Origin: Falsiroseomonas frigidaquae
GTDB lineage: Bacteria > Pseudomonadota > Alphaproteobacteria > Acetobacterales > Acetobacteraceae
Direction of reading: 5' to 3'
Length of the DNA: 64,000 nt
NCBI RefSeq assembly: GCF_012163145.1
Contig: NZ_JAAVTX010000004.1
Span: 248,001 to 312,000, forward strand
The position numbers were made by a program, and so were the translations under genes. A model generated the notes under the pieces. It was given only the letters and a program-made list of their open reading frames with translations. It ran no database searches and was not told where the DNA came from. Shown here piece by piece: positions 1 through 64,000 of this stretch. Every line of letters starts with the position of its first letter. Positions within the stretch are counted from its first letter, which is position 1.

Positions 1-137
1 CATTGATGCGCATTGGGGGCTGCTCCACGCAATTTCATGGCGGAATGGTAGGTGAAGAAGCGGTCATCACAAAGGGAGCGGCTTGCGAGGCTCGGAAGCA
101 CCGTGCATAGGCGTGCCAACATCACGGGAGAACATCC

Positions 138-1112
138 ATGGCCGGAGAACTGACGCGACGCGCGCTTGCCGCCGGTGCCGCCCTGTTGGCGATGCCCCGG
201 CTGGCCCGCGCCCAGGCCTGGCCCTCCGGCCCCGTCCGCATCGTGGTTCCCTTCGCGCCCGGCGGCAGCACGGACCTGACCGCCCGGTTGGTGGCGGATG
301 GCCTGGCGCAGCGCATCGGCGTGCCGGTGGTGGTGGAGAACCGCCCCGGCGCCGGGGCGACCACCGGCAGCCAGGTGGTGGCGGATGCGGCGCCGGATGG
401 GCAGACCCTGGTGATGAGCAATATCGCCAGCCACGCGATCAGCCCGGCGCTGTACGGCAACCTGCGCTACGACCCGGTGACCTCCTTCACCCATATCGCC
501 ATGGTGATCACCAACCCCTCCGTCTGGGTGGTCAATCCGCGCAGCGAGATCAACAACCTGGCGGATCTGGTGCAGGCGGCGAAGGCAAAGCCCGGCGGGC
601 TGGACATGGCGTCTTCCGGCGCCGGGTCTTCCAACCACCTGATGCTGGTGCGCTTCTCCGAACTCGCGGGCATCGAGCATACCCACATCCCGTTCCGCGG
701 CGCCGGCCCGGCGATGACGGCGGTGATCGCGGGCCAGGTGCCGATGATGTCGGACAGCCTGCCCTCTGCCGCCGGGCATATCCGCCAGGGCAGCGTGCGC
801 GCCATCGCCATCAGCAGCGCGGAACGCCACCCGGCCTTCCCGGATGTCCCGACCTTCCGCGAGCAGGGCTTCGACCTGTCCAGCACATCCTGGTTTGCCC
901 TGTCCGGCCCGGCCGGCATGCAGCCCGCTGTGGTGGAACGGCTGCACCGGGAGATCATGGCGGTGATCGCGACGCCGGCGAGCCAGCAGCGCTTCGCCGA
1001 GCTGGGCGGCACCGCGGGCAACATGACCCCGGCGGAGTTCACCGCTTTCGTGGCCGAGGAAGTGGCGCGCTGGGCCCCCGTGGTGCGGGCCTCGGGCGCC
1101 ACCGTCGGTTAG
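138..1112 (+). CDS. Bug-family tricarboxylate solute-binding protein (TctC-like)
   Basis: A 324-residue periplasmic receptor of the Bug/TctC family. An N-terminal export signal (TRRALAAGAALLAMPRLARA) is followed by the family hallmark PVRIVVPFAPGGSTDLTAR and the VVVENRPGAG loop near residues 65-75. Members bind small carboxylates and deliver them to a TctA/TctB permease. GGGAGAA lies 6 nt before the ATG and supports this start. The tctB and tctA homologues lie downstream on the same strand, so this is probably the cognate receptor. The 295-bp gap before tctB, with its hairpin, would allow the receptor to be made in excess. The substrate cannot be read from the sequence. Confidence 0.93.
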   Translation: MAGELTRRALAAGAALLAMPRLARAQAWPSGPVRIVVPFAPGGSTDLTARLVADGLAQRIGVPVVVENRPGAGATTGSQVVADAAPDGQTLVMSNIASHAISPALYGNLRYDPVTSFTHIAMVITNPSVWVVNPRSEINNLADLVQAAKAKPGGLDMASSGAGSSNHLMLVRFSELAGIEHTHIPFRGAGPAMTAVIAGQVPMMSDSLPSAAGHIRQGSVRAIAISSAERHPAFPDVPTFREQGFDLSSTSWFALSGPAGMQPAVVERLHREIMAVIATPASQQRFAELGGTAGNMTPAEFTAFVAEEVARWAPVVRASGATVG

Positions 1113-1150
1113 CAGGACGGTTAATGAAGGTTCGGTAATTTATCTTGCGC

Positions 1151-1162
1151 ATGTCCGGACAT
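1151..1162. promoter_or_regulatory. Perfect 12-bp palindrome, candidate operator
   Basis: ATGTCCGGACAT is an exact 12-bp palindrome, 39 bp after the receptor stop and about 245 bp before tctB. It has the form of a dimeric regulator site, but no regulator gene is adjacent. Function is inferred. Confidence 0.3.
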
Positions 1163-1329
1163 CATCTGTTGGCGTGATCGTTCGGGATGATTAGGGTTCG
1201 CCTCGAAAACGGCCGCCGGCGCCAGGCTGGCGGTCCGTCGCGTCAAGCGCCCAGCCAGTGCCGCATGCGGCTCCGGCGGGTGTTGCGGGGGCCGGCTACG
1301 GCACCGGGCGATGCGGGCCTTAGGAAGTG

Positions 1330-1354
1330 GCGGGGTGACCTTCGGTCGCCCCGC
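1330..1354 (+). promoter_or_regulatory. Intra-operon stem-loop between tctC and tctB
   Basis: Two 11-nt arms (1330-1340 and 1344-1354) pair with one G-U around a TTC loop. No U-tract follows, so it is not a classical terminator. Such hairpins between a receptor gene and its permease genes often stabilise the receptor mRNA or attenuate downstream expression. That role is inferred here. Confidence 0.5.
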
Positions 1355-1407
1355 GGGTCGGAAATCAGGACTTGTCCCGCGGCGGGGCGGGCAACAACGA
1401 GGTGCGG

Positions 1408-1860
1408 ATGAAGATCAACGCGAAAGACCTGGCGGCGGGGCTGGTACTTCTGGCCTTTGCCGTCGCCGGCTTGTATTTGAATTTGGATCATACGCTGGGC
1501 AATGCCCGCCGCATGGGCCCGGGCTACATGCCGATGCTGGCCTTCGGGCTGCTGTTTTTCCTCAGCATCACCATCATGGGCCTTGCGCTGTTCAGCGGGC
1601 CGGACAAGCTGGACCGCTGGGCGTGGCGGGAGATGTTCCTGATCCTCGCCGCCATCTGCGTCTTTGGCCTCATCCTCGAAAAGGCCGGGATGCTGCTGAC
1701 CCTGACGGTGACCATCGCGATCTCGTCCCTGGCTGATCGAACCCACAAGCCCCTTGGCGTGCTGGGGCTGATCGCCTTCCTCGTCGCGCTTTGCTGGCTG
1801 GTGTTCATCTACTGGCTAGACATCCGCATCCCGGTCTGGCCGACCTACTTCGCCTACTGA
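1408..1860 (+). CDS. tctB: Tripartite tricarboxylate transporter TctB family small subunit
   Basis: A 150-residue integral membrane protein, the small permease subunit of the tripartite tricarboxylate transporter. The start MKINAKDLAAGLVLLAFAVAG opens directly into the first membrane span, followed by the typical RMGPGYMP motif near residues 35-42 and three more hydrophobic segments, giving the four-helix TctB pattern. An upstream in-frame start at 1372 would add 12 polar residues and is less likely. tctA follows after 13 bp, so the two are co-transcribed. Confidence 0.9.
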   Translation: MKINAKDLAAGLVLLAFAVAGLYLNLDHTLGNARRMGPGYMPMLAFGLLFFLSITIMGLALFSGPDKLDRWAWREMFLILAAICVFGLILEKAGMLLTLTVTIAISSLADRTHKPLGVLGLIAFLVALCWLVFIYWLDIRIPVWPTYFAY

Positions 1861-1873
1861 GGGAAAACGATCC

Positions 1874-3382
1874 ATGGAAACCCTTTTCGCGAACCTCGCC
1901 CTCGGGTTCAGCGTCGCGTTCAGCTTCGAGAACCTGACCTTCGCGCTGCTGGGCGCCTTCATCGGCACGGCGATCGGCGTGCTGCCGGGCATCGGCCCGG
2001 TGGCCACCATCTCGCTGCTGCTGCCGATCACCTTCGGCATGTCGCCGACCACCGCCATCATCATGCTGGCCGGCATCTATTACGGGTCCCAGTATGGCGG
2101 CTCGACCACGGCCATCCTGCTGAACCTGCCCGGTGAGGTCAGTTCGGTGGTCACCGTGATCGAGGGCTACAAGATGGCCCGCAACGGGCGCGCGGGAGCG
2201 GCGCTCGCCACCGCGGCGCTCGGCAGCTTCTTCGCCGGTTCCGTCGCCACGGTGGTGGTCGCGGCCTCCGGCCCGCTGCTCACCTCCGTCGCGCTGTCCT
2301 TCGGACCGGCCGACTACTTCTCCCTGATGTTCCTTGGCCTGATCATCTCCGCCGTGCTGGCGCAGGGCTCAATCGTCAAGGGCATCGGCATGGTGGTGCT
2401 GGGCGTCGGCCTAGGCCTGGTCGGCACGGACGTGCAGACCGGCCAGCAGCGCTTCACCTTCGGCGTGCCGGAGCTTTCGGATGGCGTCGGCTTCGTGGCG
2501 ATCGCCATGGGCATGTTCGGCATCGCCGAGATCATCCTGAACCTCGAGCGCCCCGAATCGCGCAACGTGATGACCAACAAGGTCGGCAGCCTGTACCTGA
2601 CGCGCGAGGAATTCCGCCGCGCCGTCCCGGCCGTGCTGCGCGGCACCGCGCTCGGCACCGTGCTCGGCATCCTGCCGGGCGGCGGCGCCTCGCTCTCCGC
2701 CTTCGGCTCCTACATGGTGGAGCGCAAGGTCTCGAAGTACCGGCACCTGTTCGGCACCGGCGCGATCGAGGGCGTGGCCGGCCCCGAGGCCGCCAACAAT
2801 GCGGCGGCGCAGTCCAGCTTCATTCCGCTGCTGACGCTGGGCATCCCGGCCAACGCCGTGATGGCGCTGATGGTCGGCGCGCTGATCATTCAGGGCATCC
2901 AGCCGGGCCCGCGCATGGTGGAAGCCCAGCCGGACCTGTTCTGGGGCCTGATCTGCTCCATGTGGGTCGGCAACCTGATGCTGGTCATCATCAACCTGCC
3001 GATGATCGGCATGTGGGTGAAGTTGCTGGAAGTGCCGTATCGCCACCTGTACCCGGCGATCATGATCTTCTGCTCGATCGGCATCTATTCCATCAACAAC
3101 AACGTCTTCGACGTCTACCTGATGGTCCTGTTCGGCATCTTCGGCTACCTCTGCTCCAAGCTGAAGCTGGAAGGCGCCCCGCTGCTGATCGGCTTCGTGC
3201 TTGGCCCGATGATGGAAGAACATCTGCGCCGCGCCATGCTGCTGTCCCGCGGCGACATCATGGTGTTCATCGAGCGTCCGATCTCCGCCTCGATGCTCGC
3301 CATCGCCGCCATCGCCCTGCTGGCGATGCTGCTGCCTGGCCTGCGCTCCGGCAAGGAAAAGGCGATGGCCGAAGGCGGCTGA
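1874..3382 (+). CDS. tctA: Tripartite tricarboxylate transporter permease TctA
   Basis: A 502-residue polytopic membrane protein forming the translocation channel of the tricarboxylate transporter. Family signatures are visible: [20 protein letters not shown] residues [16 protein letters not shown] near the N-terminus, [20 protein letters not shown] near residues 65-85, and a second repeat [20 protein letters not shown] in the middle. The length is usual for TctA (about 500). It completes the tctC-tctB-tctA operon. A 26-bp duplication copies the last codons and the stop just downstream, and a terminator hairpin follows at 3435-3463. Confidence 0.95.
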
Positions 3383-3412
3383 CGCCGCTGGGCGCCGAGG
3401 GCGGCTGACGCC
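3371..3412 (+). repeat. 26-bp-period duplication spanning the tctA stop codon
   Basis: GAAGGCGGCTGACGCC at 3371-3386 recurs as GAGGGCGGCTGACGCC at 3397-3412 with one mismatch. The stop codon of tctA is therefore present twice in tandem. Confidence 0.8.
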
Positions 3413-3434
3413 TTTACCAACGCAGTCGAAGGAA

Positions 3435-3463
3435 GGGGCCGCTCCGCAAGGGGCGGCCCCTTT
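3435..3463 (+). terminator. Rho-independent terminator after tctA
   Basis: Arms 3435-3445 and 3450-3460 pair over 11 bp with one G-U around a GCAA tetraloop, followed by TTT. Placed 52 bp after the tctA stop, it fits the end of the tct operon. The T-run is short, as is common in GC-rich genomes. Confidence 0.7.
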
Positions 3464-3516
3464 CGCTTGCGCGGTCCCGGACGCACCCTGCGGCGAACCC
3501 GCATGGAGTCGCACCG

Positions 3517-4269
3517 ATGGACCTGCAACTGACCGGCAAGGTCGCCCTGGTTACCGGCGCCTCCGCCGGCCTCGGCCGCAGCATCGCCCGCCTGCTGGCC
3601 GAGGAAGGCTGCAAGCTGGCGCTGCTCGCCCGCCGGATGAACCGCCTCGAGGAATTCGCCGCCACCCTGCCCGCCTCCGCCGAACCTCTGCTTCTGGCCG
3701 AGGACGTGACCGACCCCGGCACCGCCGAGCGCACGCGGGACGCCCTGCTGGCCCGATTCGGCCGCTGCGACATCCTGGTCAACAACGCCGGCGGCAGCCG
3801 CCCGCAGGCGGATCTGGGGCCGGAGGAGGTCTGGCAGGAATCGATGGAGATCAACTTCCACGCCGGCCGCCGCATGGCCCACGCCATCATCCCGGCCATG
3901 CAGGCCAATAAATTCGGCCGCATCGTCAACATCACCGGCAGCGACGAGCCGCACATCATCAACGCCGCGAATGCGCCGAACGGCGCCGTCCATATCTGGG
4001 CCAAGGCGCTGTCCCGCCAGCTGGGCCGGGACGGCATCACGGTGAATTCGGTGCCACCCGGCCGTCTGCGTTCGGAACAGATCGACGCCCGAATCCTGCC
4101 GGATGAAGCCGCCCGCCAGGCCTGGGCGGAGAAGGAAGTGCCGGTCGGCTTCATCGGCGAGCCGGACGACCTCGGCGTGCTGGTGTGCTTCCTCTGCTCC
4201 CCGCGCGCCCGCTACATCACCGGGCAGGTGGTGCATGTGGATGGCGGCACGCACCGCTTCAGCCACTGA
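3517..4269 (+). CDS. Short-chain dehydrogenase/reductase (SDR) with atypical active site
   Basis: A 250-residue classical-length SDR, presumably an NAD(P)-dependent oxidoreductase. The nucleotide-binding motif TGASAGLG lies at 13-20, NNAG at 89-92, and the C-terminal substrate lid ends with ITGQVVHVDGG. The catalytic lysine is Lys163 (WAKAL), but the residue four positions before it, normally the Tyr of YxxxK, is His159. A candidate serine is at 142. A subfamily of SDRs with His at this position exists, so this is probably a family trait and not damage. Substrate unknown. It follows the tct operon on the same strand after a terminator, so it may have its own promoter. Confidence 0.85.
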   Translation: MDLQLTGKVALVTGASAGLGRSIARLLAEEGCKLALLARRMNRLEEFAATLPASAEPLLLAEDVTDPGTAERTRDALLARFGRCDILVNNAGGSRPQADLGPEEVWQESMEINFHAGRRMAHAIIPAMQANKFGRIVNITGSDEPHIINAANAPNGAVHIWAKALSRQLGRDGITVNSVPPGRLRSEQIDARILPDEAARQAWAEKEVPVGFIGEPDDLGVLVCFLCSPRARYITGQVVHVDGGTHRFSH

Positions 4270-4338
4270 CCCGCGCAGGCCGCGGGGCGGAGATTGCGCC
4301 AAGCGTGTAGCTTCGCCTCGGTTGCAGGATCACCCGCC

Positions 4339-4830
4339 ATGTCCCACCCGCGCCCCACGCATCTGCGCCGCACCATCGCCCGCGCCAAGCACCGCCGGAG
4401 CAATGCCGCCGCCCCGCCCCGGCTGGCGGACCGGCTGGCCGATGCGGTGGCGGCGCGGGTCGGGTCCTGGCGCTTCATCCTGATCCAGTCCGCCCTGCTG
4501 GCGGCCTGGATCATCGCCAATGCCGTCGTCGGCCCCGGCGGCTGGGACCCCTACCCCTTCATCCTGCTCAACCTGGTCCTGTCCTTCCAGGCCGCCTACA
4601 CCGCGCCGATCATCATGATGAGCCAGAACCGGCAATCCGACCTGGATCGCGAACGCTCCGTCGCCGACTACCAGGTGAACCTGCGGGCAGAGGCCGACAT
4701 CACCCTGCTGCACGAGAAGATCGACCTGCTGCGGGAGAAGCAACTGGCCGAGATCACGGATATGCTGCGCCGCGCCCTGGACCGCATCGAGGTGCTGGAA
4801 GGCCGCCGGCCGGAAGGAGAACGCGGATGA
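4339..4830 (+). CDS. DUF1003 family membrane protein
   Basis: A 163-residue protein with the DUF1003 pattern: a basic N-terminus, RLADRLADAVAARVGSWRFI leading into a first membrane span, a second span in LNLVLSFQAAYTAPIIMMSQNRQ, and a C-terminal helical coiled-coil-like tail (ADYQVNLRAEADITLLHEKID). The ATG at 4339 is chosen because the family begins shortly before this basic stretch; an upstream start at 4294 adds non-conserved residues. Function unknown in this family. Its stop overlaps the start of the next small gene by 4 bp (ATGA). Confidence 0.85.
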   Translation: MSHPRPTHLRRTIARAKHRRSNAAAPPRLADRLADAVAARVGSWRFILIQSALLAAWIIANAVVGPGGWDPYPFILLNLVLSFQAAYTAPIIMMSQNRQSDLDRERSVADYQVNLRAEADITLLHEKIDLLREKQLAEITDMLRRALDRIEVLEGRRPEGERG

Positions 4831-4985
4831 GCCTGCTGCTGCGCGGATTGCTGGTCGCCGCCGGCGCCATCACCGCCCTGTTCGTGGCGCGGGATGCGCC
4901 GAATTTCGCGGTGGTGGAGGGCATGGTGGCGGTGCTGATCATCGCCGCCATCGTGCTGGCACTCGCCCTGACCCGGAAGAAGTGA
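4827..4985 (+). CDS. Tiny two-helix membrane peptide coupled to DUF1003 gene
   Basis: A 52-codon frame starting in the ATGA overlap with the DUF1003 stop, preceded by GGAAGGAGAACGCGG, a good ribosome binding site. It encodes two hydrophobic stretches (LLLRGLLVAAGAITALFVA and VEGMVAVLIIAAIVLALAL), each long enough to cross a membrane, and ends in RKK. The coupling and the strong binding site argue that it is a real gene. I do not recognise a family; a small partner of the DUF1003 protein is a plausible inference. Confidence 0.65.
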   Translation: MSLLLRGLLVAAGAITALFVARDAPNFAVVEGMVAVLIIAAIVLALALTRKK

Positions 4986-5015
4986 TTCCGCCGCGCAATG
5001 GGCCTGCCCCCCCGC

Positions 5016-5055
5016 GCAGCGGGCTTGCCAGCCATGCAGCGGGCTTGCCAGCGGA
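5016..5055 (+). repeat. Two 20-bp tandem copies upstream of antiporter gene
   Basis: GCAGCGGGCTTGCCAGC at 5016-5032 recurs at 5036-5052 (20-bp period) in the 96-bp gap before the antiporter gene. It belongs to a set of short tandem duplications scattered through this window. Confidence 0.75.
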
Positions 5056-5081
5056 CGGGCCCGGCCGGATAGGCTGACATC

Positions 5082-6647
5082 ATGGAAATCGTGCAGGCCG
5101 TCCTGGCCCTCATTGCGGCCTGTATCGGGTTCGCGCTGATCGCGCGCCGCCTGAACCTGCCCTATGCCGTCATCCTGGTGCTGGGCGGCATGGTGCTGGC
5201 CTTCATCCCCGGCCTGCCCACCGTCACGCTGGACCCGGAAATCGCGCTGGCCTTCTTCCTGCCGCCGCTGCTGCAGGGCAGCGCCTGGCGCACGGATTGG
5301 CGCGCCTTCCGGGCCAATCTCCGCCCGATCCTGTTCCTGGCCGTGGGCGCCGTGCTGTTCAGCGCGGTCTGCATCGCCGTGGTCGCCAAGCTGCTGATCC
5401 CGGACCTGCCCTGGGCGGCAGCCGTGGCGCTGGGCGCCATCGTCGCGCCGCCGGATGCGGTGGCCGCCGCCGCCGTGCTGGCCCGCCTCCCCATGCCACG
5501 CCGCCTGGTGACGGTGCTGGAGGGCGAGAGCCTGGTGAACGACGCGACGGCGCTCGTGCTGTACCGCTTCGCCATCGCCGCGGTGGCCGCCGGCGGCATC
5601 GCGGTGGAGCAGGCCGTGGCGTCCTTCTTCCTGGTGGCGATCGGCGGCATCCTGGTCGGCTGGGGCGTCGGGCTGGCCGGCGCCTGGGCGTTCAAGCGGC
5701 TGGAGGACCCGCTGCTGGAGATCGCCGCCAGCTTCGTCGCCTGCTTCGGCAGCTTCTTCGCGGCCGAGGCGCTGGGCCTGTCCGGGGTGATTTCCGTGGT
5801 CACCACGGGGCTGGTGCTCGGCCAGTTGCAGCACCGCACCCTGACGCCGGAAAGCCGGATCAGCGCGCGCGCGGTCTGGAGCTTCGTGGAATTCGTGCTG
5901 ACCAGCCTGATCTTCATCCTGGTCGGGCTGCAGCTGCGCGGCATCCTTGACCGCATCTCCCAGCATGGCGTGCTGGAACTGGTGGGGCTGGCCGTGGCGC
6001 TGTCCGTCACGCTGATCGCCAGCCGATTCATCTGGGTGTTCCCCACGGCGCTGATCCCGCGCGTGCTGCCAGGGCCGGTCGATTCGCGCCGCATCCCGCC
6101 CATCGGGCATCTGGTGGTGATTTCCTGGGCCGGGATGCGGGGCGTCGTTTCACTCGCCGCGGCGCTGGCTCTGCCGCTGGATTTCCCGCAGCGCGACCTG
6201 CTGGTGTTCCTCGCCTTCTGCGCCATCCTGGCGACGCTGGTGCTGCAGGGCACCACGCTGGAATGGGTGATCCGCCGCTTCGGCGTCGCGGAAAAGCGGG
6301 TGGTCGGCATGGCGCCGGAGGAAGCCCAGGCGCGGCGCCATGTCGCCCGCGCGACGCTGGCGGAGGTGGAACACCGGGCGGAGGATATCCTGGAAGGCGC
6401 GGTGGCGCGCGACCTGCTGGCGGAATTCCGCGAGCGCAGCCGGATCTATCATGGCGTGGCCGATGGCGGCGGACATGCGGAGCTGGAGGCGCGGATGCGG
6501 ATTCGCCTCGCCGCGCTGCGCGCCGGCCGGACGGCATTGCTGGACCATCACCGCGCCGGCGCCTTGAATGACGTGATGCTGGCCAGCCTGGAACATGAGA
6601 TGGACCTCGAGGAACTGCGTATCCTGCGCCTGCTGGGGGCCCGATGA
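5082..6647 (+). CDS. Na+/H+ antiporter, CPA1 (NhaP-like) family
   Basis: A 521-residue cation/proton antiporter of the inner membrane. About twelve hydrophobic segments fill residues 1-400, with the CPA1 core motif EGESLVNDATALVLYRFA (Asn-Asp pair of the ion site) near residues 148-165 and SWAGMRGVVSLAAALALP near 350. The last 110 residues form a charged cytoplasmic helical tail (AEVEHRAEDILEGAVARDLL). It exchanges cytoplasmic Na+ or K+ for H+ and serves pH and salt homeostasis. The stop overlaps the start of the large helicase gene by 4 bp (ATGA), so the two may be cotranslated although unrelated in function. Confidence 0.92.
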   Translation: MEIVQAVLALIAACIGFALIARRLNLPYAVILVLGGMVLAFIPGLPTVTLDPEIALAFFLPPLLQGSAWRTDWRAFRANLRPILFLAVGAVLFSAVCIAVVAKLLIPDLPWAAAVALGAIVAPPDAVAAAAVLARLPMPRRLVTVLEGESLVNDATALVLYRFAIAAVAAGGIAVEQAVASFFLVAIGGILVGWGVGLAGAWAFKRLEDPLLEIAASFVACFGSFFAAEALGLSGVISVVTTGLVLGQLQHRTLTPESRISARAVWSFVEFVLTSLIFILVGLQLRGILDRISQHGVLELVGLAVALSVTLIASRFIWVFPTALIPRVLPGPVDSRRIPPIGHLVVISWAGMRGVVSLAAALALPLDFPQRDLLVFLAFCAILATLVLQGTTLEWVIRRFGVAEKRVVGMAPEEAQARRHVARATLAEVEHRAEDILEGAVARDLLAEFRERSRIYHGVADGGGHAELEARMRIRLAALRAGRTALLDHHRAGALNDVMLASLEHEMDLEELRILRLLGAR

Positions 6648-9600
6648 GCCTGCTGTCCGAACAGCTGGAGGCGGCGCGGCGCGGCTTGCTGGACCTGTCC
6701 ACCCGCAACCGCCTGCTGTCCCTGCCGAAGCCCGGCCGGTCCCGCGGCGTGGTGCTGCTGGATGACGAGGATGCCGGCTTCGTGCTGGCCGCACTGGCCG
6801 ATGGCCGCGCCTTCACATTCGAGGCCGCGGCCGATTCGCCCGAGTCCGCCCCCCGCCGCACCCGTCGCCCGGTGCGGGTGGACGGCGTGGCACAGGCCGA
6901 TGCGGCGCAGAGTCGGGCGGATGCACGGCGCGATAGCCGCCTGCGCGCAAAGCTGCCGCGGGAGGATCTGGCGCGGCGCCTGCGCGACCTGATGCAGGAT
7001 GCCCGCACGGCGCGGGAGGAAACCGGCATCGCCACCCTCTCGCTCGCCCTCGGCGCGCTGGCCTGGCGCGACCCCGCGACGCCGGAGACGGAACGCCTGG
7101 CGCCGCTCGCCCTGCTGCCGGTGGTGCTGGAACGGCAGGGCGTGTCTCAGGTGTTCCGGCTGCGCGCGACGGGGGGCGAGGTGGAGGAGAACCTGTCGCT
7201 CCGGCAGAAGCTGCTCGCCGAATTCCGCGTCGAATTGCCCCCCTTCCCGGCCGAGGATTTCGCGCCGGTCGCCTGGGCGGATGTCGTGCAGGCCGCCATT
7301 GGCGCGCGCGAGAACTGGCGGGTGGAGCCGGATTCGCTGGCGGTCGGCCTGTTCTCCTTCCAGAAGTTCCTGATGTGGCGGGACCTGGACCCGGCGGTGA
7401 ACCCGGGCCTGCTGACGCACGGCATGATCCGCGCCCTGGTCGGCGGCGAGAGGCTGGAATCGCCGCCGGTCCTGGACCCGGATGTCGATGTGGACGAGGC
7501 GATTCCGGTGGAGCGCCTCGACCACGTCATGGAGATGGATGGCAGCCAGGCGCTGGCGGCGGAGGCGGTGCGTCGCGGCGGAGCCGCGCGGGACTTGGCA
7601 GGCGGAGCCGCGCGGGACTTGGCAGGCGGAGCCCCGCGGGACTTGGCAGGCGGAGCCGCGCGGGACGCGGCAGGCGGAGCCGCGCGGGACGCGGCAGGCG
7701 GAGCCGCGCGGGACGCGGCAGGCGGAGCCGCGCGGGACGCGGCAGGTGGGGCCGCGCGGGACGCGGCAGGTGGGGCCGCGCGGGACGCGGCAGGTGGGGC
7801 CGCGCGGGACGCGGCAGGTGGGCCGGGCGACCAGCCGGGCCATGTCGTCATCCAGGGGCCGCCCGGCACGGGCAAGAGCCAGACCATCGCCACCATCATC
7901 GCCCAGGCCGTGCTGGATGGCCGCAGCGTGCTGTTCGTGGCCGAGAAACTGGCGGCGCTGGAGGTGGTGGAACGCCGCCTCGGCCAGATCGGCCTCGGCC
8001 CCGCCTGCCTGGAACTGCATGCGGAGAAGCAATCGAAGCGCGCCGTGCTGGATGAATTGCGCGCCACGCTGGCCGCGCCGCCGGTGCCGATGCCGGACCG
8101 CGCGCCCGTGCTGCGCCGGCTGGGTTCACTGCGCGGCAGGCTGAACCAGCATGCCCGCGCGATGGGCGAGGCGGTGGGCGAAAGCGGGCGCCCGCTGCAT
8201 GCGGTGGTTGGCCGCCTGGCGGCGCGACGGGCCGCGGGCGCGGCGGCGCCGGACTTCACCCTGCCGGCCGGGGATTGGGACGCGGCGCGAATCGCCGCCG
8301 CGCGCGCCGCGGGGGCGGAGCTTGCAGCCTGCGCGGCGGCCGGCGGGCCGGGCAGCATCTGGCGTGGCGTCGGCAGCGCGCTGGACCCGCTGGCGCAGGA
8401 CCGGCTGATGGCGCGGCTGACGGTGCTGATCCGCGCGCTGACCGCCGGCGCCACCGCACTGGCCCCCGCCGCCATGGTGCAGGCGGAGCCCGGCCCGGCC
8501 GGGGCCGCGCATCTTCTGGCGCTGTCGGCATCCATCGCGCAGGCCCCGGCGCATGATGCCGGCGCGCTGGCCCACCCCGCCTGGCAGGCGGACCCCGCGC
8601 CGCTGGCCGCGCTGGTCGAGGCGACCGCCACGCTCGCCGCCGCCGGGCGCGATGCGCGGCTGCGCCCGGGCGCCCTGGACGCGGAGGGGCTGGATTCGGC
8701 ACGCGCCACCCTGGCCGAGGGTGGCGGTTTCCTGTCCTTCCTGTCTTCCACCCACCGCGCCGCCAAGGCGCTGGCCGCGCGGATCGTGGCGGATCGCGCC
8801 CCGGTACTGCCGGCGCTGGACGCCGCCATCGCCGGGCAGGCCGCCGCCCGCGCCCTGGCGGCTGGCGAGGCCACCGGCCGCGCCGCCTTCGGCACGCTCT
8901 GGGGTGACGCCGCGGCGATGGCCGCGCTGCTGGCCTGGCGCCGCCAGCATGGCGCGGCCGCCGCCGCCGCACTGGCCGCGGGGATGCCGGTGCTGGACGA
9001 CACGGCGGTCCAGGCGGCTCTGGATGCCTGGGAGGAGCTGGCGGCGGCAACGCAGCTCGACCTCACGCAGGCCTTCGGGCAAGCCGATCCGCCACTCGCG
9101 GAGATTGCCGCGCGGCTCGGCGACTGGGCGGCGCAGCCGGAGGCGCTGACCCCCTGGCTTGCCTGGTGCCGCGCGGTGCAGGCGGCGGGGGAGGATCTGG
9201 CGCCGCTGGTGCAGCGCCTGGCGGATGGCAGCCTGCCCCCCACCCAGGCCGCCGATGCGCTGCAGGATGCGCTGGATGAGGCGCTGTTGAAGGCCGCGAT
9301 GCGCGCCCGCCCGGAACTCGCCGCCTTCGATGGCGCCGGCTTCGACCGGATGCTGGTGGATTTTGCCGCCGCCGACCGGGACCGCATCGCCCTCGCCCGG
9401 CGCGAGGTTGCCGCCACCCATGCCGCCGCCGTGGCGCGGGTGCGGGAGATGCCGGGCTACCGCCTGTTGCTCGGCGAGTTCGAGAAGAAGCGCGGCCATC
9501 TGCCGGTGCGCGAATTGCTGCTGCGGGCGGGTGCCGCGGTGCAGGCGGCCAAGCCGGTCTTCCTGATGTCGCCACTTTCCGTCGCGCAGATGCTGGCGCC

Positions 9601-11392
9601 GCCGCATGGCCTGAAGCCTGGACTGACCTTCGACCTGCTGGTGATGGACGAGGCATCGCAGATCGAACCCGTCGATGCCCTGGGTGCCATCGCACGATCC
9701 CGCCAGGTGGTGGTGGTGGGCGATGACCGGCAGATGCCGCCCACCCGCTTCTTCCAGCGCATGACCTCGGAGGAGGAAATGCCGGAGGAGGAGGAGGCCT
9801 CGGACACGGTGGCGGCGCGGGAGGTGGAGAGCATCCTCGGCCTGGCCAATGCGCGCGGCGTGCCCAACGTGATGCTGCGCTGGCACTACCGCAGCCGGCA
9901 CGAGAGCCTGATCGCTACCAGCAACGCGCAATTCTATGGCGGCAGGCTGATGGTGCTGCCCTCCCCGCGCGGCCGGTCGGCGGCGCTCGGCCTGTCGCTG
10001 GTGAAGGTGGATGGTGCCTGGCAGGCCGGCGCCGGCGTGAACCAGGCGGAAGCGCGCGCGGTGGCGGAAGCGGTGCTGCGCCATGCGAAGGAAACGCCCG
10101 GCGAGACGCTCGGCGTCGCCGCCTTCTCGCTGCGCCAGCGCGACGCGATCCTGGATGCGGTGGAGGCGCTGCGGCGCGAGGATGACTCGGCGGAGGCCTT
10201 CTTCACCGCGCATCCGCACGAACCCTTCTTCGTGAAGAACCTGGAGAATGTGCAGGGCGATGAGCGCGACGCGATGTTCATCAGCGTCGGCTATGCGCGC
10301 GGCGCGGATGGCAAGCTCGCCATGCGTTTCGGGCCGCTATCCGCCGAGGGCGGTGAAAGGCGGCTGAACGTGCTGATCACCCGCGCCAAGACGCGCTGCG
10401 TGGTGTTCTCCGGCATCACCGCCGACGACATCGATCTGGAGCGCGCCACGGGCGCCGGCGTCGCCGCGCTGAAGGCGTTTCTTCGCTTCGCCGAATCGGG
10501 TGAGGACCGCCGCGCCACGGGCGGTGACGCCACCGCACCCCTGGCACGGGTGATCGCGGAGGAAATCAGCGCGGCCGGGATGGAGCCGGTGGCGCGCGTC
10601 GGCAGCGCCGGCCTGTTCCTCGATGTCGCGGCGCGGCGGGATGGCGACTACCTGCTGGGCGTCGAGGCCGATGCGGCGGATTGGGCCGCGCTGCGCGGTG
10701 CGCGGGACCGCGACAATGGCCGTGGCGCCGCGCTCGGCCGCATGGGCTGGCGGCTGCACCGCGCCTGGAGCCTGGCCTGGCTGCAGCGACCGGATGCGGA
10801 ACGCGCGCGGCTGCGCGCGGCACTCGGCGCTTCACCGGAAGAAGCCCAGACCGCCGCACCCTCCACCGATCCCGGCCTGGCGCAGCCCTATGTGGAAGCC
10901 GCGCCGGAGAAGCCGGAAGGCAACATCCCCGACCAGCCCTTCGCCCGACTCGCCGCCCTGCTGGCGGAGATCATCCGGGTGGAGCAGCCGTTGCATGGCG
11001 ATGCGGTGCTGGAACGCGCGCGCCTGGTCTTCGGGCAGGCGGCGCTGTCCGCCACCGACCGCGCGGCGCTGCAACAGGCGCTCCGCCTGGCGAAGCAGTT
11101 GGAAGGCGTGACGGAGGAGGCGGGCTTCTGGACCGCGGAAGGCGCGCCCCCGGTGCAGCCGCGGGACCGTCGCGCCAGCGCGCCGCATCTGCGCCGCGCC
11201 GCCCTGCTGCCGCCAGCGGAGGTGCAGGCGGCCGCGGCCGCATTGCTCGCCGCGCTGCCCGGCTCGACCGAGGATGAGTTGGTGGCCGGCGTGGTGCGGC
11301 TGCTGGGGCTGGAAGCTTCGGCTGCCCCCGCCATCGCGGCCCGCATCGCGGCGCTGGTCGGCGCGGGGGTGCTCAGCCCGGCCGCTGCGTGA
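6644..11392 (+). CDS. DUF4011-superfamily I helicase-nuclease protein (candidate one-gene defence system)
   Basis: A 1,582-residue multidomain protein. The N-terminal DUF4011 starts with LEAARRGLLDLSTRNRLLSLP. A ten-copy octapeptide repeat follows (312-391), then Walker A GPPGTGKS (405-412), Walker B DEASQ (1002-1006), GDDRQMPP (about 1026-1033), and late SF1 motifs NVLITRAKTRCVVFSG near 1243-1258. A Vsr-like/REase_MTES_1575-type nuclease domain lies around 1300-1385 (FLDVAARRDGDYLLGVEADA, ARDRDNGR, GWRLHRAWSLAWL). A DUF3320-like segment is near 1430-1490. In the nuclease domain, acidic residues remain, but the usual DGxxYH stretch reads DAADWA. Proteins with a DUF4011-helicase-Vsr architecture have been listed as antiviral candidates (recalled, not checked). 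The start overlaps the antiporter stop. No methylase or other defence partner is adjacent. Confidence 0.88.
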   Translation: MSLLSEQLEAARRGLLDLSTRNRLLSLPKPGRSRGVVLLDDEDAGFVLAALADGRAFTFEAAADSPESAPRRTRRPVRVDGVAQADAAQSRADARRDSRLRAKLPREDLARRLRDLMQDARTAREETGIATLSLALGALAWRDPATPETERLAPLALLPVVLERQGVSQVFRLRATGGEVEENLSLRQKLLAEFRVELPPFPAEDFAPVAWADVVQAAIGARENWRVEPDSLAVGLFSFQKFLMWRDLDPAVNPGLLTHGMIRALVGGERLESPPVLDPDVDVDEAIPVERLDHVMEMDGSQALAAEAVRRGGAARDLAGGAARDLAGGAPRDLAGGAARDAAGGAARDAAGGAARDAAGGAARDAAGGAARDAAGGAARDAAGGAARDAAGGPGDQPGHVVIQGPPGTGKSQTIATIIAQAVLDGRSVLFVAEKLAALEVVERRLGQIGLGPACLELHAEKQSKRAVLDELRATLAAPPVPMPDRAPVLRRLGSLRGRLNQHARAMGEAVGESGRPLHAVVGRLAARRAAGAAAPDFTLPAGDWDAARIAAARAAGAELAACAAAGGPGSIWRGVGSALDPLAQDRLMARLTVLIRALTAGATALAPAAMVQAEPGPAGAAHLLALSASIAQAPAHDAGALAHPAWQADPAPLAALVEATATLAAAGRDARLRPGALDAEGLDSARATLAEGGGFLSFLSSTHRAAKALAARIVADRAPVLPALDAAIAGQAAARALAAGEATGRAAFGTLWGDAAAMAALLAWRRQHGAAAAAALAAGMPVLDDTAVQAALDAWEELAAATQLDLTQAFGQADPPLAEIAARLGDWAAQPEALTPWLAWCRAVQAAGEDLAPLVQRLADGSLPPTQAADALQDALDEALLKAAMRARPELAAFDGAGFDRMLVDFAAADRDRIALARREVAATHAAAVARVREMPGYRLLLGEFEKKRGHLPVRELLLRAGAAVQAAKPVFLMSPLSVAQMLAPPHGLKPGLTFDLLVMDEASQIEPVDALGAIARSRQVVVVGDDRQMPPTRFFQRMTSEEEMPEEEEASDTVAAREVESILGLANARGVPNVMLRWHYRSRHESLIATSNAQFYGGRLMVLPSPRGRSAALGLSLVKVDGAWQAGAGVNQAEARAVAEAVLRHAKETPGETLGVAAFSLRQRDAILDAVEALRREDDSAEAFFTAHPHEPFFVKNLENVQGDERDAMFISVGYARGADGKLAMRFGPLSAEGGERRLNVLITRAKTRCVVFSGITADDIDLERATGAGVAALKAFLRFAESGEDRRATGGDATAPLARVIAEEISAAGMEPVARVGSAGLFLDVAARRDGDYLLGVEADAADWAALRGARDRDNGRGAALGRMGWRLHRAWSLAWLQRPDAERARLRAALGASPEEAQTAAPSTDPGLAQPYVEAAPEKPEGNIPDQPFARLAALLAEIIRVEQPLHGDAVLERARLVFGQAALSATDRAALQQALRLAKQLEGVTEEAGFWTAEGAPPVQPRDRRASAPHLRRAALLPPAEVQAAAAALLAALPGSTEDELVAGVVRLLGLEASAAPAIAARIAALVGAGVLSPAAA
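7577..7816 (+). repeat. Ten-copy 24-bp in-frame tandem repeat inside the helicase gene
   Basis: Ten contiguous 24-nt units, in phase with the reading frame, encode GGAARDLA twice, GGAPRDLA once and GGAARDAA seven times, followed by a divergent GGPGDQPG before the Walker A loop. Units differ only by a few substitutions (for example cttg/gcg and gcggag/gtgggg), which change in blocks along the array, as expected from stepwise local duplication. Confidence 0.97.
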
Positions 11393-12701
11393 CCTGGTCG
11401 CGCAGCCAGTCGAGGTCGCGGCGCAGGGCGTAGAATTGCCGTCCATAGGCGCTGGGCACCGAGAGCTTGGCGATCTTGCCTTCAAGGCCGTTGATGCGTG
11501 CCAGCAGCGCATCGCGCGCCGCGTCGTCCCGGGCGGCCGGCAATTCGGCCTCGATGCCGCGCATGTCGTCGTAGTAGCGCCAGATGCGGCTTTCCATCTG
11601 CCAAGTATAAAGCGGTGGGGCAAATCGTATCAGCGGCAGCGCCAGGGTCAGCAGCGGGATCAGCAGCACCCACATCCGCTCCACGGTCACGGCCACCCAG
11701 AAGGGCATCCAGCTCTGCAGGAAGGTCGGGCCGCTCTCGTACCAGCGCGCCGCATCGCGGTGCAGCGGCAGATCCTGGTTCAGCGCCGAGGGGAAGCGTC
11801 CTTCCGGCGCGAAGCTCTGCCGGCCGCGATGTTCTTCCTGCAGGATGCGGATGAACAGGCTGACGAGTTGCGGATGCACGTCGGCTGGCGCGATCAGCGA
11901 AGCCGCGGGCGCCAGCAGCACCACATCCTCCGCCGGCAGATCCAGCGCCAGGGAGAAGCCGCTGCGCGGCAGGTGCACCGGCGTGACATAGGGAAGCAGG
12001 CGGGCATAGGCGGCGGCGCGGGTTTCGAAATCCACCAGCTCCACCTGCTCGCCCGCCGCCATCAGGCGGGAGATCGCCGGGCCGGGCTCGGCGGCGACGA
12101 AGATCGCGGCATCAACCTCCCCGGCCAGCAGCGCATCCGCGGCATCGGTGCCGCTGAACGGGGAGGCTATGAAGCTGTCCGGCTCCACCGCATTCACCTC
12201 CAGCAGCGCCAGCGCCAAGGCACGCGTGCCGCTGCCCGGCGGCCCCATCGCGATGCGCGCACCGTTCAACTGCTGCAGCCGCTGCCGCCCGGCATCACGA
12301 CGCACGAAAACCCAGGCAGGCTCGAAGAAGACGGAGCCGAGCGAAACCAGCGCCACCTCCTGCCGCGCAGAGGCGACACGCCCCTGTGCGGCGACCGGCA
12401 TGGTGCCCGCGACGCCACCCTGGACCAGCGCGAAATCGACCCGGCGCTGACGCAGCATGGCGAGATTCTCGACGCTGCCCTGGCTCTCGACCAGCTCGAC
12501 GGTGAAATCCTCGGCCCGCAACGCCTCCGCATAACGGCGCGTGGCGCGGGCATAGGCGCTGTCCGCGCCAGGGCCGGTCGCGATCCGCAACATCTGCGGC
12601 GGCGGCGGCGCGACGAAGCGATACGCAATGCCGAGACCGCCCGCGACCAGCAGTACGATCAGGCCCCAGGTACGGAGAAACGTGACGATGGCGGCCCACA
12701 T
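11373..12701 (-). CDS. Membrane-anchored TAXI-family TRAP solute receptor
   Basis: A 442-residue receptor of the TAXI type. An N-terminal membrane anchor (TWGLIVLLVAGGLGIAYRF) precedes the receptor domain with RIATGPGADSAYARATRRYAEAL near 40-60 and VDFALVQGG near 90. Unlike typical TAXI receptors, a second membrane segment follows at about 335-360 (MWVLLIPLLTLALPLI) with a helical, probably coiled-coil tail (GLEGKIAKLSV). No DctQM-type permease is adjacent, so it may act in sensing or with a distant permease. The gene converges on and overlaps the helicase gene by 20 bp. Confidence 0.85.
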   Translation of the reverse strand: MWAAIVTFLRTWGLIVLLVAGGLGIAYRFVAPPPPQMLRIATGPGADSAYARATRRYAEALRAEDFTVELVESQGSVENLAMLRQRRVDFALVQGGVAGTMPVAAQGRVASARQEVALVSLGSVFFEPAWVFVRRDAGRQRLQQLNGARIAMGPPGSGTRALALALLEVNAVEPDSFIASPFSGTDAADALLAGEVDAAIFVAAEPGPAISRLMAAGEQVELVDFETRAAAYARLLPYVTPVHLPRSGFSLALDLPAEDVVLLAPAASLIAPADVHPQLVSLFIRILQEEHRGRQSFAPEGRFPSALNQDLPLHRDAARWYESGPTFLQSWMPFWVAVTVERMWVLLIPLLTLALPLIRFAPPLYTWQMESRIWRYYDDMRGIEAELPAARDDAARDALLARINGLEGKIAKLSVPSAYGRQFYALRRDLDWLRDQVTQRPG

Positions 12702-12838
12702 GCAGGCGTAACGGATCAGATGGCGCAGGGTTCATCGACTCATCGCGCTCCAACCGTCGCAACCATTTCACGCCCGCCTGCGTTCCCCCGGCACCACGAA
12801 CGGTCCTGAGAGCGGGCCATCACGACGGAAGGAACGAC

Positions 12839-13795
12839 ATGATGACCAACAAGGCACGTCTTCTCGGCGCCGCGGCGCTGGGCCTGATGGTGGCGGCCTG
12901 CGGTACCGATCCGCAGGAACGCATGACGGGTGGTGCTGCGGCGGGCGCCGCGACGGGTGCGGGCGTCGGCGCGCTGGGCGGTCCGGTTGGTGCGCTGGCG
13001 GGTGCCGCGGTCGGCGGTGGCGCGGGTGCAGTGGCCGGTGCCACGACCTCCCCGAGCGACGTCAATCTCGGCCGGCCGGTCTGGAACGATCCGGCGACGC
13101 GCGTCCCGGGCATGAACAACGACCGCAGCAGCAGCAGCGCGGCCAGCGGGTCCACCCGCGACGTGCAGCAGGCGCTGAGCCAGCGCGGCTTCAACCCCGG
13201 TCCGGTGGACGGGGTGATGGGCCCGCGGACGCGCAGCGCACTGCGTGATTTCCAGCGTGCCAACAACATCGAAGCCACGGGCCGCACCAATTCCGCGACC
13301 ATGGCGGCACTGAATGTCAGCGGTGGCGGGTCCCAGGCGATGCGCGGCAGCAGCGGCCGCACCGATCCGAACCGCGCCTATATGGGTGGCGGCATGGTCG
13401 GCGGTGGCATCGGCGCCAATGCCGGTTCACAGATGAGCCAGACCAACCCGGATCGCAGCGGCGCAGCGACGGATGCCGACCCGGGCACCGGCGGCACCGG
13501 CGGCTCGGGTGGCAGCACCCGGATGCCGAACAGCCCGAACTACGGTGGCAGCGGCACGAGCAACCCGATGGAGCGCAGCGGGACGGCGACCGGCGCCGAT
13601 CCGGGCACGGGTGGCACCGGCGGTTCGGGTGGTGGCGCGGCGACGCGCCCGACCAGCCCGGGCATCAGCGGGCGCCCGAACTCCTCGGGCAGCAACCTGG
13701 AGCGCAGCGGCACGGCGACGGATGCAGATCCGGGCACCGGCGGCACGGGCGGCTCGGGCGGTTCCAGCGGCGGGACCAGCATGCCGCCGCGCTGA
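12839..13795 (+). CDS. Peptidoglycan-binding lipoprotein with glycine-rich repeats
   Basis: A 318-residue putative lipoprotein. The signal sequence ends in LMVAAC-GT, a lipobox with Cys21. A glycine-zipper-like segment follows (GAAAGAATGAGVGALGGPVG), then a PG_binding_1 domain at about 100-160 (VQQALSQRGFNPGPVDGVMG, TRSALRDFQRANNI). The C-terminal 150 residues are low-complexity and contain three copies of a block of the form RSGxATxADPGTGGTGGSGG. It probably anchors in the outer membrane and contacts the cell wall. AAGGAAC precedes the start; ATG at 12842 is an equally good alternative. It is transcribed alone and ends at a clear terminator. Confidence 0.85.
   Translation: MMTNKARLLGAAALGLMVAACGTDPQERMTGGAAAGAATGAGVGALGGPVGALAGAAVGGGAGAVAGATTSPSDVNLGRPVWNDPATRVPGMNNDRSSSSAASGSTRDVQQALSQRGFNPGPVDGVMGPRTRSALRDFQRANNIEATGRTNSATMAALNVSGGGSQAMRGSSGRTDPNRAYMGGGMVGGGIGANAGSQMSQTNPDRSGAATDADPGTGGTGGSGGSTRMPNSPNYGGSGTSNPMERSGTATGADPGTGGTGGSGGGAATRPTSPGISGRPNSSGSNLERSGTATDADPGTGGTGGSGGSSGGTSMPPR
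13460..13780 (+). repeat. Three diverged protein repeats in the lipoprotein tail
   Basis: Blocks beginning near 13460, 13574 and 13702 each encode the pattern RSGxATxADPGTGGTGGSGG, separated by Ser/Pro/Asn-rich linkers of variable length. Confidence 0.8.
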
Positions 13796-13816
13796 GCCAA
13801 GTTCAGCGGCGCGAAG

Positions 13817-13852
13817 GGGCCGGGGGCGAAAGCCTCCGGCCCTTTTTGTTTT
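13817..13852 (+). terminator. Rho-independent terminator after lipoprotein gene
   Basis: An 11-bp stem (13817-13827 with 13832-13842, one G-U) closed by GAAA is followed by TTTTTGTTTT. This is the strongest intrinsic terminator in the window. It sits between the lipoprotein gene and the end of the opposing dctM gene. Confidence 0.9.
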
Positions 13853-15183
13853 CAGCTGCCCATCATGGTGGCGGGCAGCCAGGTGACGATGCCGGGGAAG
13901 ATGGTGACCAGCGCCACGGCGGCGACCATCAGCAGGAAGAACGGCAGCGTGTTGCTGGCCACCGTCATCATCCCCTTCCCCGTAAGCCCCTGCAGCACGA
14001 ACAGGTTGAAGCCGACAGGCGGCGTGATCTGCGCCATCTCCACAACCAGCACGATGAAGATGCCGAACCAGATCAGGTCGAAGCCGGTCTGCGCGATGAT
14101 CGGCAGCACCACGGATGCGGTCAGCACGATCATGCTGATGCCGTCGATGAAGCAGCCGAGCAGCAGGTAGATCACCGTCAGGAAGGCGATGATCATGAAC
14201 GGGCTGAAGCCCTGGCTGCCGACCCAGGTGGCCATCGCGGCCGGAATGCCGGAATAGGCCATCGCCTTGGTCAGGAAGGCCGCGCCCGCCAGGATCAGGT
14301 TGATCATGCAGGACAGCTTCACCGCGCCCATCAGGCTGGCGGCGAAGGACTTGCGGTTCAGCGTGCCACCCCAGGCGGACAGCGCCAGCGCGCCGGCAAC
14401 GCCGAAGGCCGCGGCTTCCGTCGCCGTCGCCCAGCCGAAATAGATGCTGCCCATGACGAAGCCGATCAGCACCAGCACCGGCAGCAACTGGCCGCTGGCG
14501 CGCAGCTTCTCACGCAACGGCATCGGCGGATCGGCCGGCGGCACCAGCTTCGGGTTCAGCAGCGACCAGATGGCGATGTAGCCGCTGAACAGCGTGATCA
14601 GCAGCAGCCCCGGCAACAGCCCCGCGATGAACAGCCGCACGATCGAGACCTCCGCCGCCACGCCATAGACGATCATGACGATGGAAGGCGGGATCAGCAG
14701 CCCCAGCGTCCCGGCCCCGGCGAGCGAGCCGATCGCCAGGGGCTGGTGGTAGCCGCGCTGGGTCAGAGCCGGCAGCGACATCTTGCCGATGGTCGCCGCC
14801 GTGGCGGCGGAACTGCCCGAGACGGCGGCGAAGATGCCGCAGCCAATGACGTTCACATGCATCAGCCGCCCCGGCAGCCACTGCACCCAGGGCGCCAGGC
14901 CACGGAACATGTCGTCCGACAACCGGGTGCGGAACAGGATCTCGCCCATCCAGATGAACAGCGGCAACGCCGCCAGCGTCCAGCTTGCGAGCGAACCCCA
15001 GACGGCACTGCCCAGCACCTTCTCCGCCGGGAAGCTGGCCATGCCGGTCATCAGCATCGGCAGGGCGACGACGCCGACAAGGCCGGTCATCAACAACCCC
15101 AGCCCGATCCAGACGCCGAGGCCGAGAATCAGGAACAGCACGCCGAGCAGCAGGAGCCCGGCCTCGGTCTGCGCGAGGTCCAT
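13852..15183 (-). CDS. dctM: TRAP transporter large permease DctM
   Basis: A 443-residue membrane protein, the large permease of a Na+-driven TRAP dicarboxylate-type transporter. Hydrophobic segments occur throughout, with family signatures FPAEKVLGSAVWGSLASWTLAALPLFIWMGEIL near 50-85, SGSSAATAATIGKM near 120-135, and a C-terminal ITPPVGFNLFVLQGL. Length and organisation are normal. It follows dctQ by 2 bp and belongs to the operon of two dctP genes, dctQ and dctM on the minus strand. Confidence 0.94.
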   Translation of the reverse strand: MDLAQTEAGLLLLGVLFLILGLGVWIGLGLLMTGLVGVVALPMLMTGMASFPAEKVLGSAVWGSLASWTLAALPLFIWMGEILFRTRLSDDMFRGLAPWVQWLPGRLMHVNVIGCGIFAAVSGSSAATAATIGKMSLPALTQRGYHQPLAIGSLAGAGTLGLLIPPSIVMIVYGVAAEVSIVRLFIAGLLPGLLLITLFSGYIAIWSLLNPKLVPPADPPMPLREKLRASGQLLPVLVLIGFVMGSIYFGWATATEAAAFGVAGALALSAWGGTLNRKSFAASLMGAVKLSCMINLILAGAAFLTKAMAYSGIPAAMATWVGSQGFSPFMIIAFLTVIYLLLGCFIDGISMIVLTASVVLPIIAQTGFDLIWFGIFIVLVVEMAQITPPVGFNLFVLQGLTGKGMMTVASNTLPFFLLMVAAVALVTIFPGIVTWLPATMMGS

Positions 15184-15185
15184 GC

Positions 15186-15749
15186 TCAGATCTCCCCCAT
15201 CGCGCGTTCCAGGGCCGATTCCTCCGCCGCGCGGCGGTAGGAGGGTGTGCCGCCGGACAGATGCACCACCAGATCGTCCAGCAAAGCCAGCGCGAACAGC
15301 CCGCAGCCCACGGCGCAGGCGGCCTGCGGCACCCAGAGCAGCCAGGGCACGGTGCCCTGCGCCACGTCGTCGAACTGCCAGGAATCAAAGGCGAGGTCAC
15401 CGACCGCATAGGCCAGGAAGGCAGCCAGCCCAGTGCTGAGCACCAGCGCCAGCGTCTCCATCCCGAAGCGGGCGGCGCCCTTCACATGGCCGATGATGAG
15501 GTCGACGCGGATATGCGCGCCGTGCCGGAAGGCATAGGCCAGCGGCAGCAGGGCGGAGCCGGCGACGGCGAAGGCCGTCAGGTCATCCGCGCCATCCAGC
15601 GAAAGGCCGAACTGCCGGCCGATTACCTGCAACGCGATGATGATCCCGATACCGGCCAGCGCCATGCCACCGGCAATGCCTCCGGCCAGGTACAGCAGGT
15701 CCAGTCCCCGGCGCAGCGCGCCCACTTCAGCCCGGCGCAGCGCGCCCAT
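15186..15749 (-). CDS. dctQ: TRAP transporter small permease DctQ with duplicated N-terminus
   Basis: A 187-residue small TRAP permease with four membrane segments (LLYLAGGIAGGMALAGIGII, ALLPLAYAFRHGAHIRVDLI, LALVLSTGLAAFLAYAVG, LLWVPQAACAVGCGLFALALL). The RHGAHIRVDLI stretch is the DctQ hallmark. Translation from the ATG at 15749, 1 bp after the dctP stop, gives MGALRRAEVGALRRG, where GALRRAE is repeated because of a 24-bp DNA duplication. A longer reading from 15818 would lie inside dctP and is rejected. Confidence 0.9.
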   Translation of the reverse strand: MGALRRAEVGALRRGLDLLYLAGGIAGGMALAGIGIIIALQVIGRQFGLSLDGADDLTAFAVAGSALLPLAYAFRHGAHIRVDLIIGHVKGAARFGMETLALVLSTGLAAFLAYAVGDLAFDSWQFDDVAQGTVPWLLWVPQAACAVGCGLFALALLDDLVVHLSGGTPSYRRAAEESALERAMGEI

Positions 15750-15754
15750 CTCAG
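15707..15754 (-). repeat. 24-bp tandem duplication across the dctP/dctQ junction
   Basis: Two 24-bp copies (15707-15730 and 15731-15754) differ at two neighbouring bases. The proximal copy contains the dctP stop and the dctQ start; the second lies wholly in dctQ. Confidence 0.88.
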
Positions 15755-16737
15755 CCCGCCGCCCGCAGATCGGCGATGATCTTGCGGCCATCCTCGCCGG
15801 CGCGGCCCGCCCACTCATCCGCCATGGTGGCGCCGATGCGGGCCATGCCCTGCATCAGCGCAGGCGAGGCGGTGGCGACGGTCATGCCACGAGCTGCCAG
15901 GCTGGCCTGCGCCGAGTCGCGGGCGGCGGCGCTCATCGCCCAGCCACGCGTCTCGGCGGCGGCGGCGGCGCTGCGCACGGTGGCCTGTACCTCGGCCGGC
16001 AGGGCCTCCAGCGCGCGGCGGTTCACGAAGACCGCGTTCTTGGTCCAGGTGAATCCGATCGGCGTGAAGAACTTCGCATAGTCCCAGGCGGCGCTGTCCA
16101 CGCCGGTGGCGGCGGAGGTGACCATGGAATTGACCACGCCGGTGGCGAAGGCCTGCGGTATCTCGGCCGCCTGCACCAGCGTCGGCGTGGCGCCGATCAG
16201 CGTGGCGAAGCGGTTGGTCATCACGTTGAAGGTGCGCATCTTGGTGCCGCGCAGCGCCTCCAGCGTGTCCACCGGGAAGTTGGTGTAGAAGCCCGACGGC
16301 GGCCAGGGCACCGTGTAGAGCAGCGACAGCCCCTGCCGCGCCAGCCGCGCCTCCAGCATCGGGCGGGACAGGTCGGCCAGCTTCCTGGCGCCTGCGTAGT
16401 CGGTCACCAGCTGCGGGATGCTGTCGACTTCCAGCAGCGGGTCCTCATTGCCATAGGCGGAGATCAGGATCTCGCCGAGCTGCACCTGGCCGGTTTGCGC
16501 GCCGCGCTTGATCTGCGGCAGCGGCAGCAGCGCGCCATTGCTGTGCAGCTGGATGGAAAGCTTGCCGCCCGAGCCCGATTCCACCGCGGTGATGAACTCG
16601 CGGATGTTGCGCGTGTGGAAGTTGCCGTCCGGGTAGGGCGAGGCGAATTGCCAGCGCGTGGTCTGCGCCTGGGCGAGGCGGGGCAGCGCAGGCGCGGCGA
16701 GGCCAGCCGCCAGAATGGCGCGGCGCGAAATGATCAT
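15751..16737 (-). CDS. dctP: TRAP transporter solute receptor DctP, copy proximal to dctQM
   Basis: A 328-residue periplasmic TRAP receptor. The signal MIISRRAILAAGLAAPALPR has a twin-arginine-like RR. Mature features include YPDGNFHTRNIREF, QLHSNGALLPLPQIKRG near 85 and the receptor arginine region around LRGTKMRTFNVMTNRF. It binds a carboxylate and hands it to DctQM. The start at 16737 is chosen because it begins directly at the signal peptide; further upstream extension is non-conserved. It lies 1 bp before dctQ. A paralogue with the same layout lies immediately upstream. Confidence 0.92.
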   Translation of the reverse strand: MIISRRAILAAGLAAPALPRLAQAQTTRWQFASPYPDGNFHTRNIREFITAVESGSGGKLSIQLHSNGALLPLPQIKRGAQTGQVQLGEILISAYGNEDPLLEVDSIPQLVTDYAGARKLADLSRPMLEARLARQGLSLLYTVPWPPSGFYTNFPVDTLEALRGTKMRTFNVMTNRFATLIGATPTLVQAAEIPQAFATGVVNSMVTSAATGVDSAAWDYAKFFTPIGFTWTKNAVFVNRRALEALPAEVQATVRSAAAAAETRGWAMSAAARDSAQASLAARGMTVATASPALMQGMARIGATMADEWAGRAGEDGRKIIADLRAAG

Positions 16738-16867
16738 GTCTGAAGCCCCCGAATGGCAGTGTGTTGCTGTGATCATCGGGGCCAAACGGCGAAGCGCGCA
16801 AGGGGCTGTTGCAGTGCAGCGAACGTTTCGCGTCGCGCGTGGCGAAGGTCGGGCCCCGCTCACCCAA

Positions 16868-16897
16868 CCCTCTCCCCCCGCGAGCGGAGGGAGAGGG
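16868..16897. repeat. CCCTCTCCC...GGGAGAGGG intergenic palindrome
   Basis: A 9-bp perfect stem (16868-16876 with 16889-16897) separates the two dctP genes. Palindromes of this CCCTC/GAGGG type are a frequent dispersed intergenic element in proteobacterial genomes; a related one occurs at 51048-51073. It may also terminate or stabilise the upstream dctP transcript. Confidence 0.65.
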
Positions 16898-16905
16898 CTT
16901 CCGGG

Positions 16906-17889
16906 TCAGGCCTTGTAGTCGGCGATCAGCTTGGCGCCGTCGGCGCCGGCGCGCGCCACCCACTCATCCGTCATCGTCGCGCTGATGCGGCGCAGGCCGG
17001 CGAGGAATTCCTCGGTCGGCGGGACGATCTGCATGCCGCGCTGGCCGAGCGTGGACTCCGTGTTGCGCTGCGCCTCCGCGCTCAGCTCGTAGCCGCGCGT
17101 CTCCGCGGCGGCCGCGGCGGCGCGGACCGCAGCCTGGTCCGCCTCGGACAATGCGCCGAGCGCGCGGCGGGAGACCAGGACGGCGTTCTTGGTCATCGAG
17201 AAGCCGAGCGGCGTGAAGACCTTCGCGTAGTCCCAGGCGGCCGTATCCACGCCCGTGGCAGCGGAGGTGATCTGCGCCTGGACCACGCCGGTCGCGAAGG
17301 CCTGCGCCAGTTCCGCGGACTGCACCAGGGTGGGCTGCGCGCCGACCAGGGCGGCGAAGCGGTTGGTCGCCGGGCTGAAGGTGCGGAAGCGCAGGCCGCG
17401 CAGGCCCTCGATGGTCGGGATCGGGTTCTGCGCGTAGAGGCCTGCCGGCGGCCAGGGCAGCATGTAGAGCAGGCTGAGGCCCTGCCGCCCCAGTCGCGTC
17501 TCGATATACGGCTTCTGCAGATCGGCCAGCTTCTTGGCCTGCGGGTAGTTGGTCACGAGCTGCGGAATCGCGTCCGCGTCGAAGAAGACATCCTCGTTCG
17601 AATAGGCGGTCAGCAGGATCTCGCCGGCCTGCACCTGGCCGGTCTGCACGCCGCGCTTGATCTGCGGCATCGGCAGCAGCGCGCCGTTAGAATGCAGCTG
17701 GATGGACAGGCGCCCGCTGGTCGCGGCCTCGATCTCCGTCACCATCTGGCGGATGTTGCGGGTGTGGAAATTGCCGTCGGCATAGGGCGTGGCCATCTGC
17801 CAGCGCGTCTGCGCGGCGGCGCCGCGCGACAGCGCAGGCATGGCAAGGGCCGCGCCAGCGGCGGCGAGGAGGTTGCGGCGGTCGATCAT
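16906..17889 (-). CDS. TRAP transporter solute receptor DctP, second copy
   Basis: A 327-residue DctP paralogue of the neighbouring receptor, clearly related along its whole length: ATPYADGNFHTRNIRQM versus ASPYPDGNFHTRNIREF, and QLHSNGALLPMPQIKRG versus QLHSNGALLPLPQIKRG. The export signal is MIDRRNLLAAAGAALAMPAL. It lies 168 bp upstream of the first copy on the same strand. One DctQM pair therefore has two receptors, which suggests different but related ligands. Only sequence similarity, not ligand, can be read here. Confidence 0.92.
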   Translation of the reverse strand: MIDRRNLLAAAGAALAMPALSRGAAAQTRWQMATPYADGNFHTRNIRQMVTEIEAATSGRLSIQLHSNGALLPMPQIKRGVQTGQVQAGEILLTAYSNEDVFFDADAIPQLVTNYPQAKKLADLQKPYIETRLGRQGLSLLYMLPWPPAGLYAQNPIPTIEGLRGLRFRTFSPATNRFAALVGAQPTLVQSAELAQAFATGVVQAQITSAATGVDTAAWDYAKVFTPLGFSMTKNAVLVSRRALGALSEADQAAVRAAAAAAETRGYELSAEAQRNTESTLGQRGMQIVPPTEEFLAGLRRISATMTDEWVARAGADGAKLIADYKA

Positions 17890-17978
17890 GGTGAAGCTGT
17901 CCCTCGGATGTTGCTCTCCGTGGCGCGAGCATCGCCCTCAACCGGCCGGATGAGCAACCCCCTTGGGCAGGACCCTGG

Positions 17979-18245
17979 TTACAGCGGATAGTCCCGCGCC
18001 GGATCGATGCCGGCGGCGGCCAGGAACTTCCGCATCTCCACCACCTCCTCCTTCGACAGGCTGTGCTGGGTGTCGTGGAAGCCGTGCGTGCGGCCGGCGA
18101 GTGCGACCTTCACCTGGCCATGCCCGCCGGTGCTCACTTCCGCGCCCACCGCCTCCAGCACCGCGAAGGCCTGCTTCGGGTCGATGTTGGCGCTGACGGG
18201 GTGCGCGAAAAGCGCGTGCAGGACCTTGCGGTGCTGGTGGTTCAT
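17979..18245 (-). CDS. Solitary HicA-like small protein
   Basis: An 88-residue protein beginning MNHQHRKVLHALFAHPVSANID. The layout resembles HicA-type mRNA interferase folds: a helix, then VLEAVGAEVSTGGHGQVKVAL with a Gly-His in the position of the HicA active-site region, and a final helix (KEEVVEMRKFLAAAGI). AGGGA precedes the ATG at 18245. No HicB-like antitoxin gene is adjacent, so a functioning toxin-antitoxin pair is not supported. It may be a stand-alone RNA-binding homologue. Confidence 0.6.
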   Translation of the reverse strand: MNHQHRKVLHALFAHPVSANIDPKQAFAVLEAVGAEVSTGGHGQVKVALAGRTHGFHDTQHSLSKEEVVEMRKFLAAAGIDPARDYPL

Positions 18246-18328
18246 GAATGCGGTCCCTGGCGTTGTTGCCAGGGCAGTTTCGGTCCGCGCAGCCGCCTGG
18301 TCCTTGACGTGAATCAAGGGCGCCCGGT

Positions 18329-19900
18329 TCAGTTGGCCGGGCGGGTTCCCATGGCCACCGTGCGCTCATCCATCCGCGGCTGATGCACCAGTCCGCGGCG
18401 GGTGGCCCAGGAATTGGTGATGTTGTGCAGCGGCACCATCGCCACGTCGTCGGTCGCAAGCCGGATCGCCTGGCGCAGCACCGCCGCGCGATCCTCCAGC
18501 TTCAGCAGCGTCGCCGCGCGGTCGGTCAGCGCGTCCAGCTCCGGGTTGGAATAGCGCGCCGCATTCGCCGCGCCGCGCTGCGCCCGGCGATCGAAGGTGC
18601 CGAGCACGCTGATCAGGAAACTGCCCGCCTCCCCGGTGGAAGATCCCCAGCCGGCCAGGCGGATGGGAAATTCCTGGCGCGAGGAACGGCCGGAGTAGCT
18701 CGACCAGGGCAGCGCCTCCACCGCCGTGCGCACGCCGATGCGCGTCCACATCTGCGCCACCGCCTGGGCGGTGCGAGCATCGTTCGGGTAGCGGTCATTC
18801 GGCGTGAACAGCGTCATCCGGAAGCCGTCCGGGTAGCCGGCCTCGGCCAGCAGCCGGCGGGCGCCTTCCGGGTCGTATTCCGGCACCGGAACCTCCGGCG
18901 CGTGGGTCGTGGTGCCGGGTGGCATCCATTGTCCGGCGGGCGCGGCCGCGCCCTCCATCACCCGCTCGACCAGCGCCTGCCGGTTCACCGAGATGGTCAG
19001 CGCGAGGCGCACGCGCACATCGTCGAACGGGTTCACCTCCATCGGCCGCCCGTCATTGTCGGTCACCAGCGGCAGGTTGCCGCGGCGGGAACGGTCGAAG
19101 GCAATGAAGATCAGCCGCAATCCCTGCACCTCGGCGATGGAGACGCGGTTGTCGCGGCGCAGGCGCGCGAGGTCCGTGGACGGCACCTGGTCGATCAGGT
19201 CCACATCGCCGGCGAGCAATGCGGAAACCCGCGCCGTGTCATTCGCGACGACGCGGTAGGTCACGCGTTCCCAGGGCTGGCGCGGACCGAACCACGCATC
19301 GTTCCGCACCAGCTCGAACCGGTCACCGGGAATCGAGCTGGCGATGCGGTAGGGGCCGGTGCCGATGGCGGCGCGGCCGGAATTGAAATCCTCCGTGCCG
19401 CGGCCCTCCACCGCATGTTTCGCGACGATGGCGATGGAGCCGAGCTCCACCGGCAGCAGCGGGTGCGGCGCGGCGGTGTGGAAGCGCACGGTGTGGGAAT
19501 CGACGATCTCCGTACGCTGGATGGCGCGTACGAAGGGGCTGAAGCTGGCCGGGCTGTTCGGCACCGTCGGCGGACGCGCGACGGAAAAGGCGACGTCCTC
19601 CGCCGTGAAGGGCGTGCCGTCATGCCAGGTGACGCCCGGCCGCAGCTTGAATTCCCACACGGTGGGCGCGATCGCGTCCCAGGATGCGGCGAGGCCGGGA
19701 TAGGGCTTCACCTCCGCATCGCGCTCCACCAGCCGGTCGAAGATGTGCATCGACAGCGCGAAGTTGGGCGCCGCGTTGTAGAAATGCGGATCCACGGAAG
19801 TCGGCGGCGCGCCGGTCGCGACCGTAAGGTTCTGGGCGAAGACGGCCGTGCTGGCCGCAGCGAAAATGGTCGTCAGAACCCCGAGCCGCATTCGTATCAC
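18329..19900 (-). CDS. ABC transporter substrate-binding protein, family 5 (peptide/nickel type)
   Basis: A 523-residue periplasmic receptor of the dipeptide/oligopeptide type. A signal peptide (MRLGVLTTIFAAASTAVFAQ) is followed by TSVDPHFYNAAPNFALSMHIFDRLV, the WEFKLRPGVTWHDGTPFTAEDV signature near 85-110, and FIAFDRSRRGNLP, LTISVNRQALVERVM in the second lobe. GTG at 19900 overlaps the CBS gene stop in GTGA; ATG at 19891 is an alternative that starts closer to the signal peptide. No permease or ATPase genes are adjacent. Confidence 0.9.
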   Translation of the reverse strand: MIRMRLGVLTTIFAAASTAVFAQNLTVATGAPPTSVDPHFYNAAPNFALSMHIFDRLVERDAEVKPYPGLAASWDAIAPTVWEFKLRPGVTWHDGTPFTAEDVAFSVARPPTVPNSPASFSPFVRAIQRTEIVDSHTVRFHTAAPHPLLPVELGSIAIVAKHAVEGRGTEDFNSGRAAIGTGPYRIASSIPGDRFELVRNDAWFGPRQPWERVTYRVVANDTARVSALLAGDVDLIDQVPSTDLARLRRDNRVSIAEVQGLRLIFIAFDRSRRGNLPLVTDNDGRPMEVNPFDDVRVRLALTISVNRQALVERVMEGAAAPAGQWMPPGTTTHAPEVPVPEYDPEGARRLLAEAGYPDGFRMTLFTPNDRYPNDARTAQAVAQMWTRIGVRTAVEALPWSSYSGRSSRQEFPIRLAGWGSSTGEAGSFLISVLGTFDRRAQRGAANAARYSNPELDALTDRAATLLKLEDRAAVLRQAIRLATDDVAMVPLHNITNSWATRRGLVHQPRMDERTVAMGTRPAN

Positions 19901-20334
19901 CCCGCGCTTTCGACGTAGTGCCGCAGTTCCTCGGCCTCATGGACCGCTTCCTCGATGCGCGCCTTCACCAGGTCGCCGATCGAGACCATCCCGGCGAGGC
20001 TGCCATCCTCGTCGATGACCGGCAAGTGACGAACGCGGCGATCCGTCATCAGCGCCAGCGCCTCCGGAATCCGGGTGCGTGGCGTCACGGTATGCAGCGC
20101 GCGGGTCATCAACTGCGCGACCGGCATCGTCACGGCATCCGCACCATGGGCGCCGATGGCGCGGACGATGTCGCGTTCACTGACGATGCCCAGCACGTCG
20201 CCGCCGCCGTCGCGCACCAGCGCGGCACCGATGCGGTTCTCCGACAGCACCTGGGCAACGCGGCCCACCTCGTCTTGCGCGGCGACCGATATCACATCCG
20301 CGCCCTTGCGGCGCAGGATGATGGCGATGGTCAT
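19897..20334 (-). CDS. Two-CBS-domain protein
   Basis: A 145-residue cytosolic protein made of two CBS motifs: VAQVLSENRIGAALVRDGGGDVLGIVSERDIVRAI at about 25-60 and EALALMTDRRVRHLPVIDEDGSLAGMVSIGDLVKA at about 90-125. CBS pairs bind adenosyl nucleotides and act as energy or redox sensors; the target here is unknown. GGGAGGA precedes the ATG at 20334, but this ribosome binding site lies inside a perfect hairpin. Its stop overlaps the start of the family 5 receptor gene, an unusual pairing. Confidence 0.9.
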   Translation of the reverse strand: MTIAIILRRKGADVISVAAQDEVGRVAQVLSENRIGAALVRDGGGDVLGIVSERDIVRAIGAHGADAVTMPVAQLMTRALHTVTPRTRIPEALALMTDRRVRHLPVIDEDGSLAGMVSIGDLVKARIEEAVHEAEELRHYVESAG

Positions 20335-20341
20335 GGTTGTA

Positions 20342-20360
20342 TCCTCCCGATGCGGGAGGA
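20342..20360 (-). promoter_or_regulatory. Hairpin that sequesters the CBS gene ribosome binding site
   Basis: On the minus strand, TCCTCCCG, loop CAT, then CGGGAGGA forms a perfect 8-bp stem with a 3-nt loop. The downstream arm is the ribosome binding site of the CBS gene, 7 nt before its ATG. The stem would block initiation when folded, so translation may be controlled by temperature, a protein or upstream ribosomes. Confidence 0.6.
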
Positions 20361-20469
20361 CGCGCAGCGGCGTCCCCCCGCCGGGCGATCGTGACAGGGA
20401 GGACAGGTCCGGTTCAAGCTTTGCGTGCAGGGCGGCGACCACACCCGCATAAGTTGTGCACCGCCCCGG

Positions 20470-22233
20470 TCAGGCCGGCGCGCTTTCCCCCGTCAGCTGC
20501 GTCCGCACCAGTTCGGCAAAGCGCCCATCCAGCGCCACCAGCTCCGCGAAGCTGCCGCGTTCCATCACATGGCCCTGCTCGAAGACCAGGATCTCATCCG
20601 CATCCCGCACGGTGGACAGGCGGTGGGCGATGACGAAGGTGGTGCGGCCGGCCATCAGCGCCCGCAGCGCGCGCTGCACGCGGGCTTCCGTCGCGGCATC
20701 CAGCGCGCTGGTCGCCTCGTCCAGGATCAGCACCGGCGGGTCCTTCAGCAGCGCCCGCGCGATCGCCAGCCGCTGGCGCTGCCCGCCGGAGAGCGAGGTG
20801 CCGCGCTCGCCGATCAGCGTGTCGTAGCCCTGCGGCTTGGCGGCGATGAAGTCATGCGCCTCCGCCATCCGGCAGCAGCGCTCCAGATCCTCCTGCGTCG
20901 CATCGGGGCGGCCGATCAGCAGGTTGGCGCGGATGGTGCGGTTGAACAGCAGGCTTTCCTGGAACACCACGCCGACATTGCGCCGCAGGCTGTCCAGCGT
21001 CAGGTCGCGCAGGTCGTGGCCATCCAGCGTGATGCGCCCCTCGGACGGATCCCACAGCCGCTGCAGCAGCGCCATGGCGGTGGATTTGCCCGCCCCGGTC
21101 TGGCCGACCAGCGCGATGGTGCGCCCGGGCGGCGCATCCATGTCCACCTCGCGCAGGATCGGCGGGCCGCCAGGATAGGCGAAGCCGACATTCTCGAACT
21201 TCACGGCGCCCTCGGCCCGCTGCAGGTTCAGCGCATCCGGCTTCTCCGGCACGGACGACCTGGCATCGAGCACCGCGAAGAACTCCTCCAGCGACGGCAT
21301 CTGGAACACCATGCGGGAGACGAAGCCGACCGCGCCCTCCAGCCGCCCGATCAGCAGCGTGGCGAAGCCCATGAAGGACACGATCTCCCCCACCGTCGCC
21401 TGGCCCTGCACATGCAGCACGGTGCCCAGCACGAAGATGGCGATGACCGTGATGGTGGAGGCCGCGCGCGTCAGCACGGACACCACGGCCCACCAGTTCA
21501 GCACCGGGAACTGATGGTGCAGCACCTCCCGCACGATGTCGCCGAACAGCCGCGCTTCCGATGTGAGGCGGGAGAAGGACTGCACCACCACGACGTTGGA
21601 CAGCGCATCCTGCGCATTGCCGGCCAGGCGCGACTGCAACGTCTCCACGCGGCCCTGCGCTTCCTCCGTCTTCTGGATCACCCAGGCGGAAACCAGCGCG
21701 AACAGCACCACCAGCGCAATCAGCAGCAGGCCGAGCCGCCAGTTCATCACCAACGTCAGCGGCAGCAGCACGATGGCGGCGATGAAGGTGGTCAGGTGCT
21801 CGCGGAAGAAGGACAGCCACAGGCCGAACAGGTTGTCCGCACCGACCAGCATCACCTTCATCAGCCGGCCGGACTGCGTATCGCCATGGAAGGACACCGG
21901 CAGCGACAGCACATGCTCGAAATAGCGCGCCATGATGGTCAGGCGGTTGCGGTGCGCCATGCGGTCCGACAGCAGCGCCACGGCGACATTGGCGCCGATC
22001 GCGGATAGCCCGACCGCCGCCCACAGCACGAGCAGGGACAGTGCCTCCGTCCACAGGCTGCTGCTGGTCATGCGTTCCGACCGCGACAGCAGGTCGATCA
22101 CCCGGCCGAACAGCACAGGCTCCAGGAACTGCAGCCCGGCCAGCGCCAGTGCCGCGAAGCCAAGGCCATAGGCGATCCAGCGATCCGGCCCAAGAAGCTG
22201 GAGCACCCGAAGATACAGCCGCAGGAAGCGCAT
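20470..22233 (-). CDS. NdvA/ChvA-type cyclic beta-1,2-glucan ABC exporter
   Basis: A 588-residue fused permease-ATPase ABC half-exporter. The N-terminal sequence RLYLRVLQLLGPDRWIAYGLGFAALALAGLQFLEPVLFGRVIDLLS matches the NdvA/ChvA group and the length is the same as usual for it. Six membrane segments precede the ATPase with Walker A VGQTGAGKST, signature LSGGQRQ and Walker B DEATSALD, then an H-loop in IAHRLSTV. It would export a glucan across the inner membrane as a homodimer. No cyclic glucan synthase (ndvB) is in the window, so the substrate is inferred. The start at 22233 has GGGAGGGG upstream. Confidence 0.82.
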   Translation of the reverse strand: MRFLRLYLRVLQLLGPDRWIAYGLGFAALALAGLQFLEPVLFGRVIDLLSRSERMTSSSLWTEALSLLVLWAAVGLSAIGANVAVALLSDRMAHRNRLTIMARYFEHVLSLPVSFHGDTQSGRLMKVMLVGADNLFGLWLSFFREHLTTFIAAIVLLPLTLVMNWRLGLLLIALVVLFALVSAWVIQKTEEAQGRVETLQSRLAGNAQDALSNVVVVQSFSRLTSEARLFGDIVREVLHHQFPVLNWWAVVSVLTRAASTITVIAIFVLGTVLHVQGQATVGEIVSFMGFATLLIGRLEGAVGFVSRMVFQMPSLEEFFAVLDARSSVPEKPDALNLQRAEGAVKFENVGFAYPGGPPILREVDMDAPPGRTIALVGQTGAGKSTAMALLQRLWDPSEGRITLDGHDLRDLTLDSLRRNVGVVFQESLLFNRTIRANLLIGRPDATQEDLERCCRMAEAHDFIAAKPQGYDTLIGERGTSLSGGQRQRLAIARALLKDPPVLILDEATSALDAATEARVQRALRALMAGRTTFVIAHRLSTVRDADEILVFEQGHVMERGSFAELVALDGRFAELVRTQLTGESAPA

Positions 22234-22418
22234 ACGCCGGGACCCCTCCCTCCCCCATCTCCGGGCGCCCGACTCTGCCCGGCGCCGGGGGGAGGCGGCC
22301 CAGGAGTCGCGAAAAAGCGGCCATCTTGCAAGTTGCAGCGCGGACACGGCGGGAACAGGATGCAAGCGGCAGAGCGGGGCAGAAGTTTCCGCAGCCAGAT
22401 TGTGGAGGATGCTTTCCG

Positions 22419-23429
22419 ATGACCATTGCCCGCCGCGCCCTGCTTGGCGCCGGTCTCGCCGCCCCCGCCCTGCTGCCGGGGCTTGCCCGCGCCCAGGGGG
22501 CGAACCAGGGCTGGAGCCCGACCCGGCCGATCCGCCTGGTCGTCGGCTTCCCGCCCGCCGGCACCACCGACATCGCCGCCCGCCTGCTGTCCGAGCCCCT
22601 TGCCCGGCGCCTGGGCGGCCAGGTGGTGGTGGAAAACCGGCCCGGCGCAGGCGGCAACCTTGCCAATGACGTGGTCGCCAAGGCGGAGCCGGATGGTCAC
22701 ACGCTGCTGATGCAGACCATCAGCGGCGGCGCCATCAACTACGCGCTGTATGGCAGCCGCATGCCGGTGAAGCCGGAGGACCTGGCCGCCGTCGGCATGA
22801 TGCTGCGGGTGCCGAACGCCATCTTCGTGACGCCGGAGCTTCCGGTCCGCACGCTGCGGGAACTGGTGGACTACGCCAAGGCCCGGCCCGGCGCGCTCAA
22901 CATCGGCTCCTCCGGCGCCGGCACCTCGCTGCACATGACCGGCGAATTGCTGAAGCTGGAGGCCGGGATCGACATGATCCACGTGCCGTTCCGCGGCGCC
23001 GGCCCGATGCTGCAGGAGATCATCGCCGGCCGGGTGGAGGTGGGCGTGGACAACCTGCCCTCCGCCATCGGCCATCTGCGCGACGGCCGCCTGCGACCGC
23101 TGGCGGTGACCACCAAGGAACGCTCCCCGGCGATGCCGGAGGTGCCGACCACGGCGGAAGCAGGCTTCCCGGGCGTGGAGGCGACTGCCTGGTTCGGCGT
23201 GCAGGCGCCCGCCCGCACCCCGGCCGCGGTGCTGAAGCGCATCTCGGACGAGCTGAATTACGTGATCCGCCAGCCGGAAATGCAGCGCCGCCTGGCCGAT
23301 CTCGGCGGCATGCCGCCCAACCTGACGCCGGATGGCGGCACCAGCCCGGAGACCTTCGACGCCTTCGTGAAGGCCGAGATCACCAAATGGGCCGAGGTGG
23401 TCCGCCGCTCCGGCGCCCGGGTCGAATAG
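22419..23429 (+). CDS. Bug-family tricarboxylate solute-binding protein
   Basis: A 336-residue Bug receptor with export signal MTIARRALLGAGLAAPALLP. It carries PIRLVVGFPPAGTTDIAARLL, VVVENRPGAGGNLANDVVAK and HVPFRGAGPMLQEIIAGRVEVGVDNL in family order. GGAGGA 9 nt before the ATG supports the start. It lies 89 bp upstream of a second Bug gene on the same strand, with no tctA/tctB nearby. It is therefore an orphan receptor that presumably feeds a shared permease or a signalling system. Confidence 0.92.
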   Translation: MTIARRALLGAGLAAPALLPGLARAQGANQGWSPTRPIRLVVGFPPAGTTDIAARLLSEPLARRLGGQVVVENRPGAGGNLANDVVAKAEPDGHTLLMQTISGGAINYALYGSRMPVKPEDLAAVGMMLRVPNAIFVTPELPVRTLRELVDYAKARPGALNIGSSGAGTSLHMTGELLKLEAGIDMIHVPFRGAGPMLQEIIAGRVEVGVDNLPSAIGHLRDGRLRPLAVTTKERSPAMPEVPTTAEAGFPGVEATAWFGVQAPARTPAAVLKRISDELNYVIRQPEMQRRLADLGGMPPNLTPDGGTSPETFDAFVKAEITKWAEVVRRSGARVE

Positions 23430-23518
23430 CGGGCTGGCCGTTCCGTGAGGCGGGTGGGCCTTGTGCCCGCCCGCTGCGCCGAATACCTGGGGCCGCAAAT
23501 CGGGAGACCTCGACCAGC

Positions 23519-24502
23519 ATGACCCTCAGCCGCCGCGGCGCCCTTGGCGCCGCCCTCGCCCTGCCCTTCATCGGCCAGGCCGCCGCCCAATCCGGCCAGG
23601 CCCCCTGGGCCCCCTCCCGCCCCGTGCGGATCGTGGTGCCGTTCCAGGGCGGCGGGGCTACGGACCTGACCGCGCGGCTGCTGGCCGAGCGCCTGTCGCC
23701 GATGCTCGGCCAGCCGGTGGTGGTGGACAACCGCCCGGGCGCCGGTGGCAACCTCGGCGCGGACATGGTGGCCAAGGCAGACCCGGATGGGCACACGCTG
23801 CTGATGTGCACGATCGGCACCGCCAGCATCAACCAGTTCCTCTACAGCCGCATGCCCTACAAGCCGGAGGATCTCTCCGCCGTCGCGCTGGCCAACCTGG
23901 TCGCGAACGGCATCATGGTGAATGCCAACCTGCCGGTGCGGAATTTCGCGGAGTTCCTGGCCCATGCGAAGGCCAATCCGGGCAAGCTGAACTACGGCAC
24001 GCCGGGCAACGGCACCTCCGGCCACCTGTCCGGCGAATACCTGAAGGTCCGCGCCGGGATCGAGATGACGCATGTGCCCTATCGCGGCACCGGCGGCGTG
24101 ATTCCGGACCTGATCGCGGGCAACATCGATGTTGCGGTGGACAACCTGCCGGCCTACCTGCCGCATGCGCGGGAGGGCCGCATGAAGATCATCGCCGTGA
24201 CCAGCAAGGATCGCTGGTTTGCGCTGCCGGAGGTACCGACCGTGCAGGAATCCGGCATCGCGGGCTTCGAGGCGGTGGCCTGGTTCGGCGTGCAGGCGCC
24301 TTCCCGCATGCCGCGCCCGATCCTGGACCGCTACGCCACCGCGATCGCCGAGATCTCCCGCAACCCGGAGGTGGTGGAGCGCCAGCGCAGCATCGGCGCC
24401 GAGCCCTTCCCGCTCGGCCCCGACGAATTCGCCGCCTTCATCCGGGCGGAGAACACCAAGTGGCAGGAAGTGGTGCGGCTGGCCGGCGCGCGGCTGGACT
24501 GA
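23519..24502 (+). CDS. Bug-family tricarboxylate solute-binding protein, tandem paralogue
   Basis: A 327-residue Bug receptor with signal MTLSRRGALGAALALPFIGQ and hallmark PVRIVVPFQGGGATDLTARL, VVVDNRPGAGGNLGADMVAK and HVPYRGTGGVIPDLIAGNIDVAVDNL. GGGAGA precedes the ATG. It is clearly a paralogue of the gene upstream but diverged over its length, so the pair is not a recent duplication. It converges with the glycanase gene, separated by 3 bp. Confidence 0.92.
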   Translation: MTLSRRGALGAALALPFIGQAAAQSGQAPWAPSRPVRIVVPFQGGGATDLTARLLAERLSPMLGQPVVVDNRPGAGGNLGADMVAKADPDGHTLLMCTIGTASINQFLYSRMPYKPEDLSAVALANLVANGIMVNANLPVRNFAEFLAHAKANPGKLNYGTPGNGTSGHLSGEYLKVRAGIEMTHVPYRGTGGVIPDLIAGNIDVAVDNLPAYLPHAREGRMKIIAVTSKDRWFALPEVPTVQESGIAGFEAVAWFGVQAPSRMPRPILDRYATAIAEISRNPEVVERQRSIGAEPFPLGPDEFAAFIRAENTKWQEVVRLAGARLD

Positions 24503-24505
24503 GCC

Positions 24506-26899
24506 TCACACCACCCAGTCGTCATCGGTGATGCGGGCGATGCCGTTGCCATCGGCGATGGTCGCCCCATCCGGGCTGGTCAGCGCCAGGCGGAACCACT
24601 CCGTGCCCTCCGCAACCTCATCCGGCCGCAGCGTGATGGCGACGGTCTTGCTGGTCTCGCCCGGGGCGAAGACCAGCGTGCCGGCGGCGGCGACGTAATC
24701 GGTCTCATCCGCCGTGCCGGGCATGGTCTGCCAACCCACCGTCACCGGCGCCACGCCCGGCGCCGTCAGGCTGACGGTGAACACCGCCTGGCGCGAGGCC
24801 TGCGCGACATCGGGCAGGATCGGCTGCAGCGCCGCGATCTTGTCGAAATTCACGCTGTGCCAGTCATCGGCCAGGATGCCGCCGGTGTCGCCGGAATTGG
24901 GGTTCCAGGACCACCAGGCATAGGACACGCCGGCACCCGCCACATCCTGCACCCCATCGGCATTCGTATCCCCGCCGAGATAGGCGGTGATTTTCTCCAT
25001 CCAGGCCTGGTCGCGCGGGTCCGTCAGGCGGGAGCCGAGTTCGCCGACCAGCACCGGGGCCGTCCCCTCCCGCCACAGATAGCCCCACATGCGATCGAAG
25101 ATGGCGGGCAGGTTGTCCGGGAAATCGGCGGCGTAGAAGAAGGGCTGCGGGAAGACCGAGTTCGGATAGTCGTGCGGCGCATAGACCAGCTTGTCCGGCT
25201 GGTTCAGCAGGATCGGCCGGTCCCGCGCCCCGGCCAGGTTGCCGCCCCACCAGTAATGCTCGCCATCGTGCTGGCCGACGCCTTCCACCAGGATCAGCCA
25301 GTCCGGGTTCTTCGCCAGCACGGCGTTGCCCGCGATCTCCGCCGCCGTTGCCCAGGATTTCCAGTTGGCGCCATGCGGTTCGTTGTGCAGGTCCGCGCCG
25401 ATCACGGTGGGGTTGCCGGCATAGCGCGTTGCCAGTTCCTCCCACATCTTCACCCAGCGCGCCGTGGTGTATTCGCCCTCGTACCACAGCCCGTTGCCGT
25501 TCGGGCCATTGCCGGCGCTGCTGCGGTGGTGGTCCAGGATGATCCGCAGGCCGATTTCCCCGGCATGTTCCACGATGCGGTCGATGATCTGGACCGGCGT
25601 CAGGCCAGCAAGATCCGGGTTCAGCCGGAAATCGATGCCATTGGGCGTGCCGCCCTTCTGGATCGCCTCGGCCGAGAAGGGCAGGCGGATGGCGTTGAAG
25701 CCGAGTTCCGCCATCTGCTCCATCATCTCCCGCCAGTTGCGCAGATGCAGCCCATGCGGCGCGAAGGCGGTGGTCTCCATCCCGAACCAGTTCAACGCGG
25801 CGATGCGGGCTGGGGCGCCGGTCGCGTCCACGATCTCCCGCCCGGCGGTGGACAGCACGCCCTGCAGGCCCCTGCCACCCGGGTCGCCTTCGGTGATGGT
25901 CGCGGCATCGGCGGTCATCAGCCGCGGCAGGTCGTCGTTGCGGAGGGTCCCGGTCGCGGCCCCGTCCGCCAGCACGCCGCGCACGGCATGCGACAGGTGC
26001 AGCAGCACCGTCTCATCCGCCTCGATCACCCGGTCGCCCAGCACCTTCACCACGATGTTGCGGCTGGTCTCGCCGGGGTCGAAGCGCAGCGTGCCGCTGC
26101 TGGCCAGGTAGTCCTCGCCGGCCACCGCGGTGCCATCCGCCGTGGCGAAGCGCACCAGCACGGCCTTGGTGGAAGCCTCCGCCAGCGTCACGGTGAAGCT
26201 CAGGCTGGCCTGGCCGGAATTGCGCTCCACCACGCTGGCATCGGCGATCTCGATGCGCGGCCCGTCATCGTTCAGCACGACGGCCTCCGCCACCGCCGCG
26301 CCCAGCGTGCCGCCGCTGGCGCCGGTCAGGCGCAGGTTGAAGCTCTCGGTGCCTTCGGCCACCGCGTCATCGACCAGGGTGACGGCGACCACACGGCTCG
26401 TTTCGCCCGCGGCGAAGGTGACGCTGCCGAGCGCGGCCCGGAAATCCGTCCCGGCCCGCGCCGTGCCGGCCTCGGTCGCGTAGCTCACCGTCACGGGGGC
26501 GGTGGCCGCATGGCTCAGGCCGATGCGGAACAGCGCCACGCCCTCGGATTCCAACATCGTGACACCGGCGATATCCACCTCCGGCGGTGTCGGCGGCACC
26601 AGCCCCGGCACATCCAGTTGCCAGTCGGAGGGGTCGGGGACGCTGCCGCCGGGCCCGGCGGTGAAGCCGAGCGTGATGCGGCCACCGGCCGGCACATCGG
26701 CGTTCCAGGGCGCGTTCCGCAGCACCACGCGGCCATCCGCCTGGCTGACGACTTCCGCGCCCCAGATGTTATCGATGATGAAGCCGGCGTCGAAGGCGAG
26801 CGTCCAGCCGGCCAGGGCGCGGTCCGTATCCAGCACCACCTGGCCGACGAAGCCATGCCCCCAGTCACTGCTGCGGGAAAACGCGACCTCAACCGGCAT
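24506..26899 (-). CDS. GH5-type glycanase with CBM2-like and Calx-beta modules
   Basis: A 797-residue modular glycoside hydrolase. Order: CBM2-like domain 1-85 (SSDWGHGFVGQVVL, GWTLAFDAGF); two Calx-beta repeats at about 110-215 and 220-325; a GH5 catalytic domain at about 350-690 with the acid/base Glu507 in LHNEPHG and nucleophile Glu620 in VLVGELGS; then a third Calx-beta at about 700-790. GGGGAGGG precedes the ATG at 26899. No N-terminal signal peptide is visible, although all modules are extracellular types. Secretion by a leaderless route is therefore likely. Cellulose or a related beta-glucan is the probable substrate. Confidence 0.9.
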   Translation of the reverse strand: MPVEVAFSRSSDWGHGFVGQVVLDTDRALAGWTLAFDAGFIIDNIWGAEVVSQADGRVVLRNAPWNADVPAGGRITLGFTAGPGGSVPDPSDWQLDVPGLVPPTPPEVDIAGVTMLESEGVALFRIGLSHAATAPVTVSYATEAGTARAGTDFRAALGSVTFAAGETSRVVAVTLVDDAVAEGTESFNLRLTGASGGTLGAAVAEAVVLNDDGPRIEIADASVVERNSGQASLSFTVTLAEASTKAVLVRFATADGTAVAGEDYLASSGTLRFDPGETSRNIVVKVLGDRVIEADETVLLHLSHAVRGVLADGAATGTLRNDDLPRLMTADAATITEGDPGGRGLQGVLSTAGREIVDATGAPARIAALNWFGMETTAFAPHGLHLRNWREMMEQMAELGFNAIRLPFSAEAIQKGGTPNGIDFRLNPDLAGLTPVQIIDRIVEHAGEIGLRIILDHHRSSAGNGPNGNGLWYEGEYTTARWVKMWEELATRYAGNPTVIGADLHNEPHGANWKSWATAAEIAGNAVLAKNPDWLILVEGVGQHDGEHYWWGGNLAGARDRPILLNQPDKLVYAPHDYPNSVFPQPFFYAADFPDNLPAIFDRMWGYLWREGTAPVLVGELGSRLTDPRDQAWMEKITAYLGGDTNADGVQDVAGAGVSYAWWSWNPNSGDTGGILADDWHSVNFDKIAALQPILPDVAQASRQAVFTVSLTAPGVAPVTVGWQTMPGTADETDYVAAAGTLVFAPGETSKTVAITLRPDEVAEGTEWFRLALTSPDGATIADGNGIARITDDDWVV

Positions 26900-26983
26900 C
26901 CTGCCCTCCCCGCGACGTCGCGGCACTTCATCCCACGTCGCGATTCGGCCGGTCAAGCCGTTCCGGTATCGAGATTTTCGGCT

Positions 26984-28438
26984 TCAGTTTCGCCAGGCGG
27001 CCGGAACATGGCGGAAGGGCAGCCCCGCCAGGTCCAGCGCCGCCGGGCCGGGGCAGTCGCATTCCACGATGGCGGCGCAGCGCCCGGCGAAGGCGGCGCG
27101 GAAATGGTTCTTCGCCTTGTTCGCCAGGATGCGCGTGGCGCCCAGGTCGATGCCGTGCAGCGCGAAGAAGGCCGGGTCCACCGCCGCCTCCTTCCGGCTG
27201 GTGACGATGATGCGCAGCCAGTCGCCGACCCGCAGCACCGCGGTGGCGCCGAGATCCACCGGCGCGCCGCGTTCCATCGGCCCTTCATTGGTGAACAGCC
27301 CATCGGTCAGCCGCTCCACCGTGGCGGTGACGGTGACGGGCGGGCCGAAATCCACCGTGGTGCGGCCGCCGAGCGCGAAATCCGCCACGCCGCCCTGCCC
27401 CGCTGCCTGGGCAGCGGCGACGCTGGCCGGATCGTGCAGGAAGGCGAAGACGGTGGGCACGCCGGGCGCGGCCTCCACCAGCACACGCAGCAGGCCGGGG
27501 CTGTCGGCGACGCCGCCGGAAAGCGGGTTGTCCGCCGGATCGAGCAGCGCCACCAGGCCGGCCGGCGCGGCGAGTGCCGTGGCCAGCGCCTCCCGCGCCC
27601 CCGGCAGCGTCACGGCGAAGCGCGGCAGGCGGCGTTCGATGGCGCCGATCACGGCCTGCGCGGCCCGAGTGGCGGCCTCGGCGCTGGTCGCCCAGGCCAT
27701 GCCGGAGGGCCCGGCGAAAGGCGTATCGCCCCAGGAGAAGCCGCCGAAGGGCGCGGCTTCCAGCACCACCTCATCCTGCAGCGCCGCCGCCTCCGCCCAG
27801 ACCTCCGCCATCGGCCCGGATTCGGAGCGCATATGGAAGGAATGCAGCACGACCGGCAGTTTCAGGATGGCGCCATGCAGCCGCTCGCCGGCCATGCGGC
27901 GTTCCAGCAGCGCCAGCGCGCGCAGCGCCGTCGCGTCCATGTCGAGATGCGGATAGGTGCGATAGACGCTGGCGCCATCCAGCAGCGTGGCGAGTTCCGG
28001 CGCCATGTTGCCGTGGAAATCGAAGCTGGCGGTGAGCGGCGTCGCGCCGATCAGGTCCCGCACCCGGCGGACGATGTGCAGGTCCGCCGCCGGCACATCC
28101 TCCGCCACGCAGGCGCCGTGCAGGGACAGGTACACACCATCCCAGGGCGCGCCCGCGCGCAGCCCTTCCAGCACTTCCCCAAGCCAGCCCTCGAAGGCCG
28201 CCCGCGTCAGCGGGCCGCCGGGCTGCGCGGAGGTGCAGCGCAGCACCGTCGCCTGCCAGCCGGGGCGCGCCTCCAGGAAGCGCGCCAGCCCGCCGAGCTC
28301 CGTGCCGGTGCCGGCATAGCGTTCCAGCGCCGCCGCGCCGGAAACCCATTCGCGGGAGCGCAACGCCTCCGGCTCGGTCGGGGTGGGGGAGAAGGAGTTA
28401 CCCTCGAACCAGAGGCGGGCGACAGCGATCTTCGGCAT
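26984..28438 (-). CDS. M81 family metallopeptidase (MlrC-like)
   Basis: A 484-residue protein of the M81/MlrC family, first known from microcystin-degrading bacteria. Features: RLWFEGNSFSP near the N-terminus, LSLHGACVAEDVP near 105, FDFHGNM near 139, RTYPHLDMDATA near 160 and SFHMRSESGP near 195, which place the putative zinc ligands. The C-terminal half matches the partner domain (PVTVTATVERLTDGLFTNEGP). Members probably hydrolyse small peptide or amide substrates; the substrate here is unknown. A zinc metallopeptidase gene lies upstream on the same strand. Confidence 0.88.
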   Translation of the reverse strand: MPKIAVARLWFEGNSFSPTPTEPEALRSREWVSGAAALERYAGTGTELGGLARFLEARPGWQATVLRCTSAQPGGPLTRAAFEGWLGEVLEGLRAGAPWDGVYLSLHGACVAEDVPAADLHIVRRVRDLIGATPLTASFDFHGNMAPELATLLDGASVYRTYPHLDMDATALRALALLERRMAGERLHGAILKLPVVLHSFHMRSESGPMAEVWAEAAALQDEVVLEAAPFGGFSWGDTPFAGPSGMAWATSAEAATRAAQAVIGAIERRLPRFAVTLPGAREALATALAAPAGLVALLDPADNPLSGGVADSPGLLRVLVEAAPGVPTVFAFLHDPASVAAAQAAGQGGVADFALGGRTTVDFGPPVTVTATVERLTDGLFTNEGPMERGAPVDLGATAVLRVGDWLRIIVTSRKEAAVDPAFFALHGIDLGATRILANKAKNHFRAAFAGRCAAIVECDCPGPAALDLAGLPFRHVPAAWRN

Positions 28439-28467
28439 GGCCCCAGTCTAGCGGGTTCGCCGAAAGA

Positions 28468-29295
28468 CTAAAGCTGGCGCGGCGCGAAGGTATCGCAGGC
28501 TTCCAGCGTACCGTTCTGCAGCCCGGCGCGGAACCAGCGCACCCGCTGCGCGGAGGTGCCGTGGGTGAAGCTCTCCGGTACCACCTGGCTACCGCCACGG
28601 CGCTGCAGCCGGTCATCGCCCACGGCGGCGGCGGCACCAAGGCCTTCCTCGATATCGCCATCCTCCAGGATCTGCCGCGCATCCTGCGCCCGGCGCGCCC
28701 AGAGGCCGGCCAGGCAATCCGCCTGCAACTCCACCCGCACCTGCATGTCGTTGGATTGCTGGCCCTGGCGCAGCAGGCCGAGCTGGTTCTGCACATGGTG
28801 CCCGACCTCATGCGCGATCACATAGGCGGCGGCGAAATCGCCCGGCGCGCCGAGGCGGCGCTGCATTTCCGCCAGGAATTCGAGGTCGATATACACCTGC
28901 CGGTCACCGGGGCAGTAGAACGGGCCGACCGTCGCCTGCGCCACGCCACAGGCGGATTGCACGGCGCCGCTGAACAGCACCAGCGTCGGCGCGTCGTAGC
29001 GGCGGCCATTCTCCGCGAAAAGCGGCGTCCAGACATCCTCTGTCTCGGCCAGCACGCGGCGCACGAAGCGCGCGCCCTCGTCCTGCGCCGGCGCGCCCTG
29101 GCGCGTCTGGGTCTGGGTTTGCGGTGCCGGGTCCATGCCGGACAGGATCACACTGGGATCGACGCCGAACAGCAGCGCCAGCACCACCAGCACCACGCCG
29201 CCCAAGCCGCCACCGATCGCGATTCCGCCGCGGCCAACCCGCATGCCGCGACGATCCTCGACATTGCCGCTTTCGCGCCCACCGCCCAACCGCAT
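28468..29295 (-). CDS. Neutral zinc metallopeptidase (YpfJ/KPN_02809 family)
   Basis: A 275-residue membrane-anchored protein. A Gly/Arg-rich N-terminus precedes one membrane span (IAIGGGLGGVVLVVLALLFG) at about 25-44. The C-terminal domain carries FYCPGDRQVYIDLEFLAEM near 126-144, the zinc site HEVGHH at 162-167, ELQADCLAGLWA with the third ligand, and ESFTHGTSAQRVRWFRAGL. The length and motifs match the YpfJ-like family. The physiological substrate is not established for the family. ATG at 29295. Confidence 0.9.
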   Translation of the reverse strand: MRLGGGRESGNVEDRRGMRVGRGGIAIGGGLGGVVLVVLALLFGVDPSVILSGMDPAPQTQTQTRQGAPAQDEGARFVRRVLAETEDVWTPLFAENGRRYDAPTLVLFSGAVQSACGVAQATVGPFYCPGDRQVYIDLEFLAEMQRRLGAPGDFAAAYVIAHEVGHHVQNQLGLLRQGQQSNDMQVRVELQADCLAGLWARRAQDARQILEDGDIEEGLGAAAAVGDDRLQRRGGSQVVPESFTHGTSAQRVRWFRAGLQNGTLEACDTFAPRQL

Positions 29296-29343
29296 CGCCG
29301 CACCCTCCGTGTCGGGGCAGCAACGTCCGCGGGGTGGTGGAGT

Positions 29344-29387
29344 TTCAGCCGCGCAGCAGCAAGCCGGGCATTCAGCCGCGCAGCAGC
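29344..29387 (-). repeat. 27-bp-period duplication at the end of the racemase-like gene
   Basis: TTCAGCCGCGCAGCAGC at 29344-29360 recurs at 29371-29387. The second copy contains the stop codon of the gene at 29372-30100, and the first repeats it beyond the gene, as at the tctA end. Confidence 0.8.
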
Positions 29388-30100
29388 GCGGCCAGCGCCG
29401 GGCTCAGCCCGATCGCCTCGCGCCCCTGCGGCGCGGCATAGCTGCCGGCGCGCGGCTTCGGCAGGCGCATCCGCACCATCGCCTCGGCCAGCGTCACGGC
29501 GCAGGCGATGCCATCCAGCAGCGGCACCGGGGAACGCGCCTGCAGCCCGGCCGCCAACCCGGCCAGCGCGGCGCCACCCAGCACCACCGAATCGCAACGC
29601 GCCGCCATCGCCTCCGCCGCCGCCAGCACCTGCGCCGCCGCGCCGTCCGGGTCCGCGATGGCCTGCTGCGGCGTCAGCGGCAGGCCCACCACCTCCGCGC
29701 AGCGCGCCGCCAGGCCGTGGCGCGCCACCAGTTCCTCATAGGGCCGCGCCTGGCCGAGCGTCAGCACGCCGAAGCTGCCGCCCAGCAGGCAGGCGGTCAG
29801 GCAGGCGGCCTCCGTCATGCCGAGCACCGGGCAGGGCATCATCTGCCGCGCCGCATCCAGCGCCGTGTCGTGGCTCACCGCCAGCACCACCGCCTCCACC
29901 GCGCCGGCATGTTCCGCCAGCGTCGCCAGCAGCGCATGGGCGGCGATGGCGTTCTCCACCCGCGTCGAGATCACCGCCGGGCCGAAGCCGGGTGTCGCGC
30001 CGATGATCTGCGTGCCCGGCGCCGCTGCCGCCCGGGCCGCCGCGACGCAGGCCTGCGTGATGGCCTCCGTCGTGTTGGCGTTCGCCACCAGGATCCGCAT
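29372..30100 (-). CDS. Asp/Glu/hydantoin racemase family protein lacking catalytic cysteines
   Basis: A 242-residue member of the hydantoin racemase superfamily. It begins MRILVANANTTEAITQ and contains GATPGFGPAVISTRVEN and GSFGVLTLG. The two positions that hold catalytic cysteines in active racemases read Ser76 (AVSHD, normally ACxxD) and Gly176 (VLGGA, normally LGCAG). The paralogue at 32820-33506 keeps both. This copy is therefore probably not a racemase; it may have another lyase or binding role. ATG at 30100 begins exactly where the family starts; an upstream GTG overlaps the preceding stop. It lies 4 bp after the TauD-like gene. Confidence 0.82.
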   Translation of the reverse strand: MRILVANANTTEAITQACVAAARAAAAPGTQIIGATPGFGPAVISTRVENAIAAHALLATLAEHAGAVEAVVLAVSHDTALDAARQMMPCPVLGMTEAACLTACLLGGSFGVLTLGQARPYEELVARHGLAARCAEVVGLPLTPQQAIADPDGAAAQVLAAAEAMAARCDSVVLGGAALAGLAAGLQARSPVPLLDGIACAVTLAEAMVRMRLPKPRAGSYAAPQGREAIGLSPALAALLRG

Positions 30101-30104
30101 GGGT

Positions 30105-31214
30105 TCAGCCACCGACCATGGTGCCGCCCGGCGCCGCCGAGGCGCCGGCCAGTGCCAGCAGGCCTTCCGGCAGGGCGCGGGAGGATTCGGTCAGCAGCAG
30201 CAGGCGCAGCGCCTCCCGCTTGCCCGGGCTGGCAGGCGACGGGGGTGGCGCGGGTGGCAGTGGCTCCGCCATGGCGCCGGGCTGGGAACCGGCTTCCGCA
30301 GCGGCCTCGGGCGTCACCGGCACCGGGTCGGCCGGCAGCGGCTCGGCCGGCAATTCGGCCAGGCTCTCTGCGCGGCGCTTCCAGACCTGCAGCGGGTTGA
30401 ACAGCAGCACGTCGCCGGGCCGCACATCCATCCGCAGCGCCAGGCCCGGCTCGGCGCAGAGGCTGTCGAGCAGGTCCAGCGCCTGCATCTGCGGCCCGGT
30501 CAATCGCGGCGTCTGGGGCACGCGCTGCGCGGCATCGATCGAGTCGCGCGCATAGCGGCCGACGAAGGCGCCGGAGGCGGTGCTGAACACCGGCAGGTCG
30601 ATCACCTCCCCGGTCGGGGTCGCGTGCGGCATCGGCCGGTACAGCAATTCCAGCGCCGCGCGGTCGCGCTTCATCATTTCATTGTGCACGGAGGCCGCGG
30701 CGACCAGCATGGCCGGGTCCACATCGGGCGGCTGGCGCAGCACCAGCAGCGCGACGATATCTGCCGCATCGGCATGGAAGCGCCAGCGCAGCGCCCCGCC
30801 GGCGGCGGAGACCATGCGCTGCACCGCGCCTCCCAGTCCCGGCAATGGCCGCCCGAGATGGGCGCCGAGCGCCACCAGCAGCGGCTCGGCCAGCGCCTCC
30901 CCCAGCCGTTCCAGCGTCAGGCCGCGCAGCAGCACGAAGCCGCGGCCGGTATCCAGCCGCGTCGCGGCGCCGCGCAGCACCGCGCCCAGATGCGGCAGCG
31001 GCGCCTCGGCCGCGGATTGCGGGGCGCGGCCGCCGAGCGCGGTCAGTGCCTGTTCCAGCTCCGCCAGATCTTCCGCCCCCAGCGGAATCATCCAGTCGGA
31101 GGTGCGGAGGTCCGCGGCCCGCCAGGCCGCCTGCCCGGCCTGCGGCACGATGCGCGGGCGGGGCGGGACCAGGGGGGGATTGGCGCTTTGGGAAGCCTGG
31201 GGCGTGTCACTCAT
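30105..31214 (-). CDS. TauD/TfdA-like protein with incomplete iron site
   Basis: A 369-residue protein resembling TauD-fold 2-oxoglutarate dioxygenases: GRGFVLLRGLTLERLG near 90-105, FHADAADIVALLVLR with His147 and Asp149 as the first two iron ligands, then MDVRPGDVLLFNPLQVWKRR. The distal histidine expected around residue 279 (NNxxxLHxR in active relatives) is replaced by Trp-Lys. A Pro/Ala-rich insertion of about 45 residues then separates this from the final LRLLLLTESSRALP. The active site thus looks broken or altered. The racemase-like gene follows 4 bp later, so both odd proteins are probably made together. Confidence 0.75.
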   Translation of the reverse strand: MSDTPQASQSANPPLVPPRPRIVPQAGQAAWRAADLRTSDWMIPLGAEDLAELEQALTALGGRAPQSAAEAPLPHLGAVLRGAATRLDTGRGFVLLRGLTLERLGEALAEPLLVALGAHLGRPLPGLGGAVQRMVSAAGGALRWRFHADAADIVALLVLRQPPDVDPAMLVAAASVHNEMMKRDRAALELLYRPMPHATPTGEVIDLPVFSTASGAFVGRYARDSIDAAQRVPQTPRLTGPQMQALDLLDSLCAEPGLALRMDVRPGDVLLFNPLQVWKRRAESLAELPAEPLPADPVPVTPEAAAEAGSQPGAMAEPLPPAPPPSPASPGKREALRLLLLTESSRALPEGLLALAGASAAPGGTMVGG

Positions 31215-31307
31215 CGCCGCCACACTACCAGCCCTTGCGCCGGCCGCCACATCTTGCCTTGCGGCCCGCCCTGCCCCCAGGCTGTGCGCTTACCTGGGAG
31301 ACCGCAA

Positions 31308-32459
31308 ATGGCCGAATCCGCCCCCGCCCCGCACCTCGACCTGCCCTTCGACACGGAGGCGATGCTGGACGGGCTGCGGCCCTGGGTGGAATGCGAAAGC
31401 CCGACCTTCGACGCCGCCGCGGTAGGCCGCATGATGGACCTGGCCGGCCGCGACATGGCGATGGCCGGCGCTCGGGTGGAACGCATTGCCGGCCGCATGG
31501 GCTTCGGTGACTGCGTCCGCGCCCGGTTCCCCCACCCGGCCGGGGACACCGCGCCCGGCATCCTGGTCCTGGCACACCTGGATACGGTGCACCCGATCGG
31601 CACATTGGCGAAACTGCCCTGGAAGCGGGATGGCGGCACCTGCCGCGGGCCGGGCATCTTCGACATGAAGGGCGGAACCTTCCTGGCGATGGAGGCGATG
31701 CGCCAGGTGCTGCGCGCCGGGGTCACCACGCCCCTGCCCGTCACCTTCCTGCTGACCTCGGACGAGGAAGTCGGCAGCCCCTCCACCCGCGACCTGATCG
31801 AGGCCGAGGCCCGCCGCGCCCGCTACGTGCTGGTGCCCGAGCCCGCCCGGCCGGATGGCGGCGTGGTCACCGGCCGCTATGCCATCGCCCGCTTCAACCT
31901 GCGCACCACCGGCCGCCCCAGCCATGCCGGCATCACCCTCGGCGAGGGCCGCTCGGCCATCCGGGAAATGTGCCGCCAGGTGCTGGCGATCGAGGCGATG
32001 ACGACGGAGGACTGCACCTTCTCCGCCGGCGTCATCCATGGCGGGCAATGGGTGAACTGCGTGGCGACGCATTGCGATGCGGAAGTGCTGTCCATGGCCA
32101 AGCGCCAGGCGGACCTCGATGCCGGCGTCGCCCGCATGCTGGCGCTGCAGCCCAGCGCGCCAGACGTGGCGCTGGCGGTGACGCGCGGCGTGACCCGGCC
32201 GGTGTGGGAGGCGGATGCGGGCACCCGCGCGCTGTATGACGTGGCGAACGGCATTGCCGGGAAGCTCGGCTTCGCCATTCCGCCGCAATCCTCCGGCGGC
32301 GGCTCGGACGGCAATTTCACCGGCGCCATGGGCATCCCGACGCTGGATGGCCTCGGCGTGGCCGGCGCCGGGGCGCATACGCTGGATGAGCACATCGCGA
32401 TCGGCAGCCTGGTGCCGCGGGCGAGGCTGTTCGCGGGGTTGCTCACGACGCTTTCTTGA
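31308..32459 (+). CDS. M20 family metallopeptidase (glutamate carboxypeptidase-like)
   Basis: A 383-residue M20/ArgE-CPG2 family hydrolase. Metal ligands and catalytic residues are visible: HLDT with His90 and Asp92, GPGIFDMKGG with Asp119, SDEEVGS with Glu153 and Glu154, and a C-terminal His in GAHTLDEHI. The dimerisation domain begins at RFNLRTTGRPSHAG. GGGAGA precedes the ATG at 31308. It probably cleaves C-terminal amino acids or deacylates amino acids in the cytosol. No signal peptide. It is divergent from the TauD-like gene. Confidence 0.9.
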   Translation: MAESAPAPHLDLPFDTEAMLDGLRPWVECESPTFDAAAVGRMMDLAGRDMAMAGARVERIAGRMGFGDCVRARFPHPAGDTAPGILVLAHLDTVHPIGTLAKLPWKRDGGTCRGPGIFDMKGGTFLAMEAMRQVLRAGVTTPLPVTFLLTSDEEVGSPSTRDLIEAEARRARYVLVPEPARPDGGVVTGRYAIARFNLRTTGRPSHAGITLGEGRSAIREMCRQVLAIEAMTTEDCTFSAGVIHGGQWVNCVATHCDAEVLSMAKRQADLDAGVARMLALQPSAPDVALAVTRGVTRPVWEADAGTRALYDVANGIAGKLGFAIPPQSSGGGSDGNFTGAMGIPTLDGLGVAGAGAHTLDEHIAIGSLVPRARLFAGLLTTLS

Positions 32460-32518
32460 GATTCGTGCGGCGTCGCGAAATTGGGTAATCTTCCCACCAG
32501 ACGAGCAAGGGGAAGAAG

Positions 32519-32767
32519 ATGGTGAATCCGACGGCTTTCGCCATGGTCCTGGCGCTTGCGGCGGCGCCCGGGCTGGCGCTGGCGCAGAGCGCGCCGATCA
32601 ACGGGCCGAATGCGGCCGCGGTGCATGGCCAGAACTGGAACATGCGGCAGGACCTTTCCTCCTCCACCGCCACGGACGGGCTGCCGCTGACCCGGACCCA
32701 GCGGCTGCGCCAGCAGGCGGCGGAAGCGGAGGCGCGTCGCCGGGCGCAGCAGCGCCCGACCCGCTGA
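32519..32767 (+). CDS. Small secreted protein of unknown function
   Basis: An 82-residue protein with a clear signal peptide (AMVLALAAAPGLALAQ) and a short mature part ending in a basic, Arg/Gln/Ala-rich helix (RLRQQAAEAEARRRAQQRP). AGGGGAAGAAG directly before the ATG is a strong ribosome binding site. I recognise no family. It is followed by a hairpin terminator. Confidence 0.7.
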   Translation: MVNPTAFAMVLALAAAPGLALAQSAPINGPNAAAVHGQNWNMRQDLSSSTATDGLPLTRTQRLRQQAAEAEARRRAQQRPTR

Positions 32768-32785
32768 AAACAGTATCTTCCGTGC

Positions 32786-32807
32786 GGTCAGGCGCTTCCG
32801 CCTGACC
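32786..32807. terminator. Hairpin terminator between convergent genes
   Basis: A perfect 9-bp stem (GGTCAGGCG with CGCCTGACC) with CTTC loop lies between the ends of the small secreted protein gene and the racemase gene. The position suits bidirectional termination, although no long T-run follows. Confidence 0.65.
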
Positions 32808-32819
32808 TTGCGGCCCAGG

Positions 32820-33506
32820 CTATTCCGCTGCCTGGGCCTGGCGTTCCGCCTGCGCCGGGCGGGCGGCGATCACCGCCTGCAGGGCCAGCGCCACCGCGGC
32901 CTGGCAGGGCTCGATCACCGGGATGCCGCAGGCCTCCTCCACCGCCGCGCGGTGGAAGGCCATGCCGGCGCAGCCCAGGATCACCGCCTCCGCCCCCATT
33001 TCCGCGATCCGCCGGCCGGCCGCGACCAGGGCGGCGCGGGGGGCGACCGGGTCGGTCAGCACCTCCATCGGCAGGTTCAGCGGGATATGGCCGAGCAGCC
33101 GGCTTTCCACGCCCATCGCCTGCAGCGACCGGCGCTGGCGCGGCAGGGATGGGTCGCCGAAGGCGATGATGCCGAAGCGGTCCGCGCGGGCCAGCGCCGC
33201 AGCCACCGCGCTGCGCAGCGGGCCGAAGACCGGCGCGCGCGTCACGGTGCGGACCGCATCCACCCCGGGGTCGGACACGCAGGCAACCACATAGGCCGCC
33301 GCCGCCTCCTGCTCCACCAGCCGGCACAGCGGTTCCGCCACGCCGAACCAGTCGCGCCAGGTGACGATGGCGGGCGGGCCGGGATCGAGCTGCGTCACCT
33401 CGATCGGCGGCAGGCCCGGGGCGCGGAACCCCTGCAGCGCCAGGTCGATGCCCTGGGTGCAGCTGCGGCTGCTGTTCGGGTTGATCACCAGGATCCGGCC
33501 GGACAT
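32820..33506 (-). CDS. Aspartate/glutamate (hydantoin-type) racemase
   Basis: A 228-residue racemase of the Asp/Glu/hydantoin family. It starts MSGRILVINPNSSRSCTQGID, has the first catalytic Cys76 in ACVSDPG and the second Cys180 in VILGCAGM, and ends near IPVIEPCQAAVALALQAV. GAGGAGGG lies before the ATG at 33506. It probably epimerises an amino acid or a hydantoin derivative without a cofactor. It is the intact counterpart of the cysteine-free paralogue at 29372-30100. Confidence 0.88.
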   Translation of the reverse strand: MSGRILVINPNSSRSCTQGIDLALQGFRAPGLPPIEVTQLDPGPPAIVTWRDWFGVAEPLCRLVEQEAAAAYVVACVSDPGVDAVRTVTRAPVFGPLRSAVAAALARADRFGIIAFGDPSLPRQRRSLQAMGVESRLLGHIPLNLPMEVLTDPVAPRAALVAAGRRIAEMGAEAVILGCAGMAFHRAAVEEACGIPVIEPCQAAVALALQAVIAARPAQAERQAQAAE

Positions 33507-33591
33507 CGTGCACCCTCCTCCGCCGAACCCCTGCGGCCCGGCGCGCGTTGCGGCAGGATCGGCGGGGGCGAGCCCCGAGACAAGGGGAAGC

Positions 33592-33620
33592 TTGATTGGG
33601 CGACCCTCGCACGACATATT
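33592..33620 (+). promoter_or_regulatory. Candidate sigma-70-type promoter for the DUF983 operon
   Basis: TTGATT and CATATT, 17 bp apart, resemble -35 and -10 boxes (four of six matches each) and lie 70 bp before the DUF983 start in the divergent gap. Sequence resemblance only. Confidence 0.35.
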
Positions 33621-33690
33621 GCACCGCACAACGGCCAAGCGAACCTGGGGCTTCCTTCCCCGGTCGAGAGAAGGCCGAAAGGAACGCCAC

Positions 33691-34140
33691 ATGACACGCT
33701 GGGAGCCCGACCGTTCGGCACCCGCTGACAGCACCACCCCCGCCACGTCTGCCTGGACGATGGTCAGCCGGGGCATGCGCAACCGCTGCCCGGTCTGCGG
33801 CGAGGGCAAGGTCTTCCGCGGCTATCTGCGGGTGGTCGATGAATGCGAGGTCTGCCACGCGCCGCTCGGGTCGCTACGGGCCGATGACCTGCCGCCCTAC
33901 ATCACGATCTTCGTTGCCGGCCACATCCTGCTGCCGCCGGTCTTCTGGGTCGAGAAGGCCTGGATGCCGCCGATGTGGCTGCACATGGCCGTCTGGCTGC
34001 CGGCCTTCACCATCGCCTGCACCCTTCTGCTGCGGCCGATCAAGGGCGGCACGGTGGGCTGGATGACGCGGCTCGGCTTCGACCCGCAGGCAGAGGCCGC
34101 CCACCCACCGCCGGGGCCGCCGCGCGCCGACCATGCCTGA
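33691..34140 (+). CDS. DUF983 family membrane protein
   Basis: A 149-residue protein with the DUF983 pattern: a CPVCGEGKVFRGYLRVVDECEVC segment with two Cys pairs that could bind zinc (about 32-54), the DLPPYITIFVAGHILLPPV span, and a second span with MWLHMAVWLPAFTIACTLLLRPIKG. Family function is not established; it is common in alphaproteobacteria. AAGGAA precedes the ATG. It overlaps the following UPF0262 gene by 8 bp. Confidence 0.9.
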   Translation: MTRWEPDRSAPADSTTPATSAWTMVSRGMRNRCPVCGEGKVFRGYLRVVDECEVCHAPLGSLRADDLPPYITIFVAGHILLPPVFWVEKAWMPPMWLHMAVWLPAFTIACTLLLRPIKGGTVGWMTRLGFDPQAEAAHPPPGPPRADHA

Positions 34141-34630
34141 CAGGACCGCCACCGCCGCCCCGGAGCGCGACCTGGTCCGCGTGGACCTGCCGGACGGCCA
34201 TGCGCTGCTGCCCAGCCCCTATGCCGAGGCGGATCGCCGCCAGGCGGTGGAGGATCTGCTGGCCGGCAACCGCTTCCGCCCGGCGGGCCTCGGCCCCGGC
34301 CCCTTCGGACTGGGCATCGCGGTGCGCGACGGGCGGTTGATGCTGGAAATCCGCGATGCGGCGGATGCGCCGCTGCATGCGCTGGTGCTGGCGCTCGGCC
34401 CTTTCCGCCGGCTGATCAAGGACTACCACATGGTGGTCGAAAGCCATGAGAAGGCGGTGGCCGAGGGCGGCTCCGAGGCCCGCATCCAGGCGATCGACAT
34501 GGGCCGCCGCGGTCTGCACAACGAAGGCGCGACGCTGCTGACGGAGCGCCTCGCCGGAAAGGTCGAGATCAACTTCGAGACGGCGCGGCGGCTGTTCACC
34601 CTGGTCTGCGCCCTGCACCAGCGGATCTGA
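34133..34630 (+). CDS. UPF0262 family protein
   Basis: A 165-residue protein whose second half matches the UPF0262 signature: GPFRRLIKDYHMVVESHEKAV, IQAIDMGRRGLHNEGATLL and GKVEINFETARRLFTLVCALH. The family is conserved and largely restricted to alphaproteobacteria, and supports the taxonomic placement. Function unknown. It begins inside the end of the DUF983 gene (8-bp overlap). Confidence 0.92.
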   Translation: MPDRTATAAPERDLVRVDLPDGHALLPSPYAEADRRQAVEDLLAGNRFRPAGLGPGPFGLGIAVRDGRLMLEIRDAADAPLHALVLALGPFRRLIKDYHMVVESHEKAVAEGGSEARIQAIDMGRRGLHNEGATLLTERLAGKVEINFETARRLFTLVCALHQRI

Positions 34631-34682
34631 CGCCCCGCCCCGGGCGCCGGATATTGTCGCACCGGGGCTGGCGGAGGCTCGC

Positions 34683-35809
34683 GTGGCGGGACGACGGAGC
34701 GGTCGGAGAGGCCTGGTGGGCGGTGCCGCCGCCCTGGCCGGGCTTGGCGCGGCCGGAGCCGCCGCGGTGGCGGCCAGCCGGTCGAGCCAGGCGGCGGAGT
34801 ACGATGCGGCGCTGGCCGAATGCCGCGGCGCGCCCCCGGCCAGCCTGCCACCGGCGGAGGCGCTGGTGCATTACGCGGCGATGGCCGCCAACAGCCACAA
34901 TACCCAGCCCTGGCGCTTCGCCATCGCCGCCGATGAAGTGGCGATCCGGCCGGACCTGGCGCGCCGCACGCCGGCGGTGGACCCGGATGACCACCACCTG
35001 CATGCCAGCCTCGGCTGCGCGCTGGAGACCCTGGTGCAGGCCGCCCCGGCGCTCGGGATGCAGGCCGAGGCGGAGGTGACGCCGGAAGGTGGCGCGCGGG
35101 TCCGGCTGGAGCCGGCGCCGGTCAGCCCCGGCGCACTGTTCCAGGCGATCCCTCGCCGCCAGTCCACCCGTGCCGCCTTCGCCGGCGGCAGCCTGGCCCC
35201 GGCCGAGCTGCGCGCGCTGGAGGTTACCCGGCCAGATGATGGCGTGGCGCTGCTGCTGATCGACGACGCAGCGCGGCGGGAGACGCTGCTGGACCTGGTG
35301 GTGGCCGGCAATGCGGCGCAGATGCGTGACGCCGCCTTCCTGGCGGAGCTGCTCGCCTGGCTGCGCTTCAGCCATGCCGAGGCGGTGGCGACGCGGGACG
35401 GCCTGTTCACCGGCGCCTCCGGCAATCCGGTGGTGCCCGGCGCGCTCGGCCGGCGGCTGTTCCCGCATGTCTTCACCCTGGGGGCGGAGACGGACCGCTA
35501 TGTCCGCCACATCCGCTCCTCCGCCGGGCTGGCCATCTTCGTGGCGGATCGGGACGCGCCGGAGGGATGGGTGCGGGCCGGGCGCTGCGCCCAGCGCTTC
35601 TGCCTGCAGGCCACCGCGCTCGGCCTGCGCACGGCCTGGGTGAACCAGCCGGTGGAAGTGCCGGGCCTGCGCGCCGCCCTGGCCGCCTGGCTCGGCGTGG
35701 CGCCGCTGCGGCCGAACCTGATCCTGCGCTTCGGCCGCGGCCCGGAACTGCCGCCTTCGCTGCGCCGCCCCGTCGCGGAAATGCAGGAGGCGGGCTATAA
35801 GCCGGCCGC

Positions 35810-35813
<4 letters not shown>
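34683..35813 (+). CDS. Exported nitroreductase-fold protein (Acg-like FMN family)
   Basis: A 376-residue protein related to Acg-type FMN-binding nitroreductases. A GTG start opens into a twin-arginine-like signal (GRRSGRRGLVGGAAALAGLG). The NSHNTQPWRF motif near 74-83, typical of the flavin pocket, is followed by a second nitroreductase lobe with RRQSTRAAF and a C-terminal RAGRCAQRFCLQATALGLRTAWVNQP. Electron donor and substrate are unknown. The stop overlaps the mtnA start in ATGA. No other in-frame start retains the signal sequence, so GTG is accepted. Confidence 0.8.
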
Positions 35814-36879
<1,066 letters not shown>

Positions 36880-36898
<19 letters not shown>

Positions 36899-37083
36899 CC
36901 GCGGCCCGTCGGCTCCAACAGCCACAGCCCGACAACTAGCGACAGGCCACCGAAGCCGGCCAGGCCGGCGGCGGCGATCAGCGGCACGCGGCCCGGCAGC
37001 GTGGCATCGCCGAGCACCAGGGTCACGGTGGCCAGGATGGCGACCAGGCCAATACCAACCAGCAGAAGCGCGAAGCGGGGCAT
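36880..37083 (-). CDS. Small two-helix membrane protein
   Basis: A 67-residue frame with two membrane segments (RFALLLVGIGLVAILATVTLVLG and VPLIAAAGLAGFGGLSLVVGLWLL). CGGAACC lies 7 nt before the ATG at 37083; longer upstream starts lack such a site. The family is not recognised. Its 3' end overlaps the mtnA end by 19 bp on the other strand. Confidence 0.6.
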
Positions 37084-37162
37084 GGTGTAGGTTCCGGTTA
37101 TCCGTGCTGACATGTCGGTATCTACGCAGGGCGCTTGGCGAGGGCGCGACGCGGGCGCGGCA

Positions 37163-37182
37163 GGAATGAGGCATCTCATTCC
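37163..37182. promoter_or_regulatory. Inverted repeat next to importer promoter, candidate operator
   Basis: GGAATGAG-GCAT-CTCATTCC is a perfect 8-bp inverted repeat with a 4-bp centre. It ends 6 bp before the -35 box of the candidate importer promoter, a usual position for a dimeric regulator site. Confidence 0.45.
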
Positions 37183-37188
37183 CGCAAC

Positions 37189-37218
37189 ATGACAATCCAT
37201 CCACATTTGCCGTAAATT
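37189..37218 (+). promoter_or_regulatory. Candidate promoter of the amino-acid ABC importer operon
   Basis: ATGACA (five of six -35 bases) and TAAATT (four of six -10 bases) are separated by 18 bp, about 90 bp before the receptor gene, in one of the few AT-rich stretches of the region. Confidence 0.45.
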
Positions 37219-37308
37219 GCGGCACCGGCCGCGGCGCGGCGGTTGCGCCGAATCCCCCGCGATGGGATCGTACTGCCGGGAGACACCTCACAAACTGGGA
37301 GCTTCACC

Positions 37309-38163
37309 ATGCGCCGTCTGCTCGCCGCATGCCTGTTCGGCATGGCCTTCACCACCGCCGCCGCCATCGCCCCCGCCGCGCAGGCCCAGGGCCAGCCGCC
37401 GCTGCGCTGCGCCGTGGACGGCACCTTCGCGCCGCACGCCTTCCCGACGCTGCAGGGCGGCGTGCAGGGCTTCAACATCGACCTGTTCCGCGAAGCGGCG
37501 AAGCGCATGGGCCGCGAGCTGACCATCGACAGCGCCAGCTTCTCCGGCCTGATCCCGGCGATGAATGCCGGGCGCTACGACTTCCTCTGCGCGCCGACCA
37601 CGGCGACGGCGGAGCGCGCGGCGAACATGCTGTTCACCGAGGGCTATCTCTACACCGCCTTCCAGTTCGGCATCCGCCGCGGCAACGCGCCGATCCGCAG
37701 CACGGACGACCTGCGCGGCAAGGCAATCAGCGTGAACAAGGGCAGCGCATACGACGCCTGGGCCGCCGCCAATGCGGCGCGCTACGGCTTCACGGTGCAG
37801 ACCTACGACACGCAGACGGATGCGGTGCAGGCGGTGATCTCCGGCCGCGCCTACGCCAACCTCGGCGGCAACACCGTCGTGCGCTACGCCGCGACCCGCA
37901 CGCCGCAATTCGTGCCCGATTTCGTGCTGACGGACACGCGCGCCCATTGGTCCGCGCCGCTGCCGATGAACGCAACGGAAATGCGCGTGCAGCTTGAGAA
38001 TGCGCTGGAATGCATGAAGCGGGACGGCACCATCGCGCGCCTGTCGCAGCAGTGGTTCGGCACGGCGCCGGCGGCGGATGACGCGGAGAACACCGTGTTC
38101 CCGGGCACCGGCGTGCCGGGCCTGGCCGGTTACGACGCGACGCCGCGCGAGCCGCGCTGCTGA
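37309..38163 (+). CDS. Polar amino-acid ABC transporter substrate-binding protein (family 3)
   Basis: A 284-residue periplasmic receptor. The signal peptide MRRLLAACLFGMAFTTAAAI ends near AQAQG. The family 3 fold is shown by CAVDGTFAPHAFPTLQGGVQGFNIDLFREAAKRMG, then FSGLIPAMNAGRYDFLCAPTTATAERA, and SVNKGSAYDAWAAANAARYG. It probably binds a polar amino acid or a related compound. GGGAG precedes the ATG at 37309. Two permease genes follow in the same operon. Confidence 0.92.
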   Translation: MRRLLAACLFGMAFTTAAAIAPAAQAQGQPPLRCAVDGTFAPHAFPTLQGGVQGFNIDLFREAAKRMGRELTIDSASFSGLIPAMNAGRYDFLCAPTTATAERAANMLFTEGYLYTAFQFGIRRGNAPIRSTDDLRGKAISVNKGSAYDAWAAANAARYGFTVQTYDTQTDAVQAVISGRAYANLGGNTVVRYAATRTPQFVPDFVLTDTRAHWSAPLPMNATEMRVQLENALECMKRDGTIARLSQQWFGTAPAADDAENTVFPGTGVPGLAGYDATPREPRC

Positions 38164-38173
38164 GCATCGCTGC

Positions 38174-38854
38174 ATGACGGGCTGGGAGGCGTTTGCCTTC
38201 AACTTCCTCAACCCCGAGGTCGCGGCGCAATACGCGCCGATGGTCCTGGCGGGGTTGGGGGTCACCATCCTGCTGGCGATGCTCGTCATCGCCAGCGGGC
38301 TCGTGCTCGGCCTGGCGCTGGCGGTGCTGCGCGCCTTCGGCGTGCGGCCGTTGAACTGGGCCATCATTTTCGTCGTGGACGTATTCCGCGCGCTGCCGCC
38401 GCTGGTCATCATCGTGCTGATCTATTTCGGCCTGCCCGCCGCGGGGCTCGCTATGTCCGGCTTCTGGGCCACTTGGCTGTCGCTGACGCTGGTGTTGATG
38501 GCTTTTTCCGAGGAAATCTTCTGGGCCGGTATCTCCGCCGTGCCGAAGGGGCAGTGGGAGGCGGGGCGCGCCATGGGCCTGCATTTCCTGCCGACGCTGC
38601 GGCTGATCGTGCTGCCGCAGGCGATCCGCATCGCCGTGCCGCCGCTGGTCAACCGCACCATCGCCATCACCAAGGGCACCGCGCTTGGCAGCGTCGTCGC
38701 GGTTTCTGAAATCCTCGGCGCGGCGCAATCCGGCATGGCCTTCTCCGGCAATCCCACGCCGCTGACCCTCGGCGCGCTGGCCTATCTGGTGCTGTTCGTG
38801 CCGGTGGTGATCGCCGGTCGCTGGATCGAGACAAAATTCGCGTGGCGCCGATGA
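38174..38854 (+). CDS. Amino-acid ABC transporter permease, first subunit
   Basis: A 226-residue HisM/GlnP-type inner-membrane permease with about five spans. The cytoplasmic EAA loop reads EEIFWAGISAVPKGQWEAGRAMGL, which contacts the ATPase. It starts 10 bp after the receptor stop and its own stop overlaps the next permease start in ATGA. The two permeases probably form a heterodimer. Confidence 0.92.
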   Translation: MTGWEAFAFNFLNPEVAAQYAPMVLAGLGVTILLAMLVIASGLVLGLALAVLRAFGVRPLNWAIIFVVDVFRALPPLVIIVLIYFGLPAAGLAMSGFWATWLSLTLVLMAFSEEIFWAGISAVPKGQWEAGRAMGLHFLPTLRLIVLPQAIRIAVPPLVNRTIAITKGTALGSVVAVSEILGAAQSGMAFSGNPTPLTLGALAYLVLFVPVVIAGRWIETKFAWRR

Positions 38855-39525
38855 GCGATTTCGTCCAGGCCTTCCTCAACGCCGAGATCGCCCTCGCCTC
38901 CTCCCACCTGCTGTGGATCGGGCTGGTGCAGACCATGCTGCTGGCGCTGATGACGGTGCCGCTCGGCTTGGTCATGGGCTTGCTACTGGCGGTGCTGGCC
39001 ACGCGCAAATCGCGCTGGGTGCGCTGGCCGCTAATGGCCTTCACGGATTTCTTCCGCGCCATCCCGCCGCTGGTGCTGCTGATCTTCCTGTACGCGGCGC
39101 TGCCCTTCGGCGGCATCGACCTCGGCGCCTGGGGCTCCGTCGCGCTGGCCTTCCTGCTGAACACCGGGGCCTACTATGCCGAAATCCTGCGCGCGGGCAT
39201 CGAGAGCGTGCCGCGCGGACAGCCGGAGGCAGCGCGCGCGCTGGGCCTGAAGCGCTGGCAGGTCTGGATCTTCGTGGTGCTGCCGCAGGCGGTGCGGAAC
39301 GTGCTGCCCGACCTCATCAGCAACACGCTGGAGGTGGTGAAGCTGACCTCCATCGCCAGCGTCGTCGCGGTGCCCGAGCTGCTGTACCAGGCGCGCCAGG
39401 CGCAGAGCATCACCTACAACGCCACGCCCATCCTGGTGGCGGCGGTGATCTACTTCCTGCTGCTGTGGCCCTGCGTGCGGCTACTGTCGCGGCTGGAGAA
39501 CCGGCAACTGGCGGGCCGCCGGTAA
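38851..39525 (+). CDS. Amino-acid ABC transporter permease, second subunit
   Basis: A 224-residue partner permease with EAA loop AEILRAGIESVPRGQPEAARALGL and about five membrane spans. The ATG at 38851 in the ATGA overlap is preferred to a GTG 9 bp upstream. No ATP-binding gene follows: the next gene is a kinase on the other strand. The importer must borrow an ATPase encoded elsewhere. Confidence 0.92.
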   Translation: MSDFVQAFLNAEIALASSHLLWIGLVQTMLLALMTVPLGLVMGLLLAVLATRKSRWVRWPLMAFTDFFRAIPPLVLLIFLYAALPFGGIDLGAWGSVALAFLLNTGAYYAEILRAGIESVPRGQPEAARALGLKRWQVWIFVVLPQAVRNVLPDLISNTLEVVKLTSIASVVAVPELLYQARQAQSITYNATPILVAAVIYFLLLWPCVRLLSRLENRQLAGRR

Positions 39526-39535
39526 GGCGCGCCCC

Positions 39536-40648
39536 TCATTCCAGCGCGGCCAGCCGCTGCCGCAGCCGCGCCACCTCATCCGGCGCGAGCTGGGCGCAGA
39601 GCCGGCTGACCACCTCCGGCAAATCCTTCGCCCCATCCGACGCCTTGCGCAGGATGACGCGCGCGATGGGACCGACCAGGAAGGCCAGTTCCTCCGTCAG
39701 CCGCGCGGCGATCGGCGCCGGAAGCTGATAGGCCGGCAGCTGGTAGGTCGGGACCGGCGGCGGGGCCGGCATGGGGGCCGGCGGCAGGATGCGCGTGGCC
39801 TCGCCCTCCGCCTGCAGGGCGGCCCGAAGCGCGGTTCCGAATTCCGTGGCGGAGGCGAAGCGCTGCGCCACATCCTTCGCCAGCCCGCGGCGCAGGACCT
39901 GGCCGAGGGCCGTGCCCTCCAGCCGGCCGAGATCGGCGGGCGTCGGCCCGGCCAGCCGCACCAGCGTATCGGTCAGGCCGTTGCCCCCGAAGGGCGTGCT
40001 GCCGAGCAGGATCTGGTAGAGCACCGCGGCCATCGAAAACAGGTCGGCGCGATGGTCCACCGCCCGCCCGAGCGCCTGTTCCGGCGCCATGTAGCTGGGC
40101 GAACCCACCATGCCGCCCACCATTGTCGTCGTCGAATCGCCCAGCCGGGCAATGCCGAAATCGGTGATCTTCACCGCACCGCGCGGCGTCACCATGATAT
40201 TGCCCGGCTTGATGTCCCGGTGGATCACGCCGACCGAATGCGCGGCAGCGAGCCCTTCCAGCACCTGCAGCACCACCAGCGGCAGTTCCGGCACCGCCGC
40301 CGCCCGTTCCGCCGGCGGCTGGCGCATCAGGGTGGAGAGCGTGTCGCCCGGCACGAATTCCATGACGATGTAGGGCATCGCCCCGTCATCGGCGAAGTCG
40401 TAGACGCTGACGATCGCGGGATGGGAGCATTGCGCGGCGGCGCGGACTTCCGTGCGGAAACGCTCCAGGAACTCGGCGCGGTCATCCGGGCCGGCCGCCT
40501 CCATGCTGATGACCTTCACCGCCACCATGCGGTCGATCAGCGGGTCGACGGCCAGGTACACCCGCCCCATGGCGCCGGCGCCGAGCTGCTCGATCGGCTG
40601 GTAGCGCCCGAAGGAGGCGGGGAGCGGCGGGTCTTCCATCGCGCTCAC
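39536..40648 (-). CDS. Serine/threonine protein kinase (PknB-like)
   Basis: A 370-residue soluble Hanks-type kinase. The glycine loop GAGAMGRV (23-30), Lys45 in VAVKV, HRDIKPGN at 143-150 and DFG at 163-165 are intact, followed by SPSYMAPEQ. The kinase domain ends near 280; a Pro-rich linker (PPAPMPAPPPVPTYQLP) leads to a C-terminal helical segment of about 65 residues (LAFLVGPIARVILRKA). No membrane span. GTG at 40648 overlaps the upstream sensor gene stop (GTGA); ATG at 40639 is an alternative. Coupling suggests the kinase acts with that sensor. Confidence 0.9.
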   Translation of the reverse strand: MSAMEDPPLPASFGRYQPIEQLGAGAMGRVYLAVDPLIDRMVAVKVISMEAAGPDDRAEFLERFRTEVRAAAQCSHPAIVSVYDFADDGAMPYIVMEFVPGDTLSTLMRQPPAERAAAVPELPLVVLQVLEGLAAAHSVGVIHRDIKPGNIMVTPRGAVKITDFGIARLGDSTTTMVGGMVGSPSYMAPEQALGRAVDHRADLFSMAAVLYQILLGSTPFGGNGLTDTLVRLAGPTPADLGRLEGTALGQVLRRGLAKDVAQRFASATEFGTALRAALQAEGEATRILPPAPMPAPPPVPTYQLPAYQLPAPIAARLTEELAFLVGPIARVILRKASDGAKDLPEVVSRLCAQLAPDEVARLRQRLAALE

Positions 40649-41517
40649 GCGCCCAGCATCTTCGCGGCTTCCTCCAGGCTGCGCCGCATTCGTTGGAAGG
40701 CGCGGCCAAGCTCCCCGATCTCGTCGCGACCCGTCGGCAGGAGATCCTGTTCCACCGGCTTGTCGAGGCTGGCGGCGGTGGCGAAGCGGACGATGCGGCT
40801 GATCGGGTTAAGGATGACGAAATGCAGCAGCAGGTTCAGGCCCAGCATCAACCCGGCGAAGATCGCCAGCAGCACCGCCATGGCGCTGGTCAGGTTGGCA
40901 TTGGCGCTGCGTAGCGCTGCGGCCATCGGCACGGAGACCAGCTGCGCGCCCACCGTCTCATGCATCCGCCAGCCGAAGCCGTTGCTGGTGCCATAGGCGG
41001 CCACCATCCGCTGCGGCGCGGCCTCCACGGTACTGTGGCAGGTCAGGCAGGCCTGGTCGCGGATGGTGATGGGGCGTGCCAGGGTCAGCACACGTTCGCC
41101 GCGCACCTCGCGTTCCCCCAGCAGCTCCGTCAGACCGGTGTCGTTGCGGAAGGCATTGATGAAATCGGCTTCCCAATCGGCCGCCCGGTCGGCCGGGTTG
41201 GTCGGGTTCAGCGCCGCTTCCTTGTAGCTGTAGTCCGGATGCTCGGCCCGCACCGCGCGGAAATTGTACTGCGCGGCGTAGGAGGGCACGGTCAGCGGCG
41301 CCACCCAATCCGTCTGTTCCCGCATCACCGCCGGCACCACCTCCGCGATGGTGTAGCTGCGGACGGCGTTGGCGGCGCTCATCATGATGCGGGCGTTCTG
41401 CACCACCTCGCGCCGCGCATTCGCCTCGAACTGGTGGGATAGGAACAGCCAGGATGCCCCGGCGGCCAGCGCGAAGACCGCCAGCAGGCCGAGGTTCAAC
41501 TTCGCGCGTATGCCCAT
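40645..41517 (-). CDS. DUF3365 (Tll0287-like) membrane sensor with haem motif and HAMP
   Basis: A 290-residue membrane protein. Transmembrane helix 1 at 8-27, a periplasmic DUF3365/Tll0287-like domain to about 205 with a c-type haem motif CLTCH at 157-161, transmembrane helix 2 at 209-234, then a HAMP domain (LNPISRIVRFATAAS to about 285). The protein ends just after HAMP with no output domain. The output is probably the coupled Ser/Thr kinase (GTGA overlap). Haem could report redox state or a gas ligand. The pairing replaces the usual fusion of sensor and effector. Confidence 0.87.
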   Translation of the reverse strand: MGIRAKLNLGLLAVFALAAGASWLFLSHQFEANARREVVQNARIMMSAANAVRSYTIAEVVPAVMREQTDWVAPLTVPSYAAQYNFRAVRAEHPDYSYKEAALNPTNPADRAADWEADFINAFRNDTGLTELLGEREVRGERVLTLARPITIRDQACLTCHSTVEAAPQRMVAAYGTSNGFGWRMHETVGAQLVSVPMAAALRSANANLTSAMAVLLAIFAGLMLGLNLLLHFVILNPISRIVRFATAASLDKPVEQDLLPTGRDEIGELGRAFQRMRRSLEEAAKMLGA

Positions 41518-41590
41518 GCCGCTTCATGCTCCGCCTGTCGCGCGCCGCCAAGGGTATGCGCGCCTGCGTAACGGCCCGCAGGCACGGGAG

Positions 41591-42745
41591 TCAGGCGGCT
41601 TCCGGCAAGCCTCCGGCGGCGACGACCACGCGCAGATGGTGGTCCACATCGCCGAACAGCCCGGCCAGCATGGTCAGCCGCTTGAAGTAGTGGCCGGCCT
41701 TGTATTCCTCGGTCACCGCGATGCCGCCATGCAGCTGGATCGCGTCCTTGCCGAGCTGGTCGGCGTTCTTCGCAACCAGCGCCTTGGCTGCGGACAGCGC
41801 CACGCGGCGGGCGGCCGGGTCGGCTTCCTGCACCATCATCGCGGCATACATCGCCATGCTGCGGGCCTGTTCGGTCGCCACCAGCATGTCCGCCGCGCGG
41901 TGCTGCAGCGCCTGGAAATTGCCGATCGGCTGGCCGAACTGGGTGCGCTGCTTCAGGTAGTCCACCGTCAGGTCGCGCAGCACCTCCATCGCGCCCAGCG
42001 CCTCGGCGCAGATCGCGGCATTGGCCTCGTCCACCACCTGCTCGATCAGCGGCAGCGCGGCGCCTTCCGGGCCGAGCAAGGCACTGGCGGGGACCGTCAC
42101 ATTCTCCAGCACCACCTCCGCCGCGCGCAGCCCGTCCTGCGTCGCGTAGCCGCGGCGGGTGACGCCTTGCGCGGTGGGGTCGAGCAGGAACAGGCTGATG
42201 CCGTCCCGGTCCCGGCGGCCGCCGGCGGTGCGGGCGGAGACGATCAGGCGATCCGCACTGTCGCCATGCATCACCACGCCCTTGGCGCCGTTCAGCACCC
42301 AGCCATCGGCGCTGCGCGTGGCGGTGGTGGCGACATCGTGCAGATCGTGCCGCGCCTGGCGTTCCTGATGCGCGAAGGCGAGCGTGAGGCTGCCTTCGGC
42401 GATGGCCGGGATCAGCTCGGCCCGCTGCGCGTCGCTGCCGGCGCGCTTCAGCAGCCCGCCGCCGAGCACCACGGTGGCGAGGTAGGGTTCCACCACCAGG
42501 CCGCGGCCGAACTGCTCGCAGACCAGCATGGTCTCCACCGGCCCGCCGCCGAAGCCGCCATCCTCCTCCGAGAACGGCAATCCCAGCAGCCCCATCTCGG
42601 CGAATTTCTGCCAGTTGGCATCGGCGTAGCCGCGCGGTTCGGCGCGATACGCCTTGCGCTTCTCGAAGTCGTCATAGGCATCCGCAACCAGGCGGCGGAT
42701 GCTGTCGGAGAGCATGCGCTGCTCGTCGGTCAGGTCGAAATCCAT
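41591..42745 (-). CDS. Acyl-CoA dehydrogenase, PimD-like small subunit
   Basis: A 384-residue flavin acyl-CoA dehydrogenase. It starts MDFDLTDEQRMLSDSIRRLV and has LGLPFSEEDGGFGGG near 53-67, ADGWVLNGAKGVV near 145, QRTQFGQPIGNFQALQHR near 275 and QLHGGIAVTEEYKAGHYFKRL near 345. It resembles the small subunit of pimeloyl-CoA dehydrogenase. A second dehydrogenase gene lies upstream; together they probably form a heteromer that desaturates dicarboxylyl- or acyl-CoA. Confidence 0.88.
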   Translation of the reverse strand: MDFDLTDEQRMLSDSIRRLVADAYDDFEKRKAYRAEPRGYADANWQKFAEMGLLGLPFSEEDGGFGGGPVETMLVCEQFGRGLVVEPYLATVVLGGGLLKRAGSDAQRAELIPAIAEGSLTLAFAHQERQARHDLHDVATTATRSADGWVLNGAKGVVMHGDSADRLIVSARTAGGRRDRDGISLFLLDPTAQGVTRRGYATQDGLRAAEVVLENVTVPASALLGPEGAALPLIEQVVDEANAAICAEALGAMEVLRDLTVDYLKQRTQFGQPIGNFQALQHRAADMLVATEQARSMAMYAAMMVQEADPAARRVALSAAKALVAKNADQLGKDAIQLHGGIAVTEEYKAGHYFKRLTMLAGLFGDVDHHLRVVVAAGGLPEAA

Positions 42746-42780
42746 GCAGCCCTCACACCTTCCCTAAACCGTCCCCTGGC

Positions 42781-42816
42781 GCCGCGCCGTTGCGCGGCGA
42801 GGCCGCGAATGCGGCC
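42781..42816 (-). promoter_or_regulatory. Two tandem hairpins between the dehydrogenase genes
   Basis: GCCGCGC-CGTT-GCGCGGC (42781-42798) and GGCCGC-GAAT-GCGGCC (42801-42816) are two perfect stem-loops in the 91-bp gap between the acyl-CoA dehydrogenase genes. They could lower or stabilise expression of the distal gene, or be a REP-like element. Confidence 0.5.
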
Positions 42817-42836
42817 CGCGGCCCCTGCCGCGCTCT

Positions 42837-44036
42837 TCACAGGCCCAGAAAGGCCTTGGCGATGATGTTGCGCTGGATCTCGTTGGAGCCGCCGTAGATG
42901 GAAACCTTGCGGTAGTTGAAGAACAAGGGCGCCGCCGCATCCGCCCAATCCGGGCCGACGCTGGGCAGGTTCAGCCCCTCCTCCTCCCGGTCCGGGCGCG
43001 GCATGGCGTAGGGGCCGGCGACATCGACCAGCAACTGCGTCGATTGCTGCTGGATCTCGCTGCCCTTGATCTTGAGGATCGAGGAGGATGGGTCCGGCTT
43101 GTCGCTCGCCTTGCCGCGCTGCGCGGCGACGACGCGCATCTGCGTGATCTCCAGCGCCTTCAGCTCAATCTCGGACCAAGCCAGGCGGCGGCGGAAATCC
43201 GGGTCGTCCCAGACCATGCCCTCGCCGGCCGGCGTGTCCTGCGCCAGCCGCTTCACGCGGGCCAGGCGTTCCTTGGTCATGCCGATGCGGGCGATGCCGA
43301 TGCGTTCGTTGGAGAGCAGGAACTTGGCGTAGTCCCAGCCCTTGTTGAGCTCGCCGACCAGGTTCTCGGCGGGCACGCGCACCTCGTCGAAGAACACCTC
43401 GTTCACCTCATGCCCGCCATCGATGGTGATGATGGGCCGCAGGGTGATGCCCGGCGTCTTCATGTCCACCAGGATGAAGGAAATCCCGGCCTGCTTCTTC
43501 ACCGTGGAATCGGTGCGGACCAGGCAGAAGATCCAGTCGGCATACTGGCCGAGCGTGGTCCAGGTCTTCTGGCCGTTGATGACGAATTCCGCGCCTTCCC
43601 GCCGCGCCGTGGTCTTCAGCGATGCCAGGTCCGATCCCGCGCCGGGCTCCGAGAAGCCTTGCGCCCACCAGATATCGAGGTTGGCGGTGGAGGGCAGGAA
43701 GCGCTGCTTCTGCGCCTCCGATCCGAAGGTGGCGATGACCGGGCCGACCATGTTGACGTTGAAGCCGAGCGGCTGCGGCACCGCCGCGGATTGCAGTTCC
43801 TCGACATAGATATAGCGCTGCACCGGCGACCAATCCTGCCCGCCCCATTGCACCGGCCAGTTCGGCGTGGCGAGCCCCTTGGCGTGCAGGATGCGCTGGC
43901 TGGTCACGTAGTCGTCGCGCGCCAAAGCGCGGCCCTCGCTGACCTTGCGGCGGATGGCGAGCGGGATCTCGCTGCGGAAGAATTTGCGGAGATCATCGCG
44001 GAAGGCGATCTCGTCGGGGGTGTAGCGGAGGTCCAT
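42837..44036 (-). CDS. Acyl-CoA dehydrogenase, PimC-like large subunit
   Basis: A 399-residue acyl-CoA dehydrogenase starting MDLRYTPDEIAFRDDLRKFF, with LATPNWPVQWGGQDWSPVQ near 70, WAQGFSEPGAGSDLASLKT near 125, INGQKTWTTLGQYADW near 150 and a C-terminal YGGSNEIQRNIIAKAFLGL. The sequence resembles large subunits of pimeloyl-CoA dehydrogenase. AGGAGACGAGAC precedes the ATG at 44036. It follows the CoA ligase gene by 10 bp in the operon. Confidence 0.9.
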   Translation of the reverse strand: MDLRYTPDEIAFRDDLRKFFRSEIPLAIRRKVSEGRALARDDYVTSQRILHAKGLATPNWPVQWGGQDWSPVQRYIYVEELQSAAVPQPLGFNVNMVGPVIATFGSEAQKQRFLPSTANLDIWWAQGFSEPGAGSDLASLKTTARREGAEFVINGQKTWTTLGQYADWIFCLVRTDSTVKKQAGISFILVDMKTPGITLRPIITIDGGHEVNEVFFDEVRVPAENLVGELNKGWDYAKFLLSNERIGIARIGMTKERLARVKRLAQDTPAGEGMVWDDPDFRRRLAWSEIELKALEITQMRVVAAQRGKASDKPDPSSSILKIKGSEIQQQSTQLLVDVAGPYAMPRPDREEEGLNLPSVGPDWADAAAPLFFNYRKVSIYGGSNEIQRNIIAKAFLGL

Positions 44037-44046
44037 GTCTCGTCTC

Positions 44047-45711
44047 CTAGGCCTTGGCCGCTTCTTCGTCACGCCCGGGCTTCCGCGCTACTTCGTCGCG
44101 CCCGAGCTTTTGCGCTTCTTCGTCGCGGAGCGCGCTCGCCAGCAGCTTGCCCGCGGCGCTGCGCGGCAGGCCCTCGCGAATCTCCAGCGCGGCGGGCATC
44201 TCGTGCTTGCCGACGCGGTCGGCCAGAAATGTGCGCAGATCCTCCAGTGTGAAGGGCTGCGTGCCGGGCTTCAGGGCGCAGAACGCCTTGGCCGCCTGGC
44301 CACGATAGGCATCGGGCACGCCGATCACCACGCATTCCGCGACCGCCGGGTGCTCGTAGATCGCCTGCTCGATGGCCGCGGGATAGACGTTGAAGCCACC
44401 GGACAGGATCATGTTCTTGCGGCGATCGACCAGCGTGAAATAGCCCTGGGCATCCATCCAGCCGGTATCGCCTGTCAGGAACCAGCCGTCGGCGAAGGCG
44501 GTGGCGTTGTCATCCGGCCGGTTCCAGTAGCCGGCGAAGACATTGGGGCCGCGGATGGCGATTTCTCCGATGTCGCCGACCGCCATTTCGCGGGTGGGCT
44601 CGTCCAGCGCGACGATGCGCATCTCGATGCCCGGCAGCGGCAGGCCGATGATGCCGGCGCGGATCGGGCCATGTGGCGGGATGCGCGTGCCGGCCGGGCA
44701 GGTTTCCGTCATGCCCCAGCCGCCGCCAATGCGCAGCTTCAGCATGCGCTCGACACGCCCCTGCACTTCCTGCGGCATCGGAGCGCCGCCGGAACTGCAT
44801 TGGCGGAGCGAGGACAGGTCCCGCGCCTCGATACCCGGCACGCCCGAAATGCCGATCCACATGGTCGGCACGCCGGAGAAGGTGGTGATGCGCAGCCGCT
44901 CCACATCCTCCACCCATAGCGACGCATCGAAGCGTACCCGCAGATGGCACAGCGCGCCCTGCGCCAATTGCCGCAGCAGCACGGCGGTCAGCGCGAAGAT
45001 GTGGAACAGCGGCAGCAGCACCAGCACGCGCGCCGTGCCTTCCGGCAGATCCGTGTGGTCGCGCCAGGATCTGTAGATGGCGACGGCGGCGGTCAGGTTG
45101 CCGTGGCTCAGCATCGCGCCCTTCGGCGTGCCGGTGGTGCCGCCGGTGTATTGCAGCAGCGCCAGGTCGTCGGGCGTGATCCCGGGCCAGGAATCGGGCG
45201 GCTCGGCTTCCGGTACCACCGGGAAGTCACAGGCCGCATCCTCCCCGCCCCAACGTGCCTCCGGCGCCAGCAGCACGTCCCGCACGGCGCCTTCCGCGCG
45301 CAGCCATTCGGCATTGCTGACCAGCGCGGCGAAGCCCGTGGTGATCAGCAGCGTCGCGCCGGAATCACGCGCCTTGTGCGCCAGCTCCCGCTTCGCATCC
45401 AGCGCCGAGAAATGCACCACGCGCGCGCCCGTCCGCAGTGCCGCGAAGAAGCACAGCGGATGCCAGGGCGTGTTGGGCAGGTACAGCGCGACGCAGTCGC
45501 CCTTGCCGATGCCGCGCGCCATCAGCCCCGCCGCGATGCGGTCCGACAGCGCGCGCATCTGCGCGTAGCTCAGCACATGGCCGCGATATTCCAGCGCCGA
45601 CTTCTCCGCGAAACGCGTTGCCACCGCATCGAGAAAGCCAGGCAGGGTGCCGCGCGCAATCGGCGTGTCCCAGCGGCATTCCGGCGGGTAGGACGCCTCC
45701 CACGGGTGCAT
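44047..45711 (-). CDS. Acyl-CoA ligase (PimA-like AMP-forming) with repeated C-terminus
   Basis: A 554-residue AMP-forming CoA ligase. Signatures: YTGGTTGTPKGAMLSHGN near 190 (ATP loop), GWGMTETCPAG near 345, GDTGWMDAQGYFTLVDRRKNMI near 435 and a final PRSAAGKLL with the catalytic lysine. It activates a fatty acid or dicarboxylic acid to its CoA thioester. After the lysine, the protein ends in three nine-residue units (RDEEAQKLG, RDEVARKPG, RDEEAAKA) produced by a 27-bp DNA repeat. It begins 1 bp after the FadJ-like gene stop. Confidence 0.92.
   Translation of the reverse strand: MHPWEASYPPECRWDTPIARGTLPGFLDAVATRFAEKSALEYRGHVLSYAQMRALSDRIAAGLMARGIGKGDCVALYLPNTPWHPLCFFAALRTGARVVHFSALDAKRELAHKARDSGATLLITTGFAALVSNAEWLRAEGAVRDVLLAPEARWGGEDAACDFPVVPEAEPPDSWPGITPDDLALLQYTGGTTGTPKGAMLSHGNLTAAVAIYRSWRDHTDLPEGTARVLVLLPLFHIFALTAVLLRQLAQGALCHLRVRFDASLWVEDVERLRITTFSGVPTMWIGISGVPGIEARDLSSLRQCSSGGAPMPQEVQGRVERMLKLRIGGGWGMTETCPAGTRIPPHGPIRAGIIGLPLPGIEMRIVALDEPTREMAVGDIGEIAIRGPNVFAGYWNRPDDNATAFADGWFLTGDTGWMDAQGYFTLVDRRKNMILSGGFNVYPAAIEQAIYEHPAVAECVVIGVPDAYRGQAAKAFCALKPGTQPFTLEDLRTFLADRVGKHEMPAALEIREGLPRSAAGKLLASALRDEEAQKLGRDEVARKPGRDEEAAKA
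44050..44130 (-). repeat. Three-copy 27-bp repeat at the ligase gene end
   Basis: The core CTTCGTC recurs at 44064, 44091 and 44118, a 27-bp period, with flanking bases largely shared. It extends the reading frame by nine residues per copy. Confidence 0.82.
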
Positions 45712-45712
45712 G

Positions 45713-47773
45713 TCAGTCGGCTTTCAGGCTCGCGAAGCCACGCCCCTCGGCGGCGAGGCGGCCGAGCAGGTCGGCGGGCAGCAGCGTGTTGTCGCCCGTC
45801 GCCTCGGCAAAGGCGGCGAGCCGCGCCACCACATGCAGCAGGCCGATGGAATCCGCGTAGTGCATCGGGCCGCCGCGCCAGGCCGGCCAGTTGTAGCCAT
45901 GCAGCCAGACCACATCGATGTCACCCGGCCGCGCGGCGATGCCTTCCTCCAGGATGCGCGCACCTTCGTTCACCATGGGCAGAACGAGGCGATCCAGGAT
46001 TTCCTCCTGCCCGATTTCGCGCTGCTCCACGCCCTCGGCCGCGGCGACGCGCCGGATCAGCGCGGTAACCTCCGGATCGACGACGCCCGTGCGACTTCCC
46101 TCGGGATACAGGTAATACCCCTTGCGGGTCTTCTGGCCGAGGCGCTCCGCCTCCACCAGCGCATCGGCGACCGGCGCGCGCTTGCCCGTCGCGCGGCGGA
46201 TGCGCCAGCCGATGTCGAGGCCGGCAAGATCCGCCATGGCGAAGGGGCCCATGCGGAAACCGAAATCGGTCAGCGCCCGGTCCACCTGCTCCGGCGCAGC
46301 ACCCTCCAGCAGCAGCCGCTCCGCCTGCTGCGTGCGGCGGGCCAGCATGCGGTTGCCGACGAAGCCATGGCAGACGCCGACCACCACCGGAACCTTCGCC
46401 AATTTGCGACCGATTTCCGTCGCCGTGGCGAGCGCCTCGGGAGATGTCTCCTTCGCGCGCACCACTTCCAGCAGCTTCATCACATTGGCCGGGGAAAAGA
46501 AGTGCATCCCCAGCACGTCCTGCGGCCGCGACGTGGCGGCGGCCATCTCGTCGATGTCGAGGTAGGAGGTGTTGCTGGCCAGGATCGTGCCCGGCCTGGT
46601 CACCCGGTCGAGATGGGCGAAGACCTGCTTTTTCAGGCCCATCTCCTCGAACACCGCCTCCACCACCATGTCGGCATCGGCGGTCGCATCCAGCCCGACG
46701 GCGCCCTCGATCAGCGCCAGCCTCGCGTCACGCGCCTCGGGCGCCAGGCTGCCGCGCTTCACGCTGCTTTCGTAGGTGCCGCGGATGCGCTCCATGCCGC
46801 GGGCCAGCGCGGCGTCATCGGTCTCGATCACGCGCACCGGGATGCCGGCATTGGCGAAGCACATGGCGATGCCCGCCCCCATGGTGCCGCTGCCGAGCAC
46901 CGCCGCGCGCGCCACCGGCCGCGGCTGGGTGCCCTTGGGCAGGCCGGCGATCCGGGCGGCCTCGCGCTCCGCGAAAAAGACATGGCGCAGCGCCTTGCTG
47001 CGCGGGTCGTCCAGCAGGCGCAGGAAGGCCTCACGCTCGAAGGCCACCGCCTCCGCGAAGGGCTTTTCGAAGGCGGCGCGGACGCAGGCGATGCAATCGG
47101 CGATCTGCGGCTCCGTCGCGGCGCGCTTCGCCAGGGCGGCGGCCTCCTTCTCGAAGGCGTCGCGATCGCCCAGCCCTTCATCCCGCGCCGAGACCGGCTT
47201 CGGCTTCGGCTGCTTCACGAATTCCCGCGCCGCCTGCAGCAGGTCGCCCAGCACCACCGTATCCGCCAGCCCCGCCGCCACCGCCGCATCGGCGTCCATC
47301 GGATCGCCCGAGACCATCAGCTTCAGCGCCGCCGCAGCCCCCATCAGCCGCGGCGCCCGCTGCGTGCCGCCGGAACCGGGCAGCAGGCCCAGCTTCACCT
47401 CCGGCAGCCCCAGCTTCGCCTTCGGCCCCAGCACCCGCCAGGAGCACGCCATGGCCACTTCCAGCCCGCCGCCCAGCGCCGCGGCATGGATGGCGGCCAC
47501 CACCGGCTTGGCCGCGCCATCCAGCGCCGCCACCAGTTCCGCCAGGGTGGGCGAGGCCGGCGGCTTGCCGAATTCGGAGATGTCCGCCCCGGCGATGAAG
47601 GTGCGGCCCTCGGCGGCGATCACCAGGCCGGCGACGGAAGGATCAGCCTCCGCCCGGCGCAGCGCCTCGAACAGCCCGGCCCGGAGCGCGGCGGACAGCG
47701 CATTGACCGGCGGGTTGGAGAGCGTCGCCACCGCGATGCCGTCCACGACCTCATACCGCACCGGTTCCGCCAT
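45713..47773 (-). CDS. Bifunctional enoyl-CoA hydratase/3-hydroxyacyl-CoA dehydrogenase (FadJ/PimF-like)
   Basis: A 686-residue fusion that does two beta-oxidation steps. The N-terminal crotonase domain (about 1-190) has IAGADISEF and ALGGGLEVAMACSWR forming the oxyanion hole; the dehydrogenase part from about 290 has VLGSGTMGAGIAMCFANAGIPV, HFFSPANVMKLLEVV and GFVGNRM. It heads a minus-strand operon followed by the CoA ligase and two acyl-CoA dehydrogenases. No thiolase gene is in the cluster. The set matches pim-type dicarboxylate degradation. Confidence 0.93.
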   Translation of the reverse strand: MAEPVRYEVVDGIAVATLSNPPVNALSAALRAGLFEALRRAEADPSVAGLVIAAEGRTFIAGADISEFGKPPASPTLAELVAALDGAAKPVVAAIHAAALGGGLEVAMACSWRVLGPKAKLGLPEVKLGLLPGSGGTQRAPRLMGAAAALKLMVSGDPMDADAAVAAGLADTVVLGDLLQAAREFVKQPKPKPVSARDEGLGDRDAFEKEAAALAKRAATEPQIADCIACVRAAFEKPFAEAVAFEREAFLRLLDDPRSKALRHVFFAEREAARIAGLPKGTQPRPVARAAVLGSGTMGAGIAMCFANAGIPVRVIETDDAALARGMERIRGTYESSVKRGSLAPEARDARLALIEGAVGLDATADADMVVEAVFEEMGLKKQVFAHLDRVTRPGTILASNTSYLDIDEMAAATSRPQDVLGMHFFSPANVMKLLEVVRAKETSPEALATATEIGRKLAKVPVVVGVCHGFVGNRMLARRTQQAERLLLEGAAPEQVDRALTDFGFRMGPFAMADLAGLDIGWRIRRATGKRAPVADALVEAERLGQKTRKGYYLYPEGSRTGVVDPEVTALIRRVAAAEGVEQREIGQEEILDRLVLPMVNEGARILEEGIAARPGDIDVVWLHGYNWPAWRGGPMHYADSIGLLHVVARLAAFAEATGDNTLLPADLLGRLAAEGRGFASLKAD

Positions 47774-47872
47774 GCGCCTGCTCCCACGATTTGGGCCATC
47801 CTGTCCGTCATCCCCGCGCCATGGTCAAGGCGGACGACGCCCGGCAGGATGCGGGGCGAAAGGGAGACATCC

Positions 47873-48811
47873 ATGCCACTTCCCGCACTGCTGCAGGGCC
47901 GCCTGCGCCTGCCCGCCATCGGCGCGCCGCTGTTCATCGTCTCGAACCCGGAACTGGTCATCGCGCAGTGCCGCGCCGGCATGGTCGGCAGCTTCCCGGC
48001 CCTGAACGCCCGGCCGAAGGAGGAGCTGGACCCCTGGCTCACCCGCATCCGGGCCGCGCTGACGGACCAGGACGCGCCCTTCGCGGTGAACCTGATCGTC
48101 CATGCCTCCAACGACCGGGTGGAGCATGACCTGGCGGTGTGCGCCCGGCACCGCGTGCCCATCATCATCACATCGCTGCGCGCCCCGCATGCGGTGGTCG
48201 ATGCCGTGCATGAATGGGGCGGGCTGGTGTTCCATGACGTGACCAACCTGCGCCACGCCCGCAAGGCGATCGAGGCCGGGGTGGATGGGCTGATCCTGGT
48301 TGCCGCCGGCGCCGGCGGCCATGCCGGCACGCTGTCCCCCTTCGCCCTGGTGGCGGAGGTGCGGCGCATCTTCGACGGCCCGCTGATCCTGTCGGGCGCC
48401 ATCACCACCGGCGGGCAGATCCTGGCGGCGCAGGCCATGGGCGCGGATCTGGCCTATCTCGGCACCCGCTTCATCGCCTCCGCCGAGGCCAATGCGGCGG
48501 AGGGCTACAAGCGGATGATCGTCGAGGCGAAGGCGGAGGATGTGCTCTACACCCCCTTCTTCACCGGCATCCCCGGCAACTACCTGAAGCCCAGCATCAC
48601 CGCCTCCGGCCTCGACCCGGATGCGCTGCCGGTGGTGGACAAGACCAGCGCCAATTTCGGCACCACGCGGGTCAAGCCCTGGAAGGATGTGTGGGGCGCC
48701 GGCCAGGGCGTCGGCAGCATCACCGATACGCCGCCCGCCGCGGAGATCGTGGCGCGGCTGCGCGCGGAATACGCGGCGGCCAAGGCGGCGCTGGCAGGCG
48801 GCGACGCGTGA
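47873..48811 (+). CDS. Nitronate monooxygenase/2-nitropropane dioxygenase family FMN enzyme
   Basis: A 312-residue FMN TIM-barrel protein of the NPD/NMO family. It begins RLRLPAIGAPLFIVSNPELV and has VNLIVHASNDRVEHDL near 73-88, GLILVAAGAGGHAGTLSPFALV near 140-160, and LSGAITTGGQILAAQAMGADLAYLGTRFIAS near 175-205, the phosphate-binding region. It could oxidise nitroalkanes or act as an enoyl reductase; the reaction is not resolved by sequence. AGGGAG precedes the ATG at 47873. It is divergent from the pim-like operon. Confidence 0.88.
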   Translation: MPLPALLQGRLRLPAIGAPLFIVSNPELVIAQCRAGMVGSFPALNARPKEELDPWLTRIRAALTDQDAPFAVNLIVHASNDRVEHDLAVCARHRVPIIITSLRAPHAVVDAVHEWGGLVFHDVTNLRHARKAIEAGVDGLILVAAGAGGHAGTLSPFALVAEVRRIFDGPLILSGAITTGGQILAAQAMGADLAYLGTRFIASAEANAAEGYKRMIVEAKAEDVLYTPFFTGIPGNYLKPSITASGLDPDALPVVDKTSANFGTTRVKPWKDVWGAGQGVGSITDTPPAAEIVARLRAEYAAAKAALAGGDA

Positions 48812-48827
48812 TCGCCGCGCTGCCGTC

Positions 48828-49277
48828 CTACGCCTCCTCGAATGCGAGGTCGTCGAGATAGGGCACCAGATCCTCCAGCGGCAGGTGCGTGAGGTCCTTG
48901 TCGAGGGTGGCGCGAGGCTTGCGTTGCGTCGCATCGCCCAGTTCGTCCCGCAGCGCGCCGAGGAAGGCGGGCGGCGCCACCAGGATGACACGGCCGAATT
49001 CATCCGCCGCAGCCTCCAGCCGCTCCGCCAGCTGCCGCGCGAAGGCCTGCTTCGCCGCCTTGTGCAGATCCTGGCGCGGTTCGACGGCGTGGCGCGTGGT
49101 GCTGGCGCTTTCATGCACGCGGCCCGGACGGTCCCGCCCCTGCTCATGCGACATCGGGTTGTCGATGTCGGTGGCGTCCTGCTCACGTTCCGACCAGCGG
49201 CCACCCGGCGCGGGGCGCTGGAAGACCCGCGCATGCTGCCCATCCGCGACCAGTGCCCAATCCATCGCTGTCCGCAT
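48828..49277 (-). CDS. Host attachment family protein (eRF1-like fold)
   Basis: A 149-residue protein of the family annotated as required for attachment to host cells (baeRF-type). Visible features: WALVADGQHARVFQRP at the N-terminus, a Gly/Arg/His-rich middle with ESASTTRHAVEPRQDLHKAAKQAFARQLAERL, then GRVILVAPPAFLGALRDEL and LDKDLTHLP near the end. It probably resembles archaeal release-factor domains; its role is not established despite the name. Confidence 0.87.
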   Translation of the reverse strand: MRTAMDWALVADGQHARVFQRPAPGGRWSEREQDATDIDNPMSHEQGRDRPGRVHESASTTRHAVEPRQDLHKAAKQAFARQLAERLEAAADEFGRVILVAPPAFLGALRDELGDATQRKPRATLDKDLTHLPLEDLVPYLDDLAFEEA

Positions 49278-49448
49278 GAGACGTCTCCTCCGCGCCGGCC
49301 CGGCGCATCATCGGTCTTTCCGGTGCCGGCCTGGGATCAAACAATCGGCAAGGATGCAGGATGGCAGCGACCCGGCCGCGATTGACCGGCTTGCGGGGGC
49401 GCGCCTAGCCTCGGACCGGACAAGAAAGAAACCGGAGGATAAAGGGAC

Positions 49449-51038
49449 ATGCATCGCCGTTCGCTGCTACAGGCGGGCGCGGGTCTCGCCGCGGCCGGCC
49501 TGGCCGGCCCCGCCATCGCGCAGCCCGCCCGCACCGCCACCCTGCGCTTCGTGCCACAGGCCAATCTGACCGCGCTGGACCCGATCTGGACCAGCGCCAT
49601 CGTCACCCAGATGCACGGCTACCATGTGTTCGACACGCTCTACGCCATGGATGCGCGGCTGCGCCCGCAGCCGCAGATGGCCGAGGGGCACGAGGTTTCC
49701 GCCGATCGCCGCGTCTGGCGCATCAAGCTGCGGGAGGGTCTGAAGTTCCACGATGGCTCCCCGGTGCGCGCGGCCGACTGCGCCGCCTCCCTCGCCCGCT
49801 GGTCGAAGCGCGACCCCTTCGGGCAGATCCTGGCGGTCTCCGTCGATGAATGGCGCGCCGCGGATGACCGCACGCTGGAAATCCGCCTGAAGCGCCCCTT
49901 CCCGCTGCTGCTGGAAGCGCTCGCCAAGCCGGACGCCAACGTGCCCTTCATCATGCCGGAGCGCCTGGCGACCACCGATGCCAGCACGCAGATCGCGGAG
50001 GTGATGGGCAGCGGCCCCTACCGCTTCGTGCCGGGCGAATTCGTCTCCGGCAGCCGCGTGGTCTATGCGAAGAACGAGGCCTATGTGCCGCGCCAGGAAG
50101 CCGCCAGCGGCGCGGCCGGCGGCAAGATCGCGCATTTCCCGCGCGTCGAGTGGCACATCCTGCCGGACCCGGCGACGGCGGCCGCGGCGTTGCAGGCCGG
50201 CGAGGTGGATTGGCTGGACCAGCCGCTATCCGACCTGATCCCGACCCTGACGCGCAACCGCAATATCGAGGTCGGTGTCCTGAACGAGGCCGGCATCCTG
50301 TCCATCATGCGGCTGAACCACCTGCAGGCGCCCTTCAACAATGTGAAGGTGCGCCAGGCCGTGGCGCTGGCGGTGAACCAGGAAGACTACATGCGCTCGA
50401 CGCTCGGCGACGACCGCAGCGTCTGGCGCACCTGCCGCAGCCTGTTTCCCTGCGGCACACCCTACGGCGTCGAGGACCTGTCCGAGCTGAACGCCCCGCC
50501 GCGCAACCTGGACCGGGCGCGCGCCGCACTGCAGGCCAGCGGCTACAATGGGGAGAAGGTGGTGATCATCAGCCCCACCGACTTCCCGCTGATCGGCCCG
50601 CATGGCCATGTGACGGCTGATGCGCTGCGCCGCATCGGCTTCAACGTGGAGCTGGTGGAGACCGATTGGGGCACCGTGGTGCAGCGCCGCGTGCGGCAGG
50701 AACCGGTGGAGCGCGGCGGGTGGAGCATCTTCCACACCTATGGCTCCTCGCTGGCCTATCTCAATCCGGCGGTGTCGTCGTTGGTGAAAGGGCCGGGGGC
50801 GAATGGCTGGTTCGGCTGGTATGACAGCCCGAAGGCGCAGGAGCTGGTGCAGAACTGGCTCGACGCGCCGGACGCGGACCGGCAGCAGGCGCTGGCGAAT
50901 GAGATCAACAAGCTGGCGCAGGATGATGTGGCGACGATCCCGCTCGGCCAGTTCAACATCCGCAGCGCCTGGCGGAAGAGCATCACCGGGCATCTGAAGG
51001 GCAGCATGCCCTATCCCTGGGGCGTCCGGCCGGTGTGA
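49449..51038 (+). CDS. ABC transporter substrate-binding protein, family 5, second copy
   Basis: A 529-residue receptor of the dipeptide/nickel type. The signal MHRRSLLQAGAGLAAAGLAG is twin-arginine-like. The mature part carries ALDPIWTSAIVTQMHGYHVFDTLY, then RVWRIKLREGLKFHDGSPVRAADC and, in lobe two, VKVRQAVALAVNQEDYM. GGAGGATAAAGGGAC precedes the ATG. No permease or ATPase genes are adjacent. It is not closely similar to the family 5 receptor at 18.3 kb. Confidence 0.91.
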   Translation: MHRRSLLQAGAGLAAAGLAGPAIAQPARTATLRFVPQANLTALDPIWTSAIVTQMHGYHVFDTLYAMDARLRPQPQMAEGHEVSADRRVWRIKLREGLKFHDGSPVRAADCAASLARWSKRDPFGQILAVSVDEWRAADDRTLEIRLKRPFPLLLEALAKPDANVPFIMPERLATTDASTQIAEVMGSGPYRFVPGEFVSGSRVVYAKNEAYVPRQEAASGAAGGKIAHFPRVEWHILPDPATAAAALQAGEVDWLDQPLSDLIPTLTRNRNIEVGVLNEAGILSIMRLNHLQAPFNNVKVRQAVALAVNQEDYMRSTLGDDRSVWRTCRSLFPCGTPYGVEDLSELNAPPRNLDRARAALQASGYNGEKVVIISPTDFPLIGPHGHVTADALRRIGFNVELVETDWGTVVQRRVRQEPVERGGWSIFHTYGSSLAYLNPAVSSLVKGPGANGWFGWYDSPKAQELVQNWLDAPDADRQQALANEINKLAQDDVATIPLGQFNIRSAWRKSITGHLKGSMPYPWGVRPV

Positions 51039-51047
51039 TTTGCGAAG

Positions 51048-51073
51048 CCCTCCCCCGCGAATGCGGGGGAGGG
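51048..51073. terminator. Perfect 11-bp CCCTCCCCCGC palindrome, terminator or dispersed repeat
   Basis: Arms 51048-51058 and 51063-51073 pair perfectly around GAAT, 10 bp after the receptor stop. No U-tract follows. It resembles the CCCTC/GAGGG element at 16868-16897 and probably is the same kind of dispersed intergenic palindrome. Confidence 0.65.
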
Positions 51074-51213
51074 AGAAAGGCCAGCCTTCTTCACCGCCTC
51101 ATTAACCAGTGCCGAATCTCTCGAGAAGTGTATCACCTTCGTCGTCTGACGACATGGAAGTCGAATAGCGCCATTTACTTTGCACAACCCAACTTAAATA
51201 TTTTGCTTAACGC

Positions 51214-52116
51214 CTATTCTTTCCTGCGAGCGAATGGCTGCCAATCGCCCTTTCCGCTCAATATCGTTGAAATCCAATTCCGAAACGACCGAGCGTCTAA
51301 CAGCGCATCGAAAATATTCATGAATTCGATGATGTGGTCGATCTGGCACACGGCCACCAAGAACGACGAATGCCGTCCCTTATTATATGTTTTGTGTGTT
51401 TCAATTTCTGCGTCAAACCGCATGGTGCAGTACGGTATATCCTGAACCTCAATTTTGTTTTCTCGCGCAATGCAAGATTTGAGAGGACCATCGATAACGA
51501 TGAGCGGCACAAAAAATTTCGCGACCGCATTTCCTTTCTGCGGCCAATGCTCGATGCTTCGCTGCTCTTGCCACTCGGCAATTGCCGCCTTTACGGCAGA
51601 ATACATCGCCTCTCGAAAAAAATTGGCGCTAAACTGATTTTTCGTGTCTCGTTCTGAGCGTGATAAATGCTTGACGACGGACCTGCCGATAAGATCTCCG
51701 AAGACAGACCCTCCTAGAAAAGTATTATGGTATGAGTAATGTTCAGCGTCACCGCCCAAATTCCGCTGAGCGAAAAAAGGGGTTGTTGCGCCAGCAGTGT
51801 CCCAAATGGTTTTCTGCGAGAGGAAGACGATTGCGGGGGCAGTCGAAGTCTTGACATCCGCCACCAGATAAAATTCCGCTTCGACTAGATGCCGACCACG
51901 ACGAAAGTGACACTGAGTGAAGGTGGCGAAATCGATTTCACGTTGCTTTTTTGTCTCGTCGTCGGTATAGAAAGGGCTTGGATGCACATCATAGCCAGCG
52001 CTGAGCAGGCGCTGATGGCATCTAATTTCCCCAGAAAAGCCGACCTCGCCGCTCAGTAGGCGCGCAAGATCCGCGTTGCTCAGAGCACCGTCAGCTTCAC
52101 CGATCTTGACGCTCAT
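51214..52116 (-). CDS. Putative PD-(D/E)xK nuclease-like protein, AT-rich, coupled to gatB
   Basis: A 300-residue protein not belonging to any gat function. A helix with Glu30 ([12 protein letters not shown]), then [17 protein letters not shown] with REID at 59-62, and [10 protein letters not shown] with Asp87-x-Lys89 are in the order and spacing of a PD-(D/E)xK nuclease core; [12 protein letters not shown] at 201-212 occurs in similar uncharacterised proteins. The gene is visibly AT-rich and uses codons (ata, tta, aga) rare in its neighbours, which suggests horizontal transfer. Yet it starts in an ATGA overlap with the gatB stop. Nuclease assignment is by eye and needs profile confirmation. 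Confidence 0.62.
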
Positions 52117-53564
52117 TCGCTTAATTTGGCCTTCACCACCTCGTTCACCAGGGCCGGATTCCCCTTGCCCTGCATCGCCTTCATCGTCTGGCCAACGAAG
52201 AAGCCGAACAGCTTGTCCTTGCCGCTGCGGTATTCCGCGACCTTGTCGGCATTGGCTTCCATCACCTGCGCCACCACCGCCTCGATCGCGCCGGTATCCG
52301 TCACCTGCTTCAGGCCGCGCTCCTCGACGATCTCGCCCGGTGCCTTGCCGGTTTCCAGCATCGCCTCGAACACCTGCTTGGCCAGGCTGCCGGACAGGGT
52401 CTTGTCGCTGATCAGGTCCAGCAGCGCGCCGAGATTCTCCGCCGTCACCGGCGGGTCCGCCACGTCGCGCTTCAGGCGGTTCAGGGCGGCGAAGAAATCG
52501 CCCGTCACCCAGTTCGCGGCCAGCTTGGCGTCGCGGCCCTTTGCCACCGTCTCGAAGAAAACCGCGGTTTCCTTCTCCAGCGTCAGCACATGGGCGTCGT
52601 AGGGCGACAGGCCCATGGCAACATAGCGCGCGCGCCGCACATCCGGCAGTTCCGGCAGTGCCGCCTTCAGCGCCTCCACCCAATCCTGTTCCAGCACCAG
52701 CGGGGGCAGATCGGGCTCGGGGAAGTAGCGGTAGTCATGCGCGTCTTCCTTGGAGCGCATGGACCGCGTGATGCCGCGGGCGGTGTCGAACAGGCGGGTT
52801 TCCTGGAACACCTCCTCGCCGGCTTCCCAGACCTCGATCTGGCGCCGCGCCTCGGCCTCCACCGCCTGCATGACGAAGCGGATGGAGTTGACGTTCTTCA
52901 CCTCGCAGCGCGTGCGGAACCCCTCGCCCGCCTTGCGGACGGAGACGTTGACGTCGGCCCGCATCGAGCCCTCGTCCATGTTGCCGTCGCAGGTGCCGAG
53001 GTAGCGCAGGATCTGCCGGATCTTCGTGAGGTACGCGCCGGCTTCCTCGGGGCTCCGCATGTCCGGCTCGCTGACGATCTCCATCAGCGCGACGCCGGAG
53101 CGGTTGAGATCGATGAAGCTTTTGGTCGCGTGCTGGTCATGCAGCGACTTGCCCGCATCCTGTTCCAGGTGCAGCCGCGTGATGCCGATGGTCTTGGTCG
53201 CGCCGTCGGCCAGCGTGATCTCCACCGCGCCCTCCCCGATGATCGGGTGGGCGAACTGGCTGATCTGATAGCCCTGCGGCAGATCGGCGTAGAAATAGTT
53301 CTTGCGGTCGAAACGCGACCAGAGGTTCACCTGCGCATTCAGCCCGAGCCCGGTCCGCACGGCCTGCGCCACGCATTCCTCGTTGATCACGGGCAGCATG
53401 CCGGGGAAGCCGGCATCGATGAACGACACCTGGCTGTTCGGCGCAGCGCCGAATTCGGTGGCGGCGCCGGAGAAGAGCTTCGCCTGGCTGATGACCTGGG
53501 CGTGGATCTCCAGGCCGATGACGAGTTCCCAGGGGCCTGTGCGGCCCTCGATCGTGTAGCTCAT
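52113..53564 (-). CDS. gatB: Asp-tRNA(Asn)/Glu-tRNA(Gln) amidotransferase subunit B
   Basis: A 483-residue GatB, which binds mischarged tRNA and phosphorylates or activates the side chain for amidation within GatCAB. Family motifs: [46 protein letters not shown] and the GatB/YqeY tail ([23 protein letters not shown]). AAGGGAC precedes the ATG at 53564. It is preceded by a 126-residue unknown gene (ATGA overlap) and followed by the nuclease-like gene. Confidence 0.97.
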
Positions 53565-53941
53565 GCCGGACGTCCCTTCGCCCAATCAAAGGTGGCGATC
53601 TGCTGTTGCCTCAGGAAGGCGCTGTGATCTTCACCCGGCTGCAAACCAAGGCGCCGGGCGCACTCGATGAACCCGGACAGCGCTCCTTGCGCCAGCACCT
53701 GCGACTTGAGGTTCTCACTGTTCACGACGATCGCGCTGATCATACCGTGTGCCTGAGGAAGTGCGGCTGCACAAACCACCTCGAGATGCTTCGCGCACGC
53801 GCTCCGAACCGGAAGGCTCCAGGCGAACCCGTTGGCCGCCGCAATCTCGCCGTAGGTCAGGCAGCGGCGCTGCGCCGCGGCTGTACGGATGGTGGCGATG
53901 GAACGTTGGACATCCCACGCCCCGCCAAGCGGTTCGTTCAC
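53561..53941 (-). CDS. Unknown 126-residue protein inserted between gatA and gatB
   Basis: A 126-residue protein read from a GTG that overlaps the gatA stop (GTGA); its own stop overlaps the gatB start (ATGA). Visible pieces: [34 protein letters not shown], and a C-terminal [15 protein letters not shown]. The arrangement TYGEIA ... ISAIVVN ... FDW resembles a group of small uncharacterised proteins often found near mobile or defence genes; this resemblance is only by eye. The gene is less GC-rich than gatA and gatB. A third position for such a gene inside a gat operon is unusual. Confidence 0.6.
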
Positions 53942-55425
53942 GCCCCCGCCCTCAGCCGCGGCAACGCGGAAAAATCGGCCGCCCGTTCCAGCGTCCGCCC
54001 CACGGCGAACACCGTCTCCTCATCAAACGCCCGCCCGATCACCTGCAGCCCGAGCGGCAGCCCCTGTGCGTCCAGCCCAGCCGGCACCGCCAGCCCCGGC
54101 AGGCCGGCCAGGTTGGCGGTCACGGTGAAGATGTCGTTCAGGTACATCGCCACCGGGTCGTCCTGCTTCTCATCCATCCCGAAGGCGGCAGACGGCGTGG
54201 CCGGCGTTACGATGGCGTCGACATCCGCATAGGCCTGCTCGAAGTCACGGCGGATCAGGGCGCGCACTTTCTGCGCCTTGAGGTAGTAGGCGTCGTAATA
54301 GCCGGCGCTCAGCACATAGGTGCCGATCATGATGCGGCGCCGCACTTCTGGCCCAAAGCCGGCGGCGCGGGTGCGTTCATACAGGTCGCGCAGGTCGGAG
54401 CCCGGCTCCGTCACCCGCGTCCCGAACCGCACGCCGTCATAGCGCGCGAGGTTCGAGGACGCCTCCGCCGGCGCCACGATATAGTAGGTCGGCAGCGCGT
54501 ACTTCGCATGCGGCAGGCTGATCTCGACCGTCTCGGCGCCGGCATCGCGCAGCCATTGCAGGCCCTGTTCCCACAGCGCCACAATTTCGGGCGCCATGCC
54601 GTCCAGCCGGTATTCCTTCGGCACGCCGATCCGCAGGCCCTTCACGCCGCGCTCGCAGGCCTTGGCGAAATCGGGCACCGGCAGGTCGGCGCTGGTGGAA
54701 TCCTTCGGGTCGAAGCCGGCCATCGACTTCAGCAGGATGGCGCAATCCTCCACCGTGCGCGCCACCGGCCCCGCCTGGTCCAGCGAAGACGCGAAGGCGA
54801 CGACCCCGAATCGGGAGCAGCGCCCATAGGTCGGCTTGATGCCCGCAATGCCGCAGAAGGCCGCCGGCTGGCGGATGGAGCCGCCCGTATCGGTGGCCGT
54901 CGCCCCCAGCGCCATCCGCGCCGCAACCGCGGCCGCGGACCCGCCGGAGGACCCGCCGGGGACCAGCCGCGTATCCGGGTCATTCGCCCGGGACCAGGGG
55001 TTCTCCACCGGCCCGGAGGCGCTGGTGGTGTTGGACGAGCCCATGGCGAATTCGTCCAGATTTGCCTTGCCCAGGAACACCGCGCCGTCGTCCAGCAGCT
55101 TCTGGCTGATGGTGCTCTCATAGGGCGGCACGAAGCTGTCGAGGATGCGGCTGCCCGCCGTGGTGCGCGTGCCCGCAGTGCAGAACAGATCCTTGATGGC
55201 GAGCGGAATGCCCTCCAGCGCCCCCACCTGCCCCGCCGCACGGCGCTCGTCGCTGGCCTTCGCCTGCGCCAGCGCCTTTTCCGCGGTCACGGTGATATAG
55301 GCGTTCAGGCGCGGGTTGAGCTTGGCGATGCCGTCCAGATGCGCCTGGGTCAGCTCGACGCTGCTGATGGTGCCCTCGGACAATGCGTCCAGCGCGCCGC
55401 GCAGGGTGAAATCCGTGGGATGCAT
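53938..55425 (-). CDS. gatA: Asp-tRNA(Asn)/Glu-tRNA(Gln) amidotransferase subunit A
   Basis: A 495-residue amidase-signature protein, the glutaminase of GatCAB. The Ser-cisSer-Lys triad region is intact: Lys78 in PLAIKDLF, the [10 protein letters not shown] stretch near 160 and Ser183 in [10 protein letters not shown]. Length is normal. ATG at 55425 (TGATG overlap with the gatC stop) is preferred; a GTG 3 bp upstream is also possible. Its stop overlaps the start of the unknown gene before gatB. Confidence 0.97.
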
Positions 55426-55721
55426 CACTCGACCACCTTCGGAACGCCGAAATATTCGCCCTGGCGATCCGGGGCATTGGCCAGGATGGCATCCGCCTGG
55501 CCGCCATCGGTCACCACATCGGGACGCAGCCGCGCCTTGGCCTGCGCCACAGGGCTGCCGCCGGCCATCGGCTCCACCCCGTCCGTGTCCACTTCCTGCA
55601 ATTGTTCGATCCAGCCCAGGATGCCGTTGATCTCGGCCTGCGCCTGCTGCACCTCGCTATCGTCCAGCCTGATGCGGGCGAGCGAGGCGATGCGCCGGAT
55701 GGTGGCGGTATCGAGGGACAT
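55425..55721 (-). CDS. gatC: Asp-tRNA(Asn)/Glu-tRNA(Gln) amidotransferase subunit C
   Basis: A 98-residue GatC, the wrapping subunit that holds GatA and GatB together. It begins [21 protein letters not shown] and has [12 protein letters not shown] near 40-52 and a C-terminal [19 protein letters not shown]. It is the first gene of the minus-strand gat cluster and is divergent from ruvX. Confidence 0.95.
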
Positions 55722-55788
55722 GGGTCTCGGGAAATCCTTGATCTGCCTGGGTTTGCCAGGAAAGCGGAGGGGGAACATAACGGCCGCC

Positions 55789-56256
55789 ATGCCCGCCATC
55801 AACATGCGCGACCTGCGCGCCGCCCTGCCCCGCCATGCGCGCCTCATCGGGCTGGACCCGGGCGCGCGGATCATCGGCGTCGCGCTGTCCGATGTCTCGC
55901 TGATGCTGGCCTCCCCCTACGGCGCCATTCCGCGCGGCAAGCTGGCGGCGAATGCGGCGGAGATCGCGCGGATCGCGAAGAAGGAAGGCGCCGGCGGGCT
56001 GGTGGCCGGGCTGCCGATATCCATGGATGGCAGCTTCGGCCCGGCGGCGCAGGCGGCGAAGGATTGGGCCCTGGCCGTGTCCCAGGCCACCGGCCTGCCG
56101 CTGGCCTTGTGGGACGAGCGCCTGTCCTCCGCCGCGGTCAACCGCATGATGATCGCGGCCGACCTTTCGCGGGCCAAGCGGGCCAAGGCGGTGGATGCCG
56201 CGGCGGCCGCCTATATGTTGCAGGCCGCTCTGGATGCCAGCGCCGGCCCGGCGTAG
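55789..56256 (+). CDS. ruvX: Putative Holliday junction resolvase / pre-16S rRNA nuclease
   Basis: A 155-residue YqgF/RuvX family protein. RLIGLDPGARIIGVALSD near the N-terminus is the RNase H-like first strand with the catalytic Asp; VAGLPISMDGSFGPAAQAAKDWA, then LWDERLSSAAVNRMM and a final VDAAAAAYMLQAAL complete the motif set. GGAGGGGG lies about 15 nt upstream of the first ATG; ATG at 55804 is an alternative. It is followed by pyrB after 9 bp. Confidence 0.93.
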   Translation: MPAINMRDLRAALPRHARLIGLDPGARIIGVALSDVSLMLASPYGAIPRGKLAANAAEIARIAKKEGAGGLVAGLPISMDGSFGPAAQAAKDWALAVSQATGLPLALWDERLSSAAVNRMMIAADLSRAKRAKAVDAAAAAYMLQAALDASAGPA

Positions 56257-56265
56257 CTTCGCGCC

Positions 56266-57204
56266 ATGCTCCCCTACCCGCACCGCCACCTGCTCGCCAT
56301 CGAGGGCCTCGAGCCCCCCTACATCGCCGATCTGCTGGATCTGGCGGAGAACTACGCGCTGCTGAACCGCCAGGGGAAAACCCAGCGCGACCTGCTGAAG
56401 GGCCGGACGCTGATAAACCTGTTCTTCGAGGACAGCACCCGCACCCGCACCAGCTTCGAGCTGGCCGGCAAGCGGCTGGGCGCGGACATCGTCAACATGT
56501 CCGTCTCCACCAGCAGCGTGAACAAGGGCGAGACGCTGCTCGACACCGCCTCGACGCTCAACGCCATGCACACCGACCTGCTGGTGGTCCGCCACGGCCA
56601 GTCCGGCGCGCCGGCGCTGCTGGCGCAGAAAGTGGATGCGGCGGTGATCAATGCCGGCGACGGCACGCATGAACACCCGACCCAGGCGCTGCTGGATGCG
56701 CTGACGATCCGCCGCCGCAAGGGCAGCCTCGAAGGCCTGACCGTCGCCATCTGCGGCGACGTGCTGCATTCCCGCGTCGCGCGGTCCAACATCCACCTGC
56801 TGCTGGCAATGAATTCCCGCGTGCGGATCGTCGGCCCGCCGACGCTGATCCCCGCCGAGGCCGCGCGGCTCGGGGTGGAGGTCCACCACAGCATGAAGAC
56901 CGGCCTGGCCGATGCCGACGTGGTCATGATGCTGCGGCTGCAGAAGGAACGCATGACCTCCGGCCTGGTCCCGTCTTCCCGAGAGTTCTTCCGCTTCTAC
57001 GGGCTGGATGCGGAGAAGCTGGCCTTTGCCAAGCCGGACGCCATCGTCATGCATCCCGGCCCGATGAACCGCGGCGTCGAGATCGACAGCGCCATCGCGG
57101 ATGATCCCGTCCGCAGCGTCATTGGCGAACAGGTGGAGATGGGGGTGGCCTGCCGCATGGCGGTGCTGGACGTGCTCGCCCGCAACCAGCGGCGGAATAC
57201 CTAA
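56266..57204 (+). CDS. pyrB: Aspartate carbamoyltransferase catalytic subunit
   Basis: A 312-residue PyrB, the second step of pyrimidine synthesis. Carbamoyl-phosphate loop STRTRTSFE at 57-65, Lys87 in [14 protein letters not shown] at 135-144 and MHPGPMNRG near 262-270 are all present. Length is standard. No pyrC or regulatory pyrI gene follows; the next gene is convergent with a 4-bp overlap. Confidence 0.97.
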
Positions 57205-58934
57205 GGCCCCCTCACCGCCCGCGCATAGGCGGCCGGCGTCTCGATCAGCGCCCGTGCCGCCACCTGGTCGTCGTCGCGCCCTTCCGCCGGCGGGCAGGCG
57301 TTGCGCAGGGCGGCGATCTCGCTCGCCAGCACCGGCGCCCGGGCGGCGCGTTGCCGGGCCAGTACGCGGCCCATCGGCGCCTCCCCCTGCCGCAGCGCCG
57401 CCAGGCCCTGGGCCATCACCTCCGGCCCCAGGCTGGTGCACAGCGCGGGCAGCACGCCGAGGCCCTGGATCGGCCAGCCCGAGACCGCCACGATCCGCGA
57501 CCAGGTCACCAGGATATCCGCGCCATTCGGCAGCGGCGCGACAATCTGGATCAACCCCTTGCCCATGGTGGCGCTGCCCACCACCGCCGCCCGACCGGTT
57601 TCGGCCAGGGCCGCGGCGACGATCTCGGCGGAGGAGGCGGTGCGGCCATCCACCAGCACCACCACCGGCCGCCCTTCCGCCAGATCCTGCCCGCCGGCGA
57701 AGTAGCGACGATTGGCTTCCGGGTGCCGCCCCTCGGTCCGCATCACCTCGCCCTCCGCCAGGAAGGCATCGGCCACCGCCACCGCCTGGCTCAGCAGGCC
57801 GCCGCGATTGCCGCGCAGATCCAGCACCACGCCGCGCGGCACGCCTTCGGCGAAGCCATCCCGCAGCACCTGGGTCAGGCGCCGGTCCGTCATGGCGGAG
57901 AAGCCGCTGAGGCGCACGAAAAGGATATCGTTGCCGCGCTCCACGCTCACCGTCTCCGGCACCACCAATTCGCGCACCAGGGTGAAGCTGCGGCGGCGGC
58001 CGGCGCGCATCACGGTCAGCCTCACCTCGCTGCCCTCCGGCCCCTCCAGCAGCCGCGCCGCCAGGCCGGGCTCTCGCGGGCCGAGCGGCCTGCCATCCAC
58101 CGCCAATAGCCGGTCCCCGGTGCGGATGCCCGCCAGCGCCGCCGGGCCATCCCGCGTCACCGCATCGATCACCAGCGCGCCGCGCTGCACGGCGACACGC
58201 AGGCCGAGGCCGGATTGTCCAACGCGGCGTTCCCGCGCGCGACGCGCATCCTCAGGCGTCATGTAGCGGCTATAGGGGTCGAGGTGGTTGAACAGCTCCT
58301 CGAAGCCGGAGGCCAGCATCCGCTCCGCCCCCGCCTCCCGCAATTGCGGGGAGGCGCGCCAGGCGGCGTTGTAGAAGGCCTCCAGCGTCACGGCGACGGC
58401 GTTGCCCTGTTCGAAGGCCGTGCCCGGGCGGATCAGCGGCGCCAGCGAGGCGGTAGCCAGCACCCGGTCCTCGCCGAGCAGCAGGATGCCATCCTCCCGC
58501 AATTCCGCGTTGAAGCGGGTATCCAGCACCGCCAGGCCGCGCAGCGACCACAGCACCAGGTTGGCGGGGCTTGCCGCCTCCAGGTGGCGTTCCAGGATCA
58601 GGCCGTGGCTGCGCGCCAGCACGCTGCCGATCGCGCCGCCGGGCAGTGCCGCCCCATCCTGCGCCGCCACCCCGCCCGTCTGCAGATGCAGGACGGGCAG
58701 CAGCAGGATCAGCGCCGCCGCGAACCCTTGCCGGAGGATTTGGCGCGCGGCGAGGAGCCAGCGCCCGGACGCCCGCGGGAGGTGCCCCGCGGATCGCCCT
58801 GCATCAGGGAAAACACCATGCCCCCGGTGCGCGGTACGGCTTCGGACAGTCTCACCTCGACCGCCTGGCCGAGGGAGAAGGTCAGCCCCGTATTGCGGCC
58901 GGACATCGCATGCCCGGCCTCGTCCAACTGCCAT
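57201..58934 (-). CDS. S41 family C-terminal processing peptidase, start uncertain
   Basis: A periplasmic S41 protease. The mature part has a PDZ-like domain ([30 protein letters not shown]), then [35 protein letters not shown], the nucleophile region [13 protein letters not shown] and the general base Lys in [11 protein letters not shown]. The signal-like helix [17 protein letters not shown] begins near 58730, just after the rnr stop. No ATG, GTG or TTG lies in frame between 58934 and that helix; the only upstream start overlaps rnr by 226 bp and would precede the signal by about 65 unlikely residues. Either a non-canonical start is used or the 5' end holds an error. Confidence 0.85.
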
Positions 58935-61003
58935 CTGTCGTCCGGCAAGGTCGCGAGCGGAACAATCCCGCTGGCGCCGTTCTCCTGCACGGTGACGAAC
59001 AGGCCGAAGCGTGTCACCCCGGAAATCCGCGCTTCGAAAACTTCTCCAACACGTGTTGCCATGAAAGCAGCAAGATAGCGGTCGATGGCGTCACGTTCCG
59101 CCATCGCAGCGCGTCTTTCGGTCTGCGTGATGTGTTCCGCGGTATCCGGAAACCGCGCCGCCTCGGCCGGGGCCAGGCCGTTCTTGCCCAGGGCGAGGCC
59201 GGCGATCAGCGCGCGGTGCACCAGCAGGTCCGCGTAGCGGCGAATCGGGCTGGTGAAATGCGCGTAGCGCGCCAGCGCCAGGCCGAAATGGCCGATATTG
59301 TCCGGCGAGTATTCCGCCTGTGACTGGCCGCGCAGCACCGCCTCATTCACCAGCCGGTCCTCCGGCTTGTCCTTCACCGCGGCGAGGATGCCGCCGAAAT
59401 CGCGCGGATGGATACGATCCCGCGCCGGCAGCTTCAGGCCGAGCGATTCCAGGAACTGCCGCAGCCCCTCCAGCTTGGCATCCGAGGGCCGGTCATGGAT
59501 GCGGTACATGCAGGGCTGGCTCAGCCGTTCCAGTTCCTCCGCCGCACAGACATTGGCGGCGACCATGAATTCCTCGATCAGCCGGTGCGAATCGAGCCGG
59601 GCGCGCGGCACCACGGCCTGCACCTTGCCCGTCTCGTCCAGCAGCACGCGGCGTTCCGGCACGTCCAGTTCCAGCGTGCCGCGCCGGGCACGATCGGCCA
59701 GCAGGGCCTCGAAGGCGCCGTAGAGATGGCCGAGCAGATCCGCCGGCACGCCTTCCGGCACCGTCCCCCCGTCCTTCGCCGCCTGCACCTGTTCATAGGT
59801 GAGCCGGGCGGCGGAGCGCATGATGCCGCGGCCGAAGCGATGCGCGGTCTTCCGCCCCGCCCGGTCGAAGCGCATCTCGACGAACAGGCAGCCACGCGGT
59901 TCGTCGGGGCGCAGGCTGCACCAGCCATTCGACAGCGCCTCCGGCAGCATCGGCACGACGCGGTCCGGGAAATACACAGAATTGCCGCGCGCCCAGGCCT
60001 CCCGGTCCAGCGCACTGTCCGGCTTCACGTAGTGCGCGACATCGGCGATCGCGACCAGGCAGCGCCAGCCTTCCGGGTCCGGCTCCGCCCAGACGGCATC
60101 GTCGAAATCGCGCGCATCCTCGCCATCGATGGTGACCAGCGGGATGTCGCGCAGATCCTCCCGCCCCCGCTTCGTCACGCCCTTCGCATCCTCCGCCTCC
60201 TGCACCGCCTCGGCGGGGAAGATGTCGGGGATGCCATGGGCGTGGATGCAGATCAGGGAGACGGAGCGCGCCTCCCCCATCCTGCCCAGCACCTCGATGA
60301 TCCGGGCCGGGCGCGGGCCGAGGCTGTGGTGGCTCGGCATCGGCTCGGCCAGCACGATATCGCCGGGCTTGGCGCCATTCAGCTCCACCACCCGCCAATC
60401 CGCGCGCTGGCGGCGATCGGTCGGGATGATGCGGCCTTCCTCGAACACGCCGAGGATGCGGGCAGGCGTGTCGCGCGCGATGCGCTTGAAGGTGCGGCCT
60501 TCGTATTTGTTGCCGCCGATGAATTTCAGCCGCGCCAGCACCCTCTCGCCGGGCGCCAGCGCCGCCTGGCCCTTGGCCTCGCGCTGCATGAAGATGACCG
60601 GCGGCGGGCCGCGGTCCCGGTCCCATTGCAGGGGTCGCGCGATCGGGTCGCCATCCGGATCGGTGCCGACCACCTCCACCGGCAGCATGTCCGGCAGGCG
60701 CTCCGGCGCGGCGATGCCCTTGCGGCCGACCGGCGTCGCCTGGCCGCTGTCCTGCAGGCCCCGCAGCAATTCGCGCAAGGCGGGGCGCTGGTCGGAGGAC
60801 AGGCCGAAATGCCGGGCGATCTCCGTCTTGCCGACGCGGCCGGGCGCGGTGCGCAGGAAGTCGCGCAACTGCACCAGAGTGGGCAATGCGGAGGGCGCAC
60901 CCTCCGGGATGCCGGTGCGGTGGTTCGGCGCCTTGCCGGCGAATTTCCCGGCCGGGCGCTTGCGGGCGGCGTGGCCCTTAGCGGGGGGACCGCGCCGCAC
61001 CAT
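58709..61003 (-). CDS. rnr: Ribonuclease R
   Basis: A 764-residue 3'-5' exoribonuclease of the RNB family, which degrades structured RNA. An N-terminal winged-helix region (LRDFLRTAPGRVGKTEIARHFG) and cold-shock-like domains precede the RNB core with IDGEDARDFDDAVWAE near 270-285 (metal-binding Asp residues) and a C-terminal S1 domain (FEARISGVTRFGLFVTVQENG). A basic Ser/Lys/Arg tail follows. It starts 1 bp after the topA stop. Confidence 0.95.
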   Translation of the reverse strand: MVRRGPPAKGHAARKRPAGKFAGKAPNHRTGIPEGAPSALPTLVQLRDFLRTAPGRVGKTEIARHFGLSSDQRPALRELLRGLQDSGQATPVGRKGIAAPERLPDMLPVEVVGTDPDGDPIARPLQWDRDRGPPPVIFMQREAKGQAALAPGERVLARLKFIGGNKYEGRTFKRIARDTPARILGVFEEGRIIPTDRRQRADWRVVELNGAKPGDIVLAEPMPSHHSLGPRPARIIEVLGRMGEARSVSLICIHAHGIPDIFPAEAVQEAEDAKGVTKRGREDLRDIPLVTIDGEDARDFDDAVWAEPDPEGWRCLVAIADVAHYVKPDSALDREAWARGNSVYFPDRVVPMLPEALSNGWCSLRPDEPRGCLFVEMRFDRAGRKTAHRFGRGIMRSAARLTYEQVQAAKDGGTVPEGVPADLLGHLYGAFEALLADRARRGTLELDVPERRVLLDETGKVQAVVPRARLDSHRLIEEFMVAANVCAAEELERLSQPCMYRIHDRPSDAKLEGLRQFLESLGLKLPARDRIHPRDFGGILAAVKDKPEDRLVNEAVLRGQSQAEYSPDNIGHFGLALARYAHFTSPIRRYADLLVHRALIAGLALGKNGLAPAEAARFPDTAEHITQTERRAAMAERDAIDRYLAAFMATRVGEVFEARISGVTRFGLFVTVQENGASGIVPLATLPDDRWQLDEAGHAMSGRNTGLTFSLGQAVEVRLSEAVPRTGGMVFSLMQGDPRGTSRGRPGAGSSPRAKSSGKGSRRR

Positions 61004-61004
61004 C

Positions 61005-63806
61005 CTAACTGGCCTTCCGCGCGGCCGGCTTCTTCGCCGCCGTCGCAGCCTTCGGCTTGGCCGCCGCCTTGGCCGGCGCCTTCTTCGCCGGGGCCTTCTT
61101 CACCGGCGCCTTCTTCACCGGCGCCTTGCCGTCCGCCGCCGTCTTCGGCGCCGCCTTCTTCGTCGGCGCCTTCTTCGGGGCTTCGGCGTCCGCGTCCGCC
61201 TTTGCCGCAGCCTTCTTCGCCGGGGCCTTCTTGGCGCCCTTCTTGCCCTTGTTCAGCGGCGGCAGCTCCTTGCCCTTCTCGGCCAGCAGCTTCACCGCCT
61301 CATCCAAGGTCACCGTGTCGAAATCCATGGTCTTCGGCATGGAGGCGACGCGGCTGCCATGCATGACGAAGGGCCCGAAGCGCCCGCGCCGCACATCGAC
61401 ATTGCCGCCCGAGGGATGGTCCCCCAGCGCCCGCCCGCGCGGCTTCACATCAGCCAGCAGCGCCATGGCGCGGTTCAGGCCGATGACCAGCACGTCGTCA
61501 TCCGGGTCCAGCGACTTGAACAACTGCCCCATCTTCACATAGGGGCCGAAGCGGCCGATCGCGGCGACGATCTCCTCCGCCGTCTCCGGATGCACGCCGA
61601 CGATGCGCGGCAGCGACAGCAGGGCCAGCGCGCGGTCCAGCGTCAGGCTGTCCGGGTCCATGCCCTTGGCCAGGCTGGCGCGGCGCGGCTTCACCTTCTT
61701 GCCCTTCTCGTCGAGGGTTTCCTCGCCGAGCTGGACGTAAAGCCCATAGGGGCCGCGACGCAGGCTGATGTTCTTGCCGCTCGCCGGATCGACGCCCAGC
61801 TCGCGCTGACCCTCGTTGAAGCCCGCCGCCCCCTCGGCCTCCGACCCCGGCGCCACCAGCGGGCGGGTGTAGCGGCACTCGGGATAATTCGAGCAGCCGA
61901 TGAAGGCCCCGGTCCGACCCAGCCGCAGGCCGAGCCTGCCGCCGGAACAGGCCGGGCAGCCGCGCGGGTCCACGCCATCGGACCGCGCGGGGAAGAAATG
62001 CGGGCCGAGATCCTCGTCCAGCGCATCGATCACGTCGCTGATCGTCAGCTCGCTGGTGGCGGAGATGGCCTTGGAGAATTCCTCCCAGAAGGCGCGCATC
62101 ACCGCGCGCCAGTCGGCCCGGCCGCCGGAGATGTCGTCGAGCTTCTCCTCCAGCCCCGCAGTGAAGCCGGTATCCACGTAGCGTTCGAAGAAGGCCATCA
62201 GGAAGGCCGTCACCAGCCGCCCGCGGTCCTCCGGCACGAAGCGCCGCTTCTCCAATTTCACATAGTCCCGGTCCTGCAGCACCTGCAGGATCGAGGCGTA
62301 GGTGGAAGGCCGGCCGATGCCGAGTTCCTCCAGCCGCTTCACCAGGGTCGCCTCGGAGAATCGCGGCGGCGGCTGGGTGAAGTGCTGGTTGGCGGCGATG
62401 GCGCCGGTCTTCACCGCATCCTTCTCCCGCATCGGCGGCAGCGTCTTGCTCTCGTCGTCGGGCTCGGGCCCGGCGGTGGCGATGCCGGCGCGCGCATCCG
62501 CGGCGCGGTCGTCCTCATCCTCGCGGTAAAGCCGCAGGAACCCGTCGAAGGCGATGACGGAGCCGGTGGCGCGCAGCTTCGTGCGGCCGGATGGCTCCAC
62601 CAGCTCCACCGCCGTCTGGTCGATCTCGGCCGACTGCATCTGGCTGGCGACGGCGCGCTTCCAGATCAGCTCATACAGCTTGCGCTGCCGGTCATCGAGG
62701 AAGCGGGCCACCTGTTCGGGGGTGCGGGAGACGTCGGTCGGCCGGATCGCTTCGTGGGCTTCCTGCGCGTTCTTCGCCTTCGAGGAATATTCGCGCGGCG
62801 CGCCCGGCACGTAGTCGGCGCCGAAGGCTTCCTTCACATGGTCGCGGATGGCGAACATCGCCTCGCGGGCCATCTGCACGCCATCGGTTCGCATATAGGT
62901 GATGAGGCCGACGCTCTCGCCGCCGATATCGGTGCCTTCATAAAGCTGCTGCGCCACCCGCATCGCCGCCTGCGCGCCCATGCCAAGCTTGCGCGACGCC
63001 TCCATCTGGAGCGTCGAGGTGGTGAAGGGCGGCGGCGGGTTGCGCTTGGTCCGGCGCTTCTCGACCGAGGCAACGCTGAACTTGCCTGCCTCGACCGCCG
63101 CCTTGGCGGCCATCGCCGAGGCTTCGTTCGGCAGGTCGAACTGGTCGAGCTTCTTTCCCTCGTGATGCGTCAGGCGAGCCGAGAAGGGCGCGCCGGAGGG
63201 CGTCGCGAAGCGGCCCTCGACCGTCCAGTACTCACGGGCCCGGAACGCCTCGATCTCGGCTTCGCGCTCGCAGATCAGCCGCAGCGCGACGGATTGCACG
63301 CGGCCGGCGGACCGGCTGCCGGGCAGCTTGCGCCACAGCACCGGGGACAGGTTGAAGCCCACCAGGTAGTCCAGCGCGCGGCGCGCCAGGTAGGCGTCGA
63401 TCAGCGGCACATCCAGGTCGCGCGGATGCGCCACGGCATATTGCACGGCCCGCTTGGTGATCTCGTTGAAGGTGATGCGGTGCACCTCGACGCCCTTCAG
63501 GACGCCGCGGCGGGCCAGCATGTCCTTCACATGCCAGGAAATCGCCTCCCCTTCCCGATCCGGGTCGGTGGCGAGGAACAGGCGGCGGGCGCCCTTCAGC
63601 GACTTGGCGATGGCGGTGATCTGCCGGTCGCCCCGCTCATCCGCCTCCCAATCCATGGCGAAATCCTCGTCCGGCCGGACGCTGCCATCCTTGGCCGGCA
63701 GGTCGCGGACATGGCCGAAGGAGGCGAGGACCGTGAAGTCGCCACCGAGGTATTTGTTGATGGTCTTGGCCTTTGCGGGGCTTTCGACCACGACGACATC
63801 AGGCAT
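61005..63806 (-). CDS. topA: DNA topoisomerase I
   Basis: A 933-residue type IA topoisomerase that relaxes negative supercoils. TOPRIM motif Glu8 (VVVESPAKAKTINKYL) and DPDREGE at 81-87, and the nucleophile Tyr304 in GLITYMRTDG. A zinc-ribbon repeat follows (CPACSGGRLGLRLGRTGAFIGCSNYPEC), then C-terminal DNA-binding repeats. The last 70 residues are almost only Lys, Ala and Pro (KKAPAKKAAAK), typical of GC-rich alphaproteobacteria, with 18-bp DNA-level repeats. rnr follows. Confidence 0.97.
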   Translation of the reverse strand: MPDVVVVESPAKAKTINKYLGGDFTVLASFGHVRDLPAKDGSVRPDEDFAMDWEADERGDRQITAIAKSLKGARRLFLATDPDREGEAISWHVKDMLARRGVLKGVEVHRITFNEITKRAVQYAVAHPRDLDVPLIDAYLARRALDYLVGFNLSPVLWRKLPGSRSAGRVQSVALRLICEREAEIEAFRAREYWTVEGRFATPSGAPFSARLTHHEGKKLDQFDLPNEASAMAAKAAVEAGKFSVASVEKRRTKRNPPPPFTTSTLQMEASRKLGMGAQAAMRVAQQLYEGTDIGGESVGLITYMRTDGVQMAREAMFAIRDHVKEAFGADYVPGAPREYSSKAKNAQEAHEAIRPTDVSRTPEQVARFLDDRQRKLYELIWKRAVASQMQSAEIDQTAVELVEPSGRTKLRATGSVIAFDGFLRLYREDEDDRAADARAGIATAGPEPDDESKTLPPMREKDAVKTGAIAANQHFTQPPPRFSEATLVKRLEELGIGRPSTYASILQVLQDRDYVKLEKRRFVPEDRGRLVTAFLMAFFERYVDTGFTAGLEEKLDDISGGRADWRAVMRAFWEEFSKAISATSELTISDVIDALDEDLGPHFFPARSDGVDPRGCPACSGGRLGLRLGRTGAFIGCSNYPECRYTRPLVAPGSEAEGAAGFNEGQRELGVDPASGKNISLRRGPYGLYVQLGEETLDEKGKKVKPRRASLAKGMDPDSLTLDRALALLSLPRIVGVHPETAEEIVAAIGRFGPYVKMGQLFKSLDPDDDVLVIGLNRAMALLADVKPRGRALGDHPSGGNVDVRRGRFGPFVMHGSRVASMPKTMDFDTVTLDEAVKLLAEKGKELPPLNKGKKGAKKAPAKKAAAKADADAEAPKKAPTKKAAPKTAADGKAPVKKAPVKKAPAKKAPAKAAAKPKAATAAKKPAARKAS

Positions 63807-63856
63807 TTTGATCTATTCGCCTTCGCGCGCTTGTCCCGCCTCGATCGCCCGAACGG

Positions 63857-64000
63857 TCAGGTCACTGACCGCACGACCCGGTTGCCAGGCAGGCACTCAA
63901 CCAGCCCTGACAACTCCAGGTCGAGCAGGATCGCCTGGACGGATGGCGCAGATAGCTGGCAGCGGCGAACCAGATCGTCAACGGCGACCGGTACCGATCC
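63857..64000 (-). CDS. dprA: DprA C-terminal winged helix, partial
   Basis: The last 47 codons of a gene cut by the window edge. PVAVDDLVRRCQLSAPSVQ followed by ILLDLELSGLVECLPGNRVV is the C-terminal winged-helix domain of DprA/Smf, which protects incoming single-stranded DNA and loads RecA. The position directly upstream of topA is a common dprA-topA order. The Rossmann-fold core lies outside the window. Confidence 0.85.
   Translation of the reverse strand, partial: GSVPVAVDDLVRRCQLSAPSVQAILLDLELSGLVECLPGNRVVRSVT

Follow-up and report, generated by a model that had tools for sequence, protein, structure and literature searches.

The locus studied here raises the question of how a gene with a base composition unlike that of its surroundings came to overlap the end of gatB, in an essential operon, and what its product might do there. 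The window, i.e., the whole stretch of DNA that was analysed, is 64 kb long. It comes from a genome of 6.08 Mb in 19 contigs; among the named GatB records found, those of Rhodovarius and Roseomonas were nearest, at 85%, which makes a host from the Acetobacteraceae probable. The gene, P0001, and the operon in front of it are arranged as follows:

51214-52116, minus strand: P0001, 300 aa plus stop, ATG start, GC 0.50, putative active-site residues E30, D62, D87 and K89
52113-53564, minus strand: gatB, intact host gene
53938-55428, minus strand: gene that we take, from general knowledge, to be gatA (orthology by tblastn)
55425-55721, minus strand: presumably gatC, also named from general knowledge, start approximate

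Composition of P0001 and its junction with gatB

The gatB stop codon TGA (52113-52115) and the P0001 start codon ATG (52114-52116) have an ATGA in common at 52113-52116, which is the 4-bp overlap described in an initial annotation of this DNA. The unusual composition mentioned there was also evident: P0001 had a GC content of 0.499 and a GC3 of 0.542, against 0.658 and 0.903 in gatB and a window mean GC of 0.70. When 1262 stretches of 900 bp were sampled along the window, 15 fell below 0.55 GC and all of them lay at the P0001 locus, the sole stretch below 55% GC in the 64 kb. The REID (D62) and DVKTS (D87, K89) motifs were present in the protein as the annotation had listed them.

A single-gene insertion and a stranded gatB tail

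Alignment with congeneric genomes revealed the following elements around P0001:

roughly 51170-52127, minus strand: inserted AT-rich segment of ~958 bp, comprising the last 15 nt of gatB, P0001 and a 3' tail; boundaries approximate, set by eye in the alignment with G012, G008 and G015
51079-51169, minus strand: remnant of a second gatB 3' end, partial and decayed, with the core of the match at 51089-51169, in line with the native downstream flank
51048-51073, between this remnant and the convergent gene: G+C-rich, terminator-like palindrome, seen by eye and common to congeners
49449-51038, plus strand: convergent ABC-transporter substrate-binding-like gene, product named by inspection

We interpret the segment as an insertion of one gene because in the near relatives G012 and G008 only ~63 and ~55 bp, respectively, separate gatB from the convergent ABC-type gene. 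The same interval measured 69-127 bp in G015, G014, G001, G007 and G010; in the other 8 of the 15 congeners it was at least 572 bp long or ended at a different neighbour, with normal GC among the matches listed. Over the 3' 270 nt that were aligned, gatB itself was up to ~95% identical to congeners at the nucleotide level.

Behind the insert, positions 51169-51089 aligned to nt 1356-1437 of the window's gatB query (which began at 53567, one codon upstream of the gatB start) with 70.7% identity and one 1-bp gap. This remnant was closer to gatB of some congeners than to the gatB next to it: in local alignment it scored 32 with its own gatB and 39 with that of G012, the best match among 154 gatB 3' ends, and the corresponding null maxima were 16 and 14 in 500 dinucleotide shuffles each. 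The blastn E-values were loose for this search, with chance matches reaching E ~4e-4; hence the shuffles and a second control, a self-test of gatB tails at 145 loci, in which the window scored 32 and the runner-up 20. The match also continued in line into the palindrome and the ABC gene common to congeners. Because of the remnant match, the in-line native flank and the outlying self-test score, we read the remnant as the original gatB tail, stranded behind the insert and then decayed, with a complete gatB in front. The last gatB codons (15 nt, AT-rich) probably came with the insert.

Putative fold and superfamily

No match to P0001 was found in Pfam, NCBIfam, PHROGs or PADLOC up to E=1, and Pfam did not call it a member of UPF0102 (PF02021) or of any other family at that threshold. 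A single-sequence AlphaFold2 model had a pLDDT of 34.8 and was unusable. Nevertheless, a pattern E ... RE(I/M/C)D ... (D/E)xK was recognized in the first 110-125 residues of P0001 and of three distant homologues (see below). A four-member N-terminal profile (A4), compared by hhalign with ten UPF0102 proteins gathered with PF02021, gave 82% with a score of 36.0 over 58 aligned columns, while 300 column shuffles scored at most 20.8; profile A3 also gave 82% and the full-length A2 gave 68%. With just two UPF0102 proteins the value was 7.7% (score 21.9, null maximum 17.7 in 150 shuffles), and an unrelated family, that of P0002 (see below), gave 0.13% against two UPF0102 proteins.

The order E ... 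EID ... (E/D)xK of UPF0102/YraN was kept in register over the 58 columns, and E30, D62, D87 and K89 of P0001 fell on the corresponding UPF0102 residues. Asp87 and Lys89, singled out earlier as key residues, were thus well chosen. A PD-(D/E)XK protein is expected to have a motif I acid in a preceding helix, a motif II acid and (D/E)xK in motif III; the four residues that would fill these places in P0001 were also kept in the homologues P0003 and P0005, whereas P0004 carries S in place of D87, a motif III site that calls for D or E. Since the distant homologues share the motif order and the UPF0102 profile matches in register, the REID and DVKTS motifs exceed what chance would give. UPF0102 is an accepted PD-(D/E)XK member family, and the profile similarity to it, with the residues in register, supports the PD-(D/E)XK-like reading of the initial annotation; P0001 is likely a member of this superfamily. 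For UPF0102 itself, a distant relationship with the Hjc resolvase has been predicted (PMC1913061). In an hmmsearch of PDB with A2, the UPF0102 entry 3fov appeared at E=1, ranked below HydG at E=0.0056; the latter, a weak match in another region of the protein, was the only sign of a different fold, and a PDB search with A4 returned neither HydG nor any PD-(D/E)XK match.

The similarity to UPF0102 raises the idea that P0001 processes DNA or RNA in a housekeeping-like role, for instance in repair, in uptake or on tRNA or other RNA, and has no role in defence. UPF0102 is a PD-(D/E)XK-type family of wide distribution, detected in all 10 genomes searched, and the gat operon serves aminoacyl-tRNA synthesis. 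However, the UPF0102 protein of the window genome is a 129-aa frame, whereas P0001 has 300 aa, is AT-rich and occurs sporadically, and detection of its family in 4 of 388 genomes (see below) is unlike a housekeeping enzyme; we consider this explanation unlikely.

Relatives of P0001 and their distribution

With P0001 as query, the window genome was the only one to match among the 16 genomes of the genus, and a search of 385 class genomes with an E cutoff of 0.01 likewise gave that genome alone. When 396 genomes of the order were searched with E allowed to reach 0.1, seven weak matches besides P0001 itself were obtained; a search of genome contigs gave no match. Congeners whose GatB is 96-98% identical were without P0001 itself. 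Among the weak loci from this order search and from a later one with the homologue P0003 as query, L005 and L049 proved to be real relatives; L005 was read for its long unbroken frame, and because its gat location became apparent in doing so, the picking may be slightly biased towards gat. The ORFs at L003, L007 and L056 were read and judged unrelated, and among the remaining weak loci (frames of at least 100 aa) only L049 passed the inclusion threshold of a two-member profile.

The homologue P0003 (304 aa, AT-rich) lies between gatA and gatB in the congener G004; it was found via a weak P0001 match (E 0.05) and aligned to P0001 by BLASTP at E 5e-5. P0004 (310 aa, AT-rich), reached from the P0003 query by a weak match (E 0.036) and at E 3e-4 with the two-member profile, is located 28 bp behind gatB in G333, a genome of another genus, where a GGAG-like site and the 28-bp spacer take the place of the overlap and a glutathione-transferase-like gene follows after 9 bp. 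A three-member profile searched against 388 genomes of the family recovered the three seeds and added a single new member, P0005 in G398, at E 6e-5 (23.8 bits, ~50 positions plus the motifs):

L143 1447-2526, plus strand: P0005, 359 aa, GC 0.40, RECD ... ECK motifs, single-gene insertion

P0005 sits between an MmgE/PrpD-like gene in front and a convergent gene; these neighbours are ~30 bp apart in the congener G215, a near-empty site, and ~480 bp apart in G298. Judged by eye, the left boundaries of the inserts in the window (~52113-52135) and in L143 (~1405-1430) resemble each other (GCCAAATTAAGCG / GCCAATTAAAGCG), which could be chance.

The group therefore amounted to 4 of 388 genomes. Three of the four members belong to gat operons of two genera, where they occupy two different slots, and the N-terminal identity among members is about 24-31%. 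The search covered whole genomes, but the profile seeds were the gat-located members, and distant members may be missed. All four were AT-rich single genes with GC3 of 0.38-0.54, and the measured neighbours had GC3 of ~0.89-0.95, except P0002 with 0.73. The ORFs of 80 wider gatB loci held no relative by regular expression and profile, a weak negative as many of these loci are outside the family; one regular-expression match, L131, was judged unrelated by eye. No plasmid or phage match was obtained by tblastn for P0001, P0003, P0004 or P0005, nor any viral contig match with P0001, P0003 or the N-terminal profile. In the family libraries P0003, P0004 and P0005 gave nothing or weak unrelated names, and no donor with gatB beside a close P0001 relative was found.

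A conserved subunit of the gat system was rejected as the identity of P0001 because the gene is sporadic among relatives; the pattern is one of recurrent acquisition by a sparse, fast-evolving family. The alternative in which all relatives would carry the gene at normal GC was not observed either, as the only congeneric homologue was the distant, AT-rich one of G004. Taken as a group, the four genes hint at an undescribed family of mobile single-gene nucleases.

The gat operon as a landing site

GatB was detected in 369 of the 388 family genomes, and 154 gat loci were examined, i.e., 16 of the genus (window included) and 138 others, representing 151 of the 369 GatB genomes plus three further congeners. 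The distance between gatA and gatB, for the 151 loci with gatA upstream, was below 60 bp in 111, 60-150 bp in 4 and more than 150 bp in 36. The window belongs to the genomes with an occupied junction:

53561-53941, minus strand: P0002, accessory ORF of 126 aa that separates gatA from gatB and overlaps each of them (GTGA, ATGA)
L039 (G007) 3378-4358, and L146, L242 and L244: unrelated accessory genes between gatA and gatB, named by inspection

The P0002 family (window, L261, L178, L151, L182 and others) occupies 27 of the 36 junctions longer than 150 bp. It has a core of ~110 aa with, in most members, the pattern (S/T)Y-x-x-(I/V)A ... S-(A/I)-(I/V)-VV ... GF ... Q-x-x-x-F-x-W, and its GC spans 0.50 to 0.77; the members tried had no Pfam match (one weak unrelated name) and no NCBIfam match, and the window genome holds one full copy. 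The other occupants included a lipoprotein-like gene, a DUF-like gene, an SDR dehydrogenase (these names by inspection) and the G004 nuclease gene, and some gaps above 150 bp had no clear gene. The insert in L028 (G004) lies at the ATGA seam of the congeners and has TGAC at both ends, perhaps a short duplication.

Nuclease-like members were present in 3 of the 154 gat loci, all of them profile seeds, and start/stop overlaps were seen at several occupied gatA-gatB junctions. The initial annotation held that foreign genes rarely slot into an essential operon with perfect coupling; this found no support here, where 36 of 151 operons have more than 150 bp between gatA and gatB and several have overlaps. 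The gat operon is a permissive landing site in the family, which makes the perfect coupling of P0001 less strange and leaves unexplained the recurrence of one nuclease family.

Such permissiveness could mean that P0001 is an accidental passenger, a random foreign ORF in a tolerant spot with no selected function, and its sparse distribution, AT-rich composition and lack of annotated relatives agree with that, as does the gatA-gatB junction hosting unrelated genes too. We doubt it on three counts: homologues sharing about 24-31% identity retain most of the motifs, gat operons have received members of this family on at least three occasions, and the P0001 frame stayed open while the adjoining remnant decayed. 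In simulations of neutral copies at 0.2 substitutions per site, 0.45% of 2000 stayed without a stop. As a neutral frame of this length rarely stays open under remnant-level decay, the retained frame suggests selection on P0001, assuming that the decay of the remnant postdates the insertion.

The coupling to an essential operon and the repeated gat location would fit the addiction-like guard suggested in the initial annotation, taken here as a nuclease restrained by gat expression or by a partner, with loss of the locus being lethal. This fared badly. The insertion consists of a single gene, and neither an antitoxin-like partner nor an adjacent antidote gene came with P0001; congeners with nearly the same GatB live without P0001, and the nuclease gene was undetected in most relatives. 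P0002, the other accessory gene of the operon, occurs in 26 other surveyed gat operons without a nuclease gene, and P0004 follows gatB after a spacer with its own GGAG-like site in place of an overlap. The guard is the least supported of the rival readings, and we regard it as very improbable.

Comparison with known mobile genes

The rival with the greatest reach is homing: P0001 would be a free-standing PD-(D/E)XK homing endonuclease that cleaves conserved DNA within or next to gene-free gat genes and is copied in during repair. It would then be a chromosomal element targeting gatCAB, whose insertion at seams spares the essential genes and which spreads via gene-free alleles. That a single essential operon houses three of the four members found, in two slots and with N-terminal identities of about 24-31%, would fit such an element, as would the single-gene insertions at gene seams; a lone gene between conserved genes was found at the window, G004 and G333 loci. 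In T4-like phages, the free-standing homing genes seg and mob likewise lie between conserved genes with no intron (PMC2988022). P0001 resembles them in being a single nuclease-like gene lodged between conserved genes, but the T4 enzymes are of the GIY-YIG or HNH types and phage-borne, whereas P0001 is PD-(D/E)XK-like and chromosomal.

The duplicated gene end has a parallel too. Mobile ORFs of fungal mitochondria in Allomyces atp6 and in Glomus atp6, atp9, cox2 and nad3 show the order host gene, endonuclease ORF, stranded host 3' end, the stranded end of Glomus atp6 being ~1000 bp downstream (PMC3630166). The order in the window is also gatB, nuclease-like ORF, stranded gatB 3' end. The two cases differ in that the functional fungal end is foreign and the stranded one close to relatives, while in the window the functional gatB end looks native and the stranded one is decayed; moreover, the fungal ORFs are mitochondrial and of the LAGLIDADG or GIY-YIG types.

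Evidence from the flanks also goes against homing. Divergence along gatA and gatB did not climb towards the inserts in G000 and G004, and as it stays even near them, no long foreign flank seems to have arrived with either insert, although a tract from a very close donor would escape notice. No gatB-end copy stood out at the other loci tested. With blastn, neither a copy of gatA nor one of gatB turned up next to the insert in G004, and none that was credible turned up at G333; no copy of the MmgE end was found at the G398 insert (score 9). This fourth member, besides, adjoins a gene unrelated to gat. Altogether, we judge homing to be an improbable account of the locus.

A different route, homology-facilitated illegitimate recombination, is known in its one-sided form (PMC3240628). 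In our view, a single homologous anchor combined with an illegitimate join on the other side could account for the one duplicated gene end; this is a route of insertion, not a gene family.

Proposed origin and role of P0001

Our preferred reading, to which we assign a probability of about 0.5, is that P0001 is a laterally acquired, solitary PD-(D/E)XK nuclease-like gene for which the gat operon is a landing and expression site and not a functional partner. From the earlier interpretation it keeps the PD-(D/E)XK-like motifs, the foreign composition and the gatB overlap, and it drops the rarity of the insertion and the addiction-like guard. P0001 was inserted alone where gatB and the convergent gene had been separated by only a short gap. 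Probably, a donor fragment with gatB followed by the nuclease gene was anchored by homology in the gatB 3' end and closed by an illegitimate second join, which would have left the recipient's own gatB tail behind as a decaying remnant. As the last gene of the gat operon, P0001 is expected to be read from the gat transcript, its translation starting by termination-reinitiation at the ATGA.

The protein most likely acts alone as a metal-dependent DNA nuclease, and plausibly it would target invading DNA in the manner of type IV or other solo restriction enzymes. Type IV and solo restriction nucleases are single-gene, sporadic and laterally moved. P0001 is similarly a single, sporadic and probably laterally acquired gene, and no match to it was found in Pfam or in the PADLOC models of known anti-phage systems (none up to E=10 in the latter). 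No cognate methyltransferase lies beside the nuclease, as the insert holds one long gene. The defence role is a guess made from the superfamily and the sporadic pattern; it is weakly based because no phage, plasmid or viral-contig relatives and no PADLOC match were found.

Significance

Among the matches listed, no earlier account of a nuclease insertion in a gat operon or of gatB homing was found by title, subscription literature being thinly covered. One and the same essential operon has repeatedly received members of a family that the four protein-family libraries searched lack, at seams that spare the operon genes. The preserved gatB tail is a footprint of the route by which a single gene was inserted. 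The gat operon also lends itself to studying how genes enter essential operons, because 36 of 151 hold more than 150 bp between gatA and gatB, 27 of them with one family of uncharacterised small proteins. Were P0001 a homing endonuclease, it would place intronless homing in bacterial chromosomes instead of phages; to our knowledge no such class of selfish element is known in bacterial chromosomes. If P0001 instead restricts DNA on its own, it would show that a housekeeping operon can serve defence genes as an expression site away from defence islands.
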